Source: Clostridia bacterium (lineage in GTDB: Bacteria; Bacillota_A; Clostridia; Oscillospirales; CAG-272). Taken from it: 41,974 nt of DNA. The position numbers were made by a program, and so were the translations under genes. The notes under the pieces are model-generated. The model was given only the letters and a program-made list of their open reading frames with translations. It had not been told where the DNA came from and made no database searches. The stretch spans positions 1 to 41,974 of the forward strand of contig JAGBRZ010000066.1 in assembly GCA_017632155.1 (NCBI GenBank), read 5' to 3'. Positions 1 through 41,974 of the stretch are shown one piece after another (the stretch's first letter is position 1; every line of letters begins with the position of its first letter).

Positions 1-645
1 ATCGTTAAGGAATAAATTGAAATTATCGAAGAGGAAGCAAGAAAGCTTGAAGGCATCTACTTCCTCGGTCAGGTTACCATCTACCCCGACATTCTCGAAT
101 CCATCAAGCAGGCTGAGGGCAAAAAGGCAGTCAAGTCGCACCACAACGTCGGCGGACTTCCCGAGGATCTTCAGTTCGAGCTCGTTGAGCCCATCAAGCT
201 CCTCTTCAAGGATGAGGTAAGAGTAGTCGGCGAGGCACTCGGTCTTCCCCACGCAATGGTATACCGTCAGCCCTTCCCCGGCCCCGGACTCGGCGTTCGC
301 TGCCTCGGCGCGATCACCCGTGACCGTCTGCACGCGCTCCGCGAAGCAGACGCGATCCTCCGCGAGGAATTCGATATCTGCGGTCTTGCAGAAAAGGTAT
401 GGCAGTATTTCGTCGTCATCCCCGACATCAAGTCTGTCGGCGTAAAGGATGACAGCAGATATGAGGGTTGGCCCGCAATTATCCGCGCCGTCAACACCAA
501 GGACGCTATGACCGCCACCATTGAGGAGATTCCCTACGCAGTTCTCCATAAGATCGTAAACAGAATCACCACCGAAGTAGAAGGCATCAACAGAGTTCTC
601 TATGACCTCTCGCCGAAGCCTACAGGCACTATTGAGTGGGAATAA
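1..645 (+). CDS. guaA: GMP synthase (glutamine-hydrolysing), C-terminal part
   Basis: This is the last ~214 codons of GMP synthase, which aminates XMP to GMP using glutamine and ATP. The segment covers the end of the ATP-pyrophosphatase domain (SHHNVGGLPED, LFKDEVR) and the whole C-terminal dimerisation domain (RQPFPGPGLG, DIKSVGV), ending in the family-typical TIEWE. The frame is open from codon 6 to the stop, but codon 5 (13-15) is TAA where relatives usually have Phe in a NEFI-like motif. The 5' part lies outside the window, so it is unclear whether the gene is broken or the base calls at the sequence edge are wrong. The first ATG after the stop (256) would give only 129 residues and cannot be a complete enzyme. 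The last codons overlap the direct repeat described at 634-646. Confidence 0.9.
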
Positions 646-646
646 T
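634..646 (+). repeat. Left direct repeat (attL-like) at the guaA 3' end
   Basis: The 13 bases GAGTGGGAATAAT span the last codons and stop of guaA and recur exactly at 1860-1872. The 3' end of guaA is a known target of tyrosine recombinases in several bacterial groups. The pair brackets 1.2 kb that includes the TIR gene, as expected for the two ends of an integrated element. Confidence 0.7.
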
Positions 647-700
647 TTCAGAGGTCGAAAAAAGCCTGTAATATCAAGGGTTTTCACGATTCCGAAGCCA

Positions 701-729
701 TTTGTGGCAACAAAATGGCAACATTTTTT
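701..729 (+). repeat. Left TGGCAACA repeat block (possible recombinase arm site)
   Basis: TGGCAACA occurs twice in tandem, 11 bases apart, preceded by TTTG. A near-copy of the whole block lies at 1736-1763 near the other end of the putative island. Paired direct repeats near both ends are typical of tyrosine recombinase arm sites; this role is inferred. Confidence 0.5.
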
Positions 730-754
730 AAGGAATAATTGCAACTGGCTTACA

Positions 755-792
755 AATGCCCGGAATCCCTTGAAGGGCTTCCGGGCATTTTT
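755..792 (+). terminator. Hairpin terminator inside the island, upstream of the TIR gene
   Basis: AATGCCCGGAA pairs with TTCCGGGCATT around an inner TCCC/AGGG helix, followed by a T run. It would stop guaA read-through before the TIR gene. The CCCGGAA/TTCCGGG style resembles other terminators in this window. Confidence 0.8.
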
Positions 793-827
793 GCTATTAA
801 GATCAATTAGGGAGGCGTAGATTTTAA

Positions 828-1721
828 GTGAGCAATCCTACGGTTTTTATTTCTTATTCTCATGACAACGAACAACATAAAACTTGGGTTTTAAAACTTG
901 CAACGGATTTGCGCTCCCATGGTGTCAATGCAATCCTTGACCAATGGGACCTGCGCATTGGATCTGATTTGCGTTTTTTCATGGAAAACGGCCTTTCTGC
1001 AGCCAATCTTGTTCTTTGTATTTGTTCCGAGGAATATGTGCGCAAAGTGAACTCTGGTTTGGGTGGTTCAGGTTATGAAGGTATGATCATGACCCAATCC
1101 CTACTGCAGAATGCCAAGTCAGAGTTCGTTATTTCTGTCGTAAGAAATAATCCATCTGCCAATAAAGTTCCATTGGCGTTCGGTAGCAAACTGTACATTG
1201 ATTTTTCTGATGATGAACTATATGTCGTCCATTATCAAGAACTTCTTGAAAGAATCTATGGTGAAGATTCGAAAAAGAAACCTCCTTTGGGTAACAGTCC
1301 GTTTTCAACAGAGATGGGACAGAAAATAGAATTTAAAACGAAAATAGAGACAATTCAGTACTGTTCTCCGACGATGGATGGTACAGTCGTATTTCGTTTT
1401 GATAATAATAACGGTCGCTTTACCATCGGTTCTGGAGAATACTCATTTTGCACGCGTTGGAGTAGATCGGGAAACAATTCGATTCATGCGTATGGATCTA
1501 TTGGTTTTAAGGTGGGCGAATGTGAGTTTCCATCATTTCAAGACCTGTATACATACGATTATAGTAGCGGCAGCCGAACCATCAGTACAGGACAGATTGT
1601 CGTTTTTGAGAATGAATATAAGCACTTTGCTGCAATCAGACTCGGCGAGGTCAAGAGTGGTGGGCACGGTAATTTGTATGACGAAATGGTCTTCGACTAC
1701 CATATTTATAGCCTTGAATAG
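828..1721 (+). CDS. TIR/SEFIR-domain protein with a C-terminal beta-rich domain
   Basis: The start is GTG at 828 with GGAGG at 811-815. Residues ~1-150 form a TIR_2/SEFIR-type domain: VFISYSHDN at the N-terminus, an ILDQWDL segment, GSDLRFFMENGLSAA, then VLCICSEEYV. The remaining ~140 residues look beta-rich (FTIGSGEY, TRWSRSGNNSIHAYGS) and resemble the C-terminal sensor-like region of some bacterial TIR proteins; this resemblance is from memory. Bacterial TIR effectors often degrade NAD+ or make nucleotide signals during phage defence, but partner genes such as ThsA are absent. The gene is alone between direct repeats, is AT-rich, and has no clear promoter between the terminator at 755-792 and its start. 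A defence role is inferred; the TIR call itself is fairly secure. Confidence 0.8.
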   Translation: MSNPTVFISYSHDNEQHKTWVLKLATDLRSHGVNAILDQWDLRIGSDLRFFMENGLSAANLVLCICSEEYVRKVNSGLGGSGYEGMIMTQSLLQNAKSEFVISVVRNNPSANKVPLAFGSKLYIDFSDDELYVVHYQELLERIYGEDSKKKPPLGNSPFSTEMGQKIEFKTKIETIQYCSPTMDGTVVFRFDNNNGRFTIGSGEYSFCTRWSRSGNNSIHAYGSIGFKVGECEFPSFQDLYTYDYSSGSRTISTGQIVVFENEYKHFAAIRLGEVKSGGHGNLYDEMVFDYHIYSLE

Positions 1722-1735
1722 CATAAAAATACTGA

Positions 1736-1763
1736 TTTTGTGGCAACAGTATGGCAACAAAAA
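1736..1763 (+). repeat. Right TGGCAACA repeat block
   Basis: TTTTGTGGCAACAGTATGGC followed by AACAAAAA is a near-copy of 701-729. It lies just after the TIR gene and ~100 bases inside the right direct repeat. Confidence 0.5.
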
Positions 1764-1859
1764 ATCAGATAGCCTCTGCTGTCTGAATAATGGAAATAAT
1801 CCTAAGACCTTGAGCTAAATCCCATAAGCAAATCTGTTTAAGATTTCTTTTTCGGGAGC

Positions 1860-1872
1860 GAGTGGGAATAAT
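1860..1872 (+). repeat. Right direct repeat (attR-like)
   Basis: An exact second copy of GAGTGGGAATAAT from the guaA 3' end, here with no reading frame around it. An orphan copy of a gene's 3' terminus is the usual scar left by a site-specific integrase. Confidence 0.7.
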
Positions 1873-1887
1873 CAAATAAGGTTTTTA

Positions 1888-1922
1888 AGTGGCTTGGAAG
1901 TCTTATCCCAAGCCACTTTTGC
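1888..1922 (+). terminator. Terminator beyond the right repeat
   Basis: AAGTGGCTTGG pairs with CCAAGCCACTT, followed by TTT. It lies 16 bases after the right repeat, the distance at which a guaA terminator would sit without the insertion. Confidence 0.75.
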
Positions 1923-1975
1923 AAAATGACGATTTTACACGGCAATAATTTTTATTTATAAATGAGGTGAGAAAT

Positions 1976-2374
1976 ATGCACATATGGATCATTATACTTT
2001 TTGCAACGGCGGGCGTTGTGTTTGGACTTGATTATTTATTCAGAAGAAAAAAGTGGAAGGACAATTCAAAGGCAGAGAAAATCAGTTTGCTTGTAAATAT
2101 GTTCTCTGTTGCCCCTTATATTTATTTGTCAGCACTGGGCATGCTGTGGGGAATCGTGCCGATGACTCCCGAGACCTCGTTTGGTAAGGCAATATATGAT
2201 GCGACACTTTCCATGGGCGGAATCTATTTTATCATTGCCATTGCGGCGGTAATTTTGTCTTTTGTTTTCCGCAAAATAAGAAAAGCAAAAGCAAGCATTT
2301 GGACAAATATTATTGCTTTGTTATACATAGCGGTAGTATTGGTAGCTAATGTTCTTGCGGCAAAGCTATTCTAA
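1976..2374 (+). CDS. Small membrane protein of unknown function
   Basis: A 132-residue protein that I do not recognise. The ATG at 1976 is preferred over a GTG at 1967 because the latter lies inside the Shine-Dalgarno sequence GAGGTGA (1964-1970). It is mostly hydrophobic, with about four likely membrane segments: IWIIILFATAGVVFGL at the N-terminus, one near residue 45 (VAPYIYLSALGML), one near 80 (IYFIIAIAAVILSFVF) and one at the C-terminus. Basic patches (RRKKWK, RKIRKAK) separate the helices and probably face the cytoplasm. It is AT-rich and lies just outside the putative island, with its own terminator. Confidence 0.7.
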   Translation: MHIWIIILFATAGVVFGLDYLFRRKKWKDNSKAEKISLLVNMFSVAPYIYLSALGMLWGIVPMTPETSFGKAIYDATLSMGGIYFIIAIAAVILSFVFRKIRKAKASIWTNIIALLYIAVVLVANVLAAKLF

Positions 2375-2420
2375 TCGTTTTGGCAACGCCAAATTCACAA
2401 CTATAAGTTCATAACTTCTC

Positions 2421-2456
2421 AAATCCCGAAAGTCCTCAACGGCTTCCGGGATTTAT
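2421..2456 (+). terminator. Terminator after the small membrane protein
   Basis: AATCCCGAAAG pairs with CTTCCGGGATT with one mismatch, followed by a T-rich tail. Confidence 0.75.
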
Positions 2457-2491
2457 TTGTTCAAAAATATACAAAATACAGTAATTTTATA

Positions 2492-2520
2492 TTGACAAAT
2501 TGTTAAAATAGTGGTACAAT
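2492..2520 (+). promoter_or_regulatory. Sigma-A promoter of the first binding-protein gene
   Basis: TTGACA at 2492-2497, a 17-bp spacer and TACAAT at 2515-2520, about 30 bases before the start codon. Confidence 0.8.
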
Positions 2521-2551
2521 TACATTATCATTTAAATTGGAGGAATGACCA

Positions 2552-4075
2552 ATGAAATTCGCTTACAGATTTCTCGCATTGGCACTAGTTGCCATTACTC
2601 TCCTCGGCTCCTTCGCGGCTTGCGCCGATACAAAGGAACCCGTTACCGATGATACAACCGCAGCCAACGCTTCAACCGAGGCTCCCGCAGCCACTACCGA
2701 GGCAGAAGCTACCACCGAAAGCCCCTACGATGAAAACGGCTATCTCAAGAGTTCTCTTCCCGACGAGCTTGACTTCGGCGGCGCAGAGGTTACCGTTCTT
2801 TGGTGGAACGACGTTGAGCAGCCCGAGTTCTTCGTTGAAAACACCAACGGCGAGCTTATCAATGACGCTATCTATCTGCGTAACGCAAACGTAGAAGCAA
2901 AGATGGGCGTTAAGCTTAACTGGATCGACATCAAGGGTCAGTACAACAGCGACGGCGAAAACTATGCAAACTACGTTGGCAATGCATATGCATCCGGCAG
3001 CGATCTCTTCGACCTTATGTCCGCACACTCCAGAACCATGGCTCTCACCGCTATGTACGGCTACTGTGCAGAACTGACAAAGCTCGATCACCTTGATTTC
3101 GAAATGCCTTGGTGGCCCGAGGTTATGCTTGATACCGCCACCATCAACAACAAGCTCTACTTTGTAACCGGCGACGTATCCACCAACTCCATCCACCAGA
3201 TGTACGTTATGTTCTACAACAAGGATATGCTCAAGAATTACGCCGAGCTTATCGAGCCCTCTCAGCACGTTGACGACGGCACTTGGACCATGGAAACCAT
3301 GTTGGCTATGACCAGCGGCCTCTACAATGATATGAACAATAACCAGAAAGCGGACAAGGATGACTCCTTCGGCTTCACTTCTCTTAACTGGCACTTTGAC
3401 GCTATCTACTACGGATGCGGCATGACAATGCTTGAAAAGGATGCCGACCCCGCAAAGCTTCTCAAGGTTGCTGATGACTGGACCTCCGAAAAGGCTATCA
3501 CCCTCAGCGATACCGTTGGCGAATGGATAAAGAAGGGCGATGCTTACCTGGACTCCAACAATTACGCTAACATTTTCGTAAACGGCAGATCTCTCCTTGT
3601 TATGGCACGTCACCATGACATCGCCTCTAAGATTTCCGAGGCAGGCTTCAAGTACGGTATCGTTCCCATGCCTAAGTATGACAAGGAACAGGAAAAGCAC
3701 ATCACCTGTGTTGGTAACCCCGTTTCTCTCTACTCCATTTACACTCTCTCGAAGGATGCAAACCGCGCGGCTGCAGTTCTTGAGTGCTGGGCAAGCGAAG
3801 CTTACCGCACCACCACTCCCGCAGTATTTGAGACTACCTTCAAGCTCAGACTTTCCGAAACCTCGACCGAATCCCGTATGTATGACCTCATCCGTTCGGG
3901 CGTTACCTTCGACCTTTGCCGTTTCTTCAACAGACAGCTCAGCAGCATGGGTAGCGAATGGTACAAGTGCGCAACCACCGCAGGTAACTGGGCATCCAAG
4001 AGCGAAGCTCTTATGAAGTCCGTTCCCGCAAAGCTTCAGGATATCGCAGACAGCTTCAACAAAATCGGTAATTGA
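2552..4075 (+). CDS. Extracellular solute-binding lipoprotein (sugar ABC type), copy 1
   Basis: A 507-residue lipoprotein with a signal peptide ending in a lipobox-like GSFAAC (Cys near residue 24), then a Thr/Ala/Glu-rich linker and a binding-protein fold of the kind used by carbohydrate ABC importers. The body is rich in aromatics (VTVLWWND, FEMPWWPEVM), as in sugar-binding clefts. The start is ATG 2552 with GGAGG at 2539-2543. It is a close paralogue of the next gene: SSLPDELDFGG, LMSAHSRT, ALTAMYGYCA and LNWHFDAIYYG are shared in order. No permease or ATPase is adjacent, so it must use a transporter encoded elsewhere or act alone. The ligand is unknown; the rhamnosidase downstream suggests rhamnose-containing glycans (inferred). 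Confidence 0.85.
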   Translation: MKFAYRFLALALVAITLLGSFAACADTKEPVTDDTTAANASTEAPAATTEAEATTESPYDENGYLKSSLPDELDFGGAEVTVLWWNDVEQPEFFVENTNGELINDAIYLRNANVEAKMGVKLNWIDIKGQYNSDGENYANYVGNAYASGSDLFDLMSAHSRTMALTAMYGYCAELTKLDHLDFEMPWWPEVMLDTATINNKLYFVTGDVSTNSIHQMYVMFYNKDMLKNYAELIEPSQHVDDGTWTMETMLAMTSGLYNDMNNNQKADKDDSFGFTSLNWHFDAIYYGCGMTMLEKDADPAKLLKVADDWTSEKAITLSDTVGEWIKKGDAYLDSNNYANIFVNGRSLLVMARHHDIASKISEAGFKYGIVPMPKYDKEQEKHITCVGNPVSLYSIYTLSKDANRAAAVLECWASEAYRTTTPAVFETTFKLRLSETSTESRMYDLIRSGVTFDLCRFFNRQLSSMGSEWYKCATTAGNWASKSEALMKSVPAKLQDIADSFNKIGN

Positions 4076-4094
4076 TAATCAATACCTAACTTTT

Positions 4095-4129
4095 TCCCCG
4101 AAAGCTTAACCGCTTTCGGGGACTTTTTT
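4095..4129 (+). terminator. Terminator after binding protein copy 1
   Basis: TCCCCGAAAGC pairs perfectly with GCTTTCGGGGA around a six-base loop, followed by CTTTTTT. Confidence 0.9.
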
Positions 4130-4151
4130 GTAAATTGTACTAAAATCAATA

Positions 4152-4180
4152 TTGACAAAATCATAAATTTATGCTATTAT
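4152..4180 (+). promoter_or_regulatory. Sigma-A promoter of the second binding-protein gene
   Basis: TTGACA at 4152-4157, a 17-bp spacer and TATTAT at 4175-4180, with TG just upstream of the -10 element. The two paralogues are therefore separately transcribed. Confidence 0.8.
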
Positions 4181-4213
4181 TATAATATCAATAAATAATT
4201 GGAGGAAAAACCA

Positions 4214-5728
4214 ATGAAAAAGACCGCAAGATACATATCCCTGATACTTGCATCGCTTATGATTCTCGCACTGCTTGTCGGATGCGCTGAAACAACCGAT
4301 CCAAATGCAGAAACAACTCTCGCTCCCGCGGAAACCGCAGCTCCCGACGTTGCAGATGCTGAAACCACCGAAAGCATCTATGATGAAAACGGCTACGAAA
4401 AGAGCTCTCTTCCCGATGAGCTCGACTTCGGCGGCGAGACCATCACCGTTCTTTGGTGGACTGACGTTGAAAACCCCGAGTTCTTCGTTGAAGAAGCAAC
4501 CGGTGATATGATCACCGACGCAATATTCCAGCGTAATGCTAACGTTGAATCCCAGATGGGCGTAACGTTTGAATGGGTAGGCATCAAGGGTCAGTATAAC
4601 GGCGGCGTAGGTCAGGATTACGCCAACCACGTGGGTAACCTCTACGCTTCCGGCGACTCTACCTACGACCTTATGTCGGCACACTCCCGTACCATCGCAC
4701 TCACCGCTATGTACGGCTACTGCGCAGACCTTATGCAGGCGGAACACCTTGATTTTGAAAAGCCCTGGTGGCCGGCAGTTATGCTTGATACCGCTACTAT
4801 CGGCGACGCGCTCTACTTCGTAACAGGTGATGTTGCCACAAACTCGATTCACCAGATGTATGCTATCTTCTACAACAAGGATATCCTCGCTCAGTATCCC
4901 GGGCTTGTTGAACCCTCCACCTACGTTAAGGAAGGCAACTGGACAATGGAAACCATCCAGATCCTGACCAAGGAACTTTATCAGGATCTTGACGCCAGCA
5001 ACTCTAAGAACGAAAACGACTTCTACGGCTTCACATCTCTTAACTGGCACTTTGACGCAATTTACTACGGTGCAGGTCTCAAGCAGGCTGAAAAAGACCC
5101 CGATACTCTTATGAAGATCTCCCCTGACTACACCTCCGAAAAGGCAGCAAACCTTGTAGATATGGTCGGAAGCTGGATCAAGCAGGGTGATGTTTTCATC
5201 GACTCCTCCAACTACCGCACGCCCTTCCTCAACGGAAATGCTCTTATGAGCATGGCGCGTCACCACGACATTGCAAACCGTCTTTCTGAAGTAAGCTTCA
5301 GCTACGGTATCGTTCCGATACCCAAGTTCAACCAGGATCAGGAAAGACACTACACCGTTGTAGGTAACCCTTGCTCCTTCTACGCTATCTACACCCTCTC
5401 GAAGGATATAAACCGCGCTGCAGCAGTACTTGAGTGCTGGGCAAGCGAGGCTTACCGTCTGACCACTCCCGCAATCTTTGAAATGACTATGAAGCTCAGA
5501 TATTCCGAGACCTCGGTTGAGTCGGAAATGTACGACATCATCCGCGAAAGTATCGTATTCGACTTCGGACGTCTGTTCAACTCCTCTCTCAACGCAATGA
5601 GCGACCAGTGGGATAACGCCGCTATCGCAGGCACTCCCTGGGCATCTCTCGGCAAACGTCTGGAGAAACAGCTCACCAAACTGTTCAAGGACATAACCGA
5701 CAGCTTCGCAGCTATAAAGAATAACTAA
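4214..5728 (+). CDS. Extracellular solute-binding lipoprotein (sugar ABC type), copy 2
   Basis: A 504-residue lipoprotein; ATG 4214 is chosen because GGAGG (4201-4205) precedes it at normal spacing. The signal peptide ends in a good lipobox (LLVGC, Cys ~22). The linker is again Thr/Glu/Ala-rich, and the body aligns with copy 1 almost end to end, with differences spread throughout, consistent with tandem duplication and divergence. The GH78 gene follows at 59 bases with only a terminator between, so this gene probably supplies its transcription. No transporter membrane subunits are nearby. Confidence 0.85.
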   Translation: MKKTARYISLILASLMILALLVGCAETTDPNAETTLAPAETAAPDVADAETTESIYDENGYEKSSLPDELDFGGETITVLWWTDVENPEFFVEEATGDMITDAIFQRNANVESQMGVTFEWVGIKGQYNGGVGQDYANHVGNLYASGDSTYDLMSAHSRTIALTAMYGYCADLMQAEHLDFEKPWWPAVMLDTATIGDALYFVTGDVATNSIHQMYAIFYNKDILAQYPGLVEPSTYVKEGNWTMETIQILTKELYQDLDASNSKNENDFYGFTSLNWHFDAIYYGAGLKQAEKDPDTLMKISPDYTSEKAANLVDMVGSWIKQGDVFIDSSNYRTPFLNGNALMSMARHHDIANRLSEVSFSYGIVPIPKFNQDQERHYTVVGNPCSFYAIYTLSKDINRAAAVLECWASEAYRLTTPAIFEMTMKLRYSETSVESEMYDIIRESIVFDFGRLFNSSLNAMSDQWDNAAIAGTPWASLGKRLEKQLTKLFKDITDSFAAIKNN

Positions 5729-5738
5729 TATCTACATT

Positions 5739-5775
5739 GCCCGAAAGCCTTAAAAATCAGGCTTTCGGGCTTTTT
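5739..5775 (+). terminator. Terminator between binding protein copy 2 and the rhamnosidase
   Basis: GCCCGAAAGCC pairs perfectly with GGCTTTCGGGC, followed by five T. The Shine-Dalgarno sequence of the next gene (AGGAG, 5776-5780) begins immediately after the T tract, leaving no space for a separate promoter. Confidence 0.85.
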
Positions 5776-5786
5776 AGGAGAACAAA

Positions 5787-7976
5787 ATGACAAACAAGCA
5801 TTGGATAACCAAAAGGATCATGCCCCGTTTGCCCTTCGGAGAAAACGGAGAGGGATGGGGGAAAATTGTTGAAGAGAATCTGAAAACGATCAGCCCCGAA
5901 AGAGCAAGCGTTATTTTCCGTAAAGAATACACATTTACAAGGACGCCCGCCGAGGCGAAAGTCAAAATTTGCGGACTCGGTTTCTACCATTTATATATAG
6001 ACGGCAAAAAAGTCGGCAATTATTCGCTCTCGCCTCTCGAAACGGCTTACCGAAAGCTTGCACTTTATGACGAATTTGACGTCACATCCCTTCTTTCAGC
6101 TGGCACCCATACCATCGCCGTCGAGCTCGGAAACGCACGATTTTCAACTCCGAAAAAATATTGGGGATGGCGTGCGGCTTATTACGGTGATCCTTGCCTC
6201 GCCTTTGAAATGTCTATTAAATTCGCGGACGGAACAAGCGCGGAATATGCCTGTGACTCAAGTTGGAAATGCTCACACGGAGCAACAACCCACAACTGTT
6301 ACTACGACGGCGAACGCTTTGATGCCCGACTTGAGCAAAGCGGATGGAAGGAGAATGGATTCGATGACAGCGAGTGGCAGAATGCACTTTGCATCGAAAG
6401 TCCCACTCGCCGTCTTGAAAAAAATGAATACTTTCACATCACAAAAAGAGCAGAGCTTGACCCGATCAGCGTCAAAAAGCGCGTAAGTGGCAAGACCATC
6501 CACGTTTTCGGTGAAAATATTTCGGGATGGGTTCGCATCAAGGTGCGCGGTGAGCGCGGTGAAAAGGTTCGCATCCGCTATGCAGAATCGATGCGTGACG
6601 GGTATCTTGATCCCGTTTCAAACGCAGATGCCGAAAACGTTGACGAATATATCCTATCGGGTGAAGGCATCGAGGTCTACGAGCCTTCCTTCAGTTTCTG
6701 CGGTTTTTCGGTGGTCGAGGTAATGATCGAAAACTGTATGGCAGAGCTGCTCGAGGTCAAAGCTTTCCACGTATATGCCGATATCGAAAACGACGGACAC
6801 TTTGAATGCGATAACGAGGACATAAACCGTCTGCACGATATTATCCTCCGCACACAGAAATCTGCCCTTCAAAGCTTCCCGATGGACTCGCCGCAACGCT
6901 CCGAGCGTCTGGGTTGGATGGGCGACGCGCACATCACCGATCTTGTGTGCCTCTATAACTTCGATATGAAAGCATATTACCGCAAATTTCTCGAAGATAT
7001 TGCTCTCTGTGCTCACTCCGAAACCGGCGGGATGCCGCATATCGCTCCCTGGCACGATCAATTCCACTCGATCGACTGGTCCTCGGGCTTCTCGATCATT
7101 CTTTGGGATCATTTCCTCTTCTACCGCGACAAGAGCGCGCTTGAAAGATACGTGCCCGCTCTGATGAGATATATCGAATTTCTCAAAACGCAGGGACCGA
7201 TCCTTCCAAAAACCCGTTACGGCGATTGGATGTCGCGTGACGAGGGTTGGACGCGCGGAGACCCCGAATCCTGCTCGACACTTTACTATCTCTATAATCT
7301 CATAATCGCCAAGAACGTGCTCGATGAGCTCGAAAGCGACTCGACGGAGATTGCAAAGCTGATCGAAAATCAGAAAAAGATCATTCTTGATACCTTCTAC
7401 GATGCGGAAAATATCGTATTCGACGGCAACTCGCAGTTCAGCCTTTCATTTGCGCTCAAGCTCGGTGTGATTCCCGAAAATGACATTCCCACAGCAGTTG
7501 ATAAACTCGTTGCAAACGTCGAGGCTCACGGCTACCATCTGACAACCGGCATTCTCGGAACGAAATATATAATGGAAGCTCTGCGCGATGGTGGGCGGTG
7601 CGACGTTGCGATGAAGCTTCTTTTGCAAGACACCTACCCATCGTGGCTCGATATGACGCACGGAAAAACGACTCTGCCCGAGCAATGGGACGGCGGAAAA
7701 TCACAGAACCACTGTATGTTCGGCAGCGTTGACGCAATTCTTTACAGCATGCTCGCGGGCATTAAAATCGACAAGGAAATTGAAATTGCTCCTTATTTTA
7801 CCGAAGAGGCAAATCACGTTTGCGCGAATACCGCGCTCGCGGGCGGAAAGATTTCTGTCGAATGGACGCGCGAGAACAAAGAGATCACGCTCCGCATCAA
7901 TATCGAAGGCGAAGCAGAAGTGAAATATAATAATACCGTTTTGCGCGCAGGGGAACATATTTTCAAAAATTTATAA
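5787..7976 (+). CDS. GH78 family alpha-L-rhamnosidase-like glycosidase
   Basis: A 729-residue protein with the GH78 layout: an N-terminal beta-sandwich region (~40-200, with GLGFYHLYIDGKKVG), a second beta region (~225-325), an (alpha/alpha)6 catalytic barrel (~335-660) and a short C-terminal beta domain. The barrel has the family motif DSPQRSERLGWMGDA starting at Asp367, and near its end TTLPEQWDGG with Glu632 where GH78 enzymes carry a catalytic Glu, followed by HCMFGSVDAILYSMLAG. No signal peptide is visible, so it probably acts in the cytoplasm on imported rhamnosides. The start is ATG 5787 with AGGAG six bases before. Expression seems to depend on read-through from the binding-protein gene. 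The exact substrate is unknown. Confidence 0.85.
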   Translation: MTNKHWITKRIMPRLPFGENGEGWGKIVEENLKTISPERASVIFRKEYTFTRTPAEAKVKICGLGFYHLYIDGKKVGNYSLSPLETAYRKLALYDEFDVTSLLSAGTHTIAVELGNARFSTPKKYWGWRAAYYGDPCLAFEMSIKFADGTSAEYACDSSWKCSHGATTHNCYYDGERFDARLEQSGWKENGFDDSEWQNALCIESPTRRLEKNEYFHITKRAELDPISVKKRVSGKTIHVFGENISGWVRIKVRGERGEKVRIRYAESMRDGYLDPVSNADAENVDEYILSGEGIEVYEPSFSFCGFSVVEVMIENCMAELLEVKAFHVYADIENDGHFECDNEDINRLHDIILRTQKSALQSFPMDSPQRSERLGWMGDAHITDLVCLYNFDMKAYYRKFLEDIALCAHSETGGMPHIAPWHDQFHSIDWSSGFSIILWDHFLFYRDKSALERYVPALMRYIEFLKTQGPILPKTRYGDWMSRDEGWTRGDPESCSTLYYLYNLIIAKNVLDELESDSTEIAKLIENQKKIILDTFYDAENIVFDGNSQFSLSFALKLGVIPENDIPTAVDKLVANVEAHGYHLTTGILGTKYIMEALRDGGRCDVAMKLLLQDTYPSWLDMTHGKTTLPEQWDGGKSQNHCMFGSVDAILYSMLAGIKIDKEIEIAPYFTEEANHVCANTALAGGKISVEWTRENKEITLRINIEGEAEVKYNNTVLRAGEHIFKNL

Positions 7977-7996
7977 AAATCATCCTGCGTAGGGTA

Positions 7997-8027
7997 TTGC
8001 TTGTGACGCTGCGTAATATGCTATAAT
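7997..8027 (+). promoter_or_regulatory. MerR-type promoter with a 19-bp spacer and internal palindrome
   Basis: TTGCTT (7997-8002) and TATAAT (8022-8027) are separated by 19 bp, the over-long spacing that MerR-family activators correct by twisting DNA. Inside the spacer is the perfect palindrome ACGCTGCGT (8006-8014), a candidate binding site for the MerR protein encoded directly downstream. Confidence 0.6.
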
Positions 8028-8050
8028 TACGGCACAAGGAGGTGAATGCT

Positions 8051-8785
8051 ATGTCAAAATACACAACGGGAGAGATCGCAAAGCTTTGCGGCGTTTCCGT
8101 GCGGACGGTTCAGTATTACGATTCGCGCGGGATCCTGATCCCGAGTGAGCTTTCCGAGGGCGGCAGACGTCTTTATTCCGAGGACGATCTATCCAAGATG
8201 AAAACCATCTGCTTTCTCCGCGAGATGGGTCTGCCGATCAACACTATCGGCGAGCTCTTTGCTGAGGACGATCCCGAAAGCGTCATTTCGATCATTCTCG
8301 ATCAGCACGAGGCAGAGCTTAAAGCAGAAGCCGAATCTCTGCAAAAGAAGCTCGAAATGGTCGAGGAACTGCGCCGAGGTCTCAAAAAGACTTCTGACTT
8401 CTCTCTTGAATCTTTAGGTGATATAGCAATTCAAATGGAAAACAAAAAGAAACTTTACCGTATGCGTTGGACTATGATTATCATAGGCATCATTGCAGAG
8501 ATCGCAGAAATCGGCACATTTATGCTCGGTATCCTTGAAGGCATCTGGTGGCCCTTTATCGCCATCGGTCTGCCCATCGTAATTGCTATTGGAATTTGGA
8601 TGAGCATATTCTACTATAAGCGCGTGGAATATATCTGCCCCAAGTGCAATCACATCTTCAAGCCGAGCTTCAAGGAAATGTTCTGGGCAAATCACACACC
8701 CACGACCCGCAAGCTCTGCTGCCCCGAATGCGGACACAAGGGATTTTGCGTTGAGGTTTACGGACGAAAGGAAAGCGCAAAATGA
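8051..8785 (+). CDS. MerR-family regulator with membrane helices and a zinc ribbon
   Basis: A 244-residue protein; ATG 8051 is preferred over GTG 8042, which lies within AAGGAGGTGA. Residues 1-70 are a MerR winged helix-turn-helix (YTTGEIAKLCGVSVRTVQYYD, GRRLYSEDDL), followed by a Glu/Lys-rich coiled coil (~85-120). Instead of a small effector domain it has two hydrophobic helices (~140-190) and a C-terminal zinc-ribbon-like pair, CPKC (196-199) and CCPEC (223-227). It is therefore probably a membrane-tethered regulator with both ends cytoplasmic. Its stop overlaps the start of a CPBP protease by ATGA. It probably regulates its own promoter. The signal is unknown. Confidence 0.85.
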   Translation: MSKYTTGEIAKLCGVSVRTVQYYDSRGILIPSELSEGGRRLYSEDDLSKMKTICFLREMGLPINTIGELFAEDDPESVISIILDQHEAELKAEAESLQKKLEMVEELRRGLKKTSDFSLESLGDIAIQMENKKKLYRMRWTMIIIGIIAEIAEIGTFMLGILEGIWWPFIAIGLPIVIAIGIWMSIFYYKRVEYICPKCNHIFKPSFKEMFWANHTPTTRKLCCPECGHKGFCVEVYGRKESAK

Positions 8786-9534
8786 GCACGCTCAAAAAAT
8801 CGCTGCTCTTCTCTCTCTCGATTCTGCCGATCGCGATAGTTGCGATCATCTTTACCTGCCTTTATCAGTTCGAGATGTACCCGCCCGAAATTCTTGAGGA
8901 GGCGGTTGCACAAGTTGGAAGTATGGCGATCGTTTGGATAATCACGGTTATCCAAAACGTCGGACTGATTATGTTCTGCTGCATCTTCGGCTGCATTCTT
9001 GCCGAAAAGCTTGGGCTGTGGAAGCCGATCAAATTCGAAAAGCGCTCGCTTACCGTCACTTTGATCCTTTCCGTTATCGCGGGAATCATTTTCAGCCTCG
9101 ACCCGTGGACCTTCGGCAATCTGATCGACGGCATCAAGGAAAGCACCGCCGCGGGAATGACTGTCTATGGAATCATCGCTTCGATCCTCTACGGCGGAAT
9201 CATCGAGGAGATACTGATGCGGCTCTTCGTTATGTCGATGATAGCGTTCCTGATCTCCAAAATCTTTTATAAGAAATGCGAAGAGATCCCCGCCAAAGTA
9301 TTTGTCATCGCTAACATCGTCGCGGCACTTCTTTTTGCCGCAGGTCATCTGCCCGCAACTCTTGTGACGTTTGGCGAGCTTTCTCCGATGCTTCTCTTAC
9401 GTTGCTTCCTTTTCAACGGTGGATTCGGTATGCTTTTTGGTTGGCTTTACCGTAAGCACGGGCTTCACTACGCCATGATCAGCCACGCGACGGTGCACAT
9501 CGTCAGCAAAATTATTTGGTTTATATTCATTTAA
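8782..9534 (+). CDS. CPBP-family intramembrane metalloprotease
   Basis: A 250-residue polytopic membrane protein with the three CPBP (Abi/CAAX protease, PF02517) motifs: EEILMR (Glu142, Glu143, Arg147), FAAGH (His189) and ISHATVH (His235). Characterised relatives cleave prenylated or membrane substrates or protect against bacteriocins. The start overlaps the MerR stop by four bases, so the two are translationally coupled. This makes it a candidate for processing or sensing together with the membrane-bound regulator, which is inference. A hairpin terminator follows directly. Confidence 0.88.
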   Translation: MSTLKKSLLFSLSILPIAIVAIIFTCLYQFEMYPPEILEEAVAQVGSMAIVWIITVIQNVGLIMFCCIFGCILAEKLGLWKPIKFEKRSLTVTLILSVIAGIIFSLDPWTFGNLIDGIKESTAAGMTVYGIIASILYGGIIEEILMRLFVMSMIAFLISKIFYKKCEEIPAKVFVIANIVAALLFAAGHLPATLVTFGELSPMLLLRCFLFNGGFGMLFGWLYRKHGLHYAMISHATVHIVSKIIWFIFI

Positions 9535-9539
9535 ACACT

Positions 9540-9568
9540 AAATCACCGCAAAAATGCGGTGATTTTTT
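9540..9568 (+). terminator. Terminator of the MerR-CPBP operon
   Basis: AAATCACCGCA pairs with TGCGGTGATTT around AAAA, with six T. Confidence 0.9.
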
Positions 9569-9588
9569 ATATTTTTTTCAAAAACCCC

Positions 9589-9653
9589 TTGACAAATATA
9601 TCGAAGTGCGATATAATATAGGTACGATACATCGAAGTGCGATATATCGCAGT
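9589..9653 (+). promoter_or_regulatory. Promoter and PadR operators
   Basis: TTGACA (9589-9594) and TATAAT (9612-9617) have a 17-bp spacer. TATATCG-AAGTG-CGATATA (9597-9615) is an inverted repeat with perfect 7-bp arms that covers the spacer and part of the -10. The 16-base core ATCGAAGTGCGATATA recurs exactly at 9631-9646, 31 bases later (about three helical turns), and a further half site TATCGCAGTG follows at 9644-9653. The layout indicates cooperative repression by the downstream PadR protein. Confidence 0.8.
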
Positions 9654-9672
9654 GAAACACAAGGAGGAAGAA

Positions 9673-9990
9673 ATGGATCAGCATATAAAAAAGGTCTACG
9701 TTCCAATGACGGAAACAGCCTTTTACATCCTTCTCTGCCTGCGCGAACCGAACCACGGATACGGCATTGTTCAAACGGTCGAAAAACTGACCGAGGGTGC
9801 AATAAGGCTCGCTCCGGGAACGATGTACGGCAGCCTTTCCAAAATGGAAAAGGACGGTGTAATCCGCTTCATCCGCGAGGAGGACAAGCGAAAGATCTAC
9901 AACATCACGCCGCTCGGCGAGGAGGTCCTTGAGCTTGAGATCAAGCGAATCGAGCGTCTTTACAATATCGCGAAGGGAGAAACGAAATGA
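9673..9990 (+). CDS. PadR-family transcriptional regulator
   Basis: A 105-residue PadR protein; ATG 9673 follows AAGGAGGAAG at good spacing, whereas an ATG at 9637 lies inside the operator. It has the family winged-helix signature: AFYILLCLREPNHGYGI, then the recognition segment LAPGTMYGSLSKMEKDGVI and the wing REEDKRKIYNITPLGEEVL. PadR proteins of this size are usually repressors of a neighbouring membrane or transport operon and of themselves. The gene overlaps the DUF2812 gene by ATGA. The inducer is not evident. Confidence 0.9.
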   Translation: MDQHIKKVYVPMTETAFYILLCLREPNHGYGIVQTVEKLTEGAIRLAPGTMYGSLSKMEKDGVIRFIREEDKRKIYNITPLGEEVLELEIKRIERLYNIAKGETK

Positions 9991-10532
9991 AAAACTCAAA
10001 CTACTGCAAAAAGCTGTTCAGGTATTTCAGCATATTTGAATACGAAAAAGAAGAAAAATATCTCCGCGAAATGCACAAGGACGGCTGGAAATTCATAAAG
10101 GTCACGGGACTTGGCGTTTATCATTTCGAAAAATGCACGCCCGAGGACATCGTATATCAGCTTGACTATAATCAGGATGCGCAAAAAAATCCGGATGAAT
10201 ACCTTCAGATGTTCTCCGACTGCGGTTGGGAGTATCTTCAGAGCTACGCGGGATATTCCTATTTCCGCAAGCCCGCCGCAGAAATGTGCGAGGACGAGGG
10301 CATCTTCTGCGATGAGGAATCAAAACTTATGATGATGGAGCGCGTGCTCAAGGGCAGAATGACCCCCTTGCTCATTCTCTTCCTCTGCTGTCTTATGCCT
10401 CAATGTGTAATCCAAATAACTTTGGGCAACTATCCGGTCGCGGCGTTGCACGGCGCTCTGATGGGGGTATACCTTGCGGTATTCATCTTTTGCGCGAAAA
10501 AGTATATAAATATGAAGAACGGACGGAAATAA
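9987..10532 (+). CDS. DUF2812-type membrane protein
   Basis: A 181-residue protein resembling the DUF2812 family: the N-terminal half has repeated aromatic motifs (EKEEKYLREMHKDGWKF, YHFEK, YQLDYN, CGWEYLQSYAGYSYFRKP), and the C-terminal half has two hydrophobic segments (LLILFLCCLMPQCVI and AALHGALMGVYLAVFIF). Members are commonly encoded directly downstream of PadR regulators, as here. The function of the family is unknown. Translation is coupled to padR through the ATGA overlap. Confidence 0.8.
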   Translation: MKNSNYCKKLFRYFSIFEYEKEEKYLREMHKDGWKFIKVTGLGVYHFEKCTPEDIVYQLDYNQDAQKNPDEYLQMFSDCGWEYLQSYAGYSYFRKPAAEMCEDEGIFCDEESKLMMMERVLKGRMTPLLILFLCCLMPQCVIQITLGNYPVAALHGALMGVYLAVFIFCAKKYINMKNGRK

Positions 10533-10533
10533 T

Positions 10534-10854
10534 ATGGAACCTTCAACATTTGCTGCCTTACTTCCTATATGGATCCTGCTTTTAGTCATATTACCCGCAC
10601 AAAGACGCAGAAAAAGAACTATTTTAGCAAACAAAATACTTAATAAAGAATTGGAGAACAAAGAAATGTTTGAGCTTGCAAAGAGATTTATCGAAAAAGA
10701 ATGCATCATCTTCGCCTTCGACGGCAATCAGTTCAGCGGCGTGATCAAGGAAGTCACCGAGGGCGCGATCCTCATTGAAAAGCGCGGCGCGACCGAGGCG
10801 ATCAATTTGAACTTCGTTGTAAAGATCAAAGAGATTGTTAAATGTAAGAAATAA
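10534..10854 (+). CDS. Small protein with a C-terminal Sm-like beta region
   Basis: 106 residues if started at ATG 10534, immediately after the DUF2812 stop, giving an N-terminal membrane helix (ALLPIWILLLVILP) and a basic patch. An in-frame ATG at 10666 has a better ribosome site (GGAG) and would give a 62-residue soluble protein: MFELAKRFIEKECIIFAFDG, then SGVIKEVTEGAILIEK and LNFVVKIKEI. That part resembles a short family of unknown function (perhaps DUF6897) with a small beta-barrel look. Two products from one gene are possible. A terminator follows. Confidence 0.6.
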   Translation: MEPSTFAALLPIWILLLVILPAQRRRKRTILANKILNKELENKEMFELAKRFIEKECIIFAFDGNQFSGVIKEVTEGAILIEKRGATEAINLNFVVKIKEIVKCKK

Positions 10855-10859
10855 ATCTG

Positions 10860-10885
10860 AAAGCACCGATTTTTCGGTGCTTTTA
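10860..10885 (+). terminator. Terminator of the PadR-DUF2812 operon
   Basis: AAAGCACCGA pairs with TCGGTGCTTT around TTTT. The same hairpin sequence recurs at 11556-11586 after the next gene. Confidence 0.85.
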
Positions 10886-10947
10886 AATTATAATTTAATA
10901 TAAACAGCAAAACAAAATAATTGCAAGATAATATAGCATCCCCCCTC

Positions 10948-10976
10948 TTGACATTCATTTCCGGGTGTAGTATAAT
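10948..10976 (+). promoter_or_regulatory. Promoter of the small lipoprotein gene
   Basis: TTGACA (10948-10953), a 17-bp spacer and TATAAT (10971-10976): both hexamers match the consensus perfectly. Confidence 0.85.
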
Positions 10977-11029
10977 ATATTCACAATAAAATGTACTGTA
11001 ACTTCAATAAAAAACAAGGAGAAAACGAT

Positions 11030-11539
11030 ATGAAAAAACTTATCGCACTTTTATTGGCTGTACTTATGGTCTTCTCTTTTGCCGCTTGCGACAAGAAAGA
11101 AGACTCTTCCGGAGATGACAAGGTGGAACGCAAAGGATCTGCAGAACGCTTTGGATTCTTTATGCTGGACACAACTATAGCAAAAATCGATTCACTCGGC
11201 AAGACCGAAGAAAACAAAAGATTAGTTGAATTATATGTCAACAAGTCAAACTATTACGTTTCTGTCAGTGTTTATACTTGGTCCAATCCCGAAAGTATGT
11301 ACGATACTTGCGAAACCTATTATTTTTATAACAGCGATAGCGGTTACAATCAAGAGATATCTCTTGCGCAAAGTGATGGAAAAACCATTGCAGAAAAGAA
11401 CTTTGATGAATTGTGGCTCAAATACGAATCCACCGGAGAGATCGATAGCCAAAACCGCGGTGTCGAATGGGGAAACTTAACATATAGTGATGTTTACAAA
11501 GCAGTCAGTTCCTCCTCGTTTTTTGAAATTGTAGAATAA
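11030..11539 (+). CDS. Small lipoprotein of unknown function
   Basis: A 169-residue protein started at ATG 11030 with AAGGAG upstream. It has a signal peptide (KKLIALLLAVLMVFSFAAC, Cys ~20 as the likely lipidation site), a short charged linker (DKKEDSSGDDK), and ~135 residues with many Tyr and Ser and no motif I recognise. It is a single-gene unit with its own consensus promoter and terminator between two PadR cassettes. It may be a cell-surface protein; nothing more specific can be supported. Confidence 0.75.
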   Translation: MKKLIALLLAVLMVFSFAACDKKEDSSGDDKVERKGSAERFGFFMLDTTIAKIDSLGKTEENKRLVELYVNKSNYYVSVSVYTWSNPESMYDTCETYYFYNSDSGYNQEISLAQSDGKTIAEKNFDELWLKYESTGEIDSQNRGVEWGNLTYSDVYKAVSSSSFFEIVE

Positions 11540-11555
11540 CAACTCAATAATCAAT

Positions 11556-11586
11556 GAAAAGCACCGATTTTTCGGTGCTTTTTTCA
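11556..11586 (+). terminator. Terminator after the small lipoprotein
   Basis: AAAGCACCGA and TCGGTGCTTT around TTTT with a longer T tail; the same hairpin as at 10860-10885. Confidence 0.9.
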
Positions 11587-11595
11587 TCAAACCTA

Positions 11596-11640
11596 TTGAC
11601 AATCCCTCTCCGTTATGATATGCTATGCATAACATAGTAT
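11596..11640 (+). promoter_or_regulatory. Promoter and operator of the second PadR operon
   Basis: TTGACA at 11596-11601 and a possible -10 TATGCT at 11619-11624 are 17 bp apart. CTATG-CATAA-CATAG (11623-11637) is an inverted repeat with a five-base centre, extended by matching AT at both outer ends, overlapping the -10 and start region. This is the expected geometry of a PadR operator. Confidence 0.7.
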
Positions 11641-11660
11641 TATGTCAAAGGAGGTATCAG

Positions 11661-11981
11661 ATGGATATTCAAATGAAGCGCGGGCTTCTTGACGTTTGCG
11701 TGCTTGCGGCGATCAAGGAAGAGGATTCCTACGGTTATCAGATCATCAAGGACATAAAGCCGTTCATTGAGATCTCCGAGTCGACCCTCTATCCCATCCT
11801 CCGCCGGCTCGAAGCGGCGGAATTGCTCACCGTCCGCACCGCCGAGCATAACGGCAGACTCCGCAAATATTATCATATAACAAACGCGGGGCTCGGGCGC
11901 ATCGAGGATTTCAAAAACGAATGGAAAGAGATCATGTCTATATACAAATTTGTGACGAAGGGGGATACCGAAAATGAATAA
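11661..11981 (+). CDS. PadR-family transcriptional regulator
   Basis: A 106-residue PadR protein with ATG 11661 behind AAAGGAGG. The winged helix reads LLDVCVLAAIKEEDSYGYQI, SESTLYPILRRLEAAELLTV and the wing NGRLRKYYHITNAG. It differs clearly from the other PadR in the window and has a different operator sequence, so the two should not cross-regulate. It is the first gene of the classic PadR-DUF1700-DUF4097 cassette and overlaps the next gene by eight bases. Confidence 0.92.
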   Translation: MDIQMKRGLLDVCVLAAIKEEDSYGYQIIKDIKPFIEISESTLYPILRRLEAAELLTVRTAEHNGRLRKYYHITNAGLGRIEDFKNEWKEIMSIYKFVTKGDTENE

Positions 11982-12567
11982 GGAACAGTTTTTGATCGAG
12001 CTTGCTTCCGCGCTTGCGGGTCTGCCCGAGGAAGATATTGAAAAAAGCTTGGAATTTTACTCCGAAATGATCGACGACAGAATTGAGGAAGGACTCACCG
12101 AGGAGGAATCCGTCGCAGAGATTGGAAGCATTGATGAGATCCGCGCGCAGATCATCAAGGACACGCCGCTTCCGAAAATAATAAAAGAAAAGGTTAAGCC
12201 GAAACGATCCTTCCGCGGGTGGGAGATCGCCGTGATGATCATCGGTTTTCCGCTTTGGTTCCCGCTTCTTATCGCGGCGGCAGCTGTCATATTTTCGGTA
12301 TACGTGACACTTTGGTCACTCATCATCGTGCTTTTTGCCGTTGAAGCCTGCTTCGTTGCGTGCGCATTTGCGGGGATCGTAGCGACACCGTTATTCTTCG
12401 TAATGGGCAACACGCCTTCCGCACTCTTCCTGCTCGGCGGCGGTTTGTTCTTTGCGGGACTTTCGGTGCTTTGGATATTTGTTTGCAAGTGGGGAGTCCG
12501 CGGCATTATTTGGCTGACTCGCGTATTTTTCAAGTCGCTATTTATAGGAAAGGAGAAAAAACAATGA
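11974..12567 (+). CDS. DUF1700 (HAAS-domain) membrane protein
   Basis: A 197-residue protein. Residues 1-70 are a helical HAAS/DUF1700 region (FLIELASALAGLPEEDIEKS, YSEMIDDRIEEGLTEEESVA), followed by a basic linker and four likely membrane helices between ~80 and 180. In other Firmicutes this family is encoded between a PadR repressor and a DUF4097 protein and is linked to envelope stress; the molecular function is not known. It overlaps both neighbours, so the three genes are translationally coupled. Confidence 0.85.
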   Translation: MNKEQFLIELASALAGLPEEDIEKSLEFYSEMIDDRIEEGLTEEESVAEIGSIDEIRAQIIKDTPLPKIIKEKVKPKRSFRGWEIAVMIIGFPLWFPLLIAAAAVIFSVYVTLWSLIIVLFAVEACFVACAFAGIVATPLFFVMGNTPSALFLLGGGLFFAGLSVLWIFVCKWGVRGIIWLTRVFFKSLFIGKEKKQ

Positions 12568-13580
12568 AAAAAGACATTGTTGCCGTCCTGGTTGCCGTTC
12601 TTCTTCTCATTGCGGGCATCGCAATAACGGGCGCGGCGTTTATTATGACGGATTTCAGTCTTGAGGGTTTTGCGACCGAATCTTTTGAAGAATCCACCTA
12701 CACCATCGAAGGTGATTTCAACCACGTGCTCATAGCTACGCAAGAGCACGATCTGACCATTCTCCCATCCGAAAACGGCGAATGTAAGATCGTTTGCGAT
12801 GAGAGCAAAGCGCAAACGATCGAATATGCGATTGATTCCGACGTGCTCGTTATCAAGATCGTTGACAACAGAAAGTGGTTTGATCACATCGGGATCTTCA
12901 GCGGAGAGGTAAGCTTGACTCTTTATCTCCCCGAAAGCCACTACACTTCCCTGACAGCGGCAACCGACACGGGTGACATTACCGTTTCCGAGAAACTCTC
13001 GTTCACGGGATCGTCGGTCGCGACCTCCACGGGTGATATAAAATTCCTTGCCAAGATCAATGGAGAGCTCGGTATTGCCTCCTCCACGGGAGATATCACC
13101 GTTTTGGATCAAGTGCTCACCTCCCTTGAAGCAAGCGTCTCGACGGGTGAAATATTTATCGAAAATGTCAAAGCCTCGGGCGACATAACACTTGAGAGCA
13201 GTGCGGGACGAACCGAGCTCCACTCCGTTGAGGCGGGAGAAATCACATCGAAGGGATCAACCGGAGATATTTTGCTCAAAAACGTATACGTTGAAAAAGA
13301 TATAATTATCAAGCGCAGTACGGGGGATGTAACCCTGACGAGCACTCTCGCGGGCGCGTTTGAGATCGAAACCTCGACGGGTGACGTAAAGCTTAACCTT
13401 TCGGATGCTGAAGAGATCGATATCGACACCGACACGGGAAGGGTTGAAGGCACTCTGCTGACAGAAAAGATTTTCATAACCGAATCGAGCTCCGGAAGCA
13501 TCAAAGTGCCGCACACTACCTCGGGAGGAACCTGCAAGATCAGAACTTCCACGGGTAATATTATAATTACCATCGAATAA
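12564..13580 (+). CDS. DUF4097-type repetitive beta-helix surface protein
   Basis: A 338-residue protein with an N-terminal membrane anchor (IVAVLVAVLLLIAGIAITGAA) and a long extracytoplasmic region made of repeated STGDI-like units every ~20 residues (TDTGDITV, TSTGDIKF, SSTGDITV, GSTGDILL, RSTGDVTL, TSTGDVKL, TSTGNIII), the pattern of the DUF4097 (adhesin-like) beta solenoid. ATG 12564 is chosen for the AAAGGAG site and the ATGA overlap with the DUF1700 stop. It probably forms an envelope-associated complex with the DUF1700 protein. Confidence 0.85.
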   Translation: MKKDIVAVLVAVLLLIAGIAITGAAFIMTDFSLEGFATESFEESTYTIEGDFNHVLIATQEHDLTILPSENGECKIVCDESKAQTIEYAIDSDVLVIKIVDNRKWFDHIGIFSGEVSLTLYLPESHYTSLTAATDTGDITVSEKLSFTGSSVATSTGDIKFLAKINGELGIASSTGDITVLDQVLTSLEASVSTGEIFIENVKASGDITLESSAGRTELHSVEAGEITSKGSTGDILLKNVYVEKDIIIKRSTGDVTLTSTLAGAFEIETSTGDVKLNLSDAEEIDIDTDTGRVEGTLLTEKIFITESSSGSIKVPHTTSGGTCKIRTSTGNIIITIE

Positions 13581-13589
13581 GGAGTTAAA

Positions 13590-14948
13590 ATGGGATATAT
13601 CAGAGAACCCGCAAGGGATATAAAGGTTATAAATGATGTTGATATCGTCGTCCTCGGCGGAAGCTGCACGGGCGTTTTTGCGGCTGTTCGCGCGGCGCGT
13701 CTCGGCGCGAAGGTCGCCATAGTCGAATCGGCAGGTGCTTTCGGTGGCACTGCAACGAACAGCTTCGTGTGCATCTGGCATTCGCTGACTGATGATACGT
13801 ATGAAAGGCAGATCATTGCAGGACTTACCGAGGAAATGCTTGAGCGCCTGAAAGCCGTTCCGAACGGTCTGCGAATCCGTCCTCCGAAGGAGAACAAATG
13901 GCGCGCGCCGTATTACAGCACCTATATCCTCAACACCGAGGAAATGAAGATCGAGCTTGACCGTATGATACTTGAATCGGGCATCACACCCTATCTTCAC
14001 ACGCGCTACTCCGCGCCATACGTCGAAGATGGTGAGCTGAAAGCTGTCATAATCGAAAACAGATCGGGACGCTTTGCCATCCGTGCGAAATTTTTCATAG
14101 ATGCGACTGCCGACGGATTTCTTGGGGCAGACATGGGAATGGAAGTATATTATCACGGTGATTTTCAGCCCGCGACAACCGGTGCGCGCATTGCCGGATG
14201 GGAAAAGCTGACAAAGCCGAACAACATCCTCCGAAGCGATGAAAACCGACTTCGCATCGGAGGCAGAGCGGGTTGGGAGATCAACACCCCGGGCACTAAA
14301 AATGTGTCTAACTGGTGCAAGGCGCAATTTGTCGGTGATTGCTCGGACGCCGATATCCTCACACGCGCCGAGATCGAAGGCAGACGTCAGGTGCGTGAGA
14401 TGATGAATATTCTGCGCGAAAGCGATCCTTGCGGAAACGAGCTTTCGCTCGTCGGTCTCTCGGCAATGACCGGCATTCGTGAAACGCGTCAGCTCCGTTG
14501 CTCATATCAGATCAAGGGAGAGGATATATATTACGGAAAAGCTTTTGACGATGCGATAGGCTACTGCGCATATCCCGTTGACGTCCATATTCCGCAAATG
14601 CCGACGACCTTCCGCTATCTTGACGGCTTCGAGCGGCACAGCACACCGTCGGGTGAGATCGAAGAGGTGCGTTGGCGAGAGGACGCGGGCGAATATCCGC
14701 ATTATTGGCAGATACCCTACCGCGCTATACTGCCCGAAAGCATTCCGAATCTGCTCGTCTGCGGACGGTGCATAGATTCGGACAAGGACGCACACGGTGC
14801 ACTCCGCGTTATGATCTCGCTCAATCAAACGGGCGAAGCGGCGGGAGTTGCCTGCTATGAAGCACTCTCATCGGGCAAAAGTGTGCAGACGATCGATTTT
14901 GCGGCTTTCCAAAACAAGATGAAAAATGGCGGATCAATAATTTTATAA
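13590..14948 (+). CDS. FAD-dependent oxidoreductase (FAD_oxidored type)
   Basis: A 452-residue flavoprotein. The N-terminal dinucleotide-binding fold reads VDIVVLGGSCTGVFAAVRAA with the downstream acidic residue in VAIVESAGAFGGTAT; the third Gly position of the usual GxGxxG is Cys-Thr-Gly here. A C-terminal FAD segment is visible as NLLVCGRCIDSD with LNQTGEAAGVACY. The family (PF12831) includes thiazole-biosynthesis-like and uncharacterised enzymes, so the substrate is unknown. The start is ATG 13590 with AAGGAG, nine bases after the DUF4097 stop, so it may be in the same transcript. No N-terminal signal is present. Confidence 0.8.
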   Translation: MGYIREPARDIKVINDVDIVVLGGSCTGVFAAVRAARLGAKVAIVESAGAFGGTATNSFVCIWHSLTDDTYERQIIAGLTEEMLERLKAVPNGLRIRPPKENKWRAPYYSTYILNTEEMKIELDRMILESGITPYLHTRYSAPYVEDGELKAVIIENRSGRFAIRAKFFIDATADGFLGADMGMEVYYHGDFQPATTGARIAGWEKLTKPNNILRSDENRLRIGGRAGWEINTPGTKNVSNWCKAQFVGDCSDADILTRAEIEGRRQVREMMNILRESDPCGNELSLVGLSAMTGIRETRQLRCSYQIKGEDIYYGKAFDDAIGYCAYPVDVHIPQMPTTFRYLDGFERHSTPSGEIEEVRWREDAGEYPHYWQIPYRAILPESIPNLLVCGRCIDSDKDAHGALRVMISLNQTGEAAGVACYEALSSGKSVQTIDFAAFQNKMKNGGSIIL

Positions 14949-14950
14949 TT

Positions 14951-14978
14951 AAAAACGGCATCTTATTGCCGTTTTTTC
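14951..14978 (+). terminator. Terminator after the FAD oxidoreductase
   Basis: AAAACGGCA pairs with TGCCGTTTT around a short loop, with six T. Confidence 0.85.
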
Positions 14979-14980
14979 TA

Positions 14981-15009
14981 TTGATTTAATACAATTAATG
15001 TGATATAAT
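14981..15009 (+). promoter_or_regulatory. Promoter of the met operon
   Basis: TTGATT (14981-14986), 17 bp, TATAAT (15004-15009) with an upstream TG. The transcript would start ~28 bases before metF, leaving no room for a SAM or cobalamin riboswitch. Confidence 0.8.
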
Positions 15010-15042
15010 TATTATATATTTCCAAAAATCGGGTACATAGAA

Positions 15043-15918
15043 ATGAAACTTACCGAACTTTTCAAAAATGACAAGCTATCCCTCTCCTTCGAGGTCTTTC
15101 CCCCAAAAACCGACACGGCTTTTGAAAGCGTCAAACACGCGACCGAAGAAATTGCCAAGCTCCGTCCTTCCTTTATGAGCGTCACCTACGGCGCGGGCGG
15201 TGGCACGAGCAAATATACCCTCAATATTGCAAAGAATATCAAGGCAAATTACGGCGTGCCAACTCTGGCGCACCTGACTTGCGTTTCCTCGACGCGCGAA
15301 ACCGTTCGCGAGCGCATTGAGGATATGAAGTCTGCAGGTATTGAAAACGTTATGGCTTTGCGCGGCGATATCCCCGCGGGACTTGAAAACGCTGACCGAT
15401 CGCATTGGGACTACAAGCACGCGGTAGAGCTCGTCCGTGAGCTGAAGGAATCGGGTGCCGATTTCTGCATCGGCGGCGCTTGCTATCCCGAAATACATCC
15501 CGAAAGTGCAAATCAAAAGGAAGATATTAAGTATCTCAAGGAAAAAGTAGAGGCGGGATGCGAGTTTTTGACCACGCAGATGTTCTTCGACAACAATCTG
15601 CTATATAATTTCCTCTATAAGATCCGCGAAGCCGGCATCACCGTTCCAATCATCCCCGGAATTATGCCGATAACAAACGGCAACCAGGTCGATCGCGCTA
15701 TCAAGCTCTCGGGCTCCTTTATGCCGCAAAGATTCAAGTCCCTCGTCGATAAATTCGGCACCACTCCCGCGGCAATGAAGCAGGCGGGAATCGCATACGC
15801 AACCGACCAGATCATCGACCTTTTTGCCAACGGAATCACAAACGTTCACGTTTATTCAATGAACAAGCCCGACGTTGCCGAGGCGATCCTTCGCAATCTC
15901 TCCGACATTCTCGGATGA
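15043..15918 (+). CDS. metF: Methylenetetrahydrofolate reductase
   Basis: A 291-residue MetF that reduces 5,10-methylene- to 5-methyl-tetrahydrofolate with FAD, supplying the methyl group for methionine synthase. Family motifs are in order: SFEVFPPKT at the N-terminus with the catalytic Glu, SVTYGAGGG, HLTCVSSTR, ALRGDIP, and FLTTQMFFDN. The length matches bacterial MetF. The ribosome site before ATG 15043 is weak (GGGTACATAG). The gene overlaps the activation-domain gene, and metH follows, so the operon makes methyl-THF and uses it. No MetV-like partner is seen. Confidence 0.95.
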   Translation: MKLTELFKNDKLSLSFEVFPPKTDTAFESVKHATEEIAKLRPSFMSVTYGAGGGTSKYTLNIAKNIKANYGVPTLAHLTCVSSTRETVRERIEDMKSAGIENVMALRGDIPAGLENADRSHWDYKHAVELVRELKESGADFCIGGACYPEIHPESANQKEDIKYLKEKVEAGCEFLTTQMFFDNNLLYNFLYKIREAGITVPIIPGIMPITNGNQVDRAIKLSGSFMPQRFKSLVDKFGTTPAAMKQAGIAYATDQIIDLFANGITNVHVYSMNKPDVAEAILRNLSDILG

Positions 15919-16481
15919 TGGTCTACACCAAAACATACGAGGCTCCGCCCCTCGACATACGCGAGATTCTGCGCTATGCGGGCGTTCGCGGCGACGCTCC
16001 CGAGATCGAAACCCTTCTCGAGGAATGCCTTTCCGAGGCTATGGACAAGCTGACATATAAAGTCTGCTACGGTGATTTTCCCGTGTCCTTCTTTGATTCT
16101 GTCGAATCGAAGGGACTGAAAAATCACCTTGAAGGATGCAACAAAGCTGTTATATTCGCGGCAACTATCGGCATCGGGATCGACCGCCTTATCGCGCGTT
16201 ACGCAAGCGTTTCGCCGACAAAGTCACTTCTCTTTGGGGCTATCGGAGCCGAGAGGATCGAGGCACTTTGCGAGATCTTTAACAAAGAATACGGCGGCTC
16301 GCGATTCAGCCCCGGCTACGGCGATCTTCCGCTTGAATTTCAAAAAGAGATCTTTCGTGCGCTCGATTGCCCGCGAAAGATCGGGCTTTCGCTGAACGAA
16401 AGTATGCTTATGTCGCCATCGAAATCTGTCACGGCGATAATAGGAGTTAAAAATGAGTATCAAAGAATTTCTGAAAAATAA
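15915..16481 (+). CDS. Stand-alone methionine synthase activation domain
   Basis: A 188-residue protein resembling only the C-terminal AdoMet-binding reactivation domain of MetH. The end carries the diagnostic RFSPGYGDLPLEFQKEIF, then KIGLSLNESMLMSPSKSVTA. In E. coli MetH this is the fourth module of one chain; here it is separate and precedes metH, whose product lacks it. The protein would use SAM to remethylate inactive cob(II)alamin on MetH. The start is ATG 15915 or 15918, overlapping the metF stop (TGA 15916-15918). Its 3' end overlaps metH by 29 bases. Confidence 0.88.
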   Translation: MMVYTKTYEAPPLDIREILRYAGVRGDAPEIETLLEECLSEAMDKLTYKVCYGDFPVSFFDSVESKGLKNHLEGCNKAVIFAATIGIGIDRLIARYASVSPTKSLLFGAIGAERIEALCEIFNKEYGGSRFSPGYGDLPLEFQKEIFRALDCPRKIGLSLNESMLMSPSKSVTAIIGVKNEYQRISEK

Positions 16482-18834
16482 TATAGTCTTCCTCGACGGC
16501 GGAATGGGCACGCTTCTGCAAGAACGCGGGCTCTGCCCGGGTGAGCTTCCCGAAAGATGGAATCTTGAGCACCCCGAGGTTATAATTGACATCCACCGCG
16601 CCTATTTTGATGCGGGTAGCAATATCGTAAATACCAACACCTTCGGCGCAAATATACTTAAATTTTCCGCAGATGAACTCGATTCCATTGTCAAAGCCGC
16701 AATTCAAAATGCGCGTGCGGCGGCTGAATTGAGTATCGAATTGCAGGAAAAGTTCATTGCTCTCGACATCGGCCCCACGGGCAAGATGCTAAAACCCTAC
16801 GGCGACCTTGATTTTGAGGATGCTGTCACTATTTTTGCCGAAACGGTAAAGCTTGGCGTAAAACACGGTGCCGATCTCATCGTGATCGAAACGATGAACG
16901 ACAGCTACGAAACCAAAGCCGCGCTTCTTGCGGCAAAGGAAAACTCTTCTCTGCCCATTTTCGTTTCGAATGCATACGGCGAAGACGGCAAGCTGATGAC
17001 GGGCGCATCGCCTGCGGCTATGGTCGCGCTTCTCGAGGGTATGGGGGCAGATGCGATCGGCGTCAACTGCTCGCTCGGTCCGAAAGCTCTCGCTCCGATA
17101 GTCGAGGAATATCTCAAATACGCCTCCGTCCCCGTTTTGCTCAAGCCCAACGCGGGTCTGCCCTGCTCGGTTTGCGGCAAAACGCATTATGACGTAAGCG
17201 CCGACGATTTTGCAGCAGAGGTTGCCTCTCTTGTCAAAAAAGGCGTTCGCATCGCGGGCGGCTGCTGCGGAACGACCCCCGATTATATCGCCGCGACCGT
17301 CAAGGCTTGCGAAGGCATTGCACCTGTCGAAACCGAAAAGAAAAACATCACCTGCGTTTCCTCCTACACCCACGCAGTGATATTTGATAAAGAACCGATC
17401 CTCATTGGCGAGCGCATCAATCCAACGGGCAAAAAGCGCTTCAAGGAAGCACTCAAAGCACACGACATTGATTACATCCTCAAGGAGGGCATCGCCGAGC
17501 AGGAAAAGGGCGTGCATATTCTTGACGTCAACGTCGGATTGCCCGACATCAACGAGGTCGAAATGCTGACCGAAGCCATCACCGAGCTTCAAGCGATCAT
17601 CGATCTTCCCTTGCAGATAGACACCTCGAATCCCACCGCAATGGAATCTGCTTTGCGCCGATACAACGGCAAGGCAATGATAAACTCGGTCAGCGGCAAA
17701 CAGGAGAGTATGGATTCAGTCTTCCCGCTTGCGAAAAAGTACGGCGGCTTGATCGTTGCACTTACGCTCGATGACAGCGGCATCCCCGCGACAGCCGAGG
17801 AGCGCTTCAATATCGCGAAACGCATTCTCGCCGAAGCTGAAAAATACGGCATTGAGAAGAAGGACATCATCTTCGATCCACTTGCAATGACGATAAGTGC
17901 GGACACTGGCGCCGCACGCGAAACTCTCCGCGCTGTCGGAATGATCCGAAATGAGCTTGGCTGCCACACATCCCTCGGCGTTTCAAACGTATCCTTCGGG
18001 CTCCCGAACCGCGATCTTATCAACTCGAATTTCTTCGCCCTCGCGCTCGGACGCGGGCTCTCGGCGGCGATAATGAATCCCTATTCCGCCGAAATGATGA
18101 ACGCCTACTACGCCTACCGCGCGCTTGCAGGACTCGACGAAAACTGCGCAGATTTCATCTCCTCGGCTCAAGCGGTGAACACCGTCACGCAGACAGTCAC
18201 CGAGGTCAAAGAGGATTTCGCATCCGAGCTTCAAAAGGCAATCGTAAAGGGACTAAAAGACCGCGCGGGCGCACTCACCGAGGCATTGATCGCGGATAAC
18301 GAGCCGCTTTCGATCGTCGGGAACGAGATCATCCCCGCTCTTGATACCGTCGGTGTCGGATTTGAGAAAAAGACAGTCTATCTGCCTCAGCTTCTTATGA
18401 GTGCGGAGGCGGCAAAAGCGGCATTCGAGGTCATCAAATCCCATATGCCGAGCGGCAAGGCTACCGACAAACCGTCCTTCGTGATCGCAACCGTCAAGGG
18501 CGACATCCACGACATCGGCAAAAACATCGTCAAGCTAATTCTCGAAAACTACGGCTACCCCGTGTGTGACCTCGGACGTGACGTACCGCCCGAGAAGATC
18601 GTTGAGGAAACCGTTCGTCTGCACGCGCCCATAGTCGGACTCAGCGCGCTGATGACCACCACCGTCCCCGCGATGGAGGAAACGATCAAGCAGCTTCGCG
18701 AATCTGCACCGTGGGCAAAGATCGTCGTAGGCGGTGCCGTCCTCAACCGCGAATATGCCGAGCGGATCGGCGCGGACAAGTACGCGAAGGACGCGATGGA
18801 AGCTGTCCGCTACGCGGAATCTTTTTCCTGCTAA
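16453..18834 (+). CDS. metH: Cobalamin-dependent methionine synthase, three-module form
   Basis: A 793-residue MetH. Homocysteine domain ~1-290, with zinc ligands Cys206 (VNCSLG) and Cys271-Cys272 (GGCCGTTP). Pterin-binding domain ~320-570 (IGERINPTGKKRFKEAL, DVNVGLP). B12 cap ~580-665, and B12-binding Rossmann domain ~670-793 with GDIHDIGKN, His686 being the lower cobalt ligand. The activation domain is absent and supplied by the upstream gene, so the length is short compared with ~1,230 in E. coli. ATG 16453 has AGGAG at 16442. It transfers methyl from methyl-THF to homocysteine. Confidence 0.95.
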   Translation: MSIKEFLKNNIVFLDGGMGTLLQERGLCPGELPERWNLEHPEVIIDIHRAYFDAGSNIVNTNTFGANILKFSADELDSIVKAAIQNARAAAELSIELQEKFIALDIGPTGKMLKPYGDLDFEDAVTIFAETVKLGVKHGADLIVIETMNDSYETKAALLAAKENSSLPIFVSNAYGEDGKLMTGASPAAMVALLEGMGADAIGVNCSLGPKALAPIVEEYLKYASVPVLLKPNAGLPCSVCGKTHYDVSADDFAAEVASLVKKGVRIAGGCCGTTPDYIAATVKACEGIAPVETEKKNITCVSSYTHAVIFDKEPILIGERINPTGKKRFKEALKAHDIDYILKEGIAEQEKGVHILDVNVGLPDINEVEMLTEAITELQAIIDLPLQIDTSNPTAMESALRRYNGKAMINSVSGKQESMDSVFPLAKKYGGLIVALTLDDSGIPATAEERFNIAKRILAEAEKYGIEKKDIIFDPLAMTISADTGAARETLRAVGMIRNELGCHTSLGVSNVSFGLPNRDLINSNFFALALGRGLSAAIMNPYSAEMMNAYYAYRALAGLDENCADFISSAQAVNTVTQTVTEVKEDFASELQKAIVKGLKDRAGALTEALIADNEPLSIVGNEIIPALDTVGVGFEKKTVYLPQLLMSAEAAKAAFEVIKSHMPSGKATDKPSFVIATVKGDIHDIGKNIVKLILENYGYPVCDLGRDVPPEKIVEETVRLHAPIVGLSALMTTTVPAMEETIKQLRESAPWAKIVVGGAVLNREYAERIGADKYAKDAMEAVRYAESFSC

Positions 18835-18868
18835 ATTTAAGATATTAATTAAAAAGAGGTATATAAAA

Positions 18869-19543
18869 ATGAAACTACTTATCGACGACGCTAACATTCA
18901 GAAAATCAAAGAAATCTCCGAATTCTTCCCCGTTGATGGCGTAACCACCAACCCCTCTATCCTTGCAAAGAGCGGACGCCCTCCCTTTGAGGTACTTTCC
19001 GAGATAAGAGAATTTCTTGGTGACAAGGAGCTCCACGTTCAGGTCATCTCCGCAGATGCAGAGGGCATAATGAAGGAAGCCGCAAAGATCACCGAGGTCC
19101 TTGGCAAGGACACCTTCATCAAGATCCCCGTCACCCGCGAGGGTCTGAAGGCGATGAAGGTGCTTTCCGCTGACGGCTACAAGATCACCGCGACCGCGAT
19201 CTACACCCCCATGCAGGCATATCTCGCCGCACGTGCGGGCGCGGATTACGCCGCTCCCTACGTCAACCGCATCGACAACCTCGGCGCAAACGGCATTGAG
19301 TCCGCTATGACGATGCACGATATCTTCGTAAACGGCGGCTATAAGACCGAGATCCTCGCCGCAAGCTTCAAGAACAGCCAGCAGGTTCAGGCTCTCGCCG
19401 CTTACGGATGCGGTTGCGCTACCTGCGCACCCGACATCATCGAGGGTCTTATCGCAAATCCCACCGTCACCTATGCCGTTGAAGCCTTCAAAAAGGACTT
19501 CGAAGGACTCGTCGGCGAGGGCAAGACTATGCTTGATTGCTGA
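18869..19543 (+). CDS. Fructose-6-phosphate aldolase / small transaldolase
   Basis: A 224-residue enzyme of the FSA/TalC family. The start is ATG 18869 with AGAGG upstream. Motifs: LLIDDANI with the conserved Asp, GVTTNPSILAKSG, and TFIKIPVT, whose Lys85 is the Schiff-base lysine (same number as in E. coli FSA), then TATAIYTPMQA and YVNRIDNLG. It interconverts fructose-6-phosphate with dihydroxyacetone and glyceraldehyde-3-phosphate, or acts as a transaldolase; the two cannot be separated by eye. It lies 34 bases after metH and is probably co-transcribed. A weak hairpin (19544-19566) follows. Confidence 0.88.
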   Translation: MKLLIDDANIQKIKEISEFFPVDGVTTNPSILAKSGRPPFEVLSEIREFLGDKELHVQVISADAEGIMKEAAKITEVLGKDTFIKIPVTREGLKAMKVLSADGYKITATAIYTPMQAYLAARAGADYAAPYVNRIDNLGANGIESAMTMHDIFVNGGYKTEILAASFKNSQQVQALAAYGCGCATCAPDIIEGLIANPTVTYAVEAFKKDFEGLVGEGKTMLDC

Positions 19544-19570
19544 TAATTTCAATTTTTTTGAAATTACCTA

Positions 19571-19599
19571 TTGACAAGTCTTCTCTTTTGTGCTATAAT
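19571..19599 (+). promoter_or_regulatory. Promoter of the methyltransferase leader
   Basis: TTGACA (19571-19576), 17 bp, TATAAT (19594-19599). The 16 bases TTTGTGCTATAATTAG around the -10 also occur at the MarR promoter near 21758. Confidence 0.85.
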
Positions 19600-19613
19600 T
19601 AGCGAAAATTTTT

Positions 19614-19634
19614 ATGAAAGGTATACGGCAATGA
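19614..19634 (+). CDS. Tiny upstream reading frame 1 (6 codons)
   Basis: ATG AAA GGT ATA CGG CAA TGA encodes MKGIRQ. It begins ~8 bases after the likely transcription start and has no ribosome site, so it would act as a leaderless-like frame if used at all. It ends in an ATGA overlap with the next frame. The interpretation is tentative. Confidence 0.3.
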   Translation: MKGIRQ

Positions 19635-19732
19635 CAACTATTAAGTTTGTGCTTAATAATAATGTCCCTATGCACGGAGAATACTCCCTTTGGTATTCGT
19701 CGGGCTTGTATTGTCGTACCCAAATTTCATAA
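19631..19732 (+). CDS. Leader peptide (33 codons), candidate attenuator sensor
   Basis: Encodes MTTIKFVLNNNVPMHGEYSL and then WYSSGLYCRTQIS. An AAAGG sequence ~10 bases upstream could serve as ribosome site. It lies wholly between a consensus promoter and a terminator and contains the proposed antiterminator strand (codons ~25-29). A ribosome stalled before that stretch would leave it free to unwind the terminator, whereas fast translation would cover it. I do not recognise the peptide from a known resistance leader. Confidence 0.5.
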   Translation: MTTIKFVLNNNVPMHGEYSLWYSSGLYCRTQIS

Positions 19733-19763
19733 TAATCGTATTATAGGATTATATTTTGGATAT

Positions 19764-19810
19764 AGACGGTGCAAGTCGAAGTATTGATCTCGATTTGCAC
19801 CGTCTTTTTT
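19764..19810 (+). terminator. Strong terminator upstream of the methyltransferase
   Basis: A 16-bp stem (AGACGGTGCAAGTCGA with TCGATTTGCACCGTCT, one G-T) with a ten-base loop and six T. It sits before, not after, a gene with no second promoter, which argues for regulated read-through. Confidence 0.9.
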
Positions 19811-19846
19811 GTTTATTAATTATTTAACATAAAGGAGAAAAACATA

Positions 19847-20632
19847 ATGGAAAGACTCGAAGCGCTCACGGCTTATTACTCGAAGGGCAAGGAAGACGGA
19901 CGTCTGCTCTCGCGCCACGGAAGCGTGGAATTTATCACGACGGTCAATTATATCGAAAAATATCTTCGCCCCGGCATGAAGATACTCGAGATCGGCGCGG
20001 GGACGGGGCGGTATTCGCACTATTTCGCGCAGAGCGGCTACGAGGTCGATGCCGTCGAGCTGATGGAATGTAATATCGAAGTCTTCAAGGCGCACACAAC
20101 GCCCACAGAAAAGATCACGGTCACACAGGGCGACGCGCTTGATTTAAAGATCGAGGACGAGCAATACGACATCACCCTTCTTCTCGGACCGATGTACCAT
20201 CTTTACACGGTAGAGGATCAGAAGAAAGCACTTTCGGAGGCGATCCGAGTGACGAAAAAGGGCGGGATCATTTTTGCCGCTTACTGCAACAGTGATCTTA
20301 CTATGTATCAAGCCTGCATCGGAAAAAGAATACTTAAACCCGCACGTGCCGAACATAAGATTGATGAAAAAACCTTCAAACTCTTCTCTGAGCCCGTGGA
20401 TGTTTTTCAACTCCATCGCAAAGAGGATATCGACGCGCTGATGTCCGGATTCAACGTCACCCGCCTACACTACGTCGGCACGGATATGCTCGTCCACTTC
20501 ATGCGACGGGAGTTTTCCGAGCTTGACGACGAAGATTTTGAGTTTTATATGAGATACCACCTTTGCATCTGCGAACGCCCCGATATGATCGGCGCGACAA
20601 ATCATATGCTTGATATTTTCAGGAAGGAATAG
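19847..20632 (+). CDS. Class I SAM-dependent methyltransferase
   Basis: A 261-residue Rossmann-fold methyltransferase. SAM-binding motif I reads ILEIGAGTGRYSHYF (~45-59), followed by VDAVELM, GDALDLKI and the motif IV/post-I segment DITLLLGPMYHLYT. The N-terminus (YYSKGKEDGRLLSRHGSVEF) and C-terminus are conserved in a clostridial subfamily whose substrate I do not know. ATG 19847 has AAAGGAG. Two acetyltransferases follow with almost no gaps. Control by a leader peptide and attenuator would suggest a response to translation inhibitors, but no rRNA-methyltransferase (Erm) signature is visible. Confidence 0.85.
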   Translation: MERLEALTAYYSKGKEDGRLLSRHGSVEFITTVNYIEKYLRPGMKILEIGAGTGRYSHYFAQSGYEVDAVELMECNIEVFKAHTTPTEKITVTQGDALDLKIEDEQYDITLLLGPMYHLYTVEDQKKALSEAIRVTKKGGIIFAAYCNSDLTMYQACIGKRILKPARAEHKIDEKTFKLFSEPVDVFQLHRKEDIDALMSGFNVTRLHYVGTDMLVHFMRREFSELDDEDFEFYMRYHLCICERPDMIGATNHMLDIFRKE

Positions 20633-20634
20633 AT

Positions 20635-21129
20635 ATGGAAATTACAATAAGAGAAACACATCCCTCGGAAGCCGAGGAATTGATAGAAATACAAAAGGCG
20701 GCATTTTTGCCCCTTTACGAAAAATATCACGACCCCGGCAACCCGTGCCTGCGCGGTGTCGAGGATATACTGATCAGACTAAATGAGAACTACCGCCATT
20801 TCACCATCCTTGCTAACGGAAAGATCGTCGGCGCGATATTCTACCGCGTTCACGGCAAGTGGTTCCCCGATACCTTCCTCGAGGACGGCGAATACTACCT
20901 CGGCAGACTCTACATCCACCCCGATCATCAAGGCAAAGGCATCGCACCGAAAGCCATCAAGCTTGCGGAAAAAGAATTCCCCGATGCCAAAAGATTCTAC
21001 GTAGATTTTCCCACAGATATGAACAAAAACCGCCGTTGCTACGAAAAAGCGGGATATAGTGATATGAATTTATCCCTGCAAGTTGAGGAGAATCTTACGC
21101 TTACGTTTTACAAAAAGGAGATTGAATAA
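20635..21129 (+). CDS. GNAT-family N-acetyltransferase
   Basis: A 164-residue GNAT protein with the acetyl-CoA motif A: LGRLYIHPDHQGKGIAPKAI (~100-120; R/Q-x-x-G-x-G/A variant QGKGIA), then FYVDFPTDMNKNRRCYEKAGY (motif B). It starts two bases after the methyltransferase stop, so it belongs to the same operon. The acceptor substrate is unknown. Grouping of a methyltransferase and acetyltransferases is compatible with drug or metabolite modification, without proof. Confidence 0.85.
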   Translation: MEITIRETHPSEAEELIEIQKAAFLPLYEKYHDPGNPCLRGVEDILIRLNENYRHFTILANGKIVGAIFYRVHGKWFPDTFLEDGEYYLGRLYIHPDHQGKGIAPKAIKLAEKEFPDAKRFYVDFPTDMNKNRRCYEKAGYSDMNLSLQVEENLTLTFYKKEIE

Positions 21130-21698
21130 TGATATTCCAACCCAAAGAAATAACACTCAAAAATGGCAGGAGTGCCATACTGAAAACACCCGAGATCAGC
21201 GATGCGGCGGGAATGCTTGAATACATAAAACAAGCCTGCGGAGAGACTGAATTTCTTCTTCGTACCCCCGAGGAATGGGAAAGCGTGACGGTCGAAAAGG
21301 AAGAAAAATGGGTCAAAAGCCAACGTGAATCGAAAAACACACTCGCCATAACCTGCTTCATTGACAGCAAGATTGCGGGTAACTGCGAGATCAGCTTTCG
21401 AAGCGGCGCAAAAACCTCGCATCGCGCTACGGTCGCCATAGCGATTCTCAAAGAATATTGGAGCATCGGCATCGGTTCGGCATTCTTCCGCGAGATGATC
21501 TCTGCGGCAGAGGAACACGACGGCACGGAGATCGTCGAGCTTGATTTCATCGAAGGCAACGCCCGTGCACGCGCGCTATATGAAAAATTCGGATTCCGCA
21601 TTACGGGGATGATACCGAACGCTATCAAACAGAAGGACGGTAGCTACCGAAATGAATATCAAATGCAATTAATTTTATCGAAAAATCCGAATAATTGA
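21129..21698 (+). CDS. GNAT-family N-acetyltransferase
   Basis: A 189-residue GNAT protein overlapping the previous stop by one base. Its N-terminus (LKNGRSAILKTPEISDAAG) and the region VAIAILKEYWSIGIGSAFFREM match the acetyl-CoA motif A with a GIG core, followed by VELDFIEGNARARALYEKFG and a final RNEYQMQL. This subgroup resembles RimJ/RimL-like or spermidine-type enzymes. It is the last gene of the operon; no clear terminator follows before the MarR promoter. Confidence 0.85.
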   Translation: MIFQPKEITLKNGRSAILKTPEISDAAGMLEYIKQACGETEFLLRTPEEWESVTVEKEEKWVKSQRESKNTLAITCFIDSKIAGNCEISFRSGAKTSHRATVAIAILKEYWSIGIGSAFFREMISAAEEHDGTEIVELDFIEGNARARALYEKFGFRITGMIPNAIKQKDGSYRNEYQMQLILSKNPNN

Positions 21699-21729
21699 AT
21701 TAAATTTTTTAGAAATTTCGATAATATTC

Positions 21730-21758
21730 TTGAAATTCCGATCGATTTGTGCTATAAT
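21730..21758 (+). promoter_or_regulatory. Promoter of the MarR/OhrR gene
   Basis: TTGAAA (21730-21735), 17 bp, TATAAT (21753-21758) with TGTGC before the -10. Related segments GAAATTTCGAT and GAAATTCCGAT nearby might form a regulator site, but no clean palindrome is seen. Confidence 0.7.
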
Positions 21759-21792
21759 TAGTGAGCATTAAATAACCAATCGGAGGTTTCAA

Positions 21793-22239
21793 ATGGAAGA
21801 AAAATATAAATCCCTCAGCCTTCGCAGTCAGCTCTGCTTTCCTCTCTATGCCGCTTCGCGCGAAATGATCAAAAGATACCGTCCTCATCTTGATAAGATC
21901 GGACTTACATACACTCAGTACATTGTAATGATGGTATTCTGGGAAGAGAAAACCCAGAACGTAAAGCAGCTCGGCGAAAAGCTCTATCTCGACTCGGGCA
22001 CTCTCACCCCCGTTCTCAAAACTCTTGAGGCAAAGGGTTATCTTGTCCGCACCCGTTCCAAGGAGGACGAGCGCGTTCTCAATGTTGAGATCACAGCTGC
22101 GGGCGAGGCTCTCAAGGATGAGGCTCTTGCTGTACCGCAGGAAATGATGAAACACATTGCTCTCGAGCGCGAGGAGATCTATACCCTCTACAAGCTTCTG
22201 CGCAAACTTCTCGATGAGGCTCCTGAGTTCAAGGAATAA
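21793..22239 (+). CDS. OhrR-like MarR-family regulator
   Basis: A 148-residue MarR-family protein closely matching OhrR: LCFPLYAASREM near the N-terminus with Cys15 at the position of the peroxide-sensing cysteine, GLTYTQYIVMMVFWEE, the recognition helix region LDSGTLTPVLKTLEAKGYLVR and the wing KEDERVLNVEIT. OhrR repressors sense organic hydroperoxides by oxidation of that Cys and usually control an ohr gene, which is absent here. The nearest downstream genes are an ABC exporter pair with their own promoter, which may be its target (inferred). ATG 21793 has GGAGG. Confidence 0.88.
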   Translation: MEEKYKSLSLRSQLCFPLYAASREMIKRYRPHLDKIGLTYTQYIVMMVFWEEKTQNVKQLGEKLYLDSGTLTPVLKTLEAKGYLVRTRSKEDERVLNVEITAAGEALKDEALAVPQEMMKHIALEREEIYTLYKLLRKLLDEAPEFKE

Positions 22240-22261
22240 TTTATTCACCAAATCAACTACC

Positions 22262-22294
22262 GACAAGGGCACCACAAAGTGCCCTTGTCTTTTT
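22262..22294 (+). terminator. Terminator after the MarR gene
   Basis: GACAAGGGCAC pairs perfectly with GTGCCCTTGTC, followed by five T. Confidence 0.9.
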
Positions 22295-22316
22295 CCTCTT
22301 TTCGGCAGATTTGATA

Positions 22317-22345
22317 TTGACTTATTTTTTTATTTTTAGTATAAT
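22317..22345 (+). promoter_or_regulatory. Promoter of the ABC exporter pair
   Basis: TTGACT (22317-22322), 17 bp, TATAAT (22340-22345). Confidence 0.8.
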
Positions 22346-22391
22346 ATATGTTGTAATAAAATTTGCCTTTGCGGCAGAAAGGAAAACCAAA

Positions 22392-24131
22392 ATGATAAAA
22401 AGACTTCTTGGGTGTGTCAGGGAATACAAGCTCCCCTCAATACTCACCCTTATCTTCATTATCGGCGAGGTTATAATTGAGGTGTTCATTCCCTTTATCA
22501 CCGCTGACCTCGTTAACAGTATTAAAGCGGGAGCGGAAATGCGCGAGCTTTTGCTGACGGGTGCATTGCTCGTTTGCATGGCAATGGCATCGCTCTGTTG
22601 CGGCGGAATCGCAGGATTCACCTGCGCCAAGGCGAGCGCGGGATTTGCAAAGAATCTGCGCGGCGACCTCTTCCGCAAGATTCAGACCTACTCCTTCGAG
22701 AACGTTGACAACTTCTCGACTGCTTCACTCGTAACCCGACTCACCACAGACGTCGGAAACGTGCAGATGTCTTATATGATGATCATCCGCACTGCCATCC
22801 GCTCGCCCCTGATGTTCCTCTTCTCGATCATCATGGCATACTATATGGGCGGCTCTCTTGCAACGACCTTCGTTGTAGTTGTTCCCGTTCTTATCACAGG
22901 ACTTTTCCTTGTTGCCCGGAAGGCGATGCCCGCATTCCGCAGAGTTTTCAAGAAGTACGACCGACTCAACGAGTCTATCGAGGAAAACGTCCGCGGTATG
23001 CGCGTAGTTAAAGGCTTTTCGCGTGAAGATTACGAGCGCGAGCGCTTCGGCGAGGCATCCGAGGATATCCGCCGCGACTTCACAAAGGCGGAGCGCATCG
23101 TTGCCTGCAACACTCCCCTTATGCAGGTCTGCCTCTACTTCAATATGGTATTCGTCCTCACCTTCGGCTCGTATCTCATCATCTCGGGCACCGGCTCGAA
23201 TATTGACGTCGGTCAGCTTTCTGCGATGCTCACATACGGTATGCAGATCCTCATGTCGCTTATGATGCTCTCGATGATCTACGTTATGCTGACAATGTCT
23301 GCCGAATCCATCAAGCGTATCGGCGAGGTACTTGGCGAAGAACCCACCCTTACAAGTCCCGAGGGCGGCAAGACAACGGTCAAGGACGGCTCGATCGACT
23401 TCAATTCCGTAAACTTCAAGTATTCCGCAAAGGCAAAGAAGAACGCGCTTTCGGAAATCGATCTCCATATTCCTTCGGGCGCAACCGTCGGCATCATTGG
23501 CGGAACGGGCGCGTCAAAAACCACTCTCGTTCAGCTCATTCCCCGTCTTTATGACGTAACCGATGGTCAGGTCAAGGTTGGCGGCACCGATGTACGCGAA
23601 TATGATCTTCGCACTCTTCGCGATTCGGTTTCGATGGTTCTGCAGAAGAATCTTCTCTTCTCGGGCACCATCAAGGAAAACCTCCGTTGGGGTAATCCGA
23701 ACGCTACCGACGAGGAAATGGTCGAGGCTTGCCGCCTCGCTCAGGCGCACGATTTCGTTTCCTCCTTCCCCGAGGGATACGATACCTTCATCGAGCAGGG
23801 CGGAACAAACGTGTCGGGCGGTCAGAAGCAGCGTCTTTGCATTGCCCGCGCACTGCTGAAAAAGCCTAAAATTCTCATTCTTGACGACTCAACAAGTGCG
23901 GTCGATACCCGCACCGACGCCCTCATCCGTGAGGGATTCAAGAAATTCATTCCCGAAACCACAAAGATCATCATCGCACAGCGTATCGCATCGGTTCAGG
24001 ACGCAGATATGATAATCGTCCTCGATAAGGGCGAGATCTCCGCGATCGGCAAGCACGACGAGCTTGTTAAGACAAACGAAATCTACCGCGAGGTTTACGA
24101 ACAGCAGACAGGAGGTAACGAAAATGAGTAA
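22392..24131 (+). CDS. Heterodimeric ABC exporter, subunit with degenerate ATPase site
   Basis: 579 residues: six membrane helices (~1-310), then a nucleotide-binding domain. Walker A is GGTGASKTT near residue 370, with Ser replacing the last Gly of the usual GxxGxGK. The signature is VSGGQ. Walker B is ILILDDSTSAVD, with Asp in place of the catalytic Glu. These changes mark the non-hydrolysing half of asymmetric exporters such as BmrCD or TM287/288. ATG 22392 follows AGAAAGGA. The 3' end overlaps the partner gene by eight bases. The substrate is unknown; multidrug or peptide export is likely by family. Confidence 0.92.
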   Translation: MIKRLLGCVREYKLPSILTLIFIIGEVIIEVFIPFITADLVNSIKAGAEMRELLLTGALLVCMAMASLCCGGIAGFTCAKASAGFAKNLRGDLFRKIQTYSFENVDNFSTASLVTRLTTDVGNVQMSYMMIIRTAIRSPLMFLFSIIMAYYMGGSLATTFVVVVPVLITGLFLVARKAMPAFRRVFKKYDRLNESIEENVRGMRVVKGFSREDYERERFGEASEDIRRDFTKAERIVACNTPLMQVCLYFNMVFVLTFGSYLIISGTGSNIDVGQLSAMLTYGMQILMSLMMLSMIYVMLTMSAESIKRIGEVLGEEPTLTSPEGGKTTVKDGSIDFNSVNFKYSAKAKKNALSEIDLHIPSGATVGIIGGTGASKTTLVQLIPRLYDVTDGQVKVGGTDVREYDLRTLRDSVSMVLQKNLLFSGTIKENLRWGNPNATDEEMVEACRLAQAHDFVSSFPEGYDTFIEQGGTNVSGGQKQRLCIARALLKKPKILILDDSTSAVDTRTDALIREGFKKFIPETTKIIIAQRIASVQDADMIIVLDKGEISAIGKHDELVKTNEIYREVYEQQTGGNENE

Positions 24132-26073
24132 GAATCAAATGCCTCCCAAGGGATTTGACGGCAAGCCGATGAAGCGTAAGATAAACTTTAAAACTCTCGG
24201 CAGAACTGTCAAGATGCTCTTTAAGTTCTATCCCGTTCTCGTGCCCGTGACAATCGTCTGCATCCTCTTCTCAGCCGCATGCGCAACTCTTCCCGGACTC
24301 TTCATCCAGAATGTCATCGAGATCATCGGAAACGCACAGGAAAGAGGCCTTTCGTGGGAAGAGGCAAGCAAAGAGGTCATTCCGCTTATGACTCTCCTAG
24401 CAACGCTTTATACTCTCTCCCTCCTTTCGATCACCGCATATACACAGCTTATGGCATACATCACGCAGGGCTTCCTCTGCAAGATGCGCCGCGCGATGTT
24501 CGACAAGATGCAGAATCTTCCCATCAAGTATTTCGACACCCATAAGCACGGCGATATCATGTCGCATTACACCAACGACATCGACACCCTCCGCCAGCTC
24601 ATCTCTCAAGCACTTCCCTCGATCATCCAGGCAGGCTCGATCGTCCTCTTCGTTGTTGCAATAATGCTCTACTTCAGCGTATGGATGACGCTTGTTGTAA
24701 TGGTCGGCGTTATCTTTATGATAATGGTATCCAAGAAGGTCGGCGGCGGCTCGGCAAAATACTTCATCCGTCAGCAGATAGCTATGGGACGCGCCGAGGG
24801 TTACGTTCAGGAAATGATGAACGGTCAGAAGGTTGTCAAGGTCTTCTGCCACGAGGACGCGGTCATCACCGATTTCGATAAGGTCAACAACGATCTCTTC
24901 GAGGACAGCTACCGCGCACACGCCTACGCGAATATGATGGGTCCCATCATCGCCAATATCGGTAATATCCTCTACGTTATTATGGCGATCGTCGGCGGTA
25001 TCTTCATCATCACCGAGATCCCCAACATCTGCCTCTCGCGCGATCCCTCGATGGCAGTGCTCAATATCAGTATCGCAGTTCCCTTCCTTAATATGACCAA
25101 GCAGTTCACGGGTAACGTCAACCAGCTCTCGCAGCAGTTCAACTCGATCGTCATGGGTCTTGCGGGCGCAGAGCGAGTTTTCGCAGTCATGGACGAAACG
25201 CCCGAAGCTGACGATGGCTACGTTACTCTCGTCAACGTCAAGGAAAATGCAAACGGCGAGCTTGAGGAAACCACAGATCGCACCCACAAGTGGGCTTGGA
25301 AGCATCCCCACGGCGACGGCACTCTCACATACACTCCCCTCCGTGGCGACGTTCGTCTGACCGAAGTTGATTTCGCCTACGAGGAAGGCAAGCCGGTTCT
25401 TCATGACGTAACCGTCTATGCAGAGCCCGGTCAGAAAGTAGCCTTCGTTGGCGCAACCGGCGCGGGAAAGACCACGATCACCAACCTTATCAACCGCTTC
25501 TATGACATCGCCGACGGCAAGATCCGCTACGACGGTATCAATATCAACAAGATCAAGAAGGATGACCTCCGCCGCTCACTCGGCATCGTTCTTCAGGAAA
25601 CCAACCTCTTCACGGGCACGGTTATGGACAACATCCGCTACGGACGCCTTGACGCGACCGACGAGGAATGCATCGAAGCCGCTCGCCTTGCGGGCGCGGA
25701 CGATTTCATCACCCGTCTGCCCGAGGGCTATGACACGATGCTGACCGGAAACGGCGCAAACCTCTCTCAGGGTCAGCGTCAGCTTCTCGCAATCGCACGC
25801 GCCGCAGTTGCAGACCCGCCCTGCCTCATCCTTGACGAGGCGACCTCCTCGATCGACACCCGTACAGAGGCGATCGTCCAGGCGGGTATGGATAAGCTGA
25901 TGGAGGGCAGAACGGTATTCGTAATCGCGCACCGCCTCTCCACCGTCCGCAACTCCGACGTCATTATGGTTCTCGACCACGGCCGAATCATCGAACGCGG
26001 CAACCACGATAAGCTCATTGAAGAAAAAGGAACCTATTATAGACTCTATACCGGAGCTTTTGAGCTTGAATAA
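24124..26073 (+). CDS. Heterodimeric ABC exporter, catalytic subunit
   Basis: 649 residues, the partner of the previous gene. It has a ~40-residue basic N-terminal extension, six membrane helices (to ~360), a ~40-residue charged insert before the nucleotide-binding domain (VNVKENANGELEETTDRTHK), Walker A GATGAGKTT, signature LSQGQ and Walker B CLILDEATSSID with the canonical catalytic Glu, then the switch His in FVIAHRLST. ATG 24124 has AGGAGG. The intact Glu here and Asp in the partner predict a single competent ATP site per heterodimer. A strong terminator follows. Confidence 0.92.
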   Translation: MSKNQMPPKGFDGKPMKRKINFKTLGRTVKMLFKFYPVLVPVTIVCILFSAACATLPGLFIQNVIEIIGNAQERGLSWEEASKEVIPLMTLLATLYTLSLLSITAYTQLMAYITQGFLCKMRRAMFDKMQNLPIKYFDTHKHGDIMSHYTNDIDTLRQLISQALPSIIQAGSIVLFVVAIMLYFSVWMTLVVMVGVIFMIMVSKKVGGGSAKYFIRQQIAMGRAEGYVQEMMNGQKVVKVFCHEDAVITDFDKVNNDLFEDSYRAHAYANMMGPIIANIGNILYVIMAIVGGIFIITEIPNICLSRDPSMAVLNISIAVPFLNMTKQFTGNVNQLSQQFNSIVMGLAGAERVFAVMDETPEADDGYVTLVNVKENANGELEETTDRTHKWAWKHPHGDGTLTYTPLRGDVRLTEVDFAYEEGKPVLHDVTVYAEPGQKVAFVGATGAGKTTITNLINRFYDIADGKIRYDGININKIKKDDLRRSLGIVLQETNLFTGTVMDNIRYGRLDATDEECIEAARLAGADDFITRLPEGYDTMLTGNGANLSQGQRQLLAIARAAVADPPCLILDEATSSIDTRTEAIVQAGMDKLMEGRTVFVIAHRLSTVRNSDVIMVLDHGRIIERGNHDKLIEEKGTYYRLYTGAFELE

Positions 26074-26077
26074 GATT

Positions 26078-26116
26078 AATCCCTCGGATTTTCACAAATC
26101 CGAGGGATTTTTTATT
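26078..26116 (+). terminator. Terminator of the ABC exporter operon
   Basis: AATCCCTCGGATTT pairs perfectly with AAATCCGAGGGATT around TCAC, followed by six T. Confidence 0.92.
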
Positions 26117-26141
26117 CAGAACAAAATTCTTTGAACATATT

Positions 26142-26182
26142 CCCTCCCCGGTTTACGGGGAGGGTGCAGGGTGGGGTCCCTT
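26142..26182. repeat. REP-like G/C-rich palindromic unit, copy 1
   Basis: CCCTCCCC-GGTTTAC-GGGGAGGG, then a GGGTGGGGTCCCT tail. A second copy with the same layout lies at 26256-26302. Nothing is coded here. Confidence 0.65.
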
Positions 26183-26255
26183 TTTACAGATACACAATTA
26201 TACAGATATAGGCAATATCAATGTTGTCAAACAAAATTCAAGCACTCGCGAGGCA

Positions 26256-26302
26256 TCCCCCTCCCGGGTTACGGGAGGGGGAGCGAGGGGGTGGGTCCCT
26301 CT
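26256..26302. repeat. REP-like palindromic unit, copy 2
   Basis: CCCCCTCCC-GGGTTAC-GGGAGGGGG, then GGGGGTGGGTCCCT. The stem differs from copy 1 but stays paired. AACAAAATTC precedes both copies. Confidence 0.65.
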
Positions 26303-26317
26303 TGAAGGCGCGCAATT

Positions 26318-26701
26318 TTATAGGTTTTCCACAGGCTTATTATCAAAAAGCGACTTAACCGACCTTATAAATGAAGGAATACCGCCAACAAGCAACATAA
26401 GCCCGAATCCGATGCGAAGCAGATCAGGCGCGAGCATTGATGCAACGATCGCTCCGACTATCGCGCCTATCGTGCCGCCGATAGACATCAGGCTAACCGC
26501 TCCGTAGCAGATATTACGCGCGCGCAGATTGACGGCAGTCGATGCGCCCGAGGAGAAAATGAAAAAGATCAAATTAACTCCTTGGGCGAAAAGCTGACCG
26601 ATCTCGCGGTATTTGGTTAAAAACACGACGAGCAGTCCGCCGCTTCCAACTCCGAGTCCCGAAAGGAGTGCAACCCCACAGCTCACAAGAAAATCTATCA
26701 T
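26318..26701 (-). CDS. TSUP (TauE/SafE) permease, half-size, second gene
   Basis: A 127-residue membrane protein; the start is the minus-strand ATG at 26701 (MIDFLVSCGVALLSGLGVGSG). It has about four helices and one copy of the TSUP glycine motif (GLGVGSGGLLVV), whereas normal TSUP permeases are ~250 residues with two inverted-topology halves each bearing the motif. The other half is the gene at 26887-27252. The family exports sulfite, sulfoacetate or other organic anions. The pair probably assembles as a heterodimer. Confidence 0.8.
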   Translation of the reverse strand: MIDFLVSCGVALLSGLGVGSGGLLVVFLTKYREIGQLFAQGVNLIFFIFSSGASTAVNLRARNICYGAVSLMSIGGTIGAIVGAIVASMLAPDLLRIGFGLMLLVGGIPSFIRSVKSLFDNKPVENL

Positions 26702-26737
26702 TTTATACCTATACAAAACATTATCAATATAAATCTG

Positions 26738-26767
26738 TTTTTTTCGGTGGCTTCGCCGCTGAAAAAA
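26738..26767. terminator. T-tailed hairpin between the two TSUP halves
   Basis: A TTTTTT(C)GGTGGC/GCCGCTGAAAAAA hairpin with a TTC loop and A/T tracts on both sides, so it could terminate in either direction. It sits between two genes that should be co-expressed. Confidence 0.55.
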
Positions 26768-26769
26768 CA

Positions 26770-26810
26770 CCTCCCCGACGAGCAAAGCGAGTCCGCGCGC
26801 CGAGGGGAGG
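26770..26810. repeat. G/C-rich palindromic unit between the TSUP halves
   Basis: CCTCCCC (26770-26776) pairs with GGGGAGG (26804-26810) around a 27-base interior with GACGAGCAAAGCGAGTC-like inner pairing. It resembles the REP-like units at 26142 and 26256 in its CCTCCCC/GGGGAGG ends. Confidence 0.5.
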
Positions 26811-26886
26811 AGCCCAAATCTCTGATTTTGGCGACGGCGATAAACGCGCGTTCCCAATTGTAAAACGCAGTTTTGCAATCGATTTT

Positions 26887-27252
26887 TTAGAATATCATCG
26901 TAAATCCCGACCAAACCACAAGCGCGGAGAAAATGAGCCGCAAAAACCGCGTGTCGATCACAGCAAGCAAAAGTCCGCCACCGACTCCGCCGATGATTGC
27001 GGGAAGAATAAATGGCGCGAATTCAAGCCCGTGAACGCTGCCGCGGAGCACGTAAGCTATTGCCGAAACTGCCGAAATTGGCAACATCACCGCAAGGGCG
27101 TTGGCAAAAATGTCGCGGCTGCTTTGATATTCGCGCGGCAAGATCTTATCCGCGCCGCGAACAAGTATTATTCCTCCGCCCGCGCCGAGCAGACCGTTTA
27201 GCAGTCCCGCCAAAAAGCCGAGCCAAAGCGCGACCGATCCTTTATTTTTCAT
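26887..27252 (-). CDS. TSUP (TauE/SafE) permease, half-size, first gene
   Basis: A 121-residue membrane protein with four likely helices and the TSUP glycine motif as GLLGAGGGIILVRG. The start is at 27252 with a GAGGAA ribosome site. It is transcribed first, 185 bases ahead of its partner half, with hairpins and a palindromic repeat in between. It is divergent from ftsK. Each half keeps its own glycine motif, which argues for a genuine two-gene transporter rather than a broken single gene. Confidence 0.8.
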   Translation of the reverse strand: MKNKGSVALWLGFLAGLLNGLLGAGGGIILVRGADKILPREYQSSRDIFANALAVMLPISAVSAIAYVLRGSVHGLEFAPFILPAIIGGVGGGLLLAVIDTRFLRLIFSALVVWSGFTMIF

Positions 27253-27270
27253 AAAAATTCCTCATCACCC

Positions 27271-27299
27271 TTGTAATTTACCGAATTTCGTGATATAAT
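27271..27299 (+). promoter_or_regulatory. Promoter of ftsK
   Basis: TTGTAA (27271-27276), 17 bp, TATAAT (27294-27299) with TG two bases before the -10. Confidence 0.65.
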
Positions 27300-27382
27300 T
27301 ATATTTGGTATAATTTGCTCAAGCGACAATTCGCTTATAGTATTTCCAAATATCCCGATCCCATTCACGAAAGGAGATCACC

Positions 27383-30307
27383 GTGGCAAACAATCAGAAA
27401 AATTCCCTCCCCGCGCCCAAAAAAGGTGGCAGCTCGGCATCAAAGAAAACACAGTCAGCAGCCCCCGAGCGCGATCCTTACGCCTACTACGACGAGCTTT
27501 ACGAAAAGAATCCGCGTAAGAAAAAGAAGGCAGACGAAAAACTGCCCCCCGATGACTACGAAAAATACGATGAAAGTCCCAAATCAAGCAAAAACGAGCC
27601 CCAAAAGCGCTCAAAGCGCAAACCCATTCAGATAGAGGACGAGCTTCTTGATATCGACCTCACGCCTCCCTCCTCGAAAACCCTGCATCGCCTGATGCCA
27701 TACATTCTCGGCGTTGTCACGGTATTCGTCGTTGCTTGCTTCCTCTTGGCGGGAATCGATGGCGCGATGGGTGACCTTGGCAATCTGTTGCGTAATATGT
27801 TCTTCGGATTTTTCGGTTGGCCGGCATACTTCATTCCGATTGTGCTCGTCAATATGATAATCTATTGGCGCAGATACGTCGACCTTGGCATTATCCGAAG
27901 AAAGATAGTCTTTGGCACAGCCATTCCTCTGCTTCTCTCCTCTCTCATCCATTCGCTTGCGATCGCACGCCTTTATGACGGCTACAAGTGGGCTGAATGG
28001 GGCAAGAGTATCTTTGGCATCAAAGAAGCGGTTTCAAACTGGACACATGGCGTCACGCTTCACGGAGGCGGATTCTTTGGCGGTCTGTTTGGCGGATTCT
28101 TCCGTTGCCTTATCGGCTATGTTGGTTCCGTCATCGTTATAATCGCAGTGCTTGCGCTTGCCATAATCTTCTACGTCGGACTTTCGCCCAGACACTTCAT
28201 TGATATGATCTCCTCGCTCATATCAAAAATCAAGAGCAAACCCCGCGAGCGTAAGATCGAGGTCATCGAACCCGAAGAAGAAGAGGAAGAAATTGAAGAA
28301 GTTCTTCCGAAGCCTCGCACACGCCGTAAAGCCGCTCCCACGCCCGAACCCGAGGATGACATAGCCTCTGTGATCCCCGTGCCCGAGGCGGATGACACCC
28401 CCGCGGTCAGCGGAATCGAGCTGAAGCCCTCGGGCGGAGAATTCGATCCCGATGCAATGGAGATCCTCGGCTCTATCGAAACCAAGCACGCGGAAAAAGG
28501 AAAGGACAAAGAAAAGACCAAGATCCTCGATTCCCTTCGTCCCGTCAGTGAAAGCGAATCTCCCGAAAGCTTCGGCGAGCTTGTTGACACCATTTTTGGC
28601 GAAGCACCGAAAACGGTCGAAGAACCCGCTCCCGCTGTGCTTGAGATCACCGAAGCACCCGTCATCAACATTCCCGCAGAAGAGCCCGAAGATCCCGCTC
28701 CCGTTGAAGACGGCATCCTTCTCCCCGACCAAGCAAAGAAAAAGCAAGCCTACGAACAGCTTGCCGCATATATCTTCCCCCCTCTGACACTCCTTCGCGA
28801 ATCGACCTCGCCCGGACGCGACGCCATCAATGCCGAGCTCCGCGCGAATGCCGAAACGCTTATCGAAAAGCTTGAGTCCTTCCACGTCAAGCTTGCAAAG
28901 ATCGAATACTCGCGCGGCCCCACACTGACCCGCTACGAGCTCTACCCCGCACCCGGAGTCAAGGCAAACTCGATCAAGAATCTTCAGACCGACATCGCAA
29001 TGGCACTCCAGGCAAAGATCAGAATCGAAGCCCCCATCCCTGGTAAGAGCGCAGTCGGCGTCGAGGTGCCGAACAAGTCCTCCTCGACCGTCGCAATCCG
29101 CGAGCTTCTTGATTCGGATCAGTTCAAGAATGCCAATTCAAAGCTTTTCGCTTGCCTCGGCAAGGACATCACGGGCGAGCCGATCTTCATTGACATCGGA
29201 AAAATGCCCCACCTTCTGATCGCGGGTACTACCGGATCAGGTAAATCGGTCTGCATCAACAGCATCATTATGTCGCTGCTCTACAAAGCGCGCCCCGATG
29301 AGGTTCAGTTCATTATGATCGACCCGAAAAAGGTTGAAATGTCGATGTATAACAATCTGCCCCACCTGCGCGTTCCCGTTGTTACAAACGTAAAGAAGGC
29401 TGCGGGCACGCTCAACGCCGCAGTTGGCGAGATGGAGCACCGCTACGAGCTCTTCGAGAACAACCTCGCGCGCGACATCGATGGCTACAACCGTATGATG
29501 AAGGCAGAAGATCCCGATTTCATACCGCTACCCCGACTTGTCATCGTTATCGACGAGCTTGCAGACCTTATGATGAGCGCACCCTCCGAGATCGAAACCT
29601 CGATCGTCCGTCTTGCCCAAAAGGCGCGTGCGGCGGGTATTCACCTCATTGTTGGTACTCAGCGTCCCTCCGTTGACGTCATCACAGGTCTTATCAAGGC
29701 AAATATCCCCTCGAGAATTGCATTTGCGGTTGCTTCGGGTATCGACTCAAGAACCATCATCGACACTGTCGGAGCCGAAAAGCTTCTTGGACGCGGTGAT
29801 ATGCTCTTCTGCCCCATCGGCGCGCAGAATCCCATCCGTGCTCAGGGCACCTTCGTAACCGACGAAGAAGTCGTTGCAGTCACTAATTTCGTCAAGGAAA
29901 ATTCCTCCGGCGCACATTACGACGATGAATTCCTCTCGCGTATCGAAAAGGAATCCGAGCAGATCGTCACCGTCACACCCGGCGCAAAGAAGCCCACGGG
30001 CGGCGCGGTTGGAGGCGGCGCGGCAAGCGGATCATCCGAATGCTTCGACGAGCTCTTCTTCGATGCTCTCAAGCTTGCCGTTGAAAGCGGCACGGTTGCA
30101 ACGTCCTTCCTGCAGAGAAATATCAACGTCGGATTCGGACGCGGTGCAAGAATCATCGACCGCATGGCAAAGCTTGGATTCGTCACTCAGCCCGACGGCA
30201 CCAAGCCGCGTCAGGTACTCCTGACCTCCTCCCAGCTCGCTGAGCTCATTGCCCGCGACGATAAGAGAATTTACGGCCTTATCCCGCAGGATGATGCGGA
30301 AGAATAA
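27383..30307 (+). CDS. ftsK: DNA translocase FtsK/SpoIIIE
   Basis: 974 residues. A polar N-terminus is followed by about four membrane helices (~105-260), a long acidic/Pro-rich linker (~285-470), the RecA-like motor (~470-890) and a C-terminal winged-helix gamma domain (~905-970, SGTVATSFLQRNINVGFGRG). Walker A is GTTGSGKS with Lys621 and Walker B is VIVIDELADLMM. It pumps chromosomal DNA through the closing division or sporulation septum. The start is GTG 27383 with AAGGAG; no ATG is better placed. In spore formers this protein is often the SpoIIIE equivalent. Confidence 0.95.
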   Translation: MANNQKNSLPAPKKGGSSASKKTQSAAPERDPYAYYDELYEKNPRKKKKADEKLPPDDYEKYDESPKSSKNEPQKRSKRKPIQIEDELLDIDLTPPSSKTLHRLMPYILGVVTVFVVACFLLAGIDGAMGDLGNLLRNMFFGFFGWPAYFIPIVLVNMIIYWRRYVDLGIIRRKIVFGTAIPLLLSSLIHSLAIARLYDGYKWAEWGKSIFGIKEAVSNWTHGVTLHGGGFFGGLFGGFFRCLIGYVGSVIVIIAVLALAIIFYVGLSPRHFIDMISSLISKIKSKPRERKIEVIEPEEEEEEIEEVLPKPRTRRKAAPTPEPEDDIASVIPVPEADDTPAVSGIELKPSGGEFDPDAMEILGSIETKHAEKGKDKEKTKILDSLRPVSESESPESFGELVDTIFGEAPKTVEEPAPAVLEITEAPVINIPAEEPEDPAPVEDGILLPDQAKKKQAYEQLAAYIFPPLTLLRESTSPGRDAINAELRANAETLIEKLESFHVKLAKIEYSRGPTLTRYELYPAPGVKANSIKNLQTDIAMALQAKIRIEAPIPGKSAVGVEVPNKSSSTVAIRELLDSDQFKNANSKLFACLGKDITGEPIFIDIGKMPHLLIAGTTGSGKSVCINSIIMSLLYKARPDEVQFIMIDPKKVEMSMYNNLPHLRVPVVTNVKKAAGTLNAAVGEMEHRYELFENNLARDIDGYNRMMKAEDPDFIPLPRLVIVIDELADLMMSAPSEIETSIVRLAQKARAAGIHLIVGTQRPSVDVITGLIKANIPSRIAFAVASGIDSRTIIDTVGAEKLLGRGDMLFCPIGAQNPIRAQGTFVTDEEVVAVTNFVKENSSGAHYDDEFLSRIEKESEQIVTVTPGAKKPTGGAVGGGAASGSSECFDELFFDALKLAVESGTVATSFLQRNINVGFGRGARIIDRMAKLGFVTQPDGTKPRQVLLTSSQLAELIARDDKRIYGLIPQDDAEE

Positions 30308-30319
30308 TATAATATTTGA

Positions 30320-30351
30320 CAAAACCGACGGCAAGTGCCGTCGGTTTTCCT
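30320..30351 (+). terminator. Terminator of ftsK
   Basis: AAAACCGACGGCA pairs with TGCCGTCGGTTTT around a short loop, then CCTTT. Confidence 0.85.
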
Positions 30352-30371
30352 TTAAAAAATCTTATTTACAG

Positions 30372-30400
30372 TTGACTTTCCCCGAAAAATGTATTATAAT
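30372..30400 (+). promoter_or_regulatory. Promoter of the homodimer-type ABC exporter
   Basis: TTGACT (30372-30377), 17 bp, TATAAT (30395-30400). Confidence 0.8.
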
Positions 30401-30439
30401 ATACATAATATATTTTATACAATCGAAAGTGGAAGAAAA

Positions 30440-32221
30440 ATGTTAAAACGATTCATTGCTTACTACAAACCTCACCGTGGGATGCTGACGCTTGATATGC
30501 TCGCATCTCTCGTCATCGCACTTGTCGGTATGGTCTACCCGATCATCACCGAAACAATGCTCGAGGCTTTCCTTGACGGAACGCAAACGGCAAAGATGAT
30601 AATCACAGCAAGTGCGATAGTTCTTGCGCTTTACATCATCCGCCTCTTCCTGCGCTACTTTGTTCAGTATTACGGTCACCTCATCGGTGTCGGAATGCAA
30701 GCGCAGATGCGCCGCGATCTCTTCGCGCACATCCAAAAGCTCCCCTTCTCCTTCTACGATGAGAACGAAACGGGTAAGATCATGACCCGAATGACATCCG
30801 ACCTTTTCGAGATCAGCGAGCTTGCTCACCACGGTCCCGAAAACCTGCTTATCAGCTCGGTCACCTTCATCGCCGCATTCATCTACCTCTGCACGATCGA
30901 CTGGGCGCTGACGCTCATCATCTTCATCTGCGTGCCGATACTTATTATCGTTGCGGCTTATTTCCGCAAAAAGATGCGCTCTGCATTCACCGAGCGCCGC
31001 GCAAGCAACGCTGTCATCAACGCCTCGCTTGAAAGCTCGATATCGGGCATCCGCGTCACCAAGGCATACACCAACCAGGACAAGGAAACCGAAAAATTCG
31101 AGGTTGGAAACAACGCCTTCATCAACGCTTGTAAGAAAGCTTACGATGCAATGGGCAAATTCCACTCGGGAACATCCTTCATCACAGACGTTTTCAACGT
31201 AATCATCCTCATCGCGGGCGGTCTTTTCATCAACGCGGGCAGAATCTCGATCCCCGAATACTCCGCGTTTATGGTGTCGATCAACCTCTTCATCTCCCCC
31301 ATCAACACCCTCATCGGCTTTATGGAGCAGTACCAGAACGGTGTTACCGGCTTTGAACGCTTCCTTGAGATCATCGATACAGAACCCGAGCGCGATCTGC
31401 CCGATGCAATAGAGCTTAAAGACGTCGAAGGCAAGATCGAGTTTGAGCAGGTCGAGTTCTCCTACAAGGATTCCGCAGAAGTCCTTCACGGCATTTCCCT
31501 TAACGTTGAAAAGGGACAAAAGCTTGCGCTTGTCGGCCCTTCCGGTGGTGGTAAGACCACAATCTGCCACCTCATCCCGAGATTCTACAAGATCTCGGGC
31601 GGCGACATCAAGATCGACGGCAAGAGCATAAATCAGCTCACAATGAACTCTCTCCGCCGCAACATCGGTATCGTTCAGCAGGACGTATTCCTCTTTAACG
31701 GCTCAATCCGCGACAACATCCTTTACGGACGCCTCGACGCAACCGAGGAAGAGGTCATTGAAGCGGCAAAGCTTGCCAACATTCACGATTGGGTATCCAC
31801 ACTTGAGCACGGCTACGACACCGAGATCGGTGAGCGCGGAGTTAAGCTCTCCGGCGGTCAGAAGCAGCGTCTTTCGATCGCACGCGTATTCCTCAAAGAC
31901 CCCTCGATCCTCATTCTTGACGAAGCAACCAGCGCGCTTGACAACACCACCGAGATCCTCATCCAGCAGGCGCTCGACGAGCTCTGCAAGGGCAGAACCA
32001 CCATCGTCGTTGCCCACAGACTTTCCACCGTTCGCGGTGCAGACAAGATCGCGGTCATCTCGGACGGTCGCATCGCCGAAGAAGGAAGCCACGATGAGCT
32101 TATGCAGATCGAGGGCGGCATCTATCAGGGACTTTACCGCCTGGGTGTGCGCAACCCCGACAAAGACGGCTCAATCGCCGACATCGACGTAAATCAGCTT
32201 TCAAAGAAAGCGGGATTCTGA
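30440..32221 (+). CDS. ABC exporter (MsbA/BmrA-like half transporter)
   Basis: 593 residues: six membrane helices (~1-320) with the coupling segment SGIRVTKAYTNQDKETEKF, then a nucleotide-binding domain. Walker A is GPSGGGKTT, the signature LSGGQ and Walker B SILILDEATSALD with the catalytic Glu, with His in VVAHRLST. All ATPase motifs are canonical, so it can work as a homodimer, unlike the pair at 22392-26073. ATG 30440 is preceded by GTGGAAG. The gene stands alone with its own promoter and shares a terminator with the convergent binding-protein gene. Confidence 0.9.
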   Translation: MLKRFIAYYKPHRGMLTLDMLASLVIALVGMVYPIITETMLEAFLDGTQTAKMIITASAIVLALYIIRLFLRYFVQYYGHLIGVGMQAQMRRDLFAHIQKLPFSFYDENETGKIMTRMTSDLFEISELAHHGPENLLISSVTFIAAFIYLCTIDWALTLIIFICVPILIIVAAYFRKKMRSAFTERRASNAVINASLESSISGIRVTKAYTNQDKETEKFEVGNNAFINACKKAYDAMGKFHSGTSFITDVFNVIILIAGGLFINAGRISIPEYSAFMVSINLFISPINTLIGFMEQYQNGVTGFERFLEIIDTEPERDLPDAIELKDVEGKIEFEQVEFSYKDSAEVLHGISLNVEKGQKLALVGPSGGGKTTICHLIPRFYKISGGDIKIDGKSINQLTMNSLRRNIGIVQQDVFLFNGSIRDNILYGRLDATEEEVIEAAKLANIHDWVSTLEHGYDTEIGERGVKLSGGQKQRLSIARVFLKDPSILILDEATSALDNTTEILIQQALDELCKGRTTIVVAHRLSTVRGADKIAVISDGRIAEEGSHDELMQIEGGIYQGLYRLGVRNPDKDGSIADIDVNQLSKKAGF

Positions 32222-32225
32222 TTAT

Positions 32226-32266
32226 AAAAAACCACCGACTGTCCAAAGGACAGTCGGTGGTTTTTA
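32226..32266. terminator. Bidirectional terminator between convergent genes
   Basis: AAAAACCACCGACTGTCC pairs perfectly with GGACAGTCGGTGGTTTTT around AAA; A and T tracts make it work for both strands. Confidence 0.92.
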
Positions 32267-32271
32267 TATGC

Positions 32272-33792
32272 TTACATTCTCTTTTCGAAGTCTTGAATAA
32301 GCTTTTTAATTCTGCTGGTATAAGCCCTCTGCTGAACCTTATAGGTAGAAGCAAAGGTATTGTTTCCATTCTTAACGATGGAACGGGTCGAGGTTGCGAT
32401 CGAATCAAGCTCGCTTCCGTAAACCATACCGGTATCAAATTTGATACTGTCAAGGATAAGGTCGAAGATCATACCCGACTCAACGTCCTTGAGATATCTT
32501 GTCTTCATAATAACCTCGCAATATACGGGAAGAATATCCATATAAGAGCGATAGTTCCATTCCTCAAATACAGTACCTACAGCGGAAAGCTGCTTACTTG
32601 TTGACATAACGGACATAATGCTGTATGCATCCTGTGCTGTGGTGTAATATTCCTGCTGATCAGCATCATACTTGGGAATAGGAAGCAGACCGTATGTATC
32701 ATCCATACTTCTGAGGGACTGGTTGGTTGCGGAGCTTGCATAGATGGTGTAGAGCCAGAAGAGCGATTCACCGTTTGTGAACTTGTTGCAAAGCTCGGAG
32801 TGATTCGAATGGAGGAATGCACCGTTGTTGTTATTGAAGAGGGTGATCTGAAGGTCAATGGCATTCGAAACCTTTTCGGGATTCCAAATTATATCAAGAC
32901 CGCCATCATTATTCTTTGCAAGAATGTCAATGCCGAATGCGGTGAGGAATCCGTCATAAGCCTCAGATCCCAGAATCGAAATGATACCAATGTTATCGGG
33001 AAGGTCAATGGTACCCGACTGGTTTGTGTCAACCCAAGTATCCTTGGTGTATTCAAGAAGCTTGTCAATGGTCCAAGAACCGTCAAGAACAGTGTCATAA
33101 AGGTTGCCGATCTGAAGAGTATTGGCAAGAGTTGCGTTGTAGTAAATTGCAAGTGAACGGTCTACAACCGAGAGGTTGAGGTCACCGATTATGAAATAAA
33201 GCTGATCCTTGATGGTTGCGGCTTCAACGTATGTCTGGTTCCACCAGGGGTGTTCAAGATTGATGGTATCGATAGTATGAAGGTTTGCATAACAATTACG
33301 AAGAGCTGCGCCTGTGGAATAGTACGCATAATTCATAACAAGGTCAAGGCCGGAGGGACCGCCGCCCTCGAACTCTGCAATGATCGTGCGCTGAGATTCC
33401 TCCTTAGAGGCACTCTTGATAAATTCAAATTTAAAATTCAGATCCTCTTCGAGCTTGAGATTTCTCTTGTAGATCTCATCGTTGAGCATATCGCCGGTTT
33501 CACTTTCGGAGAAAAGCTCCCGGTTCCAAGTATCAGAATCACGCATAAGCACGGTGATCACGGTGCCGTCTGCAAGCTTGGTTCCTTCTGCGGTGGGGGA
33601 TTCAACGTAAGGACGTCCCCATTCATCGGTGGGGGGCTCGGTTTCAACGGGGGCGGTTTCACCTTCGGTTTCCACGGGAGCTGCAATTTCGTCCCCCTTG
33701 GTGGTTTCATCCGACCCTGAGGTCTCTGCACACGCAGCAAAGCAAAGTGTCAGTGTAACGAGTGCGAGTAATAGTGCAATAATTCTCTTCAT
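32272..33792 (-). CDS. Extracellular solute-binding lipoprotein, distant paralogue
   Basis: 506 residues with a lipoprotein signal ending in CFAAC (Cys ~21) and an acidic Thr/Glu/Pro-rich linker (~25-55). The body shares the scheme of the two proteins at 2552-5728 but with only scattered identity (VITVLMRDSD, ELFSESETGDMLNDEIYKRN, LEHPWWNQTYVEAATIKDQL, YGLLPIPKYDADQQEYYT). It belongs to the sugar-type binding-protein superfamily. There is again no permease nearby, so the genome seems to have many orphan members of this family. The gene has its own consensus promoter at 33837-33865. Confidence 0.82.
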   Translation of the reverse strand: MKRIIALLLALVTLTLCFAACAETSGSDETTKGDEIAAPVETEGETAPVETEPPTDEWGRPYVESPTAEGTKLADGTVITVLMRDSDTWNRELFSESETGDMLNDEIYKRNLKLEEDLNFKFEFIKSASKEESQRTIIAEFEGGGPSGLDLVMNYAYYSTGAALRNCYANLHTIDTINLEHPWWNQTYVEAATIKDQLYFIIGDLNLSVVDRSLAIYYNATLANTLQIGNLYDTVLDGSWTIDKLLEYTKDTWVDTNQSGTIDLPDNIGIISILGSEAYDGFLTAFGIDILAKNNDGGLDIIWNPEKVSNAIDLQITLFNNNNGAFLHSNHSELCNKFTNGESLFWLYTIYASSATNQSLRSMDDTYGLLPIPKYDADQQEYYTTAQDAYSIMSVMSTSKQLSAVGTVFEEWNYRSYMDILPVYCEVIMKTRYLKDVESGMIFDLILDSIKFDTGMVYGSELDSIATSTRSIVKNGNNTFASTYKVQQRAYTSRIKKLIQDFEKRM

Positions 33793-33836
33793 TTCAAAGT
33801 CCTTCTTTCGAGTTTTTGGTAGATATTGCTACAATT

Positions 33837-33865
33837 ATTATATAACAAAACGCAAAAAATGTCAA
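33837..33865 (-). promoter_or_regulatory. Promoter of the minus-strand binding-protein gene
   Basis: On the minus strand, TTGACA (33865-33860), 17 bp, TATAAT (33842-33837); both hexamers are perfect. Confidence 0.88.
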
Positions 33866-33952
33866 CAGTTTCAACAAATTTTATTCAAAATGCGGTTATT
33901 TTTATACTGCCTTGGGAACAATAATATTCAAATAAGTTTAACGGAGTTGAAA

Positions 33953-35389
33953 ATGCGGAAATTATCAAATTCATATTCCGAAAACGTGATGCAGATGGAC
34001 CGTCTTCTTCGCGTTGACGAAAACTTTGATATGCTAAAAAAGATCGTAAAGGTTGGAGAGGACGAGCTGACTTTTTACTATCTCGACGGATTTGTCAAGG
34101 ATGCGGTGATGCAAAAGCTGATGCTCTCGCTTTCGGGTCAAAAGGGCATCTGCCCCGAAAAGGACGCTGGTGAGGCGGCGGCTTACGAATTTATGCGTTC
34201 CTACGTAGTTTACGTCGAAACCGACGTGACATCCTCGCTCGACGCGATGATCGGGGCGGTTATGTCGGGCGGCTCCTTGATGCTCGGGAGCAGATTCGGC
34301 AGCTATGCCATACTCGTCGACTCGCGCTCATACCCCGCAAGGGAAACCACCGAGCCGCAAAACGACCGTGTTATGCGCGGCCCGCGCGACGGATTTGTTG
34401 AAACGCTTATATCAAACACAGCCCTCATCCGTCGCCGCATTCGCGACACAAGCCTGACAATGAGCTATGTTTCTGTTGGAAGCGAATCAAAAACCGACGT
34501 TGTTCTCTGCTATATGGCTGACCGAGCGGACGAAGAATACGTCAAAAAGCTTCAAGAAAAATTGCGATCCATTAACGTCAAATCTCTGACGATGGGGCAT
34601 CAGTCGCTTGCGGAATCATTGATAAAAACGCGGTGGTACAATCCCTTCCCAAAGATCCGCATCACCGAGCGCCCCGACGTTGCGGCGGCGCAAATATACG
34701 AGGGCAGCATCATACTGCTGATCGACACCTCGCCGCAAGCTATGATACTACCCACATCGATATTTGACTTTCTTCAGGAAACGAACGACTTTTACTTTCC
34801 TCCGCTGACGGGCTCATACGTCCGAGCGGTACGGCACATCATCTTTTGGCTGACGCTCTTCCTTGTTCCCGTGTGGTACTTGATGACGCGCTATCCCGAG
34901 GCTGTGCCAAAGTGCCTATCCTTCGCATTGCCCAAAGAGCTCGGTCTTGTACCGATCATAGCCCAATTGCTCATTGTTGAATTCGTCGTTGACGGGCTCA
35001 AAATGGCATCGATGAACACGCCCGATATGCTTTCAAATTCACTCTCCGTCGTCGGCGGACTGATACTCGGAGACTTTGCCGTCAACCTCGGCTGGCTCAT
35101 CCCCGAGGTCATCATTCTGACCGCATTCGTCGCCATCGCCAATTTCTCGCAAAGATCATACGAGCTCGGCTACGCCTTCAAATTCATGCGGATAATGCTG
35201 CTCATCCTCTCGGGACTCCTCGGCATCTGGGGCTTTCTTATCGGAGTTGCGCTCGTGATCATTCTCCTTGCCACCAACAAAACCATCAACGGCGAATGTA
35301 AATATCTTTATCCCCTGATTCCGTTCAATGGAAAAGCACTCGCCACGGTTCTGTTCAGAGTAAGGAAGAAGGATGATGTGAAAAAGTGA
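33953..35389 (+). CDS. SpoVAF/GerA-family spore membrane protein
   Basis: A 478-residue protein started at ATG 33953 (CGGAG upstream). The N-terminal ~280 residues are a soluble GerA-type domain with EGSIILLIDTSPQAMILPTS, followed by FPPLTGSYVRAVRHIIFWLT and about five membrane helices, ending with a short polar tail. The match is best to SpoVAF, a spore inner-membrane protein linked to germination, rather than to a GerAA receptor, because no GerAB/GerAC partners follow. It indicates that the organism forms endospores or descends from a spore former. The convergent DUF4830-type gene shares its terminator. Confidence 0.85.
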   Translation: MRKLSNSYSENVMQMDRLLRVDENFDMLKKIVKVGEDELTFYYLDGFVKDAVMQKLMLSLSGQKGICPEKDAGEAAAYEFMRSYVVYVETDVTSSLDAMIGAVMSGGSLMLGSRFGSYAILVDSRSYPARETTEPQNDRVMRGPRDGFVETLISNTALIRRRIRDTSLTMSYVSVGSESKTDVVLCYMADRADEEYVKKLQEKLRSINVKSLTMGHQSLAESLIKTRWYNPFPKIRITERPDVAAAQIYEGSIILLIDTSPQAMILPTSIFDFLQETNDFYFPPLTGSYVRAVRHIIFWLTLFLVPVWYLMTRYPEAVPKCLSFALPKELGLVPIIAQLLIVEFVVDGLKMASMNTPDMLSNSLSVVGGLILGDFAVNLGWLIPEVIILTAFVAIANFSQRSYELGYAFKFMRIMLLILSGLLGIWGFLIGVALVIILLATNKTINGECKYLYPLIPFNGKALATVLFRVRKKDDVKK

Positions 35390-35405
35390 CTAGCCACTTT
35401 TTCAC
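35378..35405. terminator. Hairpin containing both convergent stop codons
   Basis: GTGAAAAAGTG (35378-35388) pairs perfectly with CACTTTTTCAC (35395-35405). The SpoVAF stop (35387-35389) and the minus-strand stop (35402-35404) both lie within the stem, so the last codons of both genes form the bidirectional hairpin. Confidence 0.75.
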
Positions 35406-35890
35406 TTATCCCCGTTTCTCTCAAACCCGTGAATAAACCCGCATGCGTCTGCGGAGCAGATGTCGCCCGCGATGATGCGGTTTTTGCGGACAATGAGATT
35501 GGCATATATCTTCTCGCCCTCGTGACCGGGGTAATCAGTCACCTCATAAGTATAGCGCGTGACGGTTTTGCCCTTGTATTTCGTCAGATCGAGTCCCTGC
35601 GCCTTTTGCAGCTCGTTGTAGCCCGAAAAAACGCGGTCGAAATCATCGGGCAGAGTCAGCTCAACGCTCTCGATCGGCTCGCCCGAAACCTTGTATCCGA
35701 ACTGCGAAAGAAACGCGATACGGTCATCGTTCGTTTCGATCCCCTCATAGCTGATCGCGGCGGCGGTGTCGCTGTAACCCTCCGCCTCATAGGCGGGCAC
35801 GAAAAGAATAAGCGCGGTCAGTGAGCCTGCGGCAAGTAAAAGAAGCGCGAAAAAGCGCAGAGTGCTCGCTCTGAATGAATAAATAAACAT
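35402..35890 (-). CDS. DUF4830-like membrane-anchored protein
   Basis: 162 residues; the start is the minus-strand ATG at 35890, preceded by GGGAGG at 35904-35898. It has one N-terminal membrane helix (LRFFALLLLAAGSLTALILFV), followed by an extracytoplasmic domain with NDDRIAFLSQFGYKVSGEPIE, VELTLPDDFDRVFSGYNELQ, and VTRYTYEVTDYPGHEGEKIY. This resembles a clostridial family (probably DUF4830) of unknown role. It follows rodA by 58 bases on the same strand, and its ribosome site is fully paired in a hairpin (35897-35942), suggesting controlled translation. Confidence 0.7.
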   Translation of the reverse strand: MFIYSFRASTLRFFALLLLAAGSLTALILFVPAYEAEGYSDTAAAISYEGIETNDDRIAFLSQFGYKVSGEPIESVELTLPDDFDRVFSGYNELQKAQGLDLTKYKGKTVTRYTYEVTDYPGHEGEKIYANLIVRKNRIIAGDICSADACGFIHGFERNGDK

Positions 35891-35896
35891 AAAAAT

Positions 35897-35942
35897 ATCC
35901 TCCCTCAAAACTAAATACACATTAGTTTTTATTCGGGAGGAT
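35897..35942 (-). promoter_or_regulatory. Shine-Dalgarno-sequestering hairpin between rodA and the DUF4830-like gene
   Basis: Read on the minus strand, ATCCTCCC pairs perfectly with GGGAGGAT, and inside this AAAACTAA pairs perfectly with TTAGTTTT. The 3' arm GGGAGGAT is the ribosome site of the gene starting at 35890. Five U follow the stem, so it could alternatively act as a rodA terminator. Confidence 0.65.
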
Positions 35943-35948
35943 GTTTGT

Positions 35949-37073
35949 TTATGCATGTTCGCGCTCAAAATTATACTTGACGCGGTGGGTTTTTACCGAG
36001 TGCACCATACCGAGCAAGAGATACATCGCAAGTGTCGAGGAACCGCCGTAGCTTATGAAAGGAAGCGTAATTCCGATGACGGGAAGCATCGCAAGGCACA
36101 TACCGACATTTTCTATCGTCTGCACAACGATTGCCGCCGCAACACCAATGCAGAGAAAAGCTCCGCTGTCCTTTCTTGACGTTCTCGCTATCATAAAAAC
36201 TCGAATAACGATTATGGCAAGACAGATCAGAACCAATATTCCGCAGGCAAGTCCGAATTTCTCGCAGAGTGTCGAAAAAGCGAAATCGTTCTCGCAGGCG
36301 AAAAGTCCTTTGTAATACGTACCGCCATTAATTCCCTGACCGAAAAAGCCGCCGTTTGCAAGGGCATCTCTGCCAAGGAGTGCCTGATATCCCGTGTCTT
36401 CCGGATCCGCCTCGGGATTGAAGCCGTAAATTATTCTTTTCTTTTGATATTCCTTCAAAAAATCCCAAGCATAAGGAATTGCAACAAAAGCAGCAACTCC
36501 CGCGCCGAGGAAATAGAAAAGGCTGAGTCCCGCGCAAAAGAGCATCAAAGCAACTATTCCGCAATAAACAAGCGCAACTCCAAGGTCACCTGAAATAAGT
36601 ATCAAACCGATTATAGCTCCAGCGTGCACGCCGAGTCCAAGGAGTGATAGCGGATGATTTATCTTGTGCTTCACCATATCAAGATGTTTTGAGAAAGTGA
36701 CGATAAAGGTGCCCTTGACGAACTCGGAGGGCTGAATCGTGATCGGACCGATCTCAAGCCAGCTTTGGTTTTCACCCTCGGCAATTCCAAATACCAGAGT
36801 AATGCCTAGGAGCCCGATCTCGCCTATCAAAAAGATCACCCACAGCTTGTTGACGACCTCCTGATAATCGACCGTTGCAAGGAAGACCATCACAAAAACG
36901 CCGACAAGCGTTGATGCCGCCTGCATTCTGAGCAATCCAAACCCCAAGGTGTCTGATATCGAATACATAAGCAAAAGGCTCATAATCGACAAAACGGAGG
37001 TGCAGATAAGCAGACAGATGTCAAATTGCCTCAGTCTGTCCTTCAGTCCCGTACCCGTAGATAAGGGCTTCAT
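35949..37073 (-). CDS. rodA: RodA/FtsW-family (SEDS) peptidoglycan polymerase
   Basis: 374 residues, about ten membrane helices. SEDS landmarks are visible: QSWLEIGPITIQPSEFVKG (the W-x-P-S-E region), ISGDLGVALVY with the catalytic-type Asp, RDALANGGFFGQGINGG, a shortened ENDFAFSTLCEKFGL loop in place of LPEQHTDFIF, and LPFISYGGSS near the C-terminus. The protein polymerises glycan strands with a class B PBP, which is not encoded nearby. Assignment to RodA rather than FtsW or SpoVE is not certain. ATG 37073 has GGAGGTGA. Confidence 0.88.
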   Translation of the reverse strand: MKPLSTGTGLKDRLRQFDICLLICTSVLSIMSLLLMYSISDTLGFGLLRMQAASTLVGVFVMVFLATVDYQEVVNKLWVIFLIGEIGLLGITLVFGIAEGENQSWLEIGPITIQPSEFVKGTFIVTFSKHLDMVKHKINHPLSLLGLGVHAGAIIGLILISGDLGVALVYCGIVALMLFCAGLSLFYFLGAGVAAFVAIPYAWDFLKEYQKKRIIYGFNPEADPEDTGYQALLGRDALANGGFFGQGINGGTYYKGLFACENDFAFSTLCEKFGLACGILVLICLAIIVIRVFMIARTSRKDSGAFLCIGVAAAIVVQTIENVGMCLAMLPVIGITLPFISYGGSSTLAMYLLLGMVHSVKTHRVKYNFEREHA

Positions 37074-37101
37074 ATCTTCACCTCCGATTTAATAAAATGA
37101 A

Positions 37102-37121
37102 ATTTTCGCGACAGCGAAAAT
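37102..37121. repeat. Short hairpin upstream of rodA
   Basis: ATTTTCGC pairs perfectly with GCGAAAAT around GACA, 30 bases upstream of the rodA start, between the PHP gene and rodA. It is followed by a CACTGTCCACTGACCACTGT low-complexity stretch (37130-37152). Its role is unknown. Confidence 0.4.
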
Positions 37122-37149
37122 CACCTTTTCACTGTCCACTGACCACTGT

Positions 37150-38115
37150 TCACTCTTCTACACCGTCCTGCAGATATTCCGCAATATCCGCCTTGGTGAG
37201 TCCAAGATGCTCTGCGACAAGGTCGCCGACGCGGACGAGCTCGAGGCTCTTTACCGAATGCGAATCGGTTCCGAACGTAAACTGACAGCCCGCACGCTTT
37301 GCGTTTGCGAATACACGCATGAGCTGATTCTGCTCAAGATCCATACCGTGCTCGGTTACAGCCGCGCAGTTGATCTCGCAATACGCGCCGATAGCCTTTG
37401 CGCGCTTGAAGCAATCGTAAAGCACCTCATCGGGGATCTGAATGAGGAAGGAATTCTTGATCTCGTGCGGGATTCCGCAGAATGCGAAGGGATGCGCGAT
37501 TGAGGTGGGAACGGTTGCGCAGATTTTAATGAAAGTTTCATTTGCGCAGAGATCGTTGAAGCTCTTGACAGCCGCCTCGGTCATATACTTGCCGAGATCG
37601 GTCTTCTGCTCCACGTATTTTTTGAGATGAGCCTCTCCAAGCGCGTTTGCCATAACCTTTACGGTGTCCTCTGCAAGATAGGGCAGAGCCGCCGCAACGT
37701 CAGCCGCGATCTTCGCGCGCATTTCCTGAATCTCGGGAAGATCCCAGAGTACCTGATTTCTCATATGCTGATGAGAATGAGGAATGAGCATATAATCAAA
37801 GCGCTTTGCGCCTTCGACGGACATTCCCACTCTGTCGTGGCAGTGGAAATACTCGCTCTCTGCGCCGAAAAGGCACTTCAGCGTTGCGGGTGCCTTTGCA
37901 AGAGAAGCCTTTGCCTCCTCCGCCTTGGTGATGGTCTGCTTGCTGTACCAACCGGACGCGCCCTTTACGCTCTCATCCCAGATGTGGTTGGAAAGACCGA
38001 AGATCTTGTTGCCAAGCTCGACTTCCTTTTTGACAAAAGCATCGGTCGAAGCCCAAGCATCGTTGCAGCAGTTGGAGAAAATATTGTGATTGTGTACGTC
38101 GTGGAGGATTTTCAT
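37150..38115 (-). CDS. PHP-domain phosphoesterase
   Basis: 321 residues with PHP-type metal-binding motifs: HDVHNHN at the N-terminus, LSNHIWD, FGAESEYF, MLIPHSHQH, and the C-terminal FGTDSHS. The family includes histidinol-phosphate phosphatases and other phosphatases, but the spacing of the central part (~110-190) differs from HisK, so the substrate is open. The start is at 38115 with GAAAGGA. It lies 76 bases ahead of rodA on the same strand. Confidence 0.82.
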   Translation of the reverse strand: MKILHDVHNHNIFSNCCNDAWASTDAFVKKEVELGNKIFGLSNHIWDESVKGASGWYSKQTITKAEEAKASLAKAPATLKCLFGAESEYFHCHDRVGMSVEGAKRFDYMLIPHSHQHMRNQVLWDLPEIQEMRAKIAADVAAALPYLAEDTVKVMANALGEAHLKKYVEQKTDLGKYMTEAAVKSFNDLCANETFIKICATVPTSIAHPFAFCGIPHEIKNSFLIQIPDEVLYDCFKRAKAIGAYCEINCAAVTEHGMDLEQNQLMRVFANAKRAGCQFTFGTDSHSVKSLELVRVGDLVAEHLGLTKADIAEYLQDGVEE

Positions 38116-38152
38116 GATGTTTATTCCTTTCTTTTCAGAAATGAGAAATTAT

Positions 38153-38830
38153 TTAATTTGTATGAATGAGTTTTACTTCCAAAATCAATCTGTAACAAAA
38201 CACGCAAAACTTTACTATAAAGTAGGCACAAAAACACGGCCACACGAATATCAGTATTTTTCCGTAATGATTATTTGGAAAAACATCGGGATTAACGATT
38301 ATATCGACAAATTGACAAACAAAAAATAAAGAATATAGAGCGCACAGGATAAATAAGGGTATAAGATTTGATAACAACCAAAAAAGCGATTGTTTGGTAT
38401 TGAATACGGCTCGTTGATCCTCGGAAACGTAAGAAATCTTAACATTACTTTTCGGATCGGCTTGAATTGTCTTACGCAGCGCTTTTATCATAAGAAAGCT
38501 CGTATATTCCTTTTCGGAACAAAAGACAGACATTTCGGCATCACGATGAGCACGAACGGTTCCTTCCCAAACACAAAATGAGTAATTGCATCTCCACGCA
38601 ACGGCGTGATTAACAATATTCTTTTCTGCAGACCCCGGAAAGAAACATATCTTTGGTTTATATCCGATTGCGGCAATGCTGTCTATATCGCCTGCGCCAG
38701 AATTATACACACGAATCTTATGCGGATTTGAATCAATGTCAAGCCAAGCCACATTGTCATTAACTTCAATCTGCTTGTCGTCAAGAAAAAGAATTACATT
38801 ATCAAAATTGTTGAAAACTATTTTTAACAT
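38153..38830 (-). CDS. Membrane protein of unknown function
   Basis: 225 residues, not recognised. The N-terminal ~145 residues are soluble and beta-rich (IVFNNFDNVILFLDDKQIEV, WLDIDSNPHKIRVYNSGAG), reminiscent of small beta-sandwich domains. Two C-terminal hydrophobic helices follow (LLSNLIPLFILCALYSLFFV and ILIFVWPCFCAYFIVKFCVF). It is AT-rich and Cys-rich for this window, hinting at recent acquisition. The start is at 38830 with AGGAGC. It lies between the PHP gene and the hairpin array. Confidence 0.65.
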   Translation of the reverse strand: MLKIVFNNFDNVILFLDDKQIEVNDNVAWLDIDSNPHKIRVYNSGAGDIDSIAAIGYKPKICFFPGSAEKNIVNHAVAWRCNYSFCVWEGTVRAHRDAEMSVFCSEKEYTSFLMIKALRKTIQADPKSNVKISYVSEDQRAVFNTKQSLFWLLSNLIPLFILCALYSLFFVCQFVDIIVNPDVFPNNHYGKILIFVWPCFCAYFIVKFCVFCYRLILEVKLIHTN

Positions 38831-39175
38831 ATAATGCTCCTTTTCCAGTCTAAATTCGTAGGTTGAAGGAGCAAAAACCTTTCTGAAGAAAGGTTTTACT
38901 CCTTCCGAAATGCCGGCGGGGCGCCGTCATTTCGAAACACACAGAGAGTTTCGCCCTCTGCGGAGGGCGACTAAAGAAACTTTTTGAAAAAAGTTTCTTT
39001 AGAATCTTCAAAAACTTTCCGTCTTTGATAAAAGTAAATACCTATTGATCTTCGCCGCAAGGCGAACATTAACTCGCGCAAAGCGCGATCTTAACTCGGC
39101 GCAGCCGATCTTAACTACGCTGAAAGCGGACCTTAACTTCAAATTGCGGCGGCAAAGCCGCCGCAATTTGAATAA
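38831..39175. other. 345-base noncoding run of consecutive hairpins
   Basis: No credible gene. Reading left to right: an AAGGAG...CTCCTT hairpin containing AAAACCTTTC/GAAAGGTTTT with a GAA-type loop (~38863-38903); CGAAATG/CATTTCG (~38907-38935); CGCCCTC/GAGGGCG (~38952-38970); AAAGAAACTTTTT/AAAAGTTTCTTT (~38973-39001); the TTAACT-spaced mini-hairpins (39051-39138); and a 15-bp perfect stem TCAAATTGCGGCGGC/GCCGCCGCAATTTGA (39139-39171) just after the proS stop. The last stem has no T tail on the proS strand. Confidence 0.7.
39051..39138. repeat. Tandem mini-hairpins separated by TTAACT boxes
   Basis: TTAACT occurs at 39069, 39091, 39111 and 39133 (steps of 22, 20 and 22). Before each lies a short hairpin with a different stem: TTCGCC/GGCGAA with a GCAA loop, CGCGC/GCGCG, CGGC/GCCG and CGCT/AGCG. 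The boxes are conserved, while the stems change but stay paired. Confidence 0.65.
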
Positions 39176-40615
39176 TTAATACTGACGTCCCCAAACGACC
39201 ATATGCTTCGCGGGCTTTCCGCAGCATACGCAAACGTCGGAGATATGTTCCTCTTCAAAGGGAATGCAACGGGACTTAACGCCGCCGGTTTCGTCCTTGA
39301 TCTTGTCCTCGCACTCGGAACAGCCGCACCACATTGCGCGGATGAAGCCCGACTTGTTCTCTGCGATGTCAAGGAACTCCTCCCAGGTTGCCGCGTTGGA
39401 GGTGCGAGTCTTGAGGTTCTCGAGAGCGCGGTTATAGAGCTCGTCGTGAACGCTCTGAAGTCCTGCCTCAACCGACTCCTCGATTCCGTCGAGGGAAACG
39501 AAGGTCTTTGCACGGCTAACTCTCGAAACGAGAACGCAGGAGTTGTTTTCGATATCGCGGGGACCGATCTCGATACGGAGCGGAACGCCCTTCATCTCGT
39601 ACTGCGAATACTTCCAGCCGGTGGAGTTGTCGCTGTCGTCAACCTTTACGCGGAATTTCGCGGAAAGCTTGTCGCGCAGAGCGTAAGCGGCTTCAAGAAC
39701 GCCTTCCTTATGCTGTGCAACGGGAATAATAACGACCTGAGTGGGCGCGATAGCGGGGGGAAGAATGAGTCCGTTGTCATCGCCGTGAGTCATAATGATA
39801 GCACCGATCATACGGGTAGAAACGCCCCATGATGTCTGGTGCGGGTACTTGATCTGATTGTCGCGCGCGGTGTACTTGATATCGAAAGCCTTTGCAAAGC
39901 CATCGCCGAAGTAGTGAGTGGTTCCACCCTGAAGCGCAACGCCGTTGTGCATCATGGGCTCAACGGTATAGGTCTCAACCGCACCCGCGAACTTTTCCTT
40001 TTCGGTCTTCTGACCCTTGACTACGGGGATAGCAAGCGACTTCTCATAGAAATCGGCGTAAACGTCGAGCATACGAATGGTCTCTTCGCGTGCCTCTTCC
40101 TCGGTCTCGTGCATAGTGTGGCCCTCTTGCCAGAGGAACTCGGAGGTGCGGAGGAAGGGACGGGTGGTCTTTTCCCAACGAACAACGTTACACCACTGAT
40201 TGTAGAGCTTGGGCAGATCGCGGTAGGACTGAATGATATTCTTGTAGTGCTCGCAGAAAAGTGTCTCGGAGGTAGGACGAACGATGAGGCGCTCGGAGAG
40301 CTTGTTCTGTCCGCCGATGGTTACGATCGCGCACTCGGGAGCAAAGCCCGCAACGTGATCGGCTTCCTTCTGCAGAAGCGACTCGGGAATGAACATAGGC
40401 ATATATACGTTCTCGTGACCGAGCTTTTTGAACTCGGCGTCAAGGATGCGCTGGATATTCTCCCAAATTGCGTATCCGTAGGGGCGGATGATCATACATC
40501 CCTTAACGCCCGAATAGTCAACCAGCTCCGCCTTCTTAACGACGTCGGTATACCACTGGGCAAAATCTGTTTCCATTGATGTGATAGCATCAACCATCTT
40601 CTTGTTGTCAGCCAT
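39176..40615 (-). CDS. proS: Prolyl-tRNA synthetase (short, archaeal/eukaryotic type)
   Basis: 479 residues. Class II synthetase motifs: [17 protein letters not shown] (motif 1 region), [23 protein letters not shown] (motif 2) and [20 protein letters not shown] (motif 3). An anticodon-binding domain (~280-380) and a C-terminal zinc-like domain with CGCSECEDK and CVCCGK follow, ending in Tyr. The editing INS domain of the long bacterial ProRS is absent, so this is the ProS type 3 form found in some Clostridia. It charges tRNA-Pro. The start is at 40615 with GAAAGGAA. Divergent from wecG. Confidence 0.95.
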
Positions 40616-40653
40616 TTTTTAATTCCTTTCGCTAACATAGTAATACATAATAT

Positions 40654-40682
40654 ATTATAAAACAAAATTGTTGATATGTCAA
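40654..40682 (-). promoter_or_regulatory. Promoter of proS
   Basis: On the minus strand, TTGACA (40682-40677), 17 bp, TATAAT (40659-40654). Confidence 0.88.
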
Positions 40683-40693
40683 GCACTTTTCTA

Positions 40694-40722
40694 TTGATTA
40701 GTAAGAAAAAGTGTGATATAAT
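40694..40722 (+). promoter_or_regulatory. Promoter of the WecG/TagA gene
   Basis: TTGATT (40694-40699), 17 bp, TATAAT (40717-40722) with an upstream TG. Only 11 bases separate it from the divergent proS -35. Confidence 0.8.
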
Positions 40723-40753
40723 TAATTGTATTGAGTTTCTCGGAGGTGTAATA

Positions 40754-41485
40754 ATGAGCAAAGTGTCCATCCTTGGCGTTAATTTCAACATTATAAATAG
40801 GACAGACGCCTCCAAATTTATTTTCACCGCCTGCAAAAATAAAAATGAATATCCTCTCACCGTTGTAACTCCAAACCCGATAATGGTGATGACCGCCCGC
40901 GAAAACGAAAAGCTCTGCTCCGCTCTTGAAGATGCCGATCTTTCGCTCGCCGACGGTGTGGGAATCATTTCTGCCGCGAATCGTTTGGGCACTCCCCTGC
41001 CCGAGAGGGTAGCGGGAATCGACACGGGATACGACGTGCTCAAAAAGCTCGCCGAGATCGGAGGAAGTGTCTATCTTCTCGGTGCAAAACCCGGCGTTGC
41101 AGAAAAAGCTACAGAAAAGTTGACCGAAAAGCTCCCGGGACTTCGCGTTGTCGGCACGCATCACGGTTATTTTGACAGTGATAAGGAAATCATAACTAAT
41201 ATTAAAGAAAAGAAACCCGACCTGCTCATCGTCTGTCTTGGAAGCCCTCGGCAGGAGATATGGGCTCACGAAAACAAGGAAATGCTTTCGGGAGTCGGTG
41301 CAATAATGTGCCTTGGCGGTGCGCTTGATGTGTGGGCTGGGAACGTAAAGCGGGCGCCCACGCTCTTCATAAAGCTGCGCCTTGAATGGCTCTGGCGTAT
41401 GATTTGCGAACCGAAAAGAATGAAAAATCTGCCCCTAATGTTCAAATTTCAATGCTTAACGCGAAAAAGTCGCCAAAAAGGCTGA
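40754..41485 (+). CDS. WecG/TagA/CpsF-family glycosyltransferase
   Basis: 243 residues of the GT26 family, which transfers N-acetylmannosamine or related sugars to undecaprenyl-linked intermediates in teichoic acid or capsule synthesis. Motifs: VTPNPIMVMTARENEKL, LADGVGIISAANRLGTPLPER with the catalytic-type Asp, VYLLGAKPGVAEKA, VGTHHGYF, LLIVCLGSPRQEIWAHEN, and GALDVWAGNVKRAP, with the C-terminal basic LEWLWRMICEPKR that binds the membrane. ATG 40754 has CGGAGGTG. It stands alone, without wall-polymer genes beside it. Confidence 0.92.
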   Translation: MSKVSILGVNFNIINRTDASKFIFTACKNKNEYPLTVVTPNPIMVMTARENEKLCSALEDADLSLADGVGIISAANRLGTPLPERVAGIDTGYDVLKKLAEIGGSVYLLGAKPGVAEKATEKLTEKLPGLRVVGTHHGYFDSDKEIITNIKEKKPDLLIVCLGSPRQEIWAHENKEMLSGVGAIMCLGGALDVWAGNVKRAPTLFIKLRLEWLWRMICEPKRMKNLPLMFKFQCLTRKSRQKG

Positions 41486-41543
41486 ACTTTTAAGTGAAAA
41501 TATTGGAAATTGTTATGAAATTGATAATTTTTGTTCAAGACTC

Positions 41544-41572
41544 TTGTAAATTGACTTAAAATAGAGTATAAT
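41544..41572 (+). promoter_or_regulatory. Promoter of gap
   Basis: TTGTAA (41544-41549), 17 bp, TATAAT (41567-41572). The transcript has a ~70-base leader. Confidence 0.7.
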
Positions 41573-41585
41573 ATATAAGGCAAAA

Positions 41586-41604
41586 ATCGGGTGGAGAACC
41601 CGAT
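41586..41604 (+). promoter_or_regulatory. 5'-terminal hairpin in the gap leader
   Basis: ATCGGGT pairs perfectly with ACCCGAT around a GGAGA loop, within ~10 bases of the likely transcript start. Such 5' stems commonly protect abundant glycolytic mRNAs from decay; this is inferred. Confidence 0.5.
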
Positions 41605-41652
41605 ATAACAACGAAAAAAATAAAAAACATATAAAACGGAGGAATTCCAAAA

Positions 41653-41974
41653 ATGTCAGTAAAAGTAGCAATTAACGGTTTTGGCCGCATCGGTCGTCTC
41701 GCATTCCGTCTGATGTTCGGCGCAGAGGGTTACGAGGTTGTAGCAATCAACGACCTTACCAGCCCTGCAATGCTCGCTCACCTTCTCAAGTATGACACCG
41801 CTCAGGGCGCATACTGCGGCAGAATCGGCGAGGGCAAGCACACTGTTGAGTCCACCGAAAACTCCATCATCGTTGATGGCAAGGAAATCATCATCTACGC
41901 AGAGAAGAACGCTGCTGACTGTCCTTGGGGCAAGCTCGGCGTTGACGTAGTTCTCGAGTGCACCGGCTTCTACA
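41653..41974 (+). CDS. gap: Glyceraldehyde-3-phosphate dehydrogenase, N-terminal part
   Basis: The first 107 codons of type I GAPDH; the rest lies beyond the window. It has the NAD-binding motif [15 protein letters not shown], the INDLTSP segment whose Asp contacts the adenosine ribose, [10 protein letters not shown], and [11 protein letters not shown] at the window end. It catalyses NAD-dependent oxidation of glyceraldehyde-3-phosphate in glycolysis. ATG 41653 follows CGGAGG. The strong codon bias (AAG, GGC, GTT) fits a highly expressed gene. Confidence 0.95.

Follow-up and report, generated by a model that had tools for sequence, protein, structure and literature searches.

A conserved leader with three alternating helices and a tryptophan codon, probably a ribosome-controlled attenuator of a clostridial methyltransferase-acetyltransferase operon

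Described attenuators and the place of the new leader

Attenuators of the trp and his type combine a leader open reading frame (ORF) with three alternating helices, formed by the segment pairs 1:2, 2:3 and 3:4. In the trp leader the stop codon lies near segment 2, and a stalled ribosome covers segment 1. The leader described here, found in a 41,974-nt stretch of clostridial DNA (the window), resembles these systems in having a leader ORF with its stop near the second segment, and three helices, A:B, B:C and C:D, that correspond to 1:2, 2:3 and 3:4. It is distinguished from them by a single Trp codon in place of a run, by the position of segment A, about 60 nt 5' of the proposed pause site and overlapping the leader start codon, and by the genes behind this leader type, which are not those of amino-acid biosynthesis. 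Given that neither several adjacent sensed codons nor genes for the corresponding amino acid are found, we do not file the leader in the trp family. To our knowledge, it also resembles no leader of an antibiotic-inducible attenuator.

A leader peptide or attenuation ahead of a Gram-positive resistance-type gene, in which ribosome stalling is the signal, is described for the antibiotic-inducible mef/msr(D) (PMC4335068, PMC10314930), vmlR (PMC9226507) and yxjB (PMC6851288); going by these descriptions rather than by sequence, the present leader is set apart by the use of one chassis for many unlike enzymes. The ToiL uORF of E. coli topAI-yjhQ, as presented in PMC12121999, likewise reads translation stress, but acts through translation repression and Rho, whereas the window leader would use an intrinsic terminator and an antiterminator. 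Microcin C immunity, as outlined in PMC9239234, employs MccE, MccF and MccG, and the same kinds of enzymes (RimJ/L-like GNAT, S66 and S51) are encoded behind sister leaders, although the enzymes of the window itself are a methyltransferase (MTase) and two putative GNATs. The window gave no match to Rfam 15 at gathering scores, and for seven loci searched at E <= 0.1 the sole match was a T-box elsewhere in locus L051 (11548-11747, minus strand), which scores 90.8 bits, just below the Rfam gathering score of 93. No description of the leader was recognised in searches of the open-licence PMC literature as judged from titles and abstract openings, and neither methyltransferase nor acetyltransferase appears in the main text of a survey of premature terminators (PMC2965389). 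The window leader appears to work like a leader-peptide attenuator, but as a new form outside the trp family. With respect to the original prediction for this region, the present analysis adds helix A:B, which was absent from it, the Trp codon and a multi-gene regulon, and lengthens the antiterminator.

The leader frame and its competing helices

All features of the leader region lie on the forward strand. The consensus promoter predicted ahead of the leader is indeed present at 19571-19599, with TTGACA (19571-19576) and TATAAT (19594-19599) separated by 17 nt and accompanied by a TG element, and scores 12/12 against the consensus. Promoters scoring at least 10/12 precede 28 of 29 aligned leaders, as against 11 of 290 control stretches. 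The RNA would start near 19606. It encodes a leader ORF of 33 codons and a stop (19631-19732; peptide MTTIKFVLNNNVPMHGEYSLWYSSGLYCRTQIS), which is preceded by the Shine-Dalgarno sequence GAAAGG (19616-19621) and whose phase, stop position and Trp are kept in relatives. Two overlapping tiny frames had been noted here, and only this one stands: the other, MKGIRQ* at 19614-19634, overlaps the start of the leader ORF, has no Shine-Dalgarno sequence and is probably incidental, since in a rough test of its conservation only 5 of 29 leaders have an ATG within the first 8 nt of the aligned segment. The predicted 16-bp terminator likewise lies where expected before the first gene (19764-19810), with a stem of 19764-19779 and 19790-19805 (the 3' arm being segment D), a loop of 19780-19789 and a T run to 19810. 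Beyond all three helices lies the Shine-Dalgarno sequence of the MTase gene (19831-19837), and the operon then encodes a class I SAM-dependent MTase of 261 residues, termed MTase-1 (19847-20632), a GNAT acetyltransferase of 164 residues (20635-21129) and a second GNAT of 189 residues (21129-21698). Elsewhere in the window, three long ORFs (2552-4075, 4199-5728 and 32272-33792) look by eye like related lipoproteins, and only 4199-5728 has a Pfam hint, namely SBP_bac_8 just below the cut-off.

Segment B, the 5' strand of the antiterminator (19700-19724), aligns with segment C (19755-19779) in 23 of 24 pairs, and the part of C at 19764-19779 doubles as the 5' arm of the terminator. The 13-pair antiterminator proposed earlier (19703-19715 with 19765-19777, four pairs being G-U) is exact, but forms only the core of this longer helix, because pairing extends beyond the core, to TTTGGATAT ahead of the terminator. 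Segment A, in the start region of the leader (19624-19637), overlaps the leader start codon and pairs with 19706-19718 in 13 of 13 positions, thereby using the same strand as the antiterminator. The RNA from 19606 to 19820 has a folding energy of -65.9 kcal/mol (z -6.5; matched by 0 of 200 shuffles), and its minimum-energy fold contains A:B and the terminator. In the 29 aligned leaders, the exchange of partners between loci weakens the mean duplex energy from -18.7 to -14.6 kcal/mol for A:B and from -20.7 to -17.2 kcal/mol for B:C, each leader's own duplexes being stronger than swapped ones (permutation P <= 5e-5 for each helix). Single-locus duplexes beat all 200 shuffles of one partner in only 10 of 29 leaders for B:C and 9 of 29 for A:B, and the strength of the duplex evidence appears accordingly to lie in the comparison between loci, and less in single loci.

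Covariation was assessed in two alignments that share only the window. The first, A2, is a MAFFT alignment of 29 leaders (28 loci and the window), from which two of 31 were omitted, namely L034, lacking a leader start, and L041, with an aberrant leader. In A2, 86.8% of cells are paired for A:B (22-51% when one strand is slid, maximum 50.5%; 14 double-change cells), 77.2% for B:C (33-40%, maximum 40.2%; 43 double-change cells) and 86.5% for C:D (32-47%, maximum 47.0%; 60 double-change cells). For each helix, none of 500 shuffles reached the observed values of paired cells, double-change cells or covariation; for A:B and B:C, the other two of the five measures do not stand out, the number of pairs with a double change being reached by 122 and 46 of 500 shuffles, respectively, and that of further pair types by 145 and 196. 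The second alignment, A3, comprises 61 leaders outside the building set of the covariance model R1, plus the window, none being identical to an A2 row over the first 120 nt; one late leader (L184) was left out of its input, and another (L134) was given but fell below threshold. R1 was built from leaders of MTase-1 genes only, and its structure holds A:B and C:D but not B:C. In A3, pairing of the B:C core holds in 91.6% of cells, as against at most 43% when slid, with 33 double-change cells, and none of 500 shuffles equalled its paired cells, double-change cells or covariation score; the pairs with a double change were equalled by 73 of 500 shuffles and the further types by 6, and 35 of 61 cells are unpaired at the core's last position. 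A:B and C:D are paired in 90.4% of A3 cells, the alignment having been fitted to these helices. This covariation, among leaders that are related rather than independent sequences, argues strongly that B keeps pairing with both A and C, and C with both B and D. The intrinsic terminator between promoter and first gene is thus recognised both in the sequence and by covariation, and the antiterminator that excludes it is conserved by covariation, as in the attenuator class. The alignment of relatives proposed as a test of the original prediction therefore finds both the leader frame and the antiterminator pairing conserved, with compensatory changes.

The reading frame was compared in a larger collection of 97 leaders, 95 of which have a plausible ORF, 94 a distinct one and 89 also a clear B motif; the losses are L034 and L176 (no ORF), one repeated peptide, and L062, L067, L096, L173 and L178 (poor B motif). 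Seven leaders added later stand outside these 89. The distance from ATG to B falls in phases 2, 0 and 1 in 43, 42 and 4 of the 89 leaders, and the leader stop follows the start of B by 19-43 nt in all 89. Of the 85 leaders in the two common phases, 71 have Gly-Leu codons at B, followed typically by x-Cys-Arg-Thr in one phase and by x-Leu-Ser-Tyr in the other. A Trp codon is found 5' of B in 50 of 51 MTase-1 leaders (the exception being L107), in 7 of 10 leaders of a second type, MTase-2, and in 4 of the 28 others, which include L160, whose contig ends before any gene is seen; for MTase-1 leaders against all others, Fisher P is 6e-13, albeit for related sequences. All 16 structurally divergent MTase-1 leaders carry Trp, and the codon is conserved before MTase-1 across four unlike leader types. 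There is one such codon in 43 of the 51 MTase-1 leaders, as in the window, two in 7 and none in 1. Counting, in leaders with two, the Trp nearest to four codons before Gly-Leu, it stands exactly four codons before that position in 24 of 26 MTase-1 leaders in one phase and 19 of 24 in the other, and the spacing is therefore kept in codons. Apart from the start codon, no other position examined up to Gly-Leu exceeds about 1.5 bits. In 41 of 50 leaders the Trp codon nearest B begins 11-12 nt before the B motif; in the window it is codon 21 (19691-19693), 11 nt 5' of the motif GGGCTTG at 19702. By this comparison of Shine-Dalgarno sequence, phase, stop and Trp, the leader ORF looks to be coding and, if so, would be translated across the antiterminator strand.

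An RNA pairing was considered as the cause of the Trp codon, as in the window type TTGG could pair with CCAA after B, but it fails as an explanation because in the other phase most leaders carry CCCTT or a similar sequence at this place, as judged by eye. Gln was considered as a second sensor codon in the same place before MTase-2 (3 of 9 distinct leaders, later 3 of 3 by reading of the peptides), and is not claimed since the cases are too few and too closely related. In a single case, L184 (1501-1719, minus strand), the Trp codon of related leaders is replaced by TTG, and no gene is visible behind the leader within 330 codons in any of the three downstream frames; this leader looks like an orphaned, decaying copy.

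Distribution of the leader and the genes behind it

An alignment of 18 MTases was used to search a genome collection, and the best 80 of 220 confirmed relatives were kept as loci. A leader of the window type lies 5' of the MTase in 29 of these 80, and a leader ORF, terminator and Trp codon of different sequence in 16; an aberrant form is seen in L041, and in L031 a window-type leader lies some 370 nt upstream of the MTase. Some leader of this design is present in 47 of the 80 loci and none was seen in the other 33, from which it follows that the MTase does not need the leader. A cultured relative, Negativibacillus massiliensis (L026), is among the carriers of the leader. In overlapping samples of the order to which the genome of L001 belongs, 35 of 197 genomes gave R1 matches at E <= 1e-3 and 51 of 394 at E <= 1e-5; three families, searched at E <= 1e-7, gave matches in 9 of 21, 7 of 200 and 5 of 148 genomes. 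Class-wide, 15 of 391 genomes matched at E <= 1e-3, four with matches above 60 bits and the other 11 at 29-37 bits. These genome counts are lower bounds, because samples of more than 40 genomes were searched with stricter filters. Matches scoring less than 42 bits do not enter the 97 leaders, as many cover only terminator-length stretches. All the evidence is drawn from genomes, mostly metagenome bins; against plasmids and phages, the leader DNA gave only short matches, covering at most 17% of the query.

Several loci show peculiarities of arrangement. Six leaderless MTase-1 genes (L036, L037, L040, L044, L054 and L058) follow a related small gene whose product starts with MPPKxK; the upstream genes of L036 and L054 were considered as TetR regulators, a reading that is not claimed since neither of the two, when scanned, matched a Pfam family. 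Between terminator and MTase, L005 has extra sequence, and L001 (about 5743-6000) has inverted copies of the GC-rich repeat GTAGGGGAGGGCGTCCTCGACCTCCC. In L016 the set of leader, MTase-1 and GNAT is present twice, in facing orientation, within about 3.5 kb (1665-5131). MTase-2 lies directly 5' of MTase-1 in L008 (653-2870), where each has its own leader, and in L033 (4692-6798), where the leader is found at MTase-2 only.

A downstream gene was found for 93 of the 97 leaders, and one member of each cluster was scanned, MTase-1 being represented by that of the window. These genes encode 54 MTase-1, 9 MTase-2, 3 MTase-3, 6 GNAT-MTase fusions, 5 PNP_UDP-like (nucleoside-phosphorylase-like) proteins, 11 GNATs in seven clusters that include the RimJ/L type, 2 P-loop-like proteins, and one each of S66, S51 and ANT(6), proportions that are biased because R1 was built from MTase-1 leaders. 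The P-loop-like proteins were named by eye from a GPHAVGKMT motif, and gave no match to Pfam (both scanned) or NCBIfam (one scanned). The S66 protein matches MccF-like PDB chains at 4e-96, and its leader, the one S66 leader found, has Trp. The two GNAT types of the window recur as first genes behind a leader (L175, 54% identical; L172, 53%), and the first gene of L186 is a GNAT 35% like the window's first one. The GNAT-MTase fusions are single proteins, all behind a leader (L098, L111, L112, L113, L131 and L132; L112 scanned, the rest assigned by similarity). The suggestion that the operon is of a resistance type gains support from the GNATs, ANT(6), and MccF-like and S51 peptidases behind the same leader, a support of sequence likeness and not of phenotype; the ANT(6) and MccF-like genes stand behind sister leaders, and the window's own first gene is a generic MTase. 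The structure model of MTase-1 (mean pLDDT 71.5) has a generic class I fold, its 50 best PDB matches listed, led by TM1389, being 13-23% identical; with matches so generic, the fold does not tell the substrate.

Proposed mechanism and the nature of the pause

Given the above observations, it is probable that the leader is a ribosome-controlled transcription attenuator of the MTase-GNAT-GNAT operon. Comparison between loci firmly supports the three mutually exclusive helices, the coding frame, the place of Trp and the kinds of genes behind the leader, and the earlier proposal of leader-peptide attenuator logic is supported by a frame and helices that are conserved with compensatory changes. In the off state, a ribosome would run through the leader to the stop just past B and leave, upon which B would re-pair with A; with B so engaged, C would be free to pair with D, and transcription would end at 19810. 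Having reached the stop, the ribosome would mask the 3' part of B, the 5' part being within reach of A. As A is the start region of the leader, A:B would form also when the leader is not translated, so that the default would be off. In the on state, we infer a pause near the Trp codon. The front edge of a ribosome lies about 12-13 nt past the first base of the A-site codon; with Trp 11-12 nt before B, a waiting ribosome would thus have its edge about at the start of B and leave B just free. The RNA between A and B would be occupied, and B would pair with newly made C, blocking the terminator and allowing the operon to be transcribed and, presumably, its products to detoxify the inducer. A ribosome waiting at Trp would leave A uncovered, unlike the stalled ribosome of the trp leader on segment 1, a point against the model; a following ribosome could sit on A, a role that is conjecture.

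Several causes of the pause are compatible with this attenuator. One that we take seriously, if tentatively, is a drug-dependent nascent-chain arrest as in the erm or msr leaders, with Trp acting as a residue and not as a hungry codon: the controlled genes resemble drug-modifying enzymes, including an ANT(6), and the distance from Trp to Gly-Leu is kept in codons, not nucleotides, across two phases. Arrest peptides usually need several residues, yet beyond Trp the positions 5' of B are conserved only weakly, at about 1.5 bits at most. Were any pause before B sufficient for induction, the leader would be a general sensor of slow translation and Trp merely a slow codon. ToiL offers a precedent in E. 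coli, being reported to respond to five or more classes of antibiotics, for which stalling at different sites is proposed (PMC12121999), and leaders before other genes have no fixed Trp (4/28); the near fixation of Trp before MTase-1 in unlike leaders (50/51 and 16/16) speaks against such a sensor, which we regard as doubtful. We also consider it rather unlikely, though possible, that the trigger is a shortage of charged tRNA-Trp, caused by a poison of Trp-tRNA synthetase of the aminoacyl-nucleotide type that the operon inactivates. That Trp is conserved ahead of MTase-1 across four unlike kinds of leader is consistent with such a poison, as is the presence behind sister leaders of a nucleoside-phosphorylase-like gene type and of MccF-like S66, S51 and RimJ/L-type GNAT genes, kinds that, in the account of PMC9239234, inactivate processed microcin C. 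The known microcin C compounds, however, hit AspRS and not TrpRS (PMC9239234), and MccF is described as effectively cleaving aspartyl and glutamyl adenylates only (PMC3817062), yet the S66 leader has Trp; ANT(6) does not fit, and the fold matches of MTase-1 are generic.

Readings that dispense with a poison or with the ribosome appear very improbable. An ordinary nutritional attenuator for Trp starvation would account for a Trp codon in a leader ORF ahead of a terminator, but no cluster for Trp biosynthesis, Trp transport or a tRNA synthetase was recognised among the 93 downstream genes, judged from one representative per cluster. Long helices alone could be switched by a ligand, and the leader might then be a riboswitch or protein-bound attenuator with a chance ORF, or even a plain terminator. 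Against these stand the lack of a matching Rfam family and the conservation of ORF phase, stop and Trp; in addition, the stretch from A to Trp varies in length and sequence, no conserved aptamer being seen in A2, and B:C, which a plain terminator would not need, covaries. We accord this group, too, very little credence.

For the preferred ribosome-controlled attenuator, the microcin C parallel suggests a function of the operon. Processed microcin C is reported to be inactivated by the GNAT MccE2, the S66 peptidase MccF and the S51 peptidase MccG (PMC9239234), and N-methylated Leu- and Gly-sulfamoyladenosines are reported to be inactive on the synthetases tested (PMC3817062). Given this inactivity, an N-methyltransferase could detoxify such compounds as acetylation does, a line of argument that is suggestive. 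An extended version, which we advance as speculation and think improbable in its entirety, is a codon-addressed detoxification regulon, in which one chassis precedes many enzymes and the codon about four before Gly-Leu names the poisoned step. In the window this would be Trp, the block would lie in the charging of tRNA-Trp, and MTase-1 would methylate the alpha-amine of a tryptophanyl-nucleotide-like antibiotic; if true, its methylation would be a resistance chemistry parallel to the acetylation by MccE. The leader signature in any case gathers detoxification-like genes (three MTase types, GNAT-MTase fusions, and phosphorylase-like and P-loop-like proteins) into a candidate translation-stress regulon. 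Many of the clostridial genomes with this candidate regulon are labelled as animal-gut MAGs, a habitat in which the regulon would predict translation-directed poisons.
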